Below the pieces are notes generated by a model that saw nothing but the letters and a program-made list of their open reading frames with translations, ran no database searches and was not told the DNA's origin. This document shows, one piece after another, positions 1 through 64,000 of a stretch of 64,000 nt of DNA (position 1 is its first letter; each line of letters opens with the position of its first letter). A program made the position numbers and the translations under genes. The stretch comes from Puccinia triticina (Eukaryota; Basidiomycota; Pucciniomycetes; Pucciniales; Pucciniaceae): positions 2,687,001 through 2,751,000 of the forward strand of contig NC_070575.1 in assembly GCF_026914185.1 (NCBI RefSeq), in the 5' to 3' direction.

Positions 1-1014
1 TCAGAGACATACCCTTCCAAAAGATAACAGTCATCCGAGCCAACGTGAGTACCGAAAATAGTGCTGCCACTCTTTTGATTATTGAGCAGAGATGCTAGTC
101 GCCGGGCGAGTTCCGTTTGTCGCTCCTCATCAAAAAGGTGAAAGACAGAATTGCAAGTGATAAATCTGACTTTCTGTTTGAGAGGGTTTAGGGATTTTAA
201 TCCGTTTAAGTGGATAAAGCTTGAGTTGATCGCCCAAGGATCTGGGGGAGTCAACCGATCCAGGAAGGAGTTACAAAAAATGTCTCCTTTGACGAAAGGT
301 ACCACCCCATTTCCGTTGAAGAGTTTGTTACCAATCTTGGCCCAATCTATGAGAAAGAGTCCCTTGAGCTTTCGGATGGATGTTAATTAGGCTGGAGGGC
401 TTGTATGGACGATTTCTTACCGTCAATCAAGTCAGTACCCATCACGTTTTCAGGTTTCATTCCCGTGTGTACAACTTGTCTCAAGTCAATCCCGGCTGGG
501 GAAACAGAGGCCTCACTCAGTCTAAAAATTAAGGGTCAAGAGTAGATCGATCATTCAGCGCACCAAAAGATCCAACGTCCAGAAAGATCGGTTGACAATC
601 CTCATTTTTCGACAGCTCAAGAACCTCGGCGTAAGCCGGATGAGTGATAACTCGGGTTTTACAAAAATAGAGGGCTTTTAAATTCCTCACCGCAACATAA
701 TAAATCAACGTCAGACGACTGGAATGGTGCATTAGATGATCAAGAAGGCATTGGACACTTGACTGACCCCATATGCACGGGTAAGGAAACACATCATAGG
801 CTTCTTTGGCGATAGAAATGATGTGCTCTTTCAACTTTTTCGAGTCAGTGATCCCGGTGGCGGACTGAAAAAAGGACAGCTGGGAGGCGTTTTCAGGTTT
901 GTCGAGCATATAGTTATCTTCCAGGCGCCCGATCATGTGAAGCTTGTTCACGGCCGAGACGTCGGCTCCGATCTCAAAAGCGCGTTGCTCAAGATGTGCG
1001 ATCGCCTGTGCCAT
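1..1014 (-). CDS. Methyltransferase-like protein, 3' end beyond window
   Basis: Partial gene read leftwards: exons 1014-768, 674-564, 495-421 and 346 to beyond base 1. The three introns (GT...AG) are all phase 1, and splicing gives one continuous frame. The start is the ATG at 1014 in a GAAATGG context. The product has a PYPCI motif, a SAM-binding motif I reading FLDVGSFAGIDLRQ, then VMGTDL, VVPFVKGD and VFHLFDEERQ, in the order I know from a basidiomycete family of uncharacterised class I methyltransferases. Substrate unknown. The glycine-rich loop is slightly unusual (SFAG where relatives have CCFG). No stop is seen before the window edge, so it may be functional. Family call fairly sure; individual splice sites are inference from phase and homology. 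Confidence 0.72.
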
Positions 1015-3538
1015 TTCGAAGTAAGATGCAAAAGCTCTGGTGGAAACGTGAGGGATCGTCTATGAATTCTAATAATAAATCACGCTTTAGTTGGCAAAAT
1101 GGGCTGGTATTTATTAAGGGGGGTGGAGGACTCGGCTTCAATATATCCTCAGAAGAGATAATATTAGGCTGGAGGAATCAAGAGGGTTGAAATAAGGCCA
1201 GGAACACGAATTGTAGCGGAAGGATTTTTTTTGACGGTCTACTCGGGCAAGACCGACGAAATCCAAGATGTTACATGAAGGAATCGACAATATCCATTGA
1301 TATATCTACACAAGAGAAAAAAAAAAAGGGTCGCTTACGAAGAGGCTTCTTGAGATAGCTGACTCTTGCAAATAACTAAAACTACAGACGTATGGGGCAA
1401 AAAGACAAAAGGAATAAGCAATCAATCAATGTGGAAAGAAGTCAAGAACAATGGCACTAAGAATGCCACTAGCCGCAAACGAAGTTCTGAAATTCAGGCT
1501 TTATCGTACTCACATTTTTTGCGTCTGGAGTTAGAGGCAGTGAAAAGTTGAGAGTTTTGCGTCCGGTTAGTTTCCCCAAAGATCTATGTATCTTGAAGGT
1601 TCCACTGGGACTCGGGTGATAAGTAGCTCAAATGAGGTTGATATCCTTGACAAGTGGCAAGAGAACAGTTGAGGCAAGCCGGGCAAGTTTGTTAGCGGCA
1701 GCCAAACAGGAGCCATTTAAATATATAGCGGCAGCCAAACGGGATGGACCTGGTGAGGTCCAGGTTCCAGCCGATTCTTGGACCGAATCCCATCTGGCAG
1801 GGATCGCTATACATGCAGTGCAATACAATAAACTCCCTCCTCTTGCAACGACTGGACATCGGAATGTCTGGCCGTCACGCAAGCAACGGCACCCACGGGC
1901 CACGGGTCACTTGTCTCTTCCGAGGACGAGCCGAGTGACAGTTGCTTATTAAAAACTCGAAAGTTGTAAACTTGTATATCATTGCATATGACGCAGGGAA
2001 AGACTCTAGTACGAATCGATGGACAGTATAGTCTGAATCGTCTCTACAGCATTATACTATTTACACTATCTATACTGGAGCTTGAGCCTCCTGTTTCCTG
2101 GCCCGAAGATCAGCATTGGATTTGGGTCAAATTGTCGGAAAGTGCTTCCGAACATTGTTCATTACTGATCCTACGCCTGTAAGGTTGATATGTCATCGGC
2201 CGATCAGATTCAGGGGCCTTTGTTTCCCTTCGCAAGGCCCAAGGGCTGATTAATTTATACGGCTCAGTTCTTCAGCACCTCTCTCATTGGTCTATCTGAT
2301 CTCACACCGGCCCTCCCTACTAGGGCGTCCGGACGTTTGCATCGGATTTCAATACTAACAGGAAAAATCAGGAGTTGAAGGGGTAGTTTCCGTTTATTTC
2401 TCCAATCGGATCAGATGGATTCGAGCCTCTGATTGCAATACAGTCAGGTGATCGAGCCCCAAGCTTAGCTCCAGCATCTGAGCGAATCAGTTGGCGGCCT
2501 GCCTACCGCGGACTTGCCTCACAGACTCCCTGTTAGACACGGATTCCCCAGTGGTCCTCGTTGGACTACCAAAGAAGGGCCAAATCTTTTCAGAATGCTT
2601 TGCTGAAGGAACTCGGATTCCGAACAATGCGTGGTGTCCGTGATAGAAGTGCTTCTTTAGCAGTCATTTACTTGAGCAATGGCGCGGAAGGTGCGATCGA
2701 TTGCGCTCCCACCTTAGCGGGATCAAAGCATTATAAAAAAGGTCTCATAACCTTGGCGCTGGCCGCGTCCGAATAAGCTTTTTTCTTACATTTATCACAT
2801 TATCACATTCTTCACCTCACAAAAAAGCCAAATCCAAATCGTCCATCCATTTCACTCTTGGGCAACTCTGACTCGTGTACGATCAGCCTCCTAGCCATAC
2901 CCTGATTTTCTATTGCTGCTCGACCTAACTGTAAGTCCAGTCCTTTTTCTTTGTTGGTTTCCTCGGTCAAGGAGAATGCTGCTTCGCCTGCCATTGGTAA
3001 TTATCCTTGGCATCGGCACGCACTATGTTGCACCCAACAGGGGCTATAATTGCCGCAGTCAGGGATCAGCTCGAGCTTACTCCCGTCCGTGACATAAATA
3101 TGTATATACACATCTTGTGATGATTAATCGCCAAGACCTCACAACTTGTTGAGCAAAACTTTCGTAAACGTGACTGAGCACTATCTAGCTCATGTATCTG
3201 GTCAAGCACTCCGAGCTGCAACTCTTCCCCTGCCGTTTTCTGCGCATAGAACCCTCTAGAGAGTTCAGATCACTCCGGTCGTAATTCCGGCCCAACTTTG
3301 ATGTCTCCCAAAGTTTTCTAAATCACGTTCAAAGGCACTTGCTGATCTTTGATTTGTATTGTCCCATAACTTTCCAGGATTATTTTGTGGGATCTACCCG
3401 AGCCGGTTGGCCAAAGTACTAGATATGTATGTAAAAAATTATCATAGGGCTCATAGATTGCCATTTACTCCTAACACTGCTACTGTTGCATTTTTTGAAA
3501 GCTGAGCAGCGCGACTACAATCCCGTGCGAGACGAAAC
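1015..3538. other. Intergenic region, no gene recognised
   Basis: About 2.5 kb between two divergent genes. It holds only short frames without recognisable domains. A short motif (GCGGCAGCCAAAC) is repeated at about 1696 and 1729. Promoters of both flanking genes should lie here, but no clear TATA element is identified. Confidence 0.4.
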
Positions 3539-4966
3539 ATGAGTGATCTACCAGCTCCGTACAATTATCAAGACTTGATGCTTGCGCCTTCGCCTGCGGT
3601 ATCTCAAGACCTCTGGGCTGAGACAATCGATGACAAATCCAGAAAAGCGCTGCGCGTTGTTTCTGACGATGTACGCGTGTTCAACGCCAAACCAGCATAT
3701 TGACTTCAGGCTGATCACATTTACATTGACATGGATCAGGTCCTTGCTCGAGGCTCCCTAGCCATTCAACTCGGATTGCCCCGAAGGATTCTTGAGCTCA
3801 CTGACTTGATAGATCGTTCCAACAAGGATGAGAGTTCAATCTTTCATGAAAAGTGGGACATACGCTGGTTTGCACAGATGAGGTCACCAATCTCCTCGCC
3901 AGCCGCAAACATGTCGAGTTTCTCGTTAATAGGAGTCAGTACCAACAACATTCCTGTCAAGGATCCTGTCAACGGCATAGTTAGCGACGGCGCTTCAACC
4001 ACCACGCGTAGATTCAGTATCAGCCAACAATGCGGCTTGAGCGAAATCTCAATACCATCTTCAATTTCCGGTAGGTCACAAGCGTTTTCTCATTTTCATC
4101 ACGATTTTGTACTTGGGAAACTGAGTATTCTGTGTGTGTGTACATAATCATCGAAATGATCCGCATGGTGGAAAATGCTTATTTTTAGTTTATCGCCCGC
4201 CGCCTCACATTCTTCAGTTGTGGGACTTTCTCGAGTCCCAGATTCGCGGTGTGATCGATCTTGTACGCACCGGTGCCTTGCTTAACCATTTCAGACACTA
4301 ACTTTCAGTCTCCACATCACTTTAGTTTGATGCAGTTCAAATGTACTTGATTTTGAAGACGCCTGTAGCTGAGGAAGGAAATAACACAGGAGTCGAGATT
4401 CAACAGCGTGAGGATACATGTTAGCAGGCCTAGTTGGGTAGATTTGAATCTAATACTTCTATATATCGCCAGAATGCGCCCGAACCTTGGTAGATGCGAG
4501 GAGATTTGTTCTCGGGGTTAGTACTTCCAGCGCTCAATCACCCCACCTTCGGCTGAGTACTTATTTGAAACACCTTGACTTTCAAAGTGCGAAAATTACT
4601 TGAAGCTTTATCATACTCAACGCGCTAAGCTAGCTTCTAAGTGCATCAAGTACCCCCAGCTAGAAGATTATCAACGCGCCCTCGTACGTCCACACTTTTA
4701 CCAGCGATATGCAGTGTGCAGGATCACTGATGTAACTATCATCAGGTCGAGCGTGACCACGAAGAGTGTCGAGATTGCCGATACTTATTAGTAAGATTGC
4801 GCATGCAATGTGTTGCAGTTGCAGACGTTCTTCACAAAAACTTCGAGAAAGTACGTTTTATTTTTCGTAATATTTTGGGGGTTGTTTTATTTTCTAATCA
4901 CATATCTTGTAGGTCAGCGATCCCAAAGGCTTGACCCGAGGTGGGGCTTCTGTAGGAATGTATTGA
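3539..4966 (+). CDS. Proteasome activator PA28/REG family (PSME3-like)
   Basis: Eight exons: 3539-3670, 3710-4070, 4189-4262, 4326-4407, 4473-4516, 4588-4683, 4746-4850, 4913-4966. All junctions are GT...AG with consistent phases and give 315 residues. The C-terminal half matches PA28: a helix ending VIDLFDAVQMYLILKTP, the activation-loop region EEGNNTGVEIQ (PSME3 has EDGNNFGVSIQ), then YHTQRAKLASK, KYPQLEDYQRAL and a final helix VLHKNFEK. PA28 forms heptameric rings that cap the 20S proteasome and open its gate without ATP; the gamma type is nuclear. The variable central insert (about residues 65-165) is poorly conserved. Intron 1 is only 39 nt, so the N-terminus is the least certain part. 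No broken codon was found. Confidence 0.85.
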
Positions 4967-5276
4967 TCAGCATGGCTATTACACACACATCTTGAAGTTC
5001 TGCTCTGCTGTCGAAGTCAGCCTGACAACATGCACATGTTTGATGCGACTTTTCTTTTTTGTAAATTTTTCAACGCGATGAGCACCTCCAACTGCTTCGC
5101 ACGACACGCTGTTTGATTCCAATTCGTATACGATTGATTTCACTTTCTTTAACCGTACCATCAATTCGCAATATGTTCATGGGCTTCCAATAAAGAAGTT
5201 TTCTCTTCTTTAGCCCAAGTGATACTCTTGCTCTCTTTCCAAGAGCAAATACACTCCTGTAAATTCTCCTTCTTGT

Positions 5277-5395
5277 TAGAATACAAACGCACCTGGCGAT
5301 GTCATTGCAATAGACATAGTAGGTCCTTTTCCTCAGGCTCTTGATGGCAGCACATATGGTTTGGTTGTGCATGATTCATTTTCGCGAATGACTCC
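5277..5395 (+). pseudogene. Copia integrase fragment
   Basis: One frame reads APGDVIAIDIVGPFPQALDG followed by YGLVVHDSFSRM, the start of a Ty1/copia integrase core (first catalytic Asp in the DIVGPF context). Nothing before or after continues the domain. It is an isolated scrap, unrelated in sequence to the larger copia element at 6.3 kb. Confidence 0.6.
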
Positions 5396-5574
5396 GGGTT
5401 TTGGACTAAATAGCAAGGCGCCGGCGGGGAAGGCTGTATCAGATTGCAGAGGATGGAGTAGGGAACTGGCAAGCTCCTCCAGCTTGACTAAGCCTCTTGA
5501 GTGGAAGGTCTGGGGGACCCTGCCCGGAGAAGGAAAGTAGGCCATAATGCATTGAAGTAGTAGTAACACTGCAA

Positions 5575-6125
5575 GAGCTACGCTACGCCTAGCAATTTTG
5601 ACGTCGCTTCGCTACGCTTTTAGTAGCGGGCTAGGTGCTACGCTTTTCGCTACTTTTCTAGAGGAAAAAATAAAAAATAAAAACAGAAAAATAGCGAGCT
5701 ATTTTCAGCAAAAAGTAACGGCATTCTGCTACGCTTCTCGCTACAGTAGCGGCATTCTGCTACGCTTCTTGCTACAGTAGCGGAAAAATCACTACTTTAG
5801 CGATTTTGCTGTGCTACTGTAGCATCATTCAAATTTCAATCCTCAACATCATAAAGGATGGAGGATTGATGATTAATTAGATTTGTGGCATTTTCCACAC
5901 TCTACGCTTTTGGCACAGAAGCAAACCCATTCGCTACGCTTCTTGCACTACATAGCACTTAGAGCGCTTGAAAGCGACAAAAAGCGCAAATTTGGCCGCT
6001 ATGCTAAACTTGAGCAAAATTGGAAAAAATACCGCTTCACTACACGCGGTTCAAATTTGCAGTAGCGGTGCTGGAGCTTTGCTACCGCTTTAAATAGCGG
6101 TTTTCCGCTAGCGCTAACCCTACTC
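5575..6125. repeat. CGCTAC/GTAGCG-rich repeat tract
   Basis: The words GCTACGCTT, CGCTAC, GTAGCG and TAGCGG recur many times on both strands, interspersed with A-rich stretches. Because CGCTAC and GTAGCG are complementary, the tract could fold into many short stems. No coding potential or clear terminal repeats were recognised. Confidence 0.55.
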
Positions 6126-6204
6126 TGGATCTAGAGTATAAGCGGGGTTTTGCTTTGTTACGCAAAAGCAACACTTTTCGTAGCAAAGCATAGCTCTTGC
6201 GGGG

Positions 6205-6323
6205 TTGGTAGCAGAGATCACAACTCCTGTAATCATAGCCTGGCATAATGGAAAATCCAGACTAGGAGGAGATTTCAGAGCCTTGAACTCTTATACTGCT
6301 TTAGACAGGTACCCAATTCCAAT
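6205..6323 (+). pseudogene. Gypsy reverse transcriptase remnant, left part
   Basis: Reads ITTPVIIAWHNGKSRLGGDF and ALNSYTALDRYPIP, closely similar to the RT of Gypsy-A at about 24.7 kb. The frame is cut at 6323 by the copia 5' LTR and resumes at 38519 after removal of one CCAAT copy. This makes it the oldest layer of the nest. Confidence 0.8.
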
Positions 6324-6423
6324 TGTAGTGGGGTGGGGTGGACAAACTCCACATTTGGAGTATGGAGAGGTCAAGAGGCGGGTGAGGAGGAGCAATGTAG
6401 ACTCAGGCGTTCTAGATACAACA
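6324..6423 (+). repeat. Copia 5' LTR (100 bp)
   Basis: Begins TGTAGTGGGG and ends GATACAACA. It matches 38414-38513 over its whole length with a few substitutions. The 3' copy ends CATA, a decayed CA terminus. At 100 bp it is unusually short for an LTR. Confidence 0.88.
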
Positions 6424-6457
6424 GATTAAGAGTCTGCAATCTACCAACGGGCTAGCC
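6424..6457 (+). promoter_or_regulatory. Copia primer-binding site, half-tRNA type
   Basis: Directly abuts the 5' LTR. Its complement reads as a D-arm (GTTGGTAGA) followed by an anticodon arm (AGACTCTTAATC) with anticodon CTT, that is the 5' half of tRNA-Lys. Priming would start in the anticodon stem rather than at the CCA end, as known for Drosophila copia with initiator tRNA-Met. The tRNA identity is by eye. Confidence 0.65.
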
Positions 6458-6947
6458 TCTATTGATTGACTTTTGGCAACATTTGACCCGTTTTTTGGTC
6501 AAAACCCGTCGAGAACAACCTGAACTATTGGGACCTCTACCTCCACCAATGAGAGCAAAGCATCCAAAACAGACAAAGGCATATAAGGCGCTCCTGAAAC
6601 TACCCCCATTGCCTCCTTCTCCAATTGAGGAAAAAGCAGATCCCTTAGACCTTGAACACCCTCTGTCTCCCTTTATATTGGCTGTATCCTACGTCTTCTC
6701 CAAAACAGTAACTTGGCACATTGACAAAGCATTATTGACTTCGGCTCCGGCTCCACTCAACTATTTCATTGTCCAAAATCCTTTTGAACTATTGGTAACA
6801 ACTCTCATTCCTGTACCTGAATATTGACCAAAGTTAAACGTACCACAAGATGCATCACCATCTTATTCACCTTTGGATACATTGTCAATGGAAAATTTAT
6901 AAAACGTCTCTGAGTTATTGCTGAATCTAGGATCTTTAAGTCTATTC
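6458..6947 (+). other. Copia 5' internal region with unrecognised frame
   Basis: A 121-codon open frame (6462-6827) has proline-rich segments but no domain I recognise. It may be a decayed N-terminal gag or untranslated leader. A second short frame leads towards the gag ATG at 6948 but is closed by a stop. Confidence 0.35.
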
Positions 6948-8476
6948 ATGTCACAATCAACGTCTGAGGTATTGTCAGCCTTAGAGTCAACACAGCTGAC
7001 CTAAAGTCTGCCTTTTCTACTTTTTACATATGAATTACTTCATATCTTTTTCATCTTAAGAGATATCCTTGTTTTGACTTCATATTCTGTTTCCTCATGC
7101 AATTTTAACCCTAGCTACAACTTACCAATTCTTTGTAACTCTACTCCTTCCCTGAGTTCTTGAGTTGTTGCGCGCATGAGCAGTTGTGACATGTCAGCGC
7201 TACCAAGCGCGCCAAACCACATGTACATATGTAATTACATAAGAAAACTTTGAATTTTTTTTAAGTCAGGATCCCCCTTGCCTGAGGAGGATCTACAGAC
7301 TTCAGCACACCAGAACCACACCCCAGATAGCCCCAGGATCACCACCAAAGAGATTACCACACTCCCAGTATACCTAACGTCACAGGCGCCTAGGATATTG
7401 ACAGTAAGTAAACTCTTTCACTGAACCTTGTTTATCTCAGAGGTACAACTCTGTGTCTGCTTGATTTGCTCTTTTTTTGCTGGCCTTTGCCTTATCCTTG
7501 ATCACAGGTCTGCACCTGCTTTACATCATTCTTTTTCTGTGGTTTTTTTAAGAAACAAACCACGTAGGTTTCCCTTTAAAGAACCTTGACTATCCAGAAG
7601 GAAGCTAAAAGATTGTGGCTGGATTAAACTTGTCTAATCCAGAAGCCCTCCACGTTTCTTTGGTGAGAGGAGGCTGTTGCACTCTCTAGCACAGCTTGGC
7701 AGCACTCTTCCAAAGAGGTAGCATTGCCAGTGGAAGTGCATTCCCAACAGAATAACCTTGAATATCTGCTTAATCTTGAATCTGCTCAGTCTCTTTCTCT
7801 CTCTTATATTTGTATTTTCTTTATCCAAAGAAATCCAAATATTGCCCCCTTTTTTCTTGTGTCCTGCTGTCACTATAGAGACTCAGGCTCACAGGTATCA
7901 CCAAAAACCAAATTTCTTCAACAACCCAGTATCTACAAACAGGATGTTGAACCCCTGGCGGCAGATGGATTGAATTTCTTGAAATGGAAACGTAGTCTCA
8001 ACAGGTTCCTTTTTCTTACACTCAGCATCCAGAATCTCTTCAACGATCTGGCAAACTATGCCAAAGTCAAAGCTCAAGAAAATGCCAGTATCCTTTACCT
8101 CATCCAAGTTACCATCCATGATGAATTGCAATCAATTACGGAGCGTTTCACTACAGGCACCAAGGCTTTTGATGCTCTCCAGAATAACTTCCAAGGGACG
8201 GTCTTCTTCCAACAAATGGAGCTCATCAACAAACTCCTTGAATTCTGCATCACTGGACCGGCTACTGAACCCTCCAATGTCCAAGGATTTTTCAACAAAC
8301 TCTTCATGACTTTTGCTGATCTCAAAAAAGTTGGGGCGCAGCTTCCGCCCTTGGTTGAAAGTCTTATCCTTCAAGCGGTTTCCCCAGTTCCTCCATCCAT
8401 GTCTTGTTCCCAACTATTCCAGAATATTTCTCTCCAACTCGGCTCCAAAGAAGGAATCACGGCTCGTGACTTTTAA
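6948..8476 (+). pseudogene. Copia gag, split by a solo LTR
   Basis: Starts MSQSTSEV at 6948 and, after the 921-bp solo LTR plus one GGTAT copy is removed, continues SPKTKFLQQPSI and then GLNFLKWKRSLNRF. This is a typical copia gag beginning (a short N-terminus, then the LxxxNFxxWKxxL-like segment). The frame closes at 8476; the zinc knuckle lies further on in another frame, so the polyprotein is broken. Confidence 0.75.
6973..7893 (-). mobile_element. Solo LTR of family E inside copia gag
   Basis: A 921-bp sequence from TGTCAGCC to GGCTCACA is the reverse of the 965-bp LTRs at 46141 and 51613 (a shared end block around TGACTCTAAGGC and TGAGTCTCT). It is flanked by GGTAT at 6968-6972 and 7894-7898. 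No internal sequence remains, so the element was lost by LTR-LTR recombination. Confidence 0.88.
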
Positions 8477-8719
8477 ACCATCATTACCTCAGCCTATGGC
8501 AAAAGCGTTCAATTTGATTCAAACCACCAACCAAATGTATTGGTGTTTTGATCTTATCCTGCTCCACCCAGTACAAATCCTACAATGTGGAACAACCAAC
8601 AACAGATCCCTTGGAATCAATCACAACATCAGTCTTCAATTAGACCTGCCAACCGTGGTGGTTTTACCGGCCAATCCTGACAGAACCCGTCACAGATTCA
8701 GCAACCACATCACCCTAAC

Positions 8720-9292
8720 GTGGGCGTAACAGGCAGACCTACGGTCAATGACGTGGCGCCAGCGCTTAACAACATTTGCAAGGGAAATCAAGGGCCAAGC
8801 AATCCTTCTGTCTACATTGGAAAACCTTGTGCTTACTGCAAGGTGTTGGGTCATTGGAGATCTTCGTGCCTGAATCTCCGCAGCAATGCCAAGCTGCCCC
8901 CACCCAACACCACCCTTGGTCGCCCCGCTTCTGGTTACGCCTGTCAGGCCGCACCACCAAACAACCCACCCACCGGCATTGATCAGAATGTGGCAGTTCA
9001 ATCAGCGGTTGGGGCGGATGCAAATGGTGTCGCCGGCGCAGGCACGGTTTTGGATTCTGGGGCGACCCACTACGTGAGTGGATCTTTCCATTCATTCTCT
9101 TCTCTTTGTCCTCTACAACCGGCTATCAAACTGAATCTTGCTTCCTCAACTGTTTCAATGATGGCCACCCACAGTGGTCACCTGAAGATGGTCAATGGGG
9201 ATGGTACCCTATCCATTCCAAAGGTCCTGTTCAGTCCGGAGATGTCGGGAACGCTCCTTCGCCTTGGACAACTTATTGAATCCGGCTTTTGA
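8720..9292 (+). pseudogene. Copia zinc knuckle and protease region
   Basis: Contains a CX2CX4HX4C knuckle (CAYCKVLGHWRSSC) around residues 35-48, then the aspartic protease active site VLDSGATHYVSG, and a C-terminal GTLLRLGQLIESGF typical of the protease-integrase junction. The frame ends at 9292 in a stop; the integrase zinc-binding segment continues in another reading. Confidence 0.8.
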
Positions 9293-9349
9293 CCCATTTT
9301 TCTCCCAAATCACAATATTCTCCTAACTTCTTCTTTCACATCAATCACT

Positions 9350-10495
9350 GCACGATATCTGAATTGCTTTTGGATAGTTCATCCCGATTCTTTCCAATTT
9401 TTCAATAAATCTGCCCGTCAAGTCTCTACTTGTTCTTTATCAAAAATCATCTCGCTGGCATACGATTGCCACTGCCGTCTATGCCACGTTTCCGATTCAA
9501 TTGTCAAAGATTTTCTCCAACGCTTTGTTCCATCTTTCGATTTGAAGTCTTGGCAACCTTTCATCTGTGAAACTTGCAAGCAGACAAAAAGCAAACGTCA
9601 ACGCCAATCTCTACCAGAAGTTATCCCGTGAGAGAATAGATTAGATCTTTTGGTCACTGATGTCATGGGTCCATTCAATCCTGATACTGCCGGCAACCGT
9701 TTTCTCCTCACTGTGCAGGACCATGCAACCACATACTCTTTTGTTTTTCCAATGAAGTCTCAATCGGAAGTTCCAACCATAATTATTGGCCTGGTGAAGA
9801 AAATAGTCCTTCATTTTAAATTGCCTCCTTGATTCATCCGTTGTGATAATGCCAAGGAGTGCACGGTCCAACCTTTAATCAACTATCTCGACTCAATAGG
9901 CAGTTCCTTAATCTTCACTTCTCCTTATACTCGAGAACAGAACGGCGAGGCTGAGAGACTCAATTTCACCCTTGGGGACATTGCTTGCTCAACTCTTGCA
10001 CACTCTGAACTACTGTCTAAGCTTTGGTCCGATGCGTATTACTGCACTTGCTTCCTCATCAACCCAATATCCAATCAGCGCTGCAAGAATACCCCACTCA
10101 AACTGTGGTCTGATCGTCAACCGGATGCTTCTTTCTTCTACCCTTTTGGTGCTCGAGCAACGGTTCAAATCCCAAAAGAACATCGCCGCAAGTTGGACCA
10201 ACGGGGTTGGACTGGTTACTTAGTGGGATATCAGGACAACGAATGCGGCTGGTTCTTTTGGAACCCGTTGACGCAGAAGGTGGTCAATTCAGAGTGTGCC
10301 ACATTCCTTGATTTTCAAGGAAAACCCCTTTTTCCTGTTCCTTCCACACTTGCTAACAATCCTACTGTTTGTAGAGTTCTGACGCTTGGTCAGGAACGGA
10401 CTAAGGAGATTTGTGATGACCAGGACGACCAAGTAAACCATCTTCAAGCCATCTCTGACGCGGAAATACCGGCGACTCTGAAAGCCGCCCTCTGA
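9350..10495 (+). pseudogene. Copia integrase
   Basis: An HHCC-like region (CHCRLCHV, then CETCKQTK) is followed by the DDE core: DLLVTDVMGPFNPDT (first Asp), RCDNAKE (second Asp) and REQNGEAERLN (Glu). Then comes the conserved GYLVGYQDNECGWFFWNP. In-frame stops occur near 9630 and 9830 and the frame changes, so it is inactive. Confidence 0.8.
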
Positions 10496-10504
10496 TCCTC
10501 TGCA

Positions 10505-11979
10505 TTGACCAAATGGCGCAAAGCGTGTATGTCCGAGTGGACTCAGTTGGAAGAAATCAACACTTTTGAAATTGAAGAAAAAAAAAAAAAAAACACTCTA
10601 TTGGCACCCAGTTTGTTTTTGACATCAAGAGGAATACGGATGGCTCCATCAATAAACTCAAGGCACATTTTGTTGTGCGTGGCTTCAAACAAAGTCTTGG
10701 GAAGGACATTTGCTCCACCTTTGCTCCAACAGCTTTGCTTTTGACTCTGCGTGTCCTACTTAATCTTGCAGTCAGGAATAAGTGGATCATCAACTCTTTT
10801 GACATCACCGGTGCATTTGTTCACAGTCAAATTGACGAGAAAATTTACGTTAATCCACTGGTTGAACCTTTTCCACACCTTACGGGGAAGGTTCTCAGGC
10901 TTAAGAAGGTATTATACGGCACTCGTCAAGCCAGCCAATTCTGGTGGAAACATTTCAAAGGTTTGCTACACAGTTGGGGTTTTGAGTGAAACAAAGTGGA
11001 GGAATTCTTGCATTGGTACAAGAAGGGTGATTTGGTCATCATTGTTTAAATTCATGTAGATGATGGGATTGTCTTTGGGAACTGTCAATTGGATATTGAA
11101 CTATTTTGGGAAAAAATGGAAGGCAGTCTCCGGTTGAAGTGGGATTCAAAACCTGAAAAGCTTGTTGGCATTTGTCTTGAGTACAAGGAAAATTGTATTC
11201 TCTTAAGTCAACATCTACTCATTGATCAACTCGTCAGCAAGTACCGCAATGAGGTGAACCCAAACTTAGTGTCAATTCATACACCGTCGCCTGGCAAGAA
11301 TCTTATGACATTGGGGGGAGAACCTGTCTCAGCGACTCTTTACCAATCACTCATTGGATCAATCAACTACCTTGCTTTGGGAACCTGTCCTGATATCGGT
11401 TTTGCGGTGAACTACTTGGCTTGGTTTAGCTCTAATCCAAACAAATCCCACTGGAATTCCTTGTCTCATCTAGTTCAGTACATCAACACAACTAGGTCTA
11501 AGTGTCTTTGTTTACGCCCAGTTGGCAACGACTTGGTAACTTGGGTGGATGCAAACTGGGGAGGCAAATTTAAACATTCAATATCTGGATTTTTAATCAC
11601 TCTTTTTGGCAGTCCGGTGGCTTGGGGTTCGCGTCGACAGGAGGTGGTGGCAACATCAACGTGTGCGGCGGAATTCATATCACTTGGATAATTGGTTGAT
11701 TTCCTCTTGTTTCTCATTCCTATCATCCAATCATTCGACATCAAACCAACACTCAACATCAATTGCAATAACCGCACGGTGGTTCTGATTTCCGACAACA
11801 ATGCTTCCAAAGGACGGATGAAGAGCTTGGAACGGAATTTTTTCTTTGTTAACGATGCCGTTCGCAAACATAACATACGACTCAATTGGGTTTCAACTTT
11901 GGATAATTTGGCGGATTTTTTCACCAAAACACTTAGGACAAACCTACATGCAATCTTGTTGGCAAAAATTTTAGTCTAG
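10505..11979 (+). pseudogene. Copia reverse transcriptase and RNase H
   Basis: RT motifs include KAHFVVRGFKQ, NSFDITGAFVH, VLYGTRQASQFW and the active site IHVDDG (usual form YVDDM). The RNase H part has WVDANWGG, then TSTCAAEFISLG and a final LADFFTKTL. A long A-run near 10570 and stops at about 10988, 11048 and 11690 break the frame. The last frame stops at 11979. Confidence 0.85.
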
Positions 11980-12134
11980 TCCAAGACTCTTGTCCGGCAT
12001 GTTTCTTTCCTAATTTAATCACTTTTCTTTTCCAGATATCAGTTCCACTATCATCTTTGTTCTCCACACATTTTTTATTTTCCTATTATCATTTTGTGTC
12101 TTTTCATTCTTTTCTACTTTTGTATGTATGTAGA
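11980..12134 (+). other. Copia 3' untranslated region up to Gypsy-A
   Basis: T-rich sequence between the RNase H stop and the Gypsy-A insertion point. It continues after 38392 as GGTGTGGAGTTTGAGG and a G-run, the polypurine tract before the copia 3' LTR. Confidence 0.6.
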
Positions 12135-13250
12135 TGTCAGGCTTGGTGATGCCAAGAGTATGAATACTCCTCTAGCTACGCCGGCGACAGAGCACGGTGC
12201 AATGTAGCGCGCAGAAAATGCGCGGTAGAAGTGCGAAGTAGCTTAGGAAAAGCTACTTCTAATGAAACCAAAAAAGAGGTTAACGGAGGGGCCAGGGGCG
12301 CCTGGGGTGGTTTAGTGCCCTCCGCGGTTCTTACAGGGCCTGTGCACGAAATGCGCAGGGGTTTTTGTGTCCTGTAACTTCTGGGGCCCTTGGAAAGGGG
12401 GTAGTTGCGCGATTACTCGCACCCAGGATATAGATAGGGATGAAAATCCCAATAGAAAGACAAAAAAACGCAAACTTACTTTTTTAAGGTATGTTTGCGG
12501 GAAAAAAAGACTGGTGATTCCAAAGAAACCGTAATCGGAGCTTGGTCAGAGGGCGCGCTGGTCGGATAGGACAAGGGTGGGTCTGGCGAGGCTCCGAATC
12601 GGTTATAAAGGTATCTGCGGGGCCTTCCTTTGCCCAAAGGCCCTCGATTATATATTTGAGCTACAACCGGTAGGGTTGTAGCTCTCATTGCAAATGTTTC
12701 CTCAGTTTCTCGGCTGGAGGAAGTAGTGCTTCTGACAAGGGTGACAGGAGTAAAGGGGGATTCTACTAGTCCCTACACTCCCGTTCATTTTTATTTGTCA
12801 TTCAATCTTTTTGCTATTCCTCAGCTCGAGGAATAGCGTGGTTTGTGTTCCATCATCGGCCGGGGGAGGAGGAGTAGTATAATTCTGTTTCTCTCCTCCC
12901 CGACCGAAATCCTTCTATTTCTCACGGGGACTACTCTCTGTTTAGTAGTCTCTTGAGAGTGTCTAGCGACCCGTTCTCTTGGCTTGAGAACGGGTTTGAA
13001 CTATTATTCTTTCTCCTGCCAATTCTTTGGCTGGAGCTTATTGTCCTTACTTGTCTAAGGGATCTTTATAATTATATGTGTAGTTTTTGTTGTTTTTATT
13101 CTGTGCGCGGTGCTCTGCGTCGCAGCTAGGACTTTCCAAGAAAGAAGTTTATTTTGCACACGGCGCTCTGCGCCGTTATTAGTACATACAATTTTTTTAA
13201 TGTTACAATAGTTAGCCAGGCTCTAACTTATTATAGTAGCCCAGCTGACA
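12135..13250 (-). repeat. Gypsy-A 3' LTR
   Basis: 1116 bp, near-identical over its length to 37281-38387 apart from scattered substitutions and small indels, for example near 12290-12310 where it has an extra short stretch. It is the 3' LTR because the genes run leftwards. Confidence 0.88.
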
Positions 13251-13290
13251 TTCCCTCTCACCAAGATAAGTTACTCGTAACTTAGCTGAG

Positions 13291-14720
13291 CTATTTACGT
13301 TTAGAAACTCTGTAGTTGCGCAGGTGAATTCCTCCATCCGGGATGTTATTCTTGGGTAGCCATTCATCTTTATCTGCTGACTGGTTTCTGTATCTTTCTA
13401 GGTATAACCTTGTATCTTTACCTAAAACTCTCTCCTTTTTATCTTTTAGGATTTTATGTACTTTAAGTTGTTCCTTTGTAGGTGGTTCCTCTATTGGTGC
13501 GGGTAAAGGTTTGGGGGCTGGTTCATTCTCTCTGTGAACATATCCTTTTATTAGGCTCACTGGAAACACGGGATGTTTCCTGCTGAATTCTTCTGTAAAA
13601 ATCACTTCCACTGCATTTTTACCGTGTAAGTTCTTGATTACAAATGGTCCTACAAAGGCGGGTTTGAGTTTTCTACAACCGCCCAAATTGTTAAAATTTA
13701 CGGTAGAAAGAAGGACTTTTTCTCCTATACGGAATTCTGGTTCTTTGTGACTCTTGTCCCACCGCATCTTACTGTACTCAGCCGCTTCTTGAACACATTT
13801 AGCAGCATGTTTATTTGCGGCTTCCAGCATTTTTTTAAAGTCTAAAGCTGTAGGATGTGCTAGTGGCAATTTATCATTAAGAGTGTCTTTCGGTAGTCTG
13901 GGAATCAAACCTCTTTCTAAAATATACGGCGCTTCTTTAGTAGTAGAGTGCTTACTACTATTGTAGGCCATTTCTAGGGCAGGGAGTAAATTAACCCAGT
14001 CATGGGTATACCCGTCACTATTTTTAAATTCCAGCCCAAAGGCGCAAAACCTTCGTAGAAGATCTACCAGTGTCTGGATCATTCTTTCTGCTAGACCATC
14101 CGTTTGTGGATGATACGCAGTTGAGAAGGCTAATTTGGTACTCAACATATCATGAAGATTTCTCCAGAATTCTGATGTCAATTTTGGATCTCTGTTGCTG
14201 ATAATAATTTTTGGGATACCCACATTAGCCATGATTCTGTTCCAGAATAACATAGCTACCTCCATAGCGGTATCATCTTTGTGATGTGGTATAAACCTAG
14301 CTCTCCTAGAAAATCTATCTACTACCACTAGGACAGAGTTATAAGAGAAGGCTCCTCCCGGTGGTAGTCCTGTCAAAAAGTCCATGTTAATGATTTCCCA
14401 CCAAGTTTTGGGCTCTGCTATTGTCTGCAATAAGCCAAATCTTTTTCCAGTCTGTTTATTGGCTTTTTGGCATGCTTCACAGGATTTAACATATGCTTTA
14501 ATTTGATTTTTCCAATCAACCCACCAGGCTGTCTGTTTAATCCTTTCCGAGGTTCTATCCTCTGAGAAGTGACCTGCGCCAGCATTGTCATGGCATTCGT
14601 ACAGCATATTTTTAATGTGATTTTCTTTACTCAGGACTATCACACTGGAATGTCTATGTCTAAAGTATATTATGCCATCTAACAGAGTAAAGTGTCCTGC
14701 TTTGTACAGGGTCAATAGGT
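13291..14720 (-). CDS. Gypsy-A integrase with C-terminal chromodomain
   Basis: This is the 3' part of pol. The HHCC zinc finger spans about residues 39-81 (ending SCEACQ). The core shows [10 protein letters not shown], then [10 protein letters not shown], then [15 protein letters not shown]. The second catalytic Asp is normally in SDR; here it is Asn, which should abolish activity. A GPF/Y-like module ([10 protein letters not shown]) follows, and the last 55 residues resemble a chromodomain ([21 protein letters not shown]), which targets chromoviruses to heterochromatin. The frame joins the RT part at 23437 once the 14726-23431 insert is removed, reading [14 protein letters not shown] across the join. 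Confidence 0.82.
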
Positions 14721-15792
14721 GTTCTTGTCAGCCTACGTGATGCCAAGGATATTATCCTTCTAGCTACACCTGGTGCAAAGCAAAAGATTAGAGTTATAAA
14801 ACTCTGAGACAAAGGTATGAGGGATAATTCCAACGTAAATGTTGGGAATTATAGCGTAAAAATTAGGGCAATGAGGGCCAATTTGACGTAATAAAATTGA
14901 TATGATTAATTTTAAGAGGGGCCTGATAAATCAGGGGTGTTTAATCCCTCTAGAATGAAGATCTGGGGCCTGTAAAATGGGGTGTTTCAAATCCCAGAAA
15001 GAAATGGTGGAGAATCTCAAGAGAAGGGGCTTAAACTTACTAGTATAAGACCCTAGAGGCACTTGAGGTTCTTCAGGCGTGAAGTTGGGCAGTTGGAGGC
15101 GCTCAGAAGAGGTAATCTTGAGGGCAGGGTGGTTACTGGACAGCTTCAGGGCGGAAATTGGGGCTAAAAATCACAAAAGTAGGTATTTTACCTGGCAAAT
15201 CACAGGCTATTGAGGCTGTTGAAGGCTGGTAAAATTCTAGTAGGTAATGTAAAGCTGGGGAATCTCCTTTTGGGCGGATAAAGGGCCCTTTTTATAGCCT
15301 AGGCAGGCCTCCAGGGGCGCCCAGGGGACATGGGGACACTTGTGGGCGCATTCTGAGGCAATTTGGTTGCGCTAGAAGGCGCTGTGGGTCGTGGAACCTT
15401 GGGGCTTGGATACAAGGGTTTCCAAGGACCATTTACAGAGGTTCTGCGTGATTTTACACATGCCTTACACGTCATGGGGGCTGGTTTGGGGGTTCTGTGA
15501 CGCTCATTTCCGTGGAAATGTGCCACAGAAGGTACTAGAACTGGCTTCTGTGTAATTGTAATCATGCAATTAGTGCTTTATACATGTTCTGGAGGCGCTT
15601 ATTAAGAGTTCCAGTTCATTTGACCCCTTCTACATATTTACTACAGTTGTAATTTACGTGTAGTGAGGCTTGGGAGAAGCTGGGGCACTTTCTAGTGTCT
15701 CCTGTGCACGCTGCAAGAGTCCTTATATATCAATCTAGAATGTTCTATATTGAATGACGTGGTAATTACATCTTGTTTGGTGATTAATTACA

Positions 15793-15823
15793 CTAGAGGC
15801 CAAGGCGGCTGCGCCGCTGCAGA
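15793..15823 (-). other. Helitron 3' terminus
   Basis: On the minus strand a GCGGC-GCA-GCCGC hairpin is followed by CTTGGCCTCTAG. The 31-nt end is identical to those at 43357-43387 and 58844-58874. Confidence 0.85.
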
Positions 15824-16531
15824 GCCCAGATGCCCAGCTCCACTATTCTTCAGCCAGCAACATTACTTTTTGTACTCAGCAACAGTAATTATGTTTGTAC
15901 TCAGCAGCCTTAGTTTCTTTACTCAGCAGTGGTATTTTATGTTTTCATGTTTTTGAATGCTAAATGCACACATTCTTTGAGGTGATATGTTGTAATCTCA
16001 CAGTTTAATTCTTCTGTTGGGCAAAAAATGAATGCATTGGAAAATATTTGAAGTGATAAATTGTACAACACAGTCAACCACTTGGATAAGATTATGTATA
16101 CCCCCAACCAATAACCCCACTGATCTCATAATTTCATCAGCTTGAGCCTATATAGATTGTGTGACCCACCAAGAAGGATATTCAGATCTTTCAGATTACA
16201 GGAAGCAGATCTATCTGAATGATAGTGAATCCATTGCCCCACCTTTTCAGGGTAAAAAAAATGGCTAATTTAATTGTTACAAGAGTATAGACAAACTACC
16301 ATAGACACAAACACACATATACACACAGACCAATTGAAAAAAGAGTAAATAAAGTAGAAGAAGTAGAATGATTAAATTTACTCAAGTCAACCAATTTGAT
16401 GAAATTGGTTTTTAGAGAGGAAGGTTCCCTGTTATGATTGACAGTCAAATGTTCATTAGTAGAAAGTTGAAAATAATGATCCAATCTTAGTTGTTCTTGC
16501 TGCTGTTGTTGAAGTAAGTTATGTTGATTTT
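15824..16531. other. Helitron 3' region, no gene seen
   Basis: AT-rich sequence with CAGCA repeats near 15840-15930 and a CA-rich stretch near 16300. A minus-strand glutamine-rich frame (16296-16553) only overlaps the end of the ARF-like copy. Confidence 0.4.
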
Positions 16532-17338
16532 TTAGGTGTTGTGTTTTGCGCAATTGACCTTTGAGGCTTTGGTGGCTACTCTGAAGAACAATCAGTTAAT
16601 GGCTTCTCTAATCCCTTGCCTGTAAGAATCAAAATACCAATACGTTCCAGACCAACAATCGAGTCTGTCAGTTCCATAAACTTACACTACAATGAGATTG
16701 TTGATAAGTCTTTTTTCAAAAGCTTGCAGAAAGACATACCCAGTTGAGGAGGAAGCTCCAAGAACGTTAGCTTCACTGAGACTTAAAGATCGCGCCTTTT
16801 CAGATATCTCAGATTCCATGACCAAGGGATTGAACATTGATTTGATTTCTTCGACAGTCATTGGATTGAGTTGTTGATGATGTTGGTCCTTGAGATCGAC
16901 TTCGGAAGTGGAGGTGGAAGATTGCAGAGGGGGGTCGTAAGCAGCGGACTTTTGTCCAGGCAGTGGGCAAGCTTCGCGGTCTTGTTTGTTGGCGATGACG
17001 AGGACGGGGATGTTGGAGTGAGCAATGGAGGGATGCTGAAGATCTTTTTTGAGCTCGGCCCATCCTTCGCCACGTTCTGATCCAGCGGGAGACTCATTGA
17101 CAGCTTTTGCTTTCCCCTTTCCCGTTGAATCACCACCCGATCCACCTCGGGCTTCATGGCTATTCCGAGCATTTCCATCCGTTTCGGAATCGTTCCTGAC
17201 TATCTCACACCCATATCGCATCCGCCTCTTCGTAATACTTCTCCCATATCGATCGGATGTGTTTGAACCCCCCCAAATCCCAGAATTTCAGGTACGTCGA
17301 TGACAACGTGATTCACCCTATGTTGAGGTGGGTTGGCA
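16532..17338 (-). pseudogene. ARFRP1/Arl3-type GTPase copy, decayed
   Basis: Reading leftwards: PTHLNIG (switch I), YLKFWDLGG (G3), then IRSIWEKYYEEADAIW, then IPVLVIANKQD (G4, NKxD), MTVEEIKSMFNP and GASSSTG (G5). An intron (donor at 16739, acceptor ending 16620) splices in exact phase to QGIREAIN, matching the ARFRP1 end GVREGIEW. Family role: recruiting golgins at the trans-Golgi. Disabling changes include a stop after AIWV and TGA where the conserved Trp of INW belongs. The P-loop exon is missing. It lies inside the Helitron. Confidence 0.78.
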
Positions 17339-17344
17339 AGGGTA

Positions 17345-19134
17345 CGTTGTTATATCAACGGTAAAGTTGACCGAGTCGGGCAGGAGGGTGCATTCGTGGT
17401 GCGGGCGAGTCAGCTGATTGATTCACTAATGTCGAAAAAAGTACAACAAAATGTGTCAGCTGCGAAGGGGCGGTGATGTGGGCTGAGAAGTGACGACGGG
17501 GCCAGGAGCAAAGGGTGCGAACCTTCCAACTGTGGTTATGGAGACACGTGCGGGGGGGTGAGAATGACCATGTGTTTTGGGGTGTGTCGGAAGATTTGCA
17601 GTTACGCGCAACGACCAATGAAAGGAAACCCCTTGGGTTAAACCGTTGCTCAAGGGGCAGCTCACGACGATAATCTATGTGTCATCTTCAAAGCGTCGAA
17701 TGGAAAGGTCGGGGAGAGGCTGAAACCCCTTGGGCGGGCGGATGGTGCGGTTGCCAAACAAAAAGGTCGGAGGGAGGCTGAAACCAATGGTGTTGTTTCA
17801 TCGTGATCGTGTCTTGCACTAAGTAGGGACGTGGCGCAACTTGTTCCCAACGGGTCAAGTGGTTGTTTCGCAAAGGGGGGACCGAAGAGATTTGTTTTGT
17901 CATGTCCAAATCAGGATTTCGGTTGAGCACCTGGGGTTGTGAAGCCGGCAAAGGAAGATAAAGAGTCAGCATCTCGGCGCCATTCAACTTCCCCCAGGTC
18001 AAACTTACCATTCGCATTTGTGAAGCCTGAGTTTGACCTCCCCTCCCGACCTTGCACTTGCTTGGCGCAGAGGGTTATAATTTAAAATGTTTACCCGTCG
18101 CACTTGCGCGGGTTGGACGACCCGTCTGCGCCACTGCGCTTGCAGTGGACCGGGGGTATTAACATCTTGAAAGTTTCCCCACACATTTTTGAAGGCTGAA
18201 CAAAAATCTAAGTTTATTAAATAAAATGTTTACTGAAATTATTTGGTTCCCCTGTCGCATTTGCGAAGGTTGAGCTTTTTTTTGACCTTGCGCTGGCCGC
18301 CACACTTGCTGGGTGTGGCACACCGTTAAGCCCCTTTTACACCATTCGCCCCCCTCCGTCCCCTTGCACTTGCAACAGGCCGAGGGGGATGACCCCGGTC
18401 CCTTTTCATTCATGATTCATGAATTGGGGGATCAGTCCGAGGCATTTATGTTCGGGGACTTTAAATTTAATTTTCAGGCAGTCAAGTCAAACATACTCCT
18501 GTCTGAAAATGTGCGAAATGTGGGAAAACAGTGTATGGCAGAAATGCCTGCTCTGACAGGCCCCTTTTGGGGCCTTTTGTGAAAGGGTTAGGGGAAACCC
18601 ATGATCCATATTTCCACGAAAGTGTGGATTTAATTATAAACTTAGATAAAAATCAACATTTTTTTCTACACCTCTTTATAGATTGGTCTTGAACTTCCTA
18701 CTATCATCAACTCTCTGATTTAGGATTGCTTGTGACCTAGCTATTCATGGCATGAGGGAATATGAGGGCTCAATTATGTGTTGGTAGCTTAGTTTCCTTA
18801 GGTGCTACAATATGTTTATTGCAACTTCACATGGAGTTGGGCTGGTTCCTTGAAAATTAATGCTTGATCCCAAGGACCATGCGCTTGAGGAAGTGCTTTC
18901 AAATTCAACAACACAGAAGTTATTTAAGCCTACCTGCATACAATTTGTTTGTGATTTACATGCTATTGGCTCAAATTTATATGCAAACATAGCCAGTTTG
19001 GATACCAAACTATGTTTGGAGATGATACTTTTGTGCTTGGTCTTGAGCCTTGATGGATGCTGTCCTCAAGAAGTTAAGTGCAAGCTGACATGTATGTTGT
19101 TAAATTGCATAAAATGATTGTACAGCTTTCATGA
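17345..19134. other. Helitron interior with degenerate short repeats
   Basis: No gene recognised. Words such as TCGCATTTGCGAAGG and TCGCACTTGCG recur near 18015, 18095, 18258 and 18363, suggesting an old degenerate tandem structure. A self-complementary GGCCCCTTTTGGGGCC lies near 18560. Confidence 0.4.
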
Positions 19135-19145
19135 CTAATCTGGAA

Positions 19146-21096
19146 TTAATGGGCCTGTAGGTACAAGCATTGGCAGCGGCGGAGGCGACCAAGTCGTTTC
19201 GAGCCGTTTGATGCTCCACATGGGATGTTGAGTCTGCGGGAGCGGACCATGAGGTACGCGGACGTGAGGTCGAGCCGGCAATGTTTCATGACGAGTGCGA
19301 TGACGATGGAGGCGCTGCGACTGACGCCAACAAGGCAATGCACGAGCACCTTTCCCCCGGCAACGCGACAGGCCACGATGAACGCCATGGCGCGCTCGAT
19401 GTGCGGCCGGATCGAGTCCATCCCGTCGTCCGCCACGCCCTTCATGTCCAACATCTCCATAGGTCCGCTCTTCCATTCGTGCCACAGCGAGTTCACGACA
19501 CGCGGCGTCGGCTGCAAACGGCGCCCCAAAGCGGCCGTTCTGTTGGTGCTGGTGGTGTGGGGCGACCAGCGCGGACTGATCGCCCATCGAGACCACATGG
19601 GTGATCCCCAACGTATTCAATGCATGGTTCAGGTTGCCCAAATAGACAAAGGGCAGGATGCGCAAGGGGAAGTGGCCATCGAAGCGGGGGTCGTAGAACC
19701 AGGGATGGTGTGCCCGGGTCGTCCGCGGGGGGGAGGGCGTCGGGGCGGAGGGGAGGGGTGGGTGGCGGCGGACTTGGCGCTGTGGACGGAGGAGACGCCG
19801 AAGGAGACGCATCCGCGCAGGAACGAGCTGCGGCTTGGCTCATCGACCGCCATCCGGTGCATCTGCTGTGCCTTGCGTTGCTCGTGCAGCTCCTGCTCAA
19901 TCCGGCTCTCCACCCGGCGCAACAGCTGGACGTCCGCGGGATAGACAAAGAACGAGCGGTTCTGGTCGTTCTGCAGATGCAGATAGGCGTTGGGAAGGGT
20001 GTACATGATGTACGACGGCGCAAAGAGGGACGTCTCTGTACTCAAAGTAGAGACAAGATTAAAAAAAATGAGCTTTTTTTGGATGATGCGCTGGAGAGGA
20101 GAGGATAGAACCCACTATCCATCGTGACAGTGAATCAACACTTTTCGGCCAGCCCTGCCTTTGCCGGGTTTCGCGATCTTCTTGACCCATGTGCACAGGT
20201 CAACCAAGTAGCGCACAAGCTTATCGCGGGACATGGCCCCTGAGCAGCTTTGGCCGGTGCTCGGGACTTCCATGTGGATGATCTCGGCAAGCTCGGCAGA
20301 GAGGCTGCTGTTCTTGGCGCGTTGCTTGATGCTGTCGAGATAGTTTTGGTTGAGATGGAATTCGAGCGACGAGGTGATCACGGCCTGGTCGTGCGCTTCC
20401 ACACACACATTGTACGGCGCATTTCCATACTCGTCTGTCATGGCGAAGTGGGAGGTCACCATTGGTGGGCGCTCATCGAACGCAGCGCGCTGACGTGAGG
20501 ACGATAGATCCTCTTTGGTAAGCGGGAAATCTGCAGAATTGCCGAGCTGTTGCGACAATGTTATCAGAAATTGATCTAGGAAGGAAGAAAGAAGAAAGGA
20601 TGGACGCACCCAAACGTTCTGGGCGATCTCCGAGGCTCTCGTTAGAGCCGCCATCTCTTCTCGCTCGCGCTCCAAGAAGTCGATCTTGTTGCGACGATAG
20701 CCCCAGCCGTCGACAGCGACAACATGGCTGAACTGGCGTTCAAAGACCTCGAAGGGATCAGAGGCGCGGCCACTTGGTTGGGGAGACTGGGAGGAGGACT
20801 CGGTAGTAGTGGTGTTGGTGGTGGTTCAGGTGGTAGAGCAAGGGGCAGGCTCGGAGTTGGCCAAGACAATGGTAAAGGCCTCTGTAGCGCGGGAAGTACT
20901 GCGCATGGACACTTGCAGAAGTAGGAGGCTTGAGGGGTGCCGGGTATAAGTGGAGCCAGGGAAAGACAAGGGACTCTTCAACCCGGGAGACCGAGGTCAT
21001 GTACGTGTCGTGGATCTCAGCAAATTCGGTGGAGCTGATCATCTGGATGGTCTGTTGAGGGGTTTGGATGGATGAGAGCAGGGGTAAGTGTTTCAC
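19146..21096 (-). pseudogene. PPS1-type dual-specificity phosphatase copy, decayed
   Basis: Order matches fungal PPS1: an N-terminal segment (FAEIHDTYMTSVSRVEESLV then FPWLH), RYRGL, FERQFSHVVAVDGWGYRRNK, the first phosphatase-like motif VLIHCHDG (no catalytic Arg, as in the family), YLHLQNDQNRSFFVYPADVQ, FDGHFPLRILPFVYLGNLNH, and the catalytic motif VLVHCLVGVSRSAS (HCX5R). At least one intron is retained (after IAQNVW, GTGCGT...CAACAG). A one-base insertion after RYRGL, a damaged splice donor after HCHDG and a frame change after THVVSMG disable it. The family acts in S-phase control in yeast. Captured by the Helitron. Confidence 0.8.
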
Positions 21097-22098
21097 ATTG
21101 AGCTGGAGACCTGGTTGTTGGCATGGTTCTCAATGGTGAGCCCAGCACCATCTAATCCCGGGCTTCCCAGCGCCGCGGTAGATTGTGGCTGGGGTGAAGT
21201 GTATTTAAGGGTGCTTGTCGGTAGGAGTCCTAGTTTGCCGAGTATCTCGCAACGGTCGGGAGGCTTGCGGTGGCAGTCTTGGTGTTTTCTTGCGATGGGT
21301 GACGGTCAGGAAAGAGAAGTGAGGGTGGAGGGTGCGACTATAAATAGAGCGGCCTCTGGCAAAGTGGAATCGCCAGTCGACTCGCTGTGCTGCACTTCCA
21401 GCCAGTGAGTTGACTCAAGCCCCTCCGCTGCTGCGTTTGCACAGTTTGAGGGTGAAAGGTGATGACCCCCCTTTGCAACTTGCCTTAAATCCGGCGCGCT
21501 GGGGGTCATCTGCCCAATACTTGCACCCTCTCTAGAAGAGGATGGGTATTGGGCTGTTTTTTATTTTATTTTTTATTTTTGATTATTTTGTAGGGGAAAC
21601 CCTTGATTTTTGTTTTTGTGATTGTCTGTCTTTAATAAACTCAGATGTGTACAAGCCTTATAACACATGTAATATTGCTATTGGGGCGTATTCTGGCCCA
21701 TTCTTACTTGTTGGTAGCCTGAGCGCTTTGGTTGCGGGCTAGTTTATGCATTATGCATATATGTACATTATGGGCGCGGGCTTGAGCTCTAGGCAACAGA
21801 GCACGCGGGCTTGGGTGCGCCACCCAACAAATAAAGCCATCTTTTAAACTGTACACAACACCTCAGTTACGTCACTGAAAATGGGTGTAAATATATGTAC
21901 TTATATATATATGTGCATACAAGTGCATCCACGCGGGGCGTGATGCACTTGCATAAACTTTGAAGTTAGTTTACACAAGGAAGGGATAATAATTAAGGGT
22001 ACTTGTAAGTGAGGTATCCTAGGTTATTTTACCCACAGAATAAGAATCTTCTATAACATTTTACATATTAATCACATAAAGCTGAGTAATTAATTATT

Positions 22099-23296
22099 GA
22101 ACTAACTTCGCGCACTGCGAAAAACTCTTCGCGCACTGTGGGGGTCGTTGTCTCGACATCCTGCCCCCAGTGCGCGCTTCCGCCACGGCTCTTCGCGCAC
22201 TGTGCATTCCCCCAAAAAAATGGCTTACTTTTCTGGAGATATTTCTTGATGAGTCGATAGAACAACCTCTTATGACCCCCCCAAAAAACAATCAAGTCAT
22301 TTGATGGTCTCCCTGAGCCTAGAGAAAATTGAGATAAAATAATTATATTTTAATGCGGCAGGGACCTGTAATATCGCTTCCTGTGCCCCAGTAGCTCCAA
22401 AATTTCACATTATCATGGTAAATGTGCAAATTCATGATCTGATAATTTTCAGAATTTTTCCCAGAGATATAAGGGGTGCGCGGCAGGCTTAGTAGGAAAA
22501 TTACTGCTAACTGTATAGCTTTTTTGTTACACACCCAAACTGTCCCAAAATTTCAGAAATGTTTTCATTGTGAATAATTTCCACGCCATAAATTTCTTGG
22601 CAATAGTGTGTCATGATAACATGAGATATAAGGGGTGCGCGGCGGGCTTAGTAGGAAAATGACTGCTAACTTATCTCATGTTTTAATGACACACTATTGC
22701 TAAGAGCTTTATAGCGCAGAGAATATGCAAAATTGAAACATTTCTGAAAATTTCAGACTGTTTCAGCGTGTAACAAAAAATCTATACCTGTAGCAGCCAT
22801 TTTCCTACTAAGCCCGCCGTGCACCCCTTATATCTCATGTTATCATGAAACACTATTGCCAAGGAATTTATGGCGCGGAAATTATTCACAATGAAAACAT
22901 TTCTGAAATTTTGGGACTGTTTGGTTGTGTAACAAAAAAGCTATACAGTTAGCAGTAATTTTCCTACTAAGCCTGCCGCGCACCCCTTATATCTCTGGGA
23001 AAAAATATGAAAATTATCAGATCATGAATTTGCACATGTACCATGATAATGTGAAATTTTGGAGCTACTGGGGCACAGGAAGCGATATTACAGGTCCCTG
23101 CCGCATTAAAATATAATTATTTTATCTCAATTTTCTCTAGGCTCAGGGAGACCATCAAATGACTTTTTTTTTTATGGGGGGGTCATAAGAGGTTGTTCTA
23201 TCGACTCATCAAGAAATATCTCCAGAAAAGTAAGCTGTTTTTTTGGGGGAATGCACAGTGCGCAAAGAGTTTTTTGCAGTGCGCAAAGTAGGTCCG
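22099..23296. mobile_element. Foldback DNA element with 9-bp target duplication
   Basis: A 1198-bp element that is almost entirely two long inverted arms centred near 22700. It is flanked by TTAATTATT at 22090-22098 and 23297-23305. The ends carry repeated GCGCACTG words. Each arm contains two copies of a block reading ATATAAGGGGTGCGCGGC, so the block occurs four times. The left arm has about 65 bp extra near 22140-22200. A 9-bp duplication and long inverted repeats suggest a Mutator-like non-autonomous element; there is no transposase. Confidence 0.82.
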
Positions 23297-23436
23297 TTAA
23301 TTATTTATATATGTATTTAATGTTTTTGCGTAGTTTTACATATGTAAGAGTAATAATGTCTCTTTCATATGTAAAACTACTTTTTATATTTTTATTTGTC
23401 ACGGTGGCTCTGCCATACTAGCCAGCTGACAGTTCT

Positions 23437-25540
23437 GGTAAGCTAGCAATCAATTCTGGAGCACTGTTTTCATTATCCAGGATATTGATCAACTTGAGAA
23501 GTTCCAAATTTTCACTATAGCTGATTCTGACTTCTTCAAAGAATGTGTTGTCAATATCACATACATGGATGCCTAAAATGGGGAATACGTCCTCATCCTC
23601 CGGATATTAGGCAAAGCCCACCTACTCAATTCATCGGCATTAGTATGCTTGGCGCCAGCCCTATGGATGATGGTCATATGTCCTCTGTACTGTTGTATTG
23701 CAATCTGCCATCTGAGCTTGTGACGGTTAGGCATCTTCATGTTCATTAAAGTCCGTACTGCTATACAATCCGTAACTACAATGATTTTACAACCTTCCAG
23801 GTAATAGTGTAGTTTCTCCAAGGACCATACAAGACATAAACATTCCATTTGACTGGCTCCATATCTCATTTCTGTTTTCCGGACTTGTCTAGAAATAAAC
23901 AGAACTGGTTTTTCCACTGGAATTCCATCAATTATGAATTCCTGATGCAAAGCCGCTCCTATGCCTTCAAAGCAAGCATCTATGTACAGTATAAATGGCA
24001 AAGAGTAGTCTGGTTGCGCTAGTACGGGAGCTGTAGTAATGAGCCTTTTTAATTGCTCATATTGCTCTACTCTCCCGTACGTCATCTCAAAGAAGAAGTA
24101 TTTGCTACATAGCTTGTATAGGCTTTTTGAGATGTTTGCAAATTTAGGGATATGCTGTCTGTAATAACTACAAAATCCCAGAAATGACTGCATTTCTGTC
24201 ATTGTCTGCGGCATAGGTTTAAGCAGAACTGCAGCTACTCTGTTCTGATCTATGGCTAGAGATAATCCTGAGACTATATGACCTAAAGCCTTGAGTTCTT
24301 GAAAACCAAAATTACATTTCTTGATTGACATTTTTAGACCTGCTGTAATAGCTGTATGGAGGACCAGACTTATTTTTTCTAAATGATCCTCCCAGTTGGT
24401 GGAATATATGATAATGTCATCTATGTATATCATCATCCAACTTTGTCTAATAAAGGATCCAAATATTGTGTCCATCATACGCTGGAAGTGCGAAGGAGCA
24501 TTTTTGATACCAAATGGCATTCTCAAATATTCATAAACTCCTAGGTGACAGATTATATGCATAAATTGTCTGCTTTCCTCTTTAATGGGTATTTGATGGA
24601 ATCCTTTAAGCACATCCATTGTGGTAATGTATTTAGCTTTTGCCAAATTATGTAGTGAATGATCTATCCTTGGGATGGGATAATTATCTGCCTTGGTGTA
24701 ATTATTGAGGGCTTGGAAGTCTCCTACCATACAGGACTTTTTGTTATGCCATGCTATAATCACTGGCGTAGTTATTTCCACTTGTTCATTGTGGCCTAAT
24801 TTTCTCAAAACTTTAAGCTCTAATAGTTCTTTGATGTGAATTTCTAGAGCTTCACGAGACTTGGGGCTAGAAGGATATGCTGCTCTTCGTAACGCAGGGG
24901 GGTAAGGAGGTTGACACGTAAGTTCTATCTCAATATCGTGTCCTGAGATATTCCTTATGGGTTCTTCTTTTGTACAGAAAGCTTCTTCATGCTCAAAGCA
25001 GACTTTTAACACAGCTGATTGTTGCTCCGCGGTCAGATTACTACTGATGGCAGCTTGAGACATATAATCTTGTCGGAATTTCTTCAATTCCTTATCTTCG
25101 TGGTCTTGTCTTGGAGGGTTCTGAAAGCTGATGTTACATATCTCAAACTTTTGTTTCCAATCACCACCTATTGTGTAGTATCTGTTTTTACTTTGAATTA
25201 CATCTATTCCGTACAAGCAGAATGTATAATTCCCGATGATGAGGTAATCACACACAGCATCTTCTAGGACTAAAAATTCAACGTGTAATCTTAAAGATCC
25301 TTTTGTGTGCGGGAAGATAAGAGGTAACTTAACTATCCCTATTGGTTTAAGGGCCGAGTTGCAACTGCTGAATTTAGCTTTGGGCGTGGGGAGAAGGTTA
25401 TTCTTCCAGTCAGGGTAACAAGAGTCTAGTAAATTGGGACTAGTGCAAGAACAAAATGCTCCAATGTCTAAAAGAGCTCTGACTTCTCTCCCATCAAAGA
25501 GAACTGTTGTATAGCTAGTTTTTCCCAGAGTATAACTCAT
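23437..25540 (-). pseudogene. Gypsy-A protease, reverse transcriptase and RNase H
   Basis: Starts MSYTLGKTSY. The protease site reads ALLDIGAFCSC (D-I-G, not the usual D-T/S-G) near residue 28. RT shows ITTPVIIAWHN, VLKGFHQIPI, MPFGIKNAPSHFQ and the catalytic YIDD near residue 372. RNase H begins LYIDACFEGIGAALHQE near residue 515. A one-base deletion near 23607 ends the frame at 23573; beyond it the correct frame continues DVFPILGIHVCDID to the insert junction at 23437 and then into the integrase. Confidence 0.82.
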
Positions 25541-25553
25541 GCCTTCTTCTGGC

Positions 25554-26522
25554 TTATTTCATCAGTTTAGCATCTGATACGTGACCAATTCCTAGTGAGG
25601 AGTTCCATTTCTGTGGCAAATTGGAATCTCCTTGGATTACAGTAATATGCAAGGGATCACCCAGATCAGCTTGTATTACATTGCATTTGGCATTAATTTC
25701 AGGTTCATCCAAGCAGTCTCCAATTTCAGGCTCCATGCTGACAATGTTGAATTGGGAGCCAGTATCAGATAAATCATCTTCTTCCGACTCCACTTCGATA
25801 TTGTTGATGCGTTTACGTGGTTTAGGGCAATCAAGTCTCTTATGGCCTTTCTCTCCGCAATTATAGCACTCAATCCCAGCTGTTTTCCTAGGAGGCATTT
25901 CTGTATTCTTTTTGTCTGTGGCCATGTTCTCTTTAGCAGCTAGATTACGCCTTTCCTCGTACGTTTTGGGTCTCCTGTCTAATTTCTTGGCTACAATAAT
26001 TATTTCTATGGTAGCTACCAATTCAGACAAATCAACATTGGCATCTTTCAATCTGCACATTACATCATGTTCTAGATTATTAGGGCAATTTTTCAAGATT
26101 TTCTTGGTGACAAATTTCTGAGAGGGTTGGTCCTAAATACAGTCAATCCTTTTCTTCTGACTCAGACACCATTTGTAAGGATCATCTTTAGTAGGATCAA
26201 AGGAATCATTCTCATATGCTGCTTGCATTTTATCCTTCCAGACATCTGTACCAAACTGTTTGTGGATCAGTTTTTTCCAATCTTCCCAGCTTATTTTTCC
26301 AACAGATTTCTTTTTTCTGAAAAACCAGTCTAAAGCTACACCTTCAAACAACCTTGGCAATCTGGAGGTTACTACTTCATCAGTAGCTTTGTAACATTCA
26401 AGGAGATGATCTACATAATCCATGAAGTAGATATGATCATATTCTCCTTCTCCGGAAAATTTAGGCCATTCTTTCATTGGCGGCATTAGTTTGCATTTGG
26501 TTACTGCATCCAAACTTTTCAA
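25554..26522 (-). pseudogene. Gypsy-A gag with zinc knuckle
   Basis: Retrotransposon gag core: EWPKFSGEGEYDHIYFMDYV, then RLPRLFEGVALDWF and WEDWKKLIHKQFGTD, then PYKWCLSQKKRIDCI, after which a stop at 26133 interrupts it. It resumes in another frame (25554-26096) with KKILKNCPNNLEHDVMCRL and a CX2CX4HX4C knuckle (CYNCGEKGHKRLDC). An acidic tail follows. The protease frame begins 14 bases downstream. Confidence 0.8.
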
Positions 26523-26627
26523 AAAAGAAGTGGTCTGTCTAGGTTGTTCTTGGTACGGTTGAGAATCATTAGCAGCATTTTGCTTGGGCGGAGCAGTTGG
26601 TTCCTCTTCTTTGGGAGGTAAAGATCT

Positions 26628-27116
26628 CTATTGGTGTTGAAACACTCTACTTCTGGTATTTAGCAGAGGATTGTTGAAGATGACTTCCTCCTTCTGAGAA
26701 GTTTCAGGGTCACGAGTCAGGTGCGGGGGAGTTTGTATTCCCGCTACATTTTGTTTAAGAGTTTTTATCTCTTGTTTCAGAGAGCTAATTTGCTCCGCAG
26801 TGGAGATATTGATTTTATTCATCATCTCTTTCATGTTATACTCTTGATGACTTCCTAAATCTATCAAGATTTGTAACTGGGCGGATTGGTGGTCTCCACG
26901 CTCTCTGTTTTCTTTGACAACCTCAGTGATCATAGTGTTTAACAATTGACTTTTAAAGTCCGCCATACCAATATCAATATCAGTAAGTTTATCTAGCAGA
27001 CTTTGATTGATCTCAGCCTGATTTTCTAGGTTTGTTGTTACCTTACTGAGGTTATTCTTAAGATCTCCAATGTCTTGGCAAAACTCAGGAATTTTAACAA
27101 AGTGTTCTTGAGACAT
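26628..27116 (-). CDS. Gypsy-A coiled-coil protein upstream of gag
   Basis: 162 residues starting MSQEHFVKIPEF. Long heptad-like helices (NNLSKVTTNLENQAEINQSL and ISSLKQEIKTLKQNV) predict a coiled coil. It precedes gag on the same strand and is probably the gag N-terminal multimerisation part. A similar coiled-coil segment lies in element E near 48480-48610. Confidence 0.5.
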   Translation of the reverse strand: MSQEHFVKIPEFCQDIGDLKNNLSKVTTNLENQAEINQSLLDKLTDIDIGMADFKSQLLNTMITEVVKENRERGDHQSAQLQILIDLGSHQEYNMKEMMNKINISTAEQISSLKQEIKTLKQNVAGIQTPPHLTRDPETSQKEEVIFNNPLLNTRSRVFQHQ

Positions 27117-27125
27117 TTTTATTGC

Positions 27126-27559
27126 TCAGTTAACAGCAGACTCAAGAGTGTTAATAATAGAAGTATGACATTCCACAATTTTAGAGTTTTTAAATTTATA
27201 TTGGTTACTAGAGTTACTATGTAAAGTAGACAAGTTTCCATACAAATTATCAAACATGTGGAAAATAAAATCTCTATCTACATCTGATCGTAGGCTTGTT
27301 CCAAGGTGTTTGCTGCCTTCATGACTTGAGCCCATCTGCCGCGGTCTTTGCGGAGATTGTTGGATTGATGGGTGGGAGGAGTCTTTCGTTTTTTCGAATT
27401 CTTCACCGGAGGGTTGATTTGCTTCATCACCGTCCAGGGATTCCACCCGTCGACCAAGGATTCTAGCTCTGGTTGAGTTAGATATCTCTGAGCCGCTTTT
27501 TGAGTCTCCTGCGCTTCGCGCAGTGCGGCTAGGAGCTCCTCTTTTGGAACACCGCGCGC
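27126..27559 (-). pseudogene. Gypsy-A leader/gag frame, part after Gypsy-B
   Basis: Two overlapping frames: GVPKEELLAALREAQETQ...LEQAYDQM (27278-27559 within the element) and a Ser/Gln-rich one (27126-27446). The first is cut at 27559 by the Gypsy-B LTR. It probably continued the leader frame now at 35791-36462, but the reading frames do not join cleanly. Confidence 0.4.
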
Positions 27560-28329
27560 TGTGGAACTCCGACCGGTGCTGGGCCGTCCGCAGTTACTGG
27601 AAGGGAAATTGCGCCTTAGCGCTGCCTTTGCGGTGATCCGTAAAAAGGAGTTGTAGGGAGTCAAAGAGATAGCGTTGAGAGGGAGGGGGGATTTATATTG
27701 AGAGGCGACGAGGTTTAGATCCTTGTTGGTGGTGGTTTGTTTTGAGAGATCAGGAAAAAGAACCGGCAAACTGGGCCGGAAGTTGTGATCAGAGAAAGGT
27801 TTTCACGACTCGGGACTTGGCGGCTGAGAGCTTGAAACTCAGAAGGCACGCGGGGAAGTGATCAATAAGATTTGATATCTAACTTTCTGAAATACTGAGT
27901 TGGGATGGATGATCAGAGATGAAGATTATGGTTCAGACGAAGTCCATGCCGCTCCAAAGCCTGAGTTTGAGCTGAACTCAAACCTTGGAGTTGGTGACAT
28001 GCTGTGGACAAGTCATCATACACCCGCGCAACAACAACAAGAGGATAGAGACAGGAGAAAGAAACAAAACCAACAAAGAAACCAACCCTCCGCATAAACA
28101 AACCTCTCCAACGCGCGCACGTAGAAATAAAGAATATTAGTCAACAGAACAGAAAAGGAAACAAAACAAGCACGAAAAGAAACCGGGGTCCTTGATCCTG
28201 AAACATCTTGAGGATTCCTGGGCGCGCAGGGCGCGCTGATTGATTCTGACGTCCCATGAGTTGATGACTTGACGGCTGAAGACTGAAGACATCCTCTGCG
28301 CCATGGGCGCCACAAAAAAGATCACCACA
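27560..28329 (-). repeat. Gypsy-B 3' LTR
   Basis: 770 bp, near-identical to 34989-35756. Because the genes run leftwards this is the 3' LTR. Confidence 0.85.
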
Positions 28330-28429
28330 TCACCACCACGCTTGCAGTCTGTCCCTAGACTGCTCGTCCTCCATCCGCTCCCTAAAGAAAAGAAAAGGAA
28401 AGAAAGGAAAGAGGGAAAAAAAAAAGATC

Positions 28430-28550
28430 CTAAAGGCAAAGGGGAGAAAACCGGGCGCCAACGCAATGCTCACAAGGGTGGCAAGAAGTAGGGTTTTGAC
28501 AAAAACGGCGGTATCTTGCCCGGGAAGTGCATACCAGGAGAGGAACTTAC
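28430..28550 (-). other. Intron-like module 4 (3' of integrase)
   Basis: Starts GTAAGTTCCTCTCC and ends CCCCTTTGCCTTTAG. Its 5' third and middle (GGGCAAGATACCGCCG) match module 2. The apparent integrase stop TAA lies inside this donor, so splicing would extend the protein. Confidence 0.6.
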
Positions 28551-29713
28551 TTCTGGTCAGGAAAGTCCTTGCGAGAATAGAACCTTTTTACCTGATCCGC
28601 GGCAAAACACCGTTTCAACTCCGTGTTGTCGAGTTCCGCAAGGACGTAGGAGCCACCCGGGACCTGCTTCACGACGCAGTAGGTGCCATTCCATTGATGG
28701 GCAAACAACTGCCCCCACTGCGTCTCCAAAGACCAATTGAAAGCTAGAACTTGATCGCCGGGCTGAAGCGGCTCTTGGATCCGCGCGGCGTTCTTCTCTT
28801 CCCAATAGCGCAAGGGGTCGCCCCGCATTTCCATCAGATTCTTGTAAGCAATCCCACAAGTCTCCTCGCTGCGCTCTAGTTGCCGGGAGCGCGCGACAAG
28901 GAGGTCGGACGTGTCCTTTACCGCGTCCCAGTCAACACCAAGATAAGATTTGATTTCAAGATCTAGGGGAAGCACTGCACGCTGGCCAAAGACAAGCTCA
29001 TAGGGGGAGTAGCCGGTCGTCCTCTTGGTGGAGATCTGGTCTGAAAAAAGCACCAAGGGCAGGTACTTGCGACAATTCTTCCCGCTCTCACCGGCCAGCT
29101 TGACCAAGGCAGACTTGAGGGGACCGTGGCCACGCTCGACCATGCCCTGTCCTTTGGGATAATAAGGCGTAGAGACACGGTGCTGGCCCGGGAGCTCACG
29201 CAGCATCCCAGTTAATGCGCCGCCAAACTCGGATCCACCGTCTGTTGAATAAGAGCGCGCTAGTCCGTAGCGCATTGTCCAATTCTCCTGCAGAAAAGCC
29301 GCAACGGCCTCCGAAGTGAGATTGTTCAGGATCTTGGCTTCAACCCATCCTGAGAAGTTGTCCCAAGCCACGATGAGATATTTAGCGCCGCTTGCCTTGA
29401 GGTGAACAGCGTCCATTGAAACGCGCCCAAAAACCGTTGATTCCCCGGTTGGGTACCGCAGCTCTTGGGGGCGCCTGAGATCCTTCTTCTGGCAGGCCTC
29501 GCAGCTCCGACACCAACGCGCCACGGATTGCTTGAGAGCTGGCCACCAGAAGCGCTCAGAGACGCGTAGATAAGTCTCCGCGGTACCTTGGTGGCCCAAG
29601 TTTTTGTGAAGCTCACACAGGATCAAGTCTTGCTTTGCTGGGATGGTTACGACGATGCGCAACAACGGGCTGCCATGCTTCATGAGAAGGCCTGCTTGCA
29701 GAAAGAAATCCAC
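28547..29713 (-). CDS. Gypsy-B integrase
   Basis: 388 residues. Zinc finger LHKNLGHQGTAETYLRVSER ... CRSCEACQKK (H-H-C-C). Core residues are intact: VSMDAVHLKASG, YSTDGGSEFGG and GQGMVERGHGPLK. A C-terminal part with GDQVLAFNW and GTYCVVKQVPGGSY resembles the GPF/Y module. No chromodomain seen. The frame is separated from RT by a stop at 29732. Confidence 0.82.
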   Translation of the reverse strand: MDFFLQAGLLMKHGSPLLRIVVTIPAKQDLILCELHKNLGHQGTAETYLRVSERFWWPALKQSVARWCRSCEACQKKDLRRPQELRYPTGESTVFGRVSMDAVHLKASGAKYLIVAWDNFSGWVEAKILNNLTSEAVAAFLQENWTMRYGLARSYSTDGGSEFGGALTGMLRELPGQHRVSTPYYPKGQGMVERGHGPLKSALVKLAGESGKNCRKYLPLVLFSDQISTKRTTGYSPYELVFGQRAVLPLDLEIKSYLGVDWDAVKDTSDLLVARSRQLERSEETCGIAYKNLMEMRGDPLRYWEEKNAARIQEPLQPGDQVLAFNWSLETQWGQLFAHQWNGTYCVVKQVPGGSYVLAELDNTELKRCFAADQVKRFYSRKDFPDQK

Positions 29714-29731
29714 GGATATGCGCTTCAGGGC

Positions 29732-31718
29732 TCAAAACTCCTGCGCGTCCGAGCCATCAGGCTGAGCCAAAGTCGCCAAAAAAATCTCCATTCGGCGCCA
29801 AAAGCCTTCTTGATACCCCGAGTAGCCTGAAGCCGTGTCCACAGAAAAAGAAAGAAGAGGTCTAATTGCCGGCAAGTCTTTGTCAAACTCTGAGTCTTTG
29901 TCGCCTTGAGGGCGGCGGGAGAGACCGTCCGGCATGGTGAAAGATTTCCCTGGGCGGTGGACAATGTCAAAGGAAAAGAGTTGGATGAAAGCCACCCAGC
30001 GCGTCAACGGCGCGTTGGGAAGGCTTGGCGCGTTGATCATTTGAATAAGGGACTGCGCGTTGACTTGGAGCTCAAAATGCTGCCCCCATAAAATGGTTTG
30101 AAGCTTCTTGAGGATCCTTGCAACGCCGCATAACTCCAGTTTTGATTGGGAGTACCTCGACTCCACGTCGGAAAACAGCAAGGACTCGTAAAGGGCCGGC
30201 CGGTCCAACCCATTCAAATCTTCCTGGAAGAGGACTGCGCCAGCAGTGTGAAAACTAGAATCCACCGCAAGCTTGATTTTTCCCGCCTCCGGTCTATAAT
30301 TGATCTTGACAAGGACAATGTCCTTTCCCACAATGAGCTTCAGGTCCTCAAACGCGTTCTTGCAATTGGAAGTCCAAAGAAATTCGGCGTCCTTGCGCGT
30401 CAGGCGGCAAAGTGGAAAACAGAGTTGAGACAAGGAGGGAATGAAGATCCTAACGTACACAACCACCCCCAAGAACCCGCGCACCTCCGTCGCATTAACC
30501 GGGGTTGGCCAAGAGAGGATTTTATTGACCTTGCTCCTCGCCATTTGGCGGCCCTCCTTGCACACTACGTGGCCCACGATCTCCAAAGCAGGCACGCAAG
30601 CCGCAAGCTTTGACGCCAACACGGTCAACCCGGATTCTTCAATTCTGAACAAAATGCGCTCCAAAGTTTCCGCGTATTCCCAGACTGCAAAGCGCCGGAT
30701 GCCGGAGTGCCAATCCAAAACTTCATTTTTGTAATCTGACACTGGGCCTTTGATCCCACCGTCATCAATAAAGATACCTGCGTGCTCCGGGATTTCGTCT
30801 TGGAGAATCCAAACCATTTGAGCCTGATACACCGCAACGGAGTTCGTCGCGCCTTGAGGGAGCCGGGTGAGCTGGAACCTTCCGAGCGGCGTATCAAACG
30901 TTGTGAGTGGCCTTGAGATCGGATGCAGAGCGCTTGTCGTAGCCGCCCATGATGTTGCCAAGGCCGTAGCAAGCGCGGCCAGAAAAGGATTCTACAAATT
31001 ATTCAGTAGCCGAAGGAATGCTGGCATCTTGAATTGTGACTTTATTTAACAGCTGGAGGTCGTGGACTACATGCAGCTTGCTGTTGCCTTTCAACACGCA
31101 GAACACAGGACTCATGTAGCTCAACGTAAATTTTTCGTACAGACCGTTGCGGACACGCTCGCGGATGATTCTAGTGTATTCTTCCATCTTAGCCGCAGGA
31201 ATTGGGATCCTCCTCTTCTGCCAAGGTTTGTGCTCCACCACAGATATGATGTAAGGAAGCTTGTATGACTCTTTAAGCAAACCGCGCTGGGACTCGTCGA
31301 AAGCTACGGAAAGGTTTCTTTCTGCCAATACGTTCTTGATGAGATCCAACTCCGACGGGTTTAGCCACCCCGGAGGACCAAAGTTGACTACTTGAAGACT
31401 CAGCTCAGTGACTCGTCCACGTGGCACAAAAGGGCCGGCCAAGGAACGTGAGAGACCGCAATAAGGATCAAGAGACAAGGGAGGGCGCTGCAGCGGAGGG
31501 TTGAGACTTTGTGGCATGGGTTGATTCACAGGTTTGACCTTTCGCGCTACTGGTTTGTATTTTGCCGCAAAAGAGAGAAACCCGCCCTCCTTCACAAGCG
31601 CCAGCTGCACACCGTGATTGAGGCCACATTTGAGGAGCCGCCAAGTCCGATGTTCTGCGCCGTCCTCGAAAGCTGCCTTCTCTGCAAAGGAGATTCCAGA
31701 CGGATGGGAGTGGCTCAC
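29732..31718 (-). pseudogene. Gypsy-B reverse transcriptase and RNase H
   Basis: The N-terminal part (30999-31718) has RRIPIPAAKMEEYTRIIRER and SPVFCVLKGNSKLHVVHDLQ. After a stop near 31000 the next frame (29732-30961) has the catalytic IFIDDGGI, then VNKILSWPTPVNATEVRGFL and RNase H (KIKLAVDSSFHTAGAVLFQE) ending GKSFTMPDGLSRRP. Stops and a frame change disable it. The RT start overlaps intron-like module 3. Confidence 0.78.
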
Positions 31719-31782
31719 GAGTGAGGGCTTTCAAAGTTTGCGGACCATCACGCCTCGGAGGTGCACATTGGGAGGAACTTAC
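31682..31782 (-). other. Intron-like module 3
   Basis: 101 nt from GTAAGTTCCTCCCAATG to GAATCTCCTTTGCAG, with CACTCGTGAGCC in the middle. It shares its 5' part and the GTGAGCC block with modules 1 and 2. Confidence 0.6.
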
Positions 31783-32087
31783 TTCTACCCCAAATGGTCT
31801 CCACGGCGGTCCAAACTCCACCACACCACCCTCACAATCCAGAGTCCAAGAAAATAGTTTAACCTCATTACAGAGGATCTTTAGTTTTTCCTCGTCGCAG
31901 AGGCTCAGGACTTTAGGCTCATCGCGGAGTTGCACTAGATTACCCTCATTGCGGAGGACGCCACAAGACACATCTAGTTTATGCTTGTTAGGGAGACTAG
32001 ACTGAGACGGTAGAGTATTCTCATTTTGGAGAAAATAGGGAAGTTTATTCTCGTTGCGGAGATGTGCCGGATAGAATGGAACATTGC

Positions 32088-32201
32088 CTGAAACCAGAGA
32101 AAAGACCAAAGGATGGGGGCGGCTCACGAGTGTGGCTGAAGTAGAGTTTTTTACAAGGGCGGCGGTATCTTGCCCGGAGGTGCATGATTGGGAGGAACTT
32201 A
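32088..32201 (-). other. Intron-like module 2
   Basis: 114 nt from GTAAGTTCCTCCCAATC to TTTCTCTGGTTTCAG, preceded by a GGCAGGGAGAACTG block also found before module 1. Contains CACTCGTGAGCCGC. Confidence 0.6.
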
Positions 32202-32522
32202 CTTTCAGTTCTCCCTGCCTCCGTGGAACACCTATTTTCTCCTCGCCGCCTATTTGGCCTGATCTTGGATCGAATGAAGCACCGCTTTGGCGCTCAAGAG
32301 AATTGAAGTGAGGTGGGACGGAATGGAAAGACTGGGCCTTGAAACCAGACAAAATGTTTTTGACTTTTTCAAAAGTTTTTTGCTGTTTTTGGATTTGCTG
32401 ATTTTGAGAAGATGATAAGGAAAAGAAAGAAACTGGACCGTGAGACTCTGAATTAGCAGTTGGCTCCGCGACAGGACTGCGAGACTCTAAATTAAGTCTG
32501 CCGCTTTCCGAGCCAACCTGCT

Positions 32523-34649
32523 CTATAAAAAATGACGGCCTTCCACGGGATTGTCGCACGCTTTCCCTTTGCGCGTCAGTATTGCCTTGCAACCGCCACC
32601 CGGAAAGTCACGCTCCCAGCGGCCAGAATCCACAGAGCAAAGGGTCAGCTCAATTTTCCGACCATTGGCGTCCGGGAGGAGGATCTTTTTGCCCGTCTGA
32701 CCGGAGAATTCGAGTGTAACGTCGAAATCCATGAGAAAGGGCTTTCCTAGGATGATGGGGCCATCCACGCGCGTGATCCAAAAGTGGCAGGTGCCCACTA
32801 TTGACTTCCCAATCCTGACGGGGACGTCTTTGGTGACGCCAACCAATTCACACACCTGATTCCCGATCACGTACACCGCAGAGTTGAAGTTGACGCGGGG
32901 GCTTAAGTTAAGCTTTGATGCCTTTGCATCCAAGATCAAATTCAGCTGAGATCCTGAATCTACTAAGGGAGCCGCGTTGCCTTTGTCCTCTCCAAGCAAG
33001 CAGGGTAAATATCCCAACAGACAGGAATACAACCGGTTTTCTTCCTCTTGAGGCGGAGACTCTTCCAAAAGCGTCCCAGAGTGGACCTTCAGATCCTCCG
33101 AACTGACTTCCACGCGGCGCTTCAAGACCCAACGTTTCATCGCGTCAGCAATAGCCCGCAAGACGGTGCATAGCTCTGCAACCGTGACCGTCAACGGAAG
33201 GTTGGAAATCTTCTGGGGCATGCCTTCCACCGCCTTGGGATGATCCTTGGCGATCCCTCTCTTGAATCTCACTCTAGAGGGGCCCCCGTCCGATTTAGTG
33301 GCGGCCGGCGAAGGGGCGGGTTCAGGCTGAATGGCCGGCAAAGGCTGGCTCGCGGGCAAACGTTCAAAAAGCTCTGGCTCTTCTTCCATATCCTCAGCTT
33401 CCAATCCAGAGTTAGGAGGAGGCACCTTCTTTGGGGTCTTCCTAGCCGCAGAAGCTGGAATTGTTGGAGCCCTGTAAGTTTTAGGCACCTTGTGCTTCTT
33501 GCGCGCCAGGTCGGATTGATAAGCACCCGAAAAGGATTGAGATGACACAGCGGGGGGATACCAAGGATCCAGGGAACCACACGTGGCTCGGTACTCCGTA
33601 GTCGCAGAACTAGACTGGGGTTGAAAGGATGCCACCACATGGCGAATTGGGTGTGAAGCATTGAAAGGAATTAAAGCGCCGTTAGGGAGGAAGAAGTTGC
33701 TACCCTTTTGCTCCACCAGCTTCTCCTCCTTGTCCTTCTTGTGTTCGAAACAACGCGCCGTCCCGTGGCCTTCACGGTGGCAATAATAGCAGACAAGAGG
33801 TCCGCGCGATCCTGATGGCGCAGCAGCGGCGGGAGAAGAAACTGCAAGATCCTTCTTCAGCCGCTGCTCGAAAGACTGGAGCATGCAAGATAGGTCGTCC
33901 ACTGTGGCTGGCGCCTGCGACTGAACCAGGGCATCCTTAGGTCTCCGGTCGGCCTCCATCTTTTTCATGATCTTGTTGGACTCTTTGAATCCCGATTTCG
34001 ACGGGAGAGGTTCTTGTGGCTTGATCCGCTCTGAGGTAAACGCTACCTCTTCCTCCATCTCAGAAGTAGCGGCTGCACGAAGTTCCTTAAGGGACGGGAG
34101 GAGATATCGTCTGTCTAGAGTCTTCAGCATCTTCTTCTCTTTGATGAGATACGACTTGATCCGTTGCTGGAATCTGATTGAGAACGCAAAGAAGAAATAA
34201 TCCACTGATAGATCTTCAGACAAAAGGTGCTTATAGCGTATCAGATACAATAAAATGACGTCAAACATTGACTTGAAGAGCCAATACCCTTCCAGCTTTG
34301 AGATCCCACCCTTGGTGATCCACGAATCCTTGAGGGCCTGCAAGTCGGCAACCGTGTATCGGACTATGTCAACCTGTCCCCACCGTTTGATCATCTGCTC
34401 CTTCAACGCAGGCCACAACTTGCTTGTGTACTTGCCCATATCCCACACGGCGTCCTTGAGATCTTTGCTGCCAAGAAACGGGGTCACTTGGAGGACCATG
34501 TCCTCCTAAGGGGCGCCATCCAAGTCGGCGGCTAATTTGTATTCACAAAGGAAAGCCTTGATCCTTGTGCCGGTAAACTTCAGGGATCAATCCTGAGGCT
34601 TAATCTTCACCCTTTGGTTAACAGGCTGTCCGACTGGTAGGTCGGCCAT
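32523..34649 (-). pseudogene. Gypsy-B gag and protease, two premature stops
   Basis: The likely start is ATG at 34649 (MADLPVGQ). Stops TGA (34589-34587) and TAG (34508-34506) interrupt a frame that is open in Gypsy-C, where the first position is Trp. The rest is open to 32523: VWDMGKYTSKLWPALKEQ, a CX2CX4HX4C knuckle (CYYCHREGHGTARC), and a retroviral-type aspartic protease (LVDSGSQLNLI, later IILGKPFLMDF). Confidence 0.82.
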
Positions 34650-34680
34650 CTTGCTGCGCGGCGGGGAAGAGAGGTAGAAT

Positions 34681-34790
34681 CTGAAAGAAGAGGCGATCGG
34701 GTCCGAGGTGGCTCACAGCACGTGGCAAATGTAATGCTTCGACGGCAAGTAGTAGAAACCCTTGGAGGTGCAACTATGGGAGGAACTTAC
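34681..34790 (-). other. Gypsy-B leader intron (module 1)
   Basis: 110 nt from GTAAGTTCCTCCC to CCTCTTCTTTCAG, ending 31 nt before the gag ATG. It shares CGAAGCATTACATTTGCCAC with the Gypsy-C leader intron at 61943-62050. Confidence 0.65.
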
Positions 34791-34936
34791 TTGTAGTTCT
34801 CCCTGCCTCCGCAAAAAAGAATGATCCAAAAGACTCCTGCGCCTATGCCAGGAATGAGGGAATCAAAAAAAAAACTGGGTTCTCAGTTGGAAGAGCAAGG
34901 TTGGTGACCACCAAGCGTCTCAAAATCCCGTAGAGA

Positions 34937-34986
34937 CAAGACTGCAAATCTTGAGGTTGCTGGTTCAATCCCGGCTCGGGGGACCA
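34937..34986 (-). promoter_or_regulatory. Gypsy-B extended primer-binding site
   Basis: Two nt inside the 5' LTR. The plus strand reads as the 3' half of a tRNA: anticodon stem CAAGA/TCTTG with loop CTGCAAA, T-arm GCTGG-TTCAATC-CCGGC, acceptor CGGGGGA and CCA. It is best matched to tRNA-Tyr with an anticodon change to GCA, or to tRNA-Cys. About 50 nt match instead of the usual 18 or so. Confidence 0.72.
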
Positions 34987-34988
34987 AA

Positions 34989-35756
34989 TGTGGAGCTCCG
35001 ACCAATGCTGGGCCGTCGGCAGTTACTGGAAGGGAAATTGCGCCTTAGCGCTGCCTTCGCGGTGATCCGTAAAAAGGAGTCGTAGGGAGTCAAAGAGATA
35101 GCGTTGAGAGGGGGGGGATTTATATTGAGAGGCAACAAGGTTTAGATCCTCGTTGGCGGTGGTTTGTTTTGAGAGATCAGGAAAAAGAACCGGCAAACTG
35201 GGCCGGGAGTTGTGATCAGAGAAAGGTTTTCACGACTCGGGACTCGGCGGCTGAGAGCTTGAAACTCACAAGGCACGCGGGGAAGTGATCAATAAGATTT
35301 GATATCTAACTTTCTGGGATACTGAGTTGGGATGGATGATCTGAGATGAAGATTATGGTTCAGACGAAGTCCATGCCGCTCCAAAGCCTGAGTTCGAGCT
35401 GAACTTAAACCTTGGAGTTGGTGAGATGCTGTGGACAAGTCATCATACACCCGCACAACAACAACAAGAGGATAGAGACAGGAGAAAGAAACAAAACCAA
35501 CAAAGAAACCAACCCTCCGCATAAACAAACCTCTCCAACGCGCGCATGTATAAATAAAGAATATAAGTCGACAGAACAGAAAAGGAAACAAAACAAGCAC
35601 AAAAAGAAACCGGGGTCCTTGATCCTGAAACATCTTGAGGATTCCTGCGCGCGCAGGGCGCGCTGATTGATTCTGACGTCCCATGAGTTGATGACTTGAC
35701 GGCTGAAGACTGAAGACATCCTCTGCGCCACGGGCGCCACAAAAAAGATCACCACA
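34989..35756 (-). repeat. Gypsy-B 5' LTR
   Basis: 768 bp; pairs with 27560-28329. The minus-strand start is TGTGGTGATC and the end GAGCTCCACA. Confidence 0.85.
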
Positions 35757-35790
35757 GCACTTGGAGGGCTACGCACTTTTTCCAAGTCAC

Positions 35791-36462
35791 TCAGTGAGCG
35801 TACACCAGATCCTTGATTAGTTGGATCTGTTCCTCCTCCAGCTCTTCGGGAGTATTTTTCAAAACTTGGGCTTTCAAAGTGCTTGGAGCGGGGGTCTTCT
35901 TCTTGAACCACGGCGGGATAGTTACCTCCGCTTCGGTCGGATCCTCTGCTAGTTGGTCCTCCAAGGACGGGGCTTCCAAGGGCGGACCCTTTGCGGCTGG
36001 CTTGTTTTGGATTAGGGAGAGGACCTTCAAGGTCGGGTCTGGAAGATCTAGTAAACATATTATTAGTCTTTTATATGCCTTTATGCCAAAAAAAAAGGTG
36101 AAAAGGTTGACTTACCACCGGTTGCCGTTTTGGAGTCACTTATGTTGATATCCGCAAGTTTCACCGCCGGAGCTGTTTCCACTTCGGCTGCGGAGTAGCA
36201 GTAATGTAAGTTTTTTCTTGCAAAAAAAAGTTAAAAGCAAGAAGAAAGAAAGACTTACAGGACTCTTGTGGGTGTTGTATAGTGCCTGCGACGTATGTTG
36301 CGTTCCTAGCAGGCACTAAAGATGAAGCAAGGATATGTTCAGCGCTGAGTGAGGTGAGTTTTTATAAAAGAAGAAGACTTACTTGTTGGTTTCTTCAACG
36401 GCGCGTTAGTCTCGGTAAGAGGAGCGGCAAAGGTGGGCAAGTTCTTCTTGGATTGCGTTTTT
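35791..36462 (-). CDS. Gypsy-A leader protein, four exons, function unknown
   Basis: Exons 36462-36383, 36315-36259, 36187-36116, 36047-35791 are separated by GTAAGT...AG introns of 67, 71 and 68 nt and join in exact phase: LPTFAAPLTETNAPLKKPT, MPARNATYVAGTIQHPQES, VETAPAVKLADINISDSKTA, LPDPTLKVLSLIQNKPAAKG, PPWFKKKTPAPS, ending KDLVYAH. Proline- and charge-rich, no domain recognised. It lies between the 5' LTR and gag, so it is probably the gag N-terminal or an accessory frame. The start exon is upstream and unresolved; a further exon may lie at 36648-36807 (ELQKNTELIEYYFCYLKD). Confidence 0.55.
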
Positions 36463-36464
36463 CT

Positions 36465-37280
36465 AACCACTTATACAGAAAAAAAAAACAATGTTAGGGT
36501 TCTAAGTAGTTAATCAATAGGAAAGTTTAAGGAATATAGCTCAATTTCTCTTTCTTTGCAAGCTCAAGCTTTCCGGGCGTAGTGTTTGCGCAGGAAAAGC
36601 AGGAATCAGATTTGGGCTTCTAGGCTCTCTTTCTGTTCGCGCTTGATTCAATTGGTTGCGATTTTGAGTTGCTCTTTGTAAGAAAGCAGCTCCCACGCTG
36701 CAGGGACGTAGTTTTGGGCTTGTTCTTCTTTTTTATCCTTAAGGTAACAAAAGTAATATTCAATCAGCTCGGTGTTTTTCTGTAGCTCCACTGAAAAAAC
36801 AAAACAAGAAAAAGAAAATGTCAGAAAAAAGTTCAAGGTTTTTCTGAGGTAAAGTTTTTATTCAGAAGGATTAGTGGCTTCTGAAGATACGCGCAAAAAG
36901 CGGTTTTGGTGGCGCTATGGAGAGCGCGGGGTTAGTTTAATGCGCGAGGTAGCGCAGGAGGTACGCTACAGAGAGCAGGTAGAGAGCGCGTAAGTGCGCA
37001 GGATGGGTTGCGCTAAGTAGCGGCTTTTTGGTTTGCGCTAGGTAGCGTGGGTGGTGCGCTGAGAGTGGGGAGGGAGCTGCGCTAAACTTATGATGTTAAG
37101 TTTAACGGGGCTTGGTATCCTGCTGAGCTCGGAGCGCAGGGATTTAACCAGATGGTTAGGTGAGCTTAAATAAGCTTAAGGTAGGGTTTGGTTTGGTTTA
37201 ACTCGTTGGATGAACAAAAGAAACTATGTAGATTAGGGTTTTTGAGGTTAAAAAAGGGTTTTCCCGGCCAGACCCCCAAT
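36465..37280 (-). other. Gypsy-A 5' leader, GCGC-rich
   Basis: Untranslated leader next to the 5' LTR. Between 36890 and 37150 the words GCGC, TAGCG and AGCGCG recur densely. Next to the LTR the minus strand reads TTGGGGGTCTGGCCGGG, a primer-site candidate starting TGG. Confidence 0.45.
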
Positions 37281-38387
37281 TGTCAGGCTTGGTGATGCCA
37301 AGAGTATGAATACTCCTCTAGCTACGCCGGCGACAGAGCACGGTGCAATGTAGCGCGCAGCAAATGCGCGGTAGAAGTGCAAAGTAGCTTAGGAAAAGCT
37401 ACTTCTAATGAAACCAAAAAAGAGGTTAACGGAGGGCCAGGGGCGGTTTAGTGCCCTCCGCGGTTCTTACAGGGCCTGTGCATTTTGTGCGCAGGGGTTT
37501 TTGTGTCCTGTGACTTCTGGGGCCCTTGGAAAGGGGGTAGTTGCGCAATTACTCGCACCCAGGATATAGATAGGGATGAAAATCCCAATAGAAAGACAAA
37601 AAAACGCAAACTTACTTTTTTAAGGTATGTTTGCAGGAAAAAAAGACTGGTGATTCCAAAGAAACCGTAATCGGAGCTTGGTCAGAGGGCGCGCTGGTCG
37701 GATAGGACAAGGGCGGGTCTGGCAAGGCTGTGAATCGGTTATAAAGGTATCTGCGGGGCCTTCCTTTGCCCAAAGGCCCTCGATTATATATTTGAGCTAC
37801 AACCGGTAGGGTTGTAGCTATTATTGCAAATGTTTCCTTGGTTTCTTGGCCGGAGGAAGTAGTGCTTCTGACAAGGGTGACGGGAGTGAAGGGGGATTCT
37901 ACTAGTCCCTACACTCCCTTTCATTTTTATTTGTCATTCAATCTTTTTGCTATTCCTCGGCTCGAGGAATAGCGTGGTTTGTGTTCCATCATCGGCCGGG
38001 GGAGGAGGAGTAGTATAATTCTGTTTCTCTCCTCCCCGACCAAAATCCTTCTATTTCTCACGGGGACTACTCTCTGTTTAGTAGTCTCTTGAGAGTGTCT
38101 AGCAACCCGTTCTCTTGGCTTGAGAACGGGTTTGAACTATTATTCTTTCTCCTGCCAATTCTTTGGCTGGAGCTTATTGTCCTTACTTGTCTAAGGGATC
38201 TTTATAATTATATGTGTAGTTTTTTGTTGTTTTTATTCTGTGCGCGGTGCTCTGCGCCGCAGCTAGGACTTTCCAAGAAAGAAGTTTATTTTGTACACGG
38301 CGCTCTGCGCCGTTATTAGTACATACAATTTTTGTAATGTTAAAATAGTTAGCCGGGCTCTAACTTATTATAGTTGTCCGGCTGACA
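37281..38387 (-). repeat. Gypsy-A 5' LTR
   Basis: 1107 bp; partner of 12135-13250. Followed by the duplication GTAGA at 38388-38392. Confidence 0.88.
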
Positions 38388-38413
38388 GTAGAGGTGTGGA
38401 GTTTGAGGGGGGG

Positions 38414-38513
38414 TGTAGTGGGGTGGGGTGGACAAACTCCACATTTGCAGTATGGAGCGGTCAAGAGGCGGGTGAGGAGGAGCAATGTAGACTCAGGTGT
38501 TCTAGATACCATA
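38414..38513 (+). repeat. Copia 3' LTR
   Basis: 100 bp, partner of 6324-6423, preceded by a G-run polypurine tract and followed by CCAAT. Confidence 0.87.
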
Positions 38514-38518
38514 CCAAT

Positions 38519-38645
38519 GATCAGTGAGACTCTGAATAATCTTGCTAAGCCAAATTCCTGACCAGCATGAATGTGCTCAAAGGCTTCCATCAAAATTTCA
38601 TTGCAGAAGATTCCAGACATCTAATCAGAATTATTATGCACCTTT
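38519..38645 (+). pseudogene. Gypsy reverse transcriptase remnant, right part
   Basis: Continues the frame from 6323: PMISETLNNLAK, then after a one-base shift FLTSMNVLKGFHQNFIAEDS. It aligns with Gypsy-A RT (SLHNLAKAKYITTMDVLKGF). Confidence 0.78.
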
Positions 38646-40993
38646 CTAGCAGGGTTAAAAAGTGGTGAGAGGAAGACCCCCAGCCCGTAAGCACAGGGTG
38701 GTCCACAAGTAGCGCCCTGCCAAACTGTGAAAGTGCAACAGCGGAAGGGGGTGAGACAACCCCCCGGCTGGAAGCCAGCCTGAGGAATTGCCTGAGGAAA
38801 CAAATCACTTTTCCTCCTTCCTGATATTTATAGACTCCCAAGCCTCAACTCCGGCCAGCCTTGCCATTGCTTGGACTCCTCATCATCTCTACAACAACCA
38901 ACGCCACCGCCACGGCCCTATAGGGCCCTATCTACTGCACTGCGCCGCCCTGGCAACTCCCGCCACATCCTGCGCAACATTTCATTTGGTTGCTTGATAC
39001 GACTGGCCTTGTCTCTGTACCTCATCCCAACTGCCTCACACTGCGCCAAGCCTTGCTTTCCTCCACGGAAACGCCACAACATCCCCAACGCAACCTTTGC
39101 CAGGCCCTCATGAATTTCTTGATTACACCAACCCAGCTCTTACTCATCACTCCGCGTAGCCCCCATAAAAACTTCACCAGGACCTTGCGCACCAGATCAG
39201 CTCTGCTGCCAGACAGTCTTCGCGCCTCACGTTGTGCAGGACCCTGGCGCTGCTGTCCTCAAGCCCGCCCATCCACTGTTGTAGTGGCTGGGCCAGTTGA
39301 TGTGCAGCTCTCTTCCTCAGCCTTGGTTCATTCCTTCTCATTGACTGCTGGATCATTAGGAATCTGACCTGTTTTGTTTTCCCAATCAACTGGCAAGAAT
39401 TCAAGGTTCAGTCACAGACTCCAATATCCAACAAACACTGCAAATTCTTGGCTGACATTCTTGCAATTTCCACTTTAAATACTTCTGCCAGCTGATTCAC
39501 ATTGCTAGGCTCAAGCCACGGGGCTCGGGCCGGTTCTTGTGCAAGAAATGCGGCCTCAACTGGGTGGACGGGATGGGGATTTAAGACAAGAAAGACATTC
39601 CTCAAGCGTTGATAAATGCACAATAAGCAGACGAGGGGCAAAGAGACGAAGTGGTATGCCAAATTAATCTTTTTCTCCGGCCTCTCTCTTGACGGGTGGA
39701 ATAAAATCACCGCCGCCTATGGCGGTGACATGTCCCTATTCAGACGCAGGTTTCAAGAAGAACTGGCTGCCGTGCTCCCGCCTTCCAACGTCCCTCAGGC
39801 CGCCTAGCCTGAGCAAAAACAGCTCCAGTTGATCAGCCAGCCCAAGGAACAGACCATTGAGGTAGACAAGTTGGCCGTAAGCAAAATCACACAGCAGGTC
39901 TGCATTTCCTCCCCCTTAATTTTTTCTTGCTTAGACAATAAGATGATGAATCTTTTGTTGATGTTCCTTTTTTTGGAGGGGGGGGGAGGGGGGCGTCGGT
40001 GGATGATTTAATGGGATTTTTAAACACCCAGGGCGTGTGCAAGAACTCCCTCTCTTGCCTAACTCATGGCTGGAAGGCCCTCCGAGACACAATCCTTGGT
40101 GTCCCCGGATGGGCAGCTGATGACGGCGAACACTGTTCCAATAAGCAGTGGGATGAGTTCTCCAGCGCGGTTGATTGGGATATTGATGTTACCCTTGCTT
40201 GTCATAGTTTTGGTGCTGCTGACATGGTTGAGTGTGATGTTCCCCCCCTTCTGAAACTAACCAATCTGATGGATGGTTTTTACTTTTTTTCCCTGATGGA
40301 TGTCTTGATCACGCGTCAGATGATGGCTGCACAAAACCCCAATCAACCAAAAGCATAGAAGCGATTTATCCCCTATAATCCATGGGTAGAGACCCTTTCC
40401 CATTGCTTGGAGAAGTTTTTAAGTAGCTGGAACACCCCGCCCGGCAAAGGCCTGGTCCCAAAGGAATGCTCATGCTTGATTGTCAAGTTCTTTACGTTCT
40501 GGAAACAGCCCCCCAAAATCTCTTCCTGATAAATTTTAGTAAGTCCAATCAGCTGTGCTTTTTTGCTACTCTCCATGGGATCATTCATAGCTTGTTCTCC
40601 CATCTTCCTGTCTTGGATTAATGGTCTGTATGATTTCTTTATTCACAACTTTTATCTTTCTTGTCACTGATCTCTTGCTTTTTCTGATAATAACTTTTCC
40701 CTCCTCTTTCATTCTTTGGAAGTTCACCCAGAAGCTGAATTTGGATTCCCTAAAAGCCATTCCAATCATGACTGATCTGACAATTGAATCCATTGAGTAT
40801 GCCAATGTGCATGTTCCGCCTCATGAAAAAGTCCCCCAGAAGGAAGGTAGAGCAGCTCAAAATGAGGGAAGAGTCAATTCAATTACTTTCTTGATCTTCA
40901 CAAGTCTGAACCTAACTACCACAACCATGAAGACTTGTTACAGTCAATCCAGCCTAGAAACATTGATTTCAAACACTTCTTCTAGATAACTCT
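38646..40993. other. Unassigned sequence
   Basis: No family recognised. Plus-strand frames at 39616-39807 (KWYAKLIFFSGLSLDGWNKI) and 39999-40358 (CLTHGWKALRDTILGVPGWA, WDEFSSAVDWDID) look protein-like but match nothing I know. They may be exons of one decayed gene. A G-run lies at about 39976-39992. Confidence 0.35.
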
Positions 40994-42649
40994 TGTCAGC
41001 TGGCTACTATGGCAGAGCCACCGTGACATAGAAATAATACAAATAAAACCATAAAAAGTAGTGTTACATATGAAAGAGACATTATTACTCCTACATATGT
41101 AAAACTACGCAAAAACATTAAAAACATATATAAAGCATTGATTACTTAGCTTTATGTAATTAATAAGTAAAATATTATGTAAGATTCTTATTCTACGGGT
41201 AAAATAACCTAGGGTACCTCACTTACACGTACCCTTAATTATTACCCCTTCCTTGTGTAAACTAACTTCAAAGTTTACGCAAGTGCATCACGCCCTGCGT
41301 GGATGCACTTGTATGCATATATATATATAAGTACATATATTTACACCCATTTTCAGTGACGTAACTGAGGTGTTGTGTATAGTTTATAAGATGGCTTTAT
41401 TTGTTGCGTGGCGCACCCAAGCCCGCGTGCTCTGTTGCCTAGAGCTCAAGCCCGCGCTCATAGTGTACATATATGCATAATGCATAAACTAGCCTGCAAA
41501 CAAAGCACTCAGGTTACCAGTAAGCAAGAATGGGCCAGAATACGCCGCAATAGCAATATTACATGTGTTGTATGTCTTGTACACATGTAATTAAACACCA
41601 AACAAGATGTAATTACCACTTCATTTAATATAAAAACATTCTAGACTGAAAAGAACTCTTGTAGCGTGCTCAGGAGACACTAGAAAGCACCCAAGCTTCT
41701 CCCAAGCCTCACTACACGTAGATTACAACTGTAGTAAATATGTAGAAGGGGTCAAATGAACTGGAGCTCTTAATAAGCGCCTCCAGAACATGTATAAAGC
41801 ACTACTTGCACAAGTACAAGTACACAGAAGCCAGTTCTAGTACCTTCTGTGGCACATTTCCACGGAAATGAGCGTCACAGAACCCCCAAACCAGCCCCCA
41901 CGACGTGTAAGGCATGTGTAAAATCACGCAGAACCTCTGTAAATGGTCCTTGGAAACCCTTGTATCCAAGCCCCAAGGTTCCACGACCCACAGCGCCTTC
42001 TAGCGCAACCAAATTGCCTCAGAATGCGCCCACAAGTGTCCCCATGTCCCCTGGGCGCCCCTGGAGGCCTGCCTAGGCTATAAAAAGGGCCCTTTCTCCG
42101 CCCAAAAGGAGATTCCCCAGCTTTACATTACCTACTAGAATTTTACCAGCCTTCAACAGCCTCAATAGCCTGTGATTTGCCAGGTAAAATACCTACTTTT
42201 GTGATTTTTAGCCCCAATTTCCGCCCTGAAGCTGTCCAGTAACCACCCTGCCCTCAAGATTACCTCTTCTGAGCGCCTCCAACTGCCCAACTTCACGCCA
42301 GAAGAACCTCAAGTGCCCCTAGGGTCTTATACTAGTAAGTTTAAGCCCCTTCTCTTGAGATTCTCCGCTATTTCTTTCTGGGATTTGAAACACCACTGTT
42401 TACAGGACACATTTCTTCATTCTAGAGGGATTAAACAGCCCTGATTTATCAGGCCCCTCTTAAAATTAATTATATTCATTTTATTACATCAAAATTGGCC
42501 CAAATTGCCTTATTCTTACACCATAATTCCCAACAATTACGTTGGAATTAACCCTTATAACCTTGTCTTAGAGTTTTATAACTCTAATCTTTTGCTTTGC
42601 ACCACGTGTAGCTAGAACAATAATATCCTTGGCATCACGTAGGCTGACA
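40994..42649 (+). mobile_element. Intact solo LTR of family D
   Basis: 1656 bp from TGTCAGCTGGC to GTAGGCTGACA, flanked by ACTCT at 40989-40993 and 42650-42654. The sense strand is plus: a TATA box (GGCTATAAAAAGGGCCC, about 42078) lies upstream of a likely transcription start near 42110. It is the intact counterpart of the split LTR at 14726-23431. Confidence 0.88.
42078..42094 (+). promoter_or_regulatory. TATA box of family-D LTR
   Basis: CTATAAAAAGGGCC about 30 nt before CCGCCCAAAAGGAG. The same element is present on the minus strand at about 15285-15300 in the split copy. Confidence 0.55.
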
Positions 42650-42654
42650 ACTCT

Positions 42655-43356
42655 CTGCTCCCCTTATCTCATAGAAAATCAGTACTGCGTATTTGGTGTA
42701 CTGTGTGGCTTTTATTCATTTTTCCATTTGATATATTACCACAATATTTGTTTGTGTAATACAAGGCCCAATTGAATAAAGATATAAAGAACTCATCTGT
42801 GCTATTAGCCCAATCTGACATGAGCTGCTTCATTTACAAAAAAATTGATCAAGATCATGCTGCAATGCAAACTGACTATATCTGTCAAGTAAAATACTTC
42901 TAACCTAATATTCACCAAAAAAAGAGGTGTAATTAGAGCTTAATTTGCATGATATTCTTGGAGAAAAAAAGTGTGTTTAGAAATTCAACAGTCAATTGAA
43001 TTTATATTTCATTTATACACAAAGCCTGATTGACAGTCTCAAAGGTTAGACAGCCCATGATGGAAAATGAAAAGTGCTCATGAAATTGGAATGTTTTCTT
43101 TTGGAGTGCACTAATTATTTGGTATTTGTTTTGCCTTGATTTTTTTTTCAATATTTTGAAATTAGAAATGAACAAAATATCAACAGGATACTGTGCTCAG
43201 AGAACCTCAAATGTTACAGCTCATTCTGCTCCATAATCTTTTGGATTTTTTTACTAGGGTTGACTATGAGGAATTTGTGTTAATGTGGTTTCAACTGCAT
43301 CCCTAATGTTATTCAAAGAAGTGAACACAACTACTACTGCCACTGGTAATCTAGGA
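42655..43356. other. AT-rich sequence 5' of a Helitron end
   Basis: No gene seen. It should include at least part of the Helitron whose 3' end is at 43387, but no 5' TC terminus matching the 21645 end was found. Confidence 0.35.
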
Positions 43357-43387
43357 TCTGCAGCGGCGCAGCCGCCTTGGCCTCTAG
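43357..43387 (+). mobile_element. Helitron 3' end, second copy
   Basis: Hairpin GCGGC-GCA-GCCGC, then CTTGGCCTCTAG, followed by T at 43388. Identical over 31 nt to the end of the 15793 Helitron. The 5' end is not located. Confidence 0.75.
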
Positions 43388-44224
43388 TATTCTTCAAGAA
43401 CAGGGAAAAAGGTAGGAAAACCTGTGTAACATGCAATTTGACTCCCAGAAATACAAAATGTGAAACTACTGGATTTAGTTTTCCCTAAAATTTTACTAAG
43501 TGATGGAACATTCAAGAATTTTAGATTCTGAAGTGTGAATAGCTTATTATCATTTTGGAATACACACCTTGTGTACAGGACTACACATTGTACAATTTTC
43601 ATACCTTTAATTAAAACTTACTGAAAAATGCAGGGTTCAGAGCCACAAATAAAATTGTTCAACGCAAAAGGGGGCTAGATTGGTGGATGTTAAGTACAGG
43701 AACTTTAATATCCCCTTGCTTTTGAAAACAGCTGGAGAAATAATTCAACAGTTTGCCTGAGACCTCCAAGGCAAACAGTCAATTCTTAAATGCTCACACA
43801 CAGCTTGGTTTGAGTTATGTATGCCTTTTGTCTTTTAGATTGATTGTCTTCACATATTTTCCATGAATATTTTCCATGAATTTCCCCTGCACGTAGGATT
43901 CATTAATCACAGGTAACTTTGTTTCCATGTGCATGGTGCAAAAATGTGGTGTTGATTGCCCTTATCACATGCCACTTAAGTAGCACAGGCTGCTAGATAA
44001 GCCTTTGGTACTGCAGACCTGCTGTATCCAGACCACTGAAAATTATTGGCCTTGGAACAGCAGGAGTGGCACGCACATGTAAGGAAAAGAGTTCAAAAAG
44101 TTTTTGTCTGGTGGTTTGAAGGTGGGCAAAAGTGAACTATGGGGGCGCAGGGAAGCTTGGATTGTTTTTGTATCCCCCTGTGTCCCCCGGGGAGTGTTAT
44201 TTTCTTATGTCATGTCCACCCTCA
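43388..44224. other. AT-rich spacer, no gene seen
   Basis: Sequence 3' of the Helitron end. Only short frames without recognisable domains; CATGAATATTTTC is repeated near 43860. Confidence 0.35.
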
Positions 44225-45150
44225 GGTTTAGGCAAACGTGAGGGTGGACATTGCCAAGTTGCTGGCACATGTACTGCAAGTTGATGAACAGTGTGCACTG
44301 TTCATCGCACTGAAAAAGTCCCAGCTGACTCTCAGTACATGCTGGCAATCAAGCTGGGTGTATCCAAGCCTTGTAGGGAGTATAAACTGCCTACCAAGCT
44401 CAGATAGGTCCAGATCAATGACCAGCATGTGCTGGTCATTGGGCTAGGGCTTCTCCGGCTCAATGACAAGCACGAACTGGCCATCAAACTGGCAGAGGCC
44501 GCACTTGGTGACCAGCATGCACATGTCATCAGCCCCCTGGCTCTCCAAGCTCAAACCCGGAGTAAACAGGTCATCAAGCCAGGGAAGCCCTTGCGCAATG
44601 ACCAGCACATGCTGGTCATCTATCTGGGATTTTACAAGCTCAGTAGGCAGTACATACTGTCCACCGACCTCTTAAAAGTCCAGCTGAATGACCAGTACAT
44701 GCTGGCTGTTGAGCTGGGATTTTCCCAGCGCAATGTGGGGTGCAAGCCGGTTCACCAGGCTGAGAAAGGCTCTGCTCAACAACCATTATTTGCTGGTCAT
44801 TTAGCTGAGATTTTCACAGCCTGTTACCCTGTAATCAATTAAATGGTGTCTCCACTTGATGGCCAGTGCACACTGGTCATTGAGAAGAGAAAATCTTCAT
44901 GTGATGGCCTTACAAACTGGTCATTGAGCAGAGGATGTCTCAAATCAATGGCTAGTAATATACATGGTCATCAAGTGAAGCTCTCCAATCCATTGCCAGT
45001 ACCCAGGCTCATTGATTGGAGTATGTCTGAACTTGATGGCCTTCCAAACCACCATTGAGCGGAGGCTTTTGCCACTCAATGCATGTCCATACTGGTACTC
45101 AATTGGAGGGTGTATCCACTTCATTTCCAGTACACACTGGCCAGTGGAGG
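44225..45150. repeat. Degenerate tandem repeat with dyad core
   Basis: Units of roughly 70 bp, each around a dyad such as TGACCAGCATGTGCTGGTCA or GACCAGCACATGCTGGTC, followed by a CAAGCTGGGnTTnnCAAGCTC-like stretch. Decays to the right. A 137-codon frame (44429-44842) is a by-product. Confidence 0.65.
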
Positions 45151-45343
45151 ATCCCTGTGGGTGCCAGCATGAGCAATTGGTTTGAGAAAACCAATATTTG
45201 AGTTTAACTCACTGGAACACACAAGATTGGATATGGAACAACTCAGTATGAGTTCAGTATAAACATACAGCTGAACCACAATAAAGTTACACATGAGGGA
45301 ATAGTTCACATCTGGCAGACTTCCAGGGAGAAATTAAGGTCTG

Positions 45344-45361
45344 GCACTCTCTAGAGAGTGC
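45344..45361. repeat. 18-bp perfect palindrome
   Basis: GCACTCTCTAGAGAGTGC, within a ~40-bp block shared with 56430-56475. Confidence 0.6.
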
Positions 45362-45379
45362 AACCAATCCCTCCCTGGT

Positions 45380-45790
45380 GGGTATCAATATCATGAAATC
45401 ATCCCCATTGCGGGTTGAGATGCAGTGGCAGAAACACCAAAAAATACCCAATTAGGCAATATTTTGAGACTAATCAGACTATAGCAGCTCCTTTTGGGAA
45501 TTTCCATACACAAAAGCTTGACCAAAATAATCTTTGGGAATAGATGAATATTCTGGTACCAATATCATGAAATAATCACTATTCCCGGTTGAGATATGGT
45601 GGCAGAAACAGAAAGAAAAGCCCAATTTGGTGATATTTTGAGACTCATGAGACTGTAGCTGCCACATTTTGGGATTTTCATGGTCACGAGCTGGCCCAAA
45701 CTATTCTCTCAACATACCTTATTATAATGGTATCAATATCATGAAATTAATGTTGGCCCCAGTTCAGATACAGTGGCAGAAACACCAAAA
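45380..45790. repeat. Tandem array of ~170-180 bp units, three copies
   Basis: Units share TATCAATATCATGAAAT and GTGGCAGAAACACCAAAAAA. They are related, in reverse orientation, to the satellite at 58875-60290. Confidence 0.6.
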
Positions 45791-46140
45791 AATACCCAGC
45801 AATTGAATTTTGAATGCCCCAAGTTGTCCAAATTCTCCCGGAATTGTATTCCTGCGCCGCACGTCTGGAATCCAATGGGCTTCAGGAGGTCTCCCTGCCG
45901 CAATTGGGGGCCCAAGGGCGCTCCATATATCACCTGGGCACACCCTGTCACAGCTTTCAACCACAAGAGGGCCCCATTCCAAACATCTGAGAAGGTTCAT
46001 TGTCATCAGACTGGAATCCCAACAGCAACACCAGGAAAAAAAAATAGTCCCTTGGAGACAAGTGACATTTGACAGCTTTGGTTGCAGCTCCAAAGTGGCT
46101 CTGATCCTGTACCACCTGTGTCCTTGGTGCTCAGTGTGTT
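45791..46140. other. Target region of element E
   Basis: No gene recognised. Ends in GTGTT (46136-46140), the left copy of the element E target duplication. Confidence 0.4.
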
Positions 46141-47105
46141 TGTGAGCCTGAGTCTCTAAAGTGACAGCAGTACACAAGAAATGGGGGGCAATAGTTGGAT
46201 TTCTTGGGATAAAGAAAATACAACTATAAGAGAGAGAGAGAAAGAGAAAAGAGAAAACAGAGCAGGATCAAGATGAAGAGAAGTACTAGGTTATTCTAGT
46301 GGGAATGCACGTCCACTGGCAATGCTACTCTTCAGAAGAGTGCTGCTAATCTGTGCTAAGAAGTGCTACAGCTTCCTCTCAGGTGGGTATCTGGATTAGA
46401 TAAGTTTAATCCAGCCACAATTGTTTAGCTTCCTTCTGGATAGTCAAGGTTCTTAAAGGGAAACCTGAGGGACAGCCCTGAACCTAGATTTTGAGGCAAA
46501 GGCCAAATGATAAGAAGGGACAGCCCTGTGATCAAGATAGAGGTAAAGGCCAGTAGATTTGGAGGGACAGCCCTGTGATCAAGAAGAAGACAAAACCAGC
46601 AGAAAAGAGAAGATCAAGCAAGACACAGAGTTGTACCTCTGAGATAAACAAGGTTCAGTCAAAGAGGTTACTTACTGTCAATATCCTAGGCGCCTGTGAC
46701 GGTAGGTATACTGGGAGTGTAGTAATCTCTTTGGTGGTGATCCTGGGGTTCTCTGGGGTGTGGTTCTGGTGTGCTGAAGTCTGTGCATCCTCCAGCTGCA
46801 TGGGGGATCCTGACTTCAAAAATTTTCAAGTTTGGCTGACATAATCACACATGTACATGTGGTTGGAGCGCTCTGTTGCGCCTACCAGGCGCTGCTGCGC
46901 CTGCACGTCACAAACAAGGAACTCTATGAAGGAGTTGAGCTGTTGGAAAGTGGCCAGTGGACACTAGGGTTTAAATTCCATGAGAAAACAGAATCTGAAG
47001 TCAAAACAAGGTTAAACCTTAAGCATGAAAAGATATAAGAGATTTGAGGTAGAAATAATGATAAAGGCAGACTTTAGGTCAGCTGCGCTGACTCTAAGGC
47101 TGACA
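46141..47105 (-). repeat. Element E LTR (left)
   Basis: 965 bp, partner of 51613-52577; contains a GA-rich stretch near 46220 and repeated GGGACAGCCCTG words near 46470-46580. Confidence 0.9.
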
Positions 47106-50100
47106 TTCCCTACCACCAAAAGTGGTTTGATTTCTTAAATCAAATCAAAAACTGATGGGTTAGTTCACTCAGCTGGGGTTCAAGAGTATTTTGGATAAGT
47201 AGCTATTTCTAGATCAAAATCAATCAGGGGATCTGAAGTACCATCCTGCTACATATCATTCATCCAATGGGTGGTTAATTCTTCAATCTCAATCAGCTCA
47301 ATATTCTTTTTCAGGGGTGTTGTTGATCTCATATCCTTTTTTACATGTTGAATTATAAAAAAGTATTGATTTAAACATTGATTGTAATGTTTCTTTCCTC
47401 AGGAAATTCTTTGTGGAGAGGTTACTAACTTCCTTGAAGAAACTGACAGTGTAAATATTCTTTATCAAGTCGTTGCACAGGAATGGTTTCTTTCTCTTCA
47501 GAATTGTCAACAGGATTTTCAGCAATGTCATTCATAGTGGTTTTTTCTTTCTAGGGATGATTTAGTCGTAATTTTATCTCCTATCTTTCTCATTTTTTGT
47601 TTCTTATTGCAAATGAATCCAGGGATTTTTATTAGTCACGTTAGGGGGACTCTGAGTGGGTTCCATCAATTAATCTAAACTAGAAAGTATATGATAGACA
47701 ACAGCAACAATATTACAGCATCTCCTCTTAGCATGCTCAAATATTGTATAATCATTCCTGTCAAGTCAATAATTTGCACCATTGCAGTTCTCCATTTTTT
47801 CTTTCAGGTAGCAGATTTTCCTCAACATTGTGATTGATTGCTACAACTATGGAATCTGGCCTGCTAGTTCAATCATTGGTATCTCCATACTAACCTCTGA
47901 ATCCAATGCACAATTTCCTTGCAGTTTCAGTCAGTAGAATGGTCAGTCTGGTGATGATCATACTGTCTAGCATCTTAAAGTATCTCACTTCTTTGTTCTT
48001 GATCCATAACTCATGTTTATATGGCAGTTCACCAGAGAATATATCCCAATCACTTTTCTATGGGATATCTTTCCAAATTCCTTTCCTGATTTCTAGATCT
48101 ATTGGTCCAGACCCCATGATCAATGAAAGGAAATTCACCTTGTGGAGGAATTTTCATCTCAATGGTTGGAGGCTTAACTTCATTTGTCTTTGAATGGTTG
48201 ACAGGATCAAGGAACCTTGAACCAAACAGGAGCATAATTCTCTTGTGCAAATTGCTGTTCTGGTTGGACATTCATGAGTAAATTATTATGAGTCAGATGA
48301 GGAGGGTAATCACTATCAGCTAGTTCCAAAGATGAGTCCAATTCAGAATTGAGAGCATGTACAATGGAAGAGATTTCAGTCAAGCTTATCTTAGATTTTT
48401 TTAAATCTACTGTGTTCATTTCAATGAAGATCACTGATCTAGTTACTGAGGGATGATAATTGATTGTTCAATTTTTGTTTCATATCTGTTAAATTCTTGC
48501 TTAGAATTTCCATTATGGAATGGCATTGAGACTCATTCACCAAAATAAGGTCTTGCACACTTTCTAATTTATCATCAATATCTCTTTTCAATTGGTCCAG
48601 TAACCAGTTCATTGCAAATCACTTTGGTTCTCTCTTTGTCACTTTCTTCTATATGAGACAGGACATCATCAAGCAAGGTAGGAATAAATTCTTCTTTCTG
48701 ACATCTAGAATAGAAATGTTCAAGACATCTGTGAATTTTTGAACACATGATTCTAGAAGATTACCAGGGATAGTTTCCACTGTAACAGAAAAATCAGACA
48801 AGAATTTAGAGAAGATAACTTGAAATTTTCCTTCTAATAATAAGGGACCACTAATAGTCATTTTTTTTTTTTTATTAAGAACGAATTCTCTACTAGAAGG
48901 ACTGGAAATATTATCTATACCTACACTAAGTCCATGTGGGGAGAAAGAGTTCAATGACAACTGCCTCTTCCTCTTACTTTTCTTCTTGGGCTCCATATCT
49001 TGAGAGGGGCCTTGAGTTTGATTGTGATATGTGCCATATTGTGGGTAAGGAGTTAAGGACGGTGTCCTGCTGCATGTTTCTCACTCAGCTGTGTAAGCTG
49101 GTAGGGGCCTTGCATACTGCGACGGCGGTGGAAGTCGCAGGCAGGCTTGGTTTTGAGCTCGCTTACTCCCCTGGGTCGGCGGCTAGGGTTGATGACCTTG
49201 GCGGTAGTCAAGTGTATGACCCTGGGGCGGCGGCAGCTGATCATAACCGTGGCGGCAGGAGTGGGTATGGCCCCTATAAACCAATTGATTCTCGAGCCTG
49301 GTGTTGAAAGGTCAGGGGCTCGGGGGTAGGAGTAGCCGTCAAGGGCTGGAGCTGAAGTCAATCTCTTGTTGAGCTGTAAGTCCTGCGCTGGTCAGCTCAT
49401 TGAAGAGCACTCGTTGGTATGCGAGTACATGAATGGACCACTTGATATTTTTCAACTCATCTCAAGGAATCCATCCTTGGCTGAGTCGGATAGCTTTGTC
49501 CCTCACAGCTAGATCTACTAGTATATCCTGGGTGGTCACGGCCTGAGATAGAAGTAGACACATTTACTTGTTGTGCTTTGTCCCTCGAGCTCTGGGAGAG
49601 AGGTCAAAATACTCGGTGAAGAGGTTGACAAGGCTCGTGACTTTGGACTCTTCCTGAATATCTTCCATTGGGTGGGAGGAGTTGTCCACAAGAGGGCTGG
49701 GAGCAAACAAATGGAGAGAGAGCTAGAGACGGCGAGGCAGTCGGTTGCAAGCTTTCTTGATTGTTTGTTCATGAAAGGATGCTAAAAGAACTCATCCTGA
49801 GCCAACCTTGGGTAGTTGTTCACTATGAGTCTCCCAATCCACAGGGTGCGGAGCTGAGGTGAACCTGTTTGACTCCGATGTTAGAGAAGTGGCCCTTGCA
49901 TTGAAGAGCGCTGGTCAGATACCCGTGTGTAGCTGAAGAGATTCCCTCTCCGGGAAACGCAACAGGCCTTTTTTTGACTGGAAGAAGCGCTGGCTCTAAG
50001 CTTTTGAAGCCGCTTTTCGGCTGAGGTGCTGAAATGGTATTGGAGGCTTTACTCGGTGGAGAAGTCTCACCAGTCTCACCCATTTTTGAAAGCATATCAA

Positions 50101-51612
50101 CCTCCTATTCTTAGTCAACAAGAATTCTGGCTTCAACTCAGGGCACACAACTCATAGACCTTCCGCACTAAAGCAAGCCAAACTGGTGGTCATGAAGCTT
50201 GGGGGAGTCTCTTCTCCATGGTTACTCTCCAGGTGATTTCAGGCTGTTCTCAAGATCTCTTGGCCACCGGGAGAGGGGCTGGAGTTGATCGATTCGACAC
50301 TAAGCCTAGGAACGTTTCCCTCAAGTGTCAGAGCGCCAGTGGCACTCCCTTTTCCAGAGGCAAAGGTTTGCCTCCAGGACACAGCAATCCTTGCTGAATA
50401 GAGGTAAAACAACTTCTAACTCTTCTGAGCTTCTCTTCAGCTGAGGGGCTGAGACGATATTGGAGCCATTGTTTGGCGGAAAGATCTCTCCGATTCCTGT
50501 TGATTTGTTGTAGGGACAAGTCGACCAAGCCCTACTAGATGTTTTAAGTTGATTTGCCAAGTCAGCAAGGCTCCGCACTGACAGGTTTGGCCCGTTTGGT
50601 TTGGTTTCTCAATTGTTTAGGAAATTTCTTGATGGCTATTGGCGTACACTCGTTTGTGCTGATGTTATTTGCTTTACTTTGCTACTCGATGGGGCGATAT
50701 TTGAGGAGATCAACATCAGCAGAATAAAAAGCAACAGAATTTAAATTCAACAAAGCGGGGGAAGATTCTATCACACTTATGGTAAGAGATGTTTCTCTTT
50801 TGGTTTTATTTATTATATGTATGTAAATTTTTCTTTATTCTAATGGGCTTCGTAGTCTTAGTCTCTGGAGACAAATCAATAAGCTAGAGTCCTCGCGAGG
50901 TTTAGATGATTTTTGAGGAGGAATAAGGTCCGTCAAAGTGGCAATTGGAGTCCACTCCAAGCTATTGATCAAGCTTCTTCTTTGGGCTCTGAGACACGAC
51001 GGTCTTTGGGGTTTTCTAGCTTGATCAAGTCCGGTGGAACAGGCTCTAGATCTTAAGAATCAGGCGGGCCAGTAGAGCGGAAGTTGGCGGGATTTTCTAG
51101 CTCAGCGGAGTCTGGCGGAATCAGGCGAAGTAGAGGAGCGGAGGTATATCAATCAGCTCAGATGTTTTCTTCCTCTGCGCTGTCCTCCGGCGTTTGACAA
51201 CTTTTTACGGTCTATATTGGCAATTACAGATGAGAAGCCAAGGAATCTTTTGAGCGTATTTAGATTTTTTTTTCTCTTCTTGTTTCGAAGATATAGACGA
51301 TGCAATGGGGAATAAGTCCAACAAAAGGGTAAATAGCGGTGCAGAGGAGTCGCAATTCTGCACTTTCACGAGTACACAGGGCGTAAATTTTTTTTTTCAA
51401 GGGTTCAGTCAGAAAATTTATCGATATAGAATCAATTTTAGGATGTTTTTGAAGAATTTTGACATTAGTAGGATATGTAGAAAGATTTGTTTAGTGAATT
51501 TTCGAAATTTTAAGAGTTTTTTGTTTGATTTAATCAGGATGATCAGTCATTTGGCTTTTAAGCAGTCTAGAATTATGAAAAGGTGAGTAATTTTCCCGAT
51601 GAGGCCCCCAAT
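47106..51612 (-). other. Element E interior, gag-like remnants only
   Basis: Minus-strand frames: a basic one (48649-48996, MEPKKKSKRKRQLSL), a coiled-coil stretch at about 48480-48610 (NWLLDQLKRDIDDKLESVQD) and a gag-like PPTIEMKIPPQGEFPFID (48050-48271), all interrupted. Two diverged copies of a ~120-nt block lie at 49960-50090 and 50390-50510 (both read ...SN(T/I)(I/V)SAPQ). The rest is unrecognised. Confidence 0.5.
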
Positions 51613-52577
51613 TGTGAGCCTGAGTCTCTAAAGTGACAGCAGGACACAAGAAATGGGGGGCAATAGTTGGATTTCTTGGGATAAAGAAAATACAACTATA
51701 AGAGAGAGAGAGAAAGAGAAAAGAGAAAACAGAGCAGGATCAAGATGAAGAGAAGTACTAGGTTATTCTAGTGGGAATGCACGTCCACTGGCAATGCTAC
51801 TCTTCAGAAGAGTGCTGCTAATCTGTGCTAAGAAGTGCTACAGCTTCCTCTCAGGTGGGTATCTGGATTAGATAAGTTTAATCCAGCCACAATTGTTTAG
51901 CTTCCTTCTGGATAGTCAAGGTTCATAAAGGGAAACCTGAGGGACAGCCCTGAACCTAGATTTTGAGGCAAAGGCTAAATGATAAGAAGGGACAGCCCTG
52001 TGATCAAGATAGAGGTAAAGGCCAGTAGATTTGGAGGGACAGCCCTGTGATCAAGAAGAAGACAAAACCAGCAGAAAAGAGAAGATCAAGCAAGACACAG
52101 AGTTGTACCTCTGAGATAAACAAGGTTCAGTCAAAGAGGTTACTTACTGTCAATATCCTAGGCGCCTGTGACGGTAGGTATACTGGGAGTGTAGTAATCT
52201 CTTTGGTGGTGATCCTGGGGTTCTCTGGGGTGTGGTTCTGGTGTGCTGAAGTCTGTGCATCCTCCAGCTGCATGGGGGATCCTGACTTCAAAAATTTTCA
52301 AGTTTGGCTGACATAATCACACATGTACATGTGGTTGGAGCGCTCTGTTGCGCCTACCAGGCGCTGCTGTGCCTGCACGTCACAAACAAGGAACTCTATG
52401 AAGGAGTTGAGCTGTTGGAAAGTGGCCAGTGGACACTAGGGTTTAAATTCCATGAGAAAACAGAATCTGAAGTCAAAACAAGGTTAAACCTTCAGCTTGA
52501 AAAGATATAAGAGATTTGAGGTAGAAATAATGATAAAGGCAGACTTTAGGTCAGCTGCGCTGACTCTAAGGCTGACA
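51613..52577 (-). repeat. Element E LTR (right, 5' LTR)
   Basis: 965 bp, partner of 46141-47105; followed by GTGTT. Confidence 0.9.
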
Positions 52578-52582
52578 GTGTT

Positions 52583-53089
52583 TTAGTGGTTTATGTACAT
52601 ACATATCCTCATAGCTCAGTGCTCACTGGCCCAGCTCAAGGATCCCCAGTGCCACCGAGCATTGTTCATTCTGGCACAGTTCTGCACTAACAGTGAGCCA
52701 CTGGAATATGAGCCTATGACTGTTGGGTGCAAGTTCAAAAAGCCTGCCTAGGGCTGCCTCTTGCTATGTAGATGTACATACAGCAAAGGCAGGGAAGTTT
52801 GTCCTGTTGCACACATATGTGTGTAAATACTTCCCCTGGTCTGCAAAACGGGTGTTGATCAGCCCGTCCCCCGGGGGCATGCCCACGCCCACGCCCATTG
52901 AAAAGGGTTTGTGGGGCCGCATGCCCTATATTTGTCAAGGGCGTGCACGCCCCTGTATGGGCGTGCACCTTGCCTGCTTGCCAAGAGGGCACCTGTGGCT
53001 GTTAATTTTTACCATTCCAAATGAAAGAAGATGTGTCACCATCTTCCATTTAGAATGGAAAACATGTAGAGCTGGTCCCACCCAGCTTT
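52583..53089. other. Spacer, no gene seen
   Basis: Contains a GC-rich block around 52860-52975 with CCCACGCCCACGCCCA and GGGCGTGCAC repeats. No coding domain recognised. Confidence 0.35.
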
Positions 53090-54003
53090 GACAGCTCAGC
53101 TCAACCAGCTCTTTCCACTGCACGAAAGGCCAGCTTCACCAGCTCTTATGTGCATATTTCAGCTCCTCCAGCTCCATCAACTCAGCTCAACCAGCTCCAC
53201 CTTCCAGGATAAATCAGCTCAACTAGCTCCACCTTCCAGGATGAATCAGCTCAACCAGCTCCACCTTCCAGGATAAATCAGCTCATCCAGCTCAGTCGGC
53301 ACAACCAAACCCAGCTCACCCAGCTCATTTTTTCACTGCCATCCAGCTCAACCAACTCCTTGCATCACTGCCATCCAGCTCCACCAGCTCCATTCCTCAC
53401 TGCCATCCAGCTCCACCAGCTCCATGGCTCACCATCATCCAGCTCAACCAGCTCCATGACTCACTGCCGTCCAGCTCAACCAGCTCCTCTGCCCACTGAA
53501 TTCCAGCTCAACCGGCTCCTCTTCCCCCTGACATCCAGCTCATCCAGCTCCACCAGCTCCATGTATGACGGCCATCCAGCTCAACCAGCTCCATGGCTTG
53601 ATTCCATCCAGCTCAACCAGCTCCTTGCATCACTGTCATCCAGCTCCACCAGCTCCATGGCTCACCAACATCCAGCTCAACCAGCTCCATGGCTCACTTC
53701 CATCCAGCTCAACCAGCTCCTCTTCCCACTGACAGCCAGCTCATCCAGCTCCTTGTATCACTGCCATCCAGCTCAAGCAGCTCCGTGGCTTGCTGCCATC
53801 CAGCTCAACCAGCTCCTTGCATCACTGCCATCCAGCTCCACCAGCTCCATTCCTCACTGCCATCCAGCTCCATGGCTCACCACCATCCAGCTCAACCAGC
53901 TCCATGGCTCACTGCCGTCCAGCTCAACCAGCTCCTCTGCCCACTGAATTCCAGCTCAACCAGCTCCTCTTCCCACTAACAGCCAGCTCAACCAGCTCCA
54001 CTA
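53090..54003. repeat. 32-bp minisatellite (CAGCTCAACCAGCTCC core)
   Basis: About 25 or more imperfect units, each two CAGCTC words followed by a 16-bp spacer such as ATGGCTCACTTCCATC. The 32-bp period is not divisible by three and no unit carries a stop, so long plus-strand frames (for example 53360-53947) exist in all phases. Confidence 0.75.
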
Positions 54004-54194
54004 TTGAATAAATTAATTGGAATTTTTAACATGCGGGAACAATATGAATTCCAAGTCCCCAAGTGACTATAATTGTTTTTCTTCTTAATAGGGTTTTTAT
54101 GCATACAAGGATGCTTCAAAAAACTCCCAAAAAATTCACAGATGACAATCAAAGTCCTGTCTATTGATTCTTCAAAACAAATCCTGAAAAAATT

Positions 54195-54286
54195 GTATCC
54201 TTCACCCACAGTGCACAAAGTGTTTTGGGACTGCGCGCACTGCACAGTGCACAAAGAGCTTTTTTCAGTGCGCAAAGTAAGTCCAA
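54195..54286. repeat. Orphan end of the foldback family
   Basis: GCACAGTGCACAAAGAGC, then CAGTGCGCAAAGTAAGTCC, matching the right end of the foldback element at 23230-23296. No matching left end was found. Confidence 0.5.
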
Positions 54287-54812
54287 AAAAAAGTTACACG
54301 TATTAAAAATAATGAAAAATAACATGAAAAATTAGCACAACAACACCCAAAAAATTTTCCATCTCAGTAAACAAATCCCAAAAATTCTGTACCCCAAAAA
54401 AGGCCCTTATAGCTCAACGTTGGGAGTTGGTCAGAATTTTGTCCCAGTGACAAATGGGAGTTGTTTTTCCGACCCTCTTGATTTATTCTTCTTTTTATGC
54501 AGATCAATATAATTTCTATTGGGTCTTTTTATCTAATTTTGTTTTGGTGTATTGGACGTAGTTTGACTGAAAAATTTTGTTCTAACAACCACAAAATGAA
54601 TCACAATCTCATTTTTCACCAATTTTATTTAGATGAAAAATCCACATTAATGCAAGTTTCATGTATGGAAACAACTTTGCAAGAATCTTCCTGATGCAAA
54701 TCAGTGAGAGCCTTTGCCATTTTTTGACATGAAATAAGAAAAACATCAGGATTTATCCTTATTAATCTGGGTGATGCATTCTGAGATGAAAATAAAATAG
54801 TATGGGATAACT

Positions 54813-54817
54813 CTATA

Positions 54818-54895
<78 letters not shown>

Positions 54896-56245
54896 TATCA
54901 TCTTCATCATCTTGATCATCTTCATCATCATCATCATCATCTTCATCATCTTCATCAACTTCATCATCTTCATCATCACTCTCCTCTTCATGATTTTCTT
55001 CCATTGTCACTGATTTGCCGGTTAGTTTTTCCCACAATCTCTTATTCTTCATGATAACTTGATCCCATTGAGCTTTAACTTCTGAATCCTGGTCTGGATA
55101 ATCAATCCCTGTTCACTCCAGTTCAACACTTGAATACAGCAAGTGTTCCACATCATCCATTGTCGGCAATATCGCTTTGCTAGGTTTGAAACTACTGAGT
55201 GCAACACTGCCTCTTGAATATTTTTCTCTGTGCAAATATTGACCAAACACTGCTGAATATCTGAAGGACCATCAAGTTCTTGATTGTCTATATTGATCAA
55301 GAATGGTCAATCATAATGGAAAATTAATTATTTTGGTCATAACTTACAGATCTGCAACACGTCAAAGATGGTCTCCAAATTACCTGCCATCTCAATGGCC
55401 CATTTCAACGCCTGTCTTGCTTCCCGGGATATACGACGCAATTCATCCTCACAATTTCTTACAGTGAGATAGGCCTGAATTCCTTTCTGAGTACTCAATT
55501 CAACAGCCCAAGGTTCATTTGGGTGATCAAGCAAACCAATATTCCAGAATGGATCATTGATTTCCAAAGATTTAACGTTGTCAAATGTTGGGGTTGGCAA
55601 ATCTTCTTCTGGGGTGAAATCAGAGTTGTAATTGGCAGCTTGGTGATTATATGAAATATCACACCTAAAGCTAATTTCACAGATGACACTTGCGTGTAAT
55701 GTCTGTCTCACAATCAGAATGGGAAGTCACAACAGTCACCTCATCAATTGGTTACATGAAAACCTAGAGATTGATCAGAGATGTGGTTTTCATCTTTTGT
55801 TGATGTCTTTTTTTTTTGAATGAAACACTCAATGGTCAGCGCCTTCTTGTGCATGGTCTTACTTCCAAAAGCTAATATAGGTATGGGGGCAAAGCATGGG
55901 GGGTGCAATTTCCTCTCATCCCGCCCAGCTTTGGAGACAGCTAGCAGCAAGGTTGCTGGACACATCTCTTCTGTGGCTGTTAAATCCTGGGTAAACTGCT
56001 TAAATGATGTTTGCTGAATCTTTCTCCTTGTTGATCTGGGAAAAAAATCAGGATTGCACTCAATCAGGAGCTGCTGTGGAGATTTTACCCCTACTGTATA
56101 AAGCAATATGGCAATGGATGCCACTCACATCACATTCTGCATTTGAATGGGGAGAATTATCATCTGGAACCAGGAAAAAACAATCATCAGTGACATAGCA
56201 AAGTACAAAGGGGCCTTTGTACTTTCTCATGTCACTTGTAGGCAA
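54813..56245 (-). pseudogene. Unrecognised multi-exon gene remnant, acidic C-terminus
   Basis: Minus-strand frames with protein-like composition: 56060-56245 (DMRKYKGPFVLCYV), 55744-56124 (SLGFHVTN end), 55337-55711 (FWNIGLLDHPNEPWAVELST, then CEDELRRISREARQALKWAI), 55049-55300, and 54813-55052 ending in a poly-Asp tail. The LRRISREARQ segment resembles proteins associated with KDZ transposases in basidiomycetes; this is only a resemblance. GT...AG junctions are plausible but not resolved. Confidence 0.35.
54817..54978. repeat. CAT trinucleotide microsatellite
   Basis: About 26 near-perfect CAT units, then interrupted CATCTT units. On the minus strand it encodes poly-Asp in one frame and poly-Met in another. 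Confidence 0.85.
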
Positions 56246-56442
56246 GTGATCATTGTCTTTTCCTGGTGTGGCAAGCGCTGTAGATCAGCTGTTGGTAAAC
56301 TTGATTCAATGGTTGCCCATTAGGCCAGACTCACATACAGATAAGCTCGTTTCATTTCAAAGCATTCAACACCAGTTGCTGCAAATTCACACCTTGACAT
56401 TGAACCCAGTTCAGACCGGCGGAACAGCAGAATTACAGTCTG

Positions 56443-56460
56443 GCACTCTCTGGAGAGTGC
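56443..56460. repeat. Second copy of the palindromic block
   Basis: GCACTCTCTGGAGAGTGC, one base different from 45344-45361, in a shared context of TCTGGCACTCTCT. Confidence 0.55.
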
Positions 56461-56560
56461 GACCATTCCCCCCTGGTGAGTTATATTTGGCAATCAATGA
56501 CATTGTTGTTGCTACATTTTAAACCCTCCACCATCGCCACTGTGGTAGACGGAAAAGTGG

Positions 56561-56824
56561 AAAAATAAAAAGTTTTTTCTATGCCACATAATTACTCATA
56601 CTAGGCCTCAAGATACCATCAAATGGACCCCAGAAATGGATTCTACGGCCAATTTCACCCCTAGTCCCCACTGGAACGGCCATTACAACCCCGCTGGATA
56701 AGAAGTTACACCTCATGGACACCTATCACACAGCCAGCCCCAGTAACCCAGCTGTCACCTGCCCCAACCCAAGTTTCACAGTAGTACACTTATACATATC
56801 ACAGGATACAAACATACATCTCCC
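56561..56824. other. Spacer, no gene seen
   Basis: No coding frame or repeat structure recognised. Confidence 0.35.
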
Positions 56825-57370
56825 TGTCAGGCTAAACTCATTACATATTAACTACATACACTCCTTTATATGCATAGGATGACATCATTTACACTGTTTC
56901 TGCAGCCTCAGACTTTGTTTGTACACTAATTCCCCCTGTATGACAGCTCATGCAGTCTACTGTCACCTTATGCATGAGTTAGAATGTTCTGTTTTATATT
57001 CTGACATCATGTATGCACCCCTGACATATTTAGAATGTTCTGTGGTATATTCTGACACCACCCATGTGCCCCTGAGGGGTTATGACATCATTTGTATCTA
57101 CTCCCACCAGCTAAAATCCCTCACCCTGTTGTCTAGATTAGCTGAAAACCTAACCCACAAGCCCCTTTGGGGCTCCACTTTTGTCTATAAAAGGAGCTCT
57201 CTCCACCCCCAGTGGTCTGTTCCCCAGTTTCTCACCCAGAACTCACAAGTCACCCCACACTCATCCACACTCAAATCCTAAAACCCATATAACAATAAAT
57301 CAACCCTTATAACAACAATTCAACCCTTATAACAAAGTAATTAAAACACTTACACCTTGCCAATCAAACA
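56825..57370 (+). repeat. Possible LTR with TATA promoter
   Basis: Begins TGTCAGGC like other LTRs here. Has TCTATAAAAGGAGCTC (57184-57199) and, 30-40 nt on, GTTCCCCAGTTTCTCACC, the same layout as the family-D LTR promoter. Two copies of AGAATGTTCTGT lie near 56983 and 57030. The 3' boundary and target duplication were not found. Confidence 0.35.
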
Positions 57371-57865
57371 GATTTCATCTGGAACAGACCAGACCTATCA
57401 CTTAATAAAACTTGCCAAGCTGAGCTTGGTGGGTCTTGTTGACTGATAACAGAAGGGCAGAGCTTGCAACTCCATCATACCCTTCACCATTCAGCAAAAG
57501 GGTTTCATTACCACTTTTGAGTCTTACACCGCTGTCCCCCGCCAGCCAGCCTTTGCGCTGAGCAGCCCATTCCTGCCCAGCACTGCCCTTGTTGGCACAC
57601 AATGAGGCCCAACCAGGCCGCCAGCTCCCCCATCCTTCTCCCCAGAGCCGCAGGTGCACGCATATCCAAGCTTTTCAACTTTCAAAGCCAGCTCAACTGA
57701 AACCAAACATGTGGCTACAACCTGCAGCTCTAACAACACACCACATGAGATTGCCTGGTACACACCCCAAGAGAAAACCATTACCATGTGGATTCACTAA
57801 CAGCTTCTATCACTTTGAACAATGGCAGATTTGTTGCTGCATACTCCCTCAACTCATCTGGTGTG

Positions 57866-58270
57866 TGTCCACTCCCGAGAAGAGCCACTTCTTGGGAGTG
57901 GAAGTCTACCTTCCTCCCTTCTTTCTCTTCCTGAGGAACAATGTACTGATACTCTCTATCACACAACAACAAATTGACCGCCGGCCAACCTGTTCTGCAA
58001 TGCTGCTCTAGACTCGCCGGGCAATCCAATCTATTATGCTGGTTTCATGTGGTGCGTGTCCACCCCCGGGAAGTCCCACTTCTCGGGAGTGGAAGTCTAC
58101 CTTCCTCCCTTCTTTCTCTTCCTGTGGAAGGATCTACTAATACTCTCTATCACCCAACAACAGATTGACCGCCGCCCAACCCAATCTGCAATGCTGCTCT
58201 CGACTCGCCTGTCCACCCCCAAGAAGTCCCACTTCTTGGGAGTGGAAGTCTACCCACCTCCTTTCTCTCT
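57866..58270. repeat. Tandem repeat with strong hairpin, about 2.5 units
   Basis: Units at 57866, 58056 and 58211 each begin with a stem (CACTCCCGAGAAG ... CTTCTTGGGAGTG) followed by GAAGTCTACCTTCCTCCCTT. Unit length is about 155-190 bp. Confidence 0.6.
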
Positions 58271-58843
58271 CTGACATCTTGCTTTGAATCGTGACATTTC
58301 CAATTCTACTGTGCCTTCCCTCATCTGCTCTTCTCTATACTCAATTTTATCTACTCACATTTGTTGGTAGGCACTTCAATTTCTACTTGATTTGTGCCTT
58401 GTGTTTTACACAAGATGATGTTATGAGTAATAAAATTTTGAATGTATTTAAAGTCTCCAGCTTGCTTGAATTTCAAGAACTGATGCTCATGGAGGGGCTT
58501 AGCAATAGCATAATATGCCACAAACTAAACAGTGTCCAGATTTGTTGGAGTTTGCCTTATATGATAGTCTTGCAGGGTTGACCACGGTGAAAACCAAAAT
58601 AAACCAATTCTGTGAAGATCTGATCTGGGTAAAAATCATGGTGTTTGAGTCCAACACCAACATATTCTTCCCAAACATTTTAACTAATGGGCAGTCTGTC
58701 ACCGGGGTAGCACATCATGGGTTACCAATGACAAATCAGGAGCAAGGAGAGAAATGTAATTCCAGGTTGTCATCTGAAGGGGGGGGATGTGATTGTGGGT
58801 GATATTAGCTAGCAGGGGTTGAGCTGGGAAACTTTCCCTGAAA
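58271..58843. other. Sequence 5' of a Helitron end, no gene seen
   Basis: Presumably Helitron interior. A G-run lies at about 58780-58788. Confidence 0.35.
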
Positions 58844-58874
58844 TCTGCAGCGGCGCAGCCGCCTTGGCCTCTAG
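58844..58874 (+). mobile_element. Helitron 3' end, third copy
   Basis: The same 31-nt terminus, ending CTAG before T at 58875. It is inserted into the satellite that follows. The 5' end is not located. Confidence 0.75.
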
Positions 58875-60290
58875 TATTAGTAATTTGGTAGTTTCTTGGT
58901 GTTTCTGCCACTATATCTCAGTGCAGCGTGGGAGTTCTTCCATATATTGGTACTAAAATGATCAAATTCCCTCAAAGATTGATTGTGTACCTTGAATGAC
59001 CACAAAAACCCCAAATGTAGCAGCTACAATGTGATTGGTTGCCAAATATCACTAATGTGGTAGTTTCTTGGTGTTTCTACCACTATATCACAGGCCAGTG
59101 TGGGAGTTCTTCCATGATATTGGAACCACAATGATCAAATGCCCTCAAAGATTCATTGTGTACCTTGAATGACCACAAAACCCCCAAATGTAGCAGCTAC
59201 AATGTGATCGGTTGCCACATATCACTAATTTAGTAGTTTTTTGGTGCTCTGCCACTATGGAGTTCTTCCATGATATTGGTACCAAAATGATCAAATGCCC
59301 TCAAAGATCTATTGTGTACCTTGAATGACCACAAAACCCCCAAATGTAGCAGCCAAATATCACTAATTTGGTAGTTTCTTGGTGCTTTGCCACTATATCT
59401 CAGCGCAGCATGGGATTTCTTCCATGATATTGGTACCAAAATAATAGAATGCCCTCAAAGATTCATTGTATACCTTGAATGACCACAAAAACCCCAAATT
59501 TAGCAGCCACAATGTGATCAGTTTCCAAATATCATTAATTTGGTAGTTTCTTGGTGTTTCTGCCACTATATCTCAGCACAGTGTGGGAGTTCTTCCATGA
59601 TATTGGTACCAAAATAATCAAATACCCTCAAAGATTCATTGTGTACTAGGAATGACCACAAAGCCCCCAAATGTAGCAGCCGCAATGTGATGAGCTGTCA
59701 AATATCACTAATTTGGTAATTTCTTGGTGCTCTGCCACTATATCTCAGCGCAGCATAGGAGTTCTTCCATGATGTTGGTACCAAAATAATCAAATGCCCT
59801 CAAAGATTCATTTTGTACCTTGAATGACCACAAAACCCCCAAATGTAACAGCTACAATGTGATTGGTTGCCAAATATCACCGATTTGGTAGATTCTTGGT
59901 GTTTCTGCCACCATATCCCAGAGCAGTGTGGGAGTTCTTCCATGACACTGCAAAAATAACTTGGTCAACTGCTTGCAGTTGACATGCAGGATACTCAAGC
60001 CAAGCTGCCATTAATGTAACTCCACATGAATGCAGAAGTGCCTTTGTTGGCACAGTCACTGTGCAAGGTGCACAATGACTGTGCATTAAAGCTTGGGTTG
60101 GTTCAAACCTTGAGTAAGGCTGGTGTAACACCACAAGCTTCCTCAGAGTTGCCGCATGTCAACTGCTCACAGTTGACACAGTTTTTTTTGCAGTGTGATA
60201 TTGGTACCAAAATAATCAAATGCCCTCAAAGATTCATTGTGTACCTTGAATGACCACAAAACCCCCAAATATTGTAGCAGGGACAATGTG
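58875..60290. repeat. Satellite array, ~172-bp units
   Basis: Units start at about 58883, 59052, 59229, 59366, 59538, 59711 and 59883 with ATTTGGTAGTTTCTTGGTG and contain GTACCTTGAATGACCACAAA. One unit is shortened to about 137 bp. The last is split by a MITE at 59946-60195. Confidence 0.8.
59946..60195. mobile_element. CACTA-like MITE (250 bp)
   Basis: Ends are CACTGCAAAAA and TTTTTTGCAGTG (inverted repeats), with subterminal hairpins GTCAACTG-CTTG-CAGTTGAC on both sides. Flanked by TGA on each side; removing it restores CCATGATATTGG of the satellite. A 3-bp duplication with CACT(G/A) ends fits CACTA transposons; no transposase inside. Confidence 0.8.
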
Positions 60291-60991
60291 ATCAGTTGTC
60301 AGCTACCTGATAGTACCAACAGCGCAGCATCTGAAAAAGCAGCCGCATCTAGCAGCGCATAAAATACCTTTCACTAAATAAAAGGCCTGTGACTTTCAAA
60401 GCGCAGCAGCCGCAAGAGATTGACAGTGTACTGCGTATGACTTGCACGGTACAGCCGCAGCAAGAGATCAACAAGTTTCCCAGTATAAGTGAGGAGGAAT
60501 TCTCCAGAGCGGAGATTCCTCAGATTTAAATTTACCAATCCTGCTACTTTGTATTTTTGACATTCCTCAAATACTGCAATTGGGGCCTTCAAATCAATCT
60601 CTTTTCCTTCATATCCTTTTCAACTTCCAATTATCCAACTCAACCTCGCCAATAAAGGGTAAGCTTGAGTCTCCTCTTCCTTCATCTCCTCACCCATCCT
60701 CCTAAGGAGCACCTCTAGCCTCCGGTTGACAGAAGTAAACAGCCCCTCCCATAGGATGTGTGGTTATTTCCTCCGCAGAAGTGGTTGAGTAGTGCTCAGA
60801 TCAGAGTATAGTTACAGCTAGTTTCACTATACTGTCCAGGGAATCGTCAGGAAAGATACGATACTCTTTTTCCCTACAGTTAGACCAGGCGTAAGCTACT
60901 TCTTTTCACCATTACTACTCATACTAAGTTGAGTACCCTACCAGTGTTGTCCAGGCAAACATTGATTCAAAGTTTTTTTCAGCCAGACCGC
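60291..60991. other. Spacer, no gene seen
   Basis: CAGCCGCA and GCAGC words near 60320-60480; otherwise unremarkable sequence leading to the Gypsy-C LTR. Confidence 0.35.
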
Positions 60992-61739
60992 TGTGGTGTG
61001 CCGCATGGTACAGATGTAGACTCAGTTCAAAGCATTGCGCGCTGGCGCGCGGCTGGTCGAGGTGCCCCAGGATTCAAGCTTCAAGACTCAAGACTCAGTT
61101 CCTTTCAAGATCTTGCAACGCGGCGCGCGTCGCGCCTTCAAGACGTGTTCAGGATCACCCTTTCCTTTGTTTGTTCTGCTTGTTCTCTCAGGTTGTTGTT
61201 TTCTTTTTCATGGATCCTCTGTTTTATTTTCTTTTTCTCTACTGCGCGCTTTGGATGGGTTCAGTGGGGAGGGTTTGGTTTGTTCTCTTTTGTAGCCTGC
61301 TTGTGGTTTTGTGTTGTTTTGTTTTGTCTTTGTGTGCGTGCGGGGCGTGATGACGGGTCCGCAGTCCGCGGCGCCCCCTGGAGTCTGAGTTCGCCCACGA
61401 ACTCAGAGGAAGGGGGGCATGGAACCTAGCTGATCCCAAATTAGGAATCCATCAGAGTTTATTGTTGATTATCCAACGCCCTCCATAGCGCCATCCTGAA
61501 TCTTATTGATCATCTGGAGTCCTCTTCTTCCCTTCCCTGTCTTTCCACTTAATCCCTCAAAAAAAACCAACCGCCGACGCGCGCTCAACGCCGTCGTAAA
61601 ATCTCCCCCCCCCCCAAAACCTCATTGCTCAACCGATCCTCTCCGCTCATCCCGACCATCACCCGGAGGGCACACAAACCTCTTTTCCCCATTCCCCTCC
61701 ACCTAACTGCCGCCGGCCTGCACTGGACGGAGTTCCACA
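60992..61739 (+). repeat. Gypsy-C 5' LTR
   Basis: About 748 bp from TGTGGTG to GAGTTCCACA, the same ends as the Gypsy-B LTR; the middle is diverged. Boundaries inferred from Gypsy-B. Confidence 0.7.
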
Positions 61740-61741
61740 TT

Positions 61742-61791
61742 TGGTCCCCCGAGCCGGGATCAAACCAGCGACCTCAAGATTTACAGTCTCG
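61742..61791 (+). promoter_or_regulatory. Gypsy-C extended primer-binding site
   Basis: Starts TGGTCCCCCGAGCCGGG two nt after the LTR. Its complement is the 3' half of tRNA-Tyr with anticodon loop CTGTAAA (GTA), T-arm and CCA end, about 50 nt. Confidence 0.75.
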
Positions 61792-61942
61792 CCGATTTTC
61801 ACGGTTTTTGAGACGCTTGGCGGTCGAGTTCTTTTTTTTAGGTTTATTCTTCCGGACGGAACCGATTCCTTACCGACCGGGAAATCCTTTTTCCTTTATT
61901 TTCTTTTTGTGTGTTCAGCGGCGGAGGCACAGGAGACTAAAA

Positions 61943-62050
61943 GTAAGTCCTCCCAATTGTGCACCTCCGCGGGTATCTACTACGAGTTTCGAAGCATTAC
62001 ATTTGCCACTGCTGTGAGCCGCGTCAACTATTCCCGTTCCCTGCGTCTAG
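61943..62050 (+). other. Gypsy-C leader intron
   Basis: 108 nt, GTAAGTCCTCCCAATTGTGC ... CCCTGCGTCTAG, ending 6 nt before the gag ATG at 62057. Homologous to Gypsy-B modules 1-4. Confidence 0.62.
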
Positions 62051-62056
62051 ATCATC

Positions 62057-64000
62057 ATGGATTTGTCTCAGGACTTGGGATCCTCGCGCAAGATGGTTAA
62101 AATCAAGCCTCAAGATTGGTCTCTCAGGTTCACCGGGACTCGAGTTGAAGCTTTCCTCCGCCAGTACGAGCTAGCGGCTAATCTCGACGGCGCGTCTGAT
62201 GAAGACAAGGTTCTTCAGATCCCATCCTTTCTCGGAAGTGAGGATATACAGGATGCTGTCTGGGACATGAGCGGCTACGCGACGAAGTCGTGGACTACGC
62301 TTCGTGAACAGATGATTGAACATTGGGGTCAGGTTGATACAGTCCGGTACACTGTCGCGGATCTTCAAGCCCTTAAAGACTCATGGACCGCCAAGGGTGG
62401 CATCGCCTCATTGGACGCCTATCAATCGTTTAAATCTGTGTTTGACGTCATTTTATCCTACTTGATTCGGTATCAGCACCTAACTTCAGAGGATCTAGCG
62501 GTCAATCATTTCTTCTTTTCATTCTCACCCGCGTTCCAGCAGCGCATCAAGTCCTATCTAGTCAAAGAGAAGAAGATGGTCAAGACACTGGACGGACGGT
62601 ACCGTCTCCCAGTTTTGAGCGAGCTCCGCGCGGCCGTCAAATACGAGATGGAAGAAGAGGTGGCTTTTACCTCCGAGCATATCAAACCGGCGCCTGTCGC
62701 AGTGTCGTCATCTGAATTCAAGGCTGCGAATGAGATCATGCAAAAAATGGAAGACGATCGACGCCCGAAGGAGGCCCCAGTCTCAGACAAGGCTCCCGCA
62801 ACTGTGGACGAAATCTCCAAGATGCTGCAGTCGTTCGAGCAGCGCTTGGAGAAAAAGTTTGTGATGAAGGGCGCTCCTTCGACACCGGGAACAACGCGCG
62901 AACCTCGTGGCCCTTTAGTTTGTTACTATTGTCATCGCGAGGGGCATGGCACGGGACACTGCATGGAGCTGGTTAAGGATAAGGAGGCGAATCTAGTCGA
63001 ACAGAAGGGCAACAATTTTTTCCTGCCCAATGGGGCACTGATTCCGTTCGATTCTTCTCGACCTATCCGACATGTAGTTGCTTCTTTCCAGCCGAAAGCT
63101 GCGGCTGCCTCTGGTACGGGCAAATTCCGAGCTACTTGTGGATCTTTGGACCCGTGGTACCCTCCGGCGGTTTTCTCTCAAACTTTTGCGGGAACCTACG
63201 AGGCGGACCCAGCTCGTAAGAAGCACGAAGCCCCGAAGCCCTACAAGGCGCCAATGGTCCCACCTTCAGCAGGAAGGAAACCAGTCAGGAAGACTTCGAC
63301 ACCTCGTGAGGATTTCAACGTGGAAGACATGGACGAGGAGCCCGAGCTTTTTGAGAGGAGTCCGGCTGCGCCGAAGGTAGATCCGGTTCCGTCAAGCTCG
63401 GACCCACCCGAGTCGTCTAGCAAGCCAAAGCCACCGGTTCAGAAGGTTCGTTTCAAGAGGGCAATCACCAGGGATCAACCACACATCATCGATGACATGC
63501 TCAAGAAGGTCTCGGATCTCCCAGTCCCGGGAGTTACTATTTGGGAGCTGCTGGCGATCTCTCCGGCTATGGCGGAGGGCTGGAAGAAATGGGTGACTAA
63601 GCGCCGCGTGGAAGCTGGCACTGAGGAGCTCAGGACGGCTTCTGGCACGTTGTTGGCGGAGGGACCGGATCCGGAAGGCCCTGGCTCGGATTCGCGGCTC
63701 TACTCCTGTCCTCTTGGCTTCCTCCCATGTTTGGTGGGGGAGGAGGAGAGTTCTGCATCCCTGATGATCGACTCTGGCTCTCAACTGAACCTGATCTCAA
63801 ACGCGCTGGCAAATAAATTCAATATCAGCCCGCGAGTTAACTTTAGTTCGGCCGTCTGGGGTATTGGCAACCAGTCCTGTGAGCTCATGGGAGTTGCAGA
63901 GGATGTCCAGATTCGTGTGGGCAGGACCATCGTGGGATCTTGTCATTTTTGGATCACTCGCGCCGATGGACCACTCATTTTGGGGCGACCTTTCCTCATA
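62057..64000 (+). CDS. Gypsy-C gag-protease, open to window end
   Basis: A 648-codon frame with no stop, from ATG at 62057 (MDLSQDLGSSRK). Gag core: KIKPQDWSLRFTGTRVEAFL and VWDMSGYATKSWTTLREQ. A CX2CX4HX4C knuckle (CYYCHREGHGTGHC) lies near residue 297. An aspartic protease lies near the end (LMIDSGSQLNLIS, then PLILGRPFLI at the edge). The frame corresponds codon for codon to the broken Gypsy-B gag, so this copy may be active or recently active. Confidence 0.85.
   Translation, partial: MDLSQDLGSSRKMVKIKPQDWSLRFTGTRVEAFLRQYELAANLDGASDEDKVLQIPSFLGSEDIQDAVWDMSGYATKSWTTLREQMIEHWGQVDTVRYTVADLQALKDSWTAKGGIASLDAYQSFKSVFDVILSYLIRYQHLTSEDLAVNHFFFSFSPAFQQRIKSYLVKEKKMVKTLDGRYRLPVLSELRAAVKYEMEEEVAFTSEHIKPAPVAVSSSEFKAANEIMQKMEDDRRPKEAPVSDKAPATVDEISKMLQSFEQRLEKKFVMKGAPSTPGTTREPRGPLVCYYCHREGHGTGHCMELVKDKEANLVEQKGNNFFLPNGALIPFDSSRPIRHVVASFQPKAAAASGTGKFRATCGSLDPWYPPAVFSQTFAGTYEADPARKKHEAPKPYKAPMVPPSAGRKPVRKTSTPREDFNVEDMDEEPELFERSPAAPKVDPVPSSSDPPESSSKPKPPVQKVRFKRAITRDQPHIIDDMLKKVSDLPVPGVTIWELLAISPAMAEGWKKWVTKRRVEAGTEELRTASGTLLAEGPDPEGPGSDSRLYSCPLGFLPCLVGEEESSASLMIDSGSQLNLISNALANKFNISPRVNFSSAVWGIGNQSCELMGVAEDVQIRVGRTIVGSCHFWITRADGPLILGRPFLI

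Follow-up and report, generated by a model that had tools for sequence, protein, structure and literature searches.

Architecture and insertion site of the element

We analysed a stretch of 64,000 nucleotides of Puccinia triticina DNA (hereafter, the window), in which a solo LTR is interrupted by a Helitron that carries broken copies of two genes, one of the ARFRP1/Arl3-type GTPase and the other of the PPS1-type dual-specificity phosphatase. Genome searches covered one assembly (18 contigs, 122.8 Mb; the window lies on contig C18), and the repeat counts throughout are lower bounds. The features are as follows, in window coordinates.

14726..23431, no strand assigned: solo LTR hosting the insertion (TG...CA), recognised by its similarity to the LTR at 40993-42650 of the window and to loci L061-L066
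15793..21645, minus strand: composite Helitron (5853 bases) combining two 5' ends with a single 3' end; sits between A and T without a duplication of the target
15793..15832, minus strand: Helitron 3' end, CTAG, with GCGGC-GCA-GCCGC forming a 5-bp stem 12 bases from the terminus
15793..18646, minus strand: Helitron B, complete, 5' end TCTAAG at 18646 and CTAG at 15793; found alone at C12:3298571-3301430
15793..17598, minus strand: 3' part of B, 1806 bases, common to Helitron D (C15:1254212), which diverges on the 5' side
16279..17324, minus strand: ARFRP1/Arl3-type GTPase copy, broken, upstream coding part absent, intron kept; nearest resident gene at C4:6574447-6575512
17325..17598, minus strand: separate captured fragment matching C6:4432271-4432541 (93%)
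17599..18646, minus strand: 5' part of B, 1048 bases, common to a different Helitron, E (C6:7652439)
18647..21645, minus strand: front part of Helitron A, with TCTGAG as its 5' end (21645) and truncated at GTTGATTTTTA^T; final 215-235 bases, including its own 3' end, absent
19221..21120, minus strand: PPS1-type dual-specificity phosphatase copy, broken, introns kept

On the minus strand, the element opens at 21645 with A|TCTGAGTTTATTAAAG (outer 5' end, TCTGAG) and closes at 15793 with GCGGCGCAGCCGCCTTGGCCTCTAG|T (3' end, CTAG), in agreement with the 5' TC and 3' CTRR termini of Helitrons. The short hairpin expected about 10-12 bases ahead of a Helitron 3' end is represented by the 5-bp stem 12 bases from the terminus, the folding energy of which is no better than that of shuffled sequences (z 0.48). 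Both ends belong to a multi-copy family with different cargo. The search with the 5' end returned 513 candidates, and all 40 scored places, the window included, match; genome-wide, we found 1648 matches to the 3' end (at most two mismatches) and 1001 exact matches to the 5' end, compared with 0 for the reversed end patterns used as a control. RepHel matched at each of the 150 loci scored among 200 candidates, none of them inside the element. In the search for an autonomous partner, the family ends were absent from the 12 of these 150 loci that were checked, 1.5 kb on each side.

The receiving LTR is about 1.66 kb long and is also broken by a second insert at approximately 22099-23296. The same pentamer, GTTCT, is present at 14721-14725 and at 23432-23436, which identifies the LTR as solo. 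When the flanks ending at 15792 and starting at 21646 are joined, the resulting sequence matches in one piece across the join at all 40 scored places (250 candidates). All six LTR copies that were fetched run through the join gap-free and with no duplicated base, each showing 3-4 mismatches in 120 bases, with the 10 bases next to the join free of them. Hence, the Helitron was inserted between A and T of a whole LTR, without target duplication. The LTR itself is placed, by reading frames and Pfam matches, between the RT/RNase H frame and the integrase frame of a gypsy element (the rve match is under Pfam's cut-off and the others are above it).

A preliminary description of this locus, made from the sequence alone, had called 15793..21645 a Helitron precisely inserted at A/T into an LTR without target duplication, and had named a lack of other copies with these ends as the observation that would speak against it. 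The ends, the empty site and the numerous family members with other cargo bear out that part of the description. It had further placed the LTR inside a gypsy element inside a copia; we recovered the LTR and the gypsy. Pfam gave no match for two frames of the outer copia, and that level was not confirmed.

Two Helitrons of one family

Matches between the interior of the element and the rest of the genome break sharply at 18646/18647, as seen in two interior searches with 40 candidates scored in each. Exactly at this point, the minus strand contains a second, internal Helitron 5' end, A|TCTAAGTTTATA (TCTAAG), so that 15793-21645 has the two 5' termini and single 3' terminus of a composite Helitron. 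The two halves are two Helitrons of one large family, and each occurs separately in the genome. Helitron B is found on C12 whole, standalone and flanked by A and T (98%), and on C10 except for the last 91 bases of its 5' end; substitutions in the window copy amount to 1.3% and 1.0%, respectively. Helitron A has at least 13 further copies, of which those on C15, C4 and C2 are full-length, that on C7 consists of two blocks and nine are shorter. In the C15, C4, C2 and C7 copies, A carries PPS1 and is separate from B. The window copy of A differs from those on C15, C4 and C2 by 1.5% and from that on C7 by 1.9%, and the C15 copy differs from the C4 and C2 copies by 0.3% each. For the LTR, the comparison with five relatives gave 5-6% substitutions; by this measure, the Helitrons would be younger than the LTR family.

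The position of B within A is resolved to the base. In all 13 scored copies of A, the point at which B starts in the window is unbroken, reading GTTGATTTTTA^TTGAAC, so that the inner element occupies an A^T site of the outer one. In 12 of these copies, A's own 3' end, CTAG|T, follows 215-235 bases past the site; the thirteenth (L032) departs from the A sequence about 30 bases past it and has no 3' end of its own. In the window, B sits in exactly this A^T of A and its 3' end is followed by the LTR rather than by A's tail, which accounts for the combination of two 5' ends with one 3' end. The A|B junction, TGTTGATTTTTATCTAAG, is present at a single place genome-wide, the window (at most two mismatches).

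The preliminary description had attributed both genes to capture by one Helitron. Reading past the Helitron end, by which a single element could have taken up both, has been shown experimentally in the reported work on Helraiser (PMC4778049), and may account for older captures inside A and D. As an explanation for the joining of the two genes, it is refuted by the internal Helitron 5' end at 18646 and the separate genomic copies of each half, and we regard it as vanishingly improbable. The genes were likely picked up by different Helitrons and united when the Helitrons fused.

Helitron B, judged by its matches, is itself a recombinant of parts common to Helitrons E and D. Beyond the position corresponding to 17598, D continues into other sequence that is also found at C6:4432271, and inspection by eye places its start at an end of its own, TCCAAGTTTATT. 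Given this continuation into C6:4432271-related sequence, D holds ARFRP1 and at least one further captured piece.

We also searched contig C1 for other composites by pairing at least 59 exact 3' ends with at least 82 exact 5' ends, a procedure that leaves out mismatched 3' ends and thus undercounts 3' ends. Two clusters had several listed 5' ends ahead of a listed 3' end. The one that was fetched was rejected as a composite: it consists of two separate elements in tandem, divided by a mismatched 3' end.

Origin of the captured genes

The identities of both copies, their orientation along the element and the retention of introns agree with the preliminary description. Capture from separate loci, which it had also suggested, is upheld too: the nearest resident genes are on different contigs, C4 for ARFRP1 and C15 for PPS1, and do not lie side by side at a host locus, the arrangement that it had named as incompatible with its reading.

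The captured ARFRP1 piece begins within the gene and retains the last intron. The resident gene on C4 has a Pfam Arf match; the best protein match is an Arf-family protein of Puccinia triticina 1-1 BBBD Race 1 (100% identity over 95% of the query), and ARL3- and ARFRP1-named proteins appear lower in the list. For the window copy alone, no Pfam Arf match was obtained in a scan of four window frames, in which DSPc was recognised in one frame and every other match fell below the Pfam cut-off. Searching proteins with 53 residues of the copy gave no matches. The genome holds a single resident ARFRP1 gene; Helitrons carry four more copies (C10, C12, C15 and the window), and these five places account for 14 of the 16 matches, the other two being weak and elsewhere (all 22 candidates scored). 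Compared with the resident gene, the four copies have Ks of 0.11-0.12 and Ka of 0.05-0.08. All four share identical indels of 3, 11, 1 and 8 bases, so the gene was likely already broken in their common ancestor.

The PPS1 copy covers residues 121-217 and 408-879 of 943, with no match for residues 218-407, and contains a Pfam DSPc match. Measured against the resident exons, it is broken by two stops and by frame-shifting gaps; some of the stops counted in the protein search fall within introns that were read through and were not used as breaks. For the resident PPS1 on C15, a P. graminis protein bearing the name pps1 is a 92% match. Within the same genome, a protein search (all 36 candidates scored) found this gene as the single full resident PPS1, together with the A copies and with weak pieces on C11 and on C2. 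Since both captured genes are broken, the composite most likely transports pseudogene fragments and does not work as a two-gene unit.

The PPS1 copies are far from the resident gene at silent sites. For four copies, Ks against the resident is 0.61-0.70 in the N-terminal part, 0.69-0.72 in the middle exon and 1.27-1.38 in the catalytic exon, with Ka of 0.16-0.18, 0.06 and 0.12-0.14, respectively. Introns of the copy and the resident occupy the same places, their sequences being, by eye, seemingly unrelated, and third-position G+C in the catalytic exon is 0.85 versus 0.71 in the comparison of copy with resident. Over the 142 residues of the middle exon, identity is 88.0% between copy and resident, 81.0% between copy and P. 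graminis, and 89.4% between resident and P. graminis. A tree of this exon was built from 145 of 147 columns and 13 rows (11 different), comprising 8 of 120 listed proteins and five A copies; a second P. striiformis model was left out. The Helitron copies cluster (100/100) among the Puccinia rows, and the nearest row by path is the resident gene (0.15). The forks among Puccinia are unresolved, so the tree does not discriminate between paralogous and foreign origin.

Given the high Ks, the largely conserved protein and the near identity of the A copies, the gene likely diverged for the most part while it was still a working PPS1, ahead of its capture. The source would then likely be a diverged, once functional PPS1, either a lost paralogue or the gene of another rust. 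The weak pieces on C11 may be what is left of a second, dead PPS1, which would favour a lost paralogue. That Helitron A took its PPS1 from another rust species is unlikely in our estimation, and is suggested by the same pattern: most silent sites of the catalytic exon differ, the protein is largely kept and the three full A copies are near-identical. If so, Helitron self-insertion may have fused genes of two species in this composite, one piece being foreign and the other resident.

Probable route of fusion and known Helitrons

Thus, 15793-21645 is, with good probability, the front of Helitron A with its PPS1 copy joined to the whole of Helitron B with its ARFRP1 copy, through insertion of B into A followed by a stop at the first 3' end. 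Each cargo gene would have been captured earlier, likely by different Helitrons. B would then have inserted at A^T within A, yielding a nested pair; the transposase would have begun at the 5' end of A and halted at B's 3' end, the first one in its path; and the product, A's front plus B, would have entered the LTR as a single unit, a step with which the empty LTR site is in keeping. In this one 18-contig assembly, the A|B junction search (at most two mismatches) returned no second composite copy, and the junction of B's end with A's tail, diagnostic of the nested precursor, had 0 matches (at most three mismatches); either could exist outside the one assembly searched. As neither was found, the route, from nested precursor through one transposition to a stop at the first terminator, is one that we infer.

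We weighed three other explanations. In the first, which we consider improbable, two insertions occurred in series: B entered the LTR, and A, truncated on its 3' side, subsequently hit precisely the A^T that borders B at its 5' end. The final sequence would be identical, 3' truncation is among the reported behaviours of Helraiser (PMC4778049), tandem Helitrons are reported in Fusarium (PMC5148889), and the L032 copy of A likewise lacks its 3' end. However, this history takes two coincidences, landing on B's border and truncation of A at an A before T, the AT dinucleotide having a frequency of 5.6% across the A part and of 6.8% close to A's 3' end.

Nesting in place is common, which counts in favour of a second history: A entered the LTR, B inserted into A there, and the last ~230 bases of A were lost. 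The deletion would have to span exactly from the last base of B to the last base of A and leave a perfect CTAG|T with the LTR, and we hold this to be very unlikely. Finally, an assembly error could have fused two Helitron copies, given that repeats invite misassembly and that the A|B junction is unique. Yet this junction and the outer ones match Helitron borders exactly, and a single LTR supplies the outer flanks; such an error is hardly credible.

The preferred route, self-insertion followed by a stop at the first 3' terminus, was already proposed in 2016 for the FoHelis of Fusarium oxysporum (PMC5148889, section 16 and Fig. 7 legend), and the present element would be a further case, in a rust fungus. 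Like the FoHelis, it has several 5' termini and a single 3' terminus. In the FoHelis, the duplicated 5' part is typically shorter than 200 bases, whereas here 3.0 kb of A is joined to 2.85 kb of B. Unlike in Fusarium, relatives of both halves are present in the genome, both the empty target and the insertion point in A are defined with single-base precision, and the two halves each contain a captured gene. The reported account of Helraiser (PMC4778049) offers a likeness, with the 3' hairpin as terminator and the extent of the mobilised DNA set by the end used; in contrast to read-through as reported there, an earlier rather than a later terminator would serve here, and no failure to stop is needed. 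The Helitrons described in Pleurotus (PMC4289320) are likewise fungal and carry and amplify captured genes; they differ in the host, and the chimeras in that account are LTR elements inside Helitrons.

In haplotype A of P. triticina, Helitrons are reported to make up 2.6% (3.2 Mb), at the upper end of the rust range (PMC12210899), a wealth that fits the present findings; no single element is described in the portion of that report drawn on here. Rust Helitrons with TET/JBP genes are the subject of another report (PMC12730594). Among the papers listed on Helitron gene capture, nesting, composites and Puccinia, we found no title or abstract opening describing this element.

How Helitrons combine cargo is recorded at this natural locus with unusual completeness: relatives of both parents, the site of insertion, the tail that was lost and the receiving LTR can all be read at base resolution. 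The locus supports the view that a nested Helitron in the same orientation replaces the 3' end of its host Helitron, so that cargo can build up without any failure to stop, and unrelated genes would be stitched together by this route.

Pieces of ARFRP1 borne by Helitrons are also likely to be among the hypothetical proteins of public P. triticina sets, where they can be mistaken for genes. Two of the 38 matches to the resident ARFRP1 query, PtB15_12B304 (86%) and PtB15_15B125 (85%), contain residues that, by eye, are those of the Helitron copies and are absent from the resident gene. Compared with the copies described here, they match at up to 93% and 76%, respectively, the latter across the intron, and both are likely Helitron-borne copies annotated as genes.

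Relatives of Helitron A and PPS1-like sequences

A C-terminal piece of PPS1 is retained in nine short relatives of Helitron A, the element that carries the PPS1-type phosphatase copy in the window. One of these relatives is L055 (C12:1365462-1368950), and the other eight A-type loci resemble it. The middle of these nine relatives consists of ~0.8 kb of sequence that is mutually alike among them and differs from the window. L055 also lies within an LTR of the same family as the LTR in the window.

Another A copy, L032 (C10:3621192-3621706), carries other sequence in place of the 3' tail from ~30 bases past the A^T point where Helitron B starts in the window. This copy was either truncated or is a further case in which the 3' end has been changed.

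Outside the known Helitron copies, we identified two weak PPS1-like pieces at C11:2628765-2637756, separated by ~8.4 kb and with identities of 51% and 65%, the latter piece containing two stops. These pieces are possibly a dead paralogue.

Paired Helitron ends elsewhere in the genome

Ends of the large Helitron family that includes A and B also occur in pairs on contigs C1 and C6, and the two pairs of 5' ends resemble the short double 5' ends reported for Fusarium Helitrons (PMC5148889).

Paired ends of the Helitron family
C6:4428930-4429633, two 3' ends in inverted orientation, span ~0.7 kb
C1:8833770-8834460, two 3' ends in inverted orientation, span ~0.7 kb
C1:5228697/5228763, two 5' ends on the same strand, 66 bases apart
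C1:5748512/5748587, two 5' ends on the same strand, 75 bases apart

Other features of the window

The solo LTR holds a second insert (22099-23296), with inverted repeats that also occur elsewhere in the genome and, as judged by eye, TTAATTATT flanking it at each border. Three further family-type ends were located in the window.

Additional Helitron end motifs in the window
18207, + strand, motif resembling the family 5' end, within B
43387, + strand, family 3' end, outside the composite Helitron
58874, + strand, family 3' end, outside the composite Helitron
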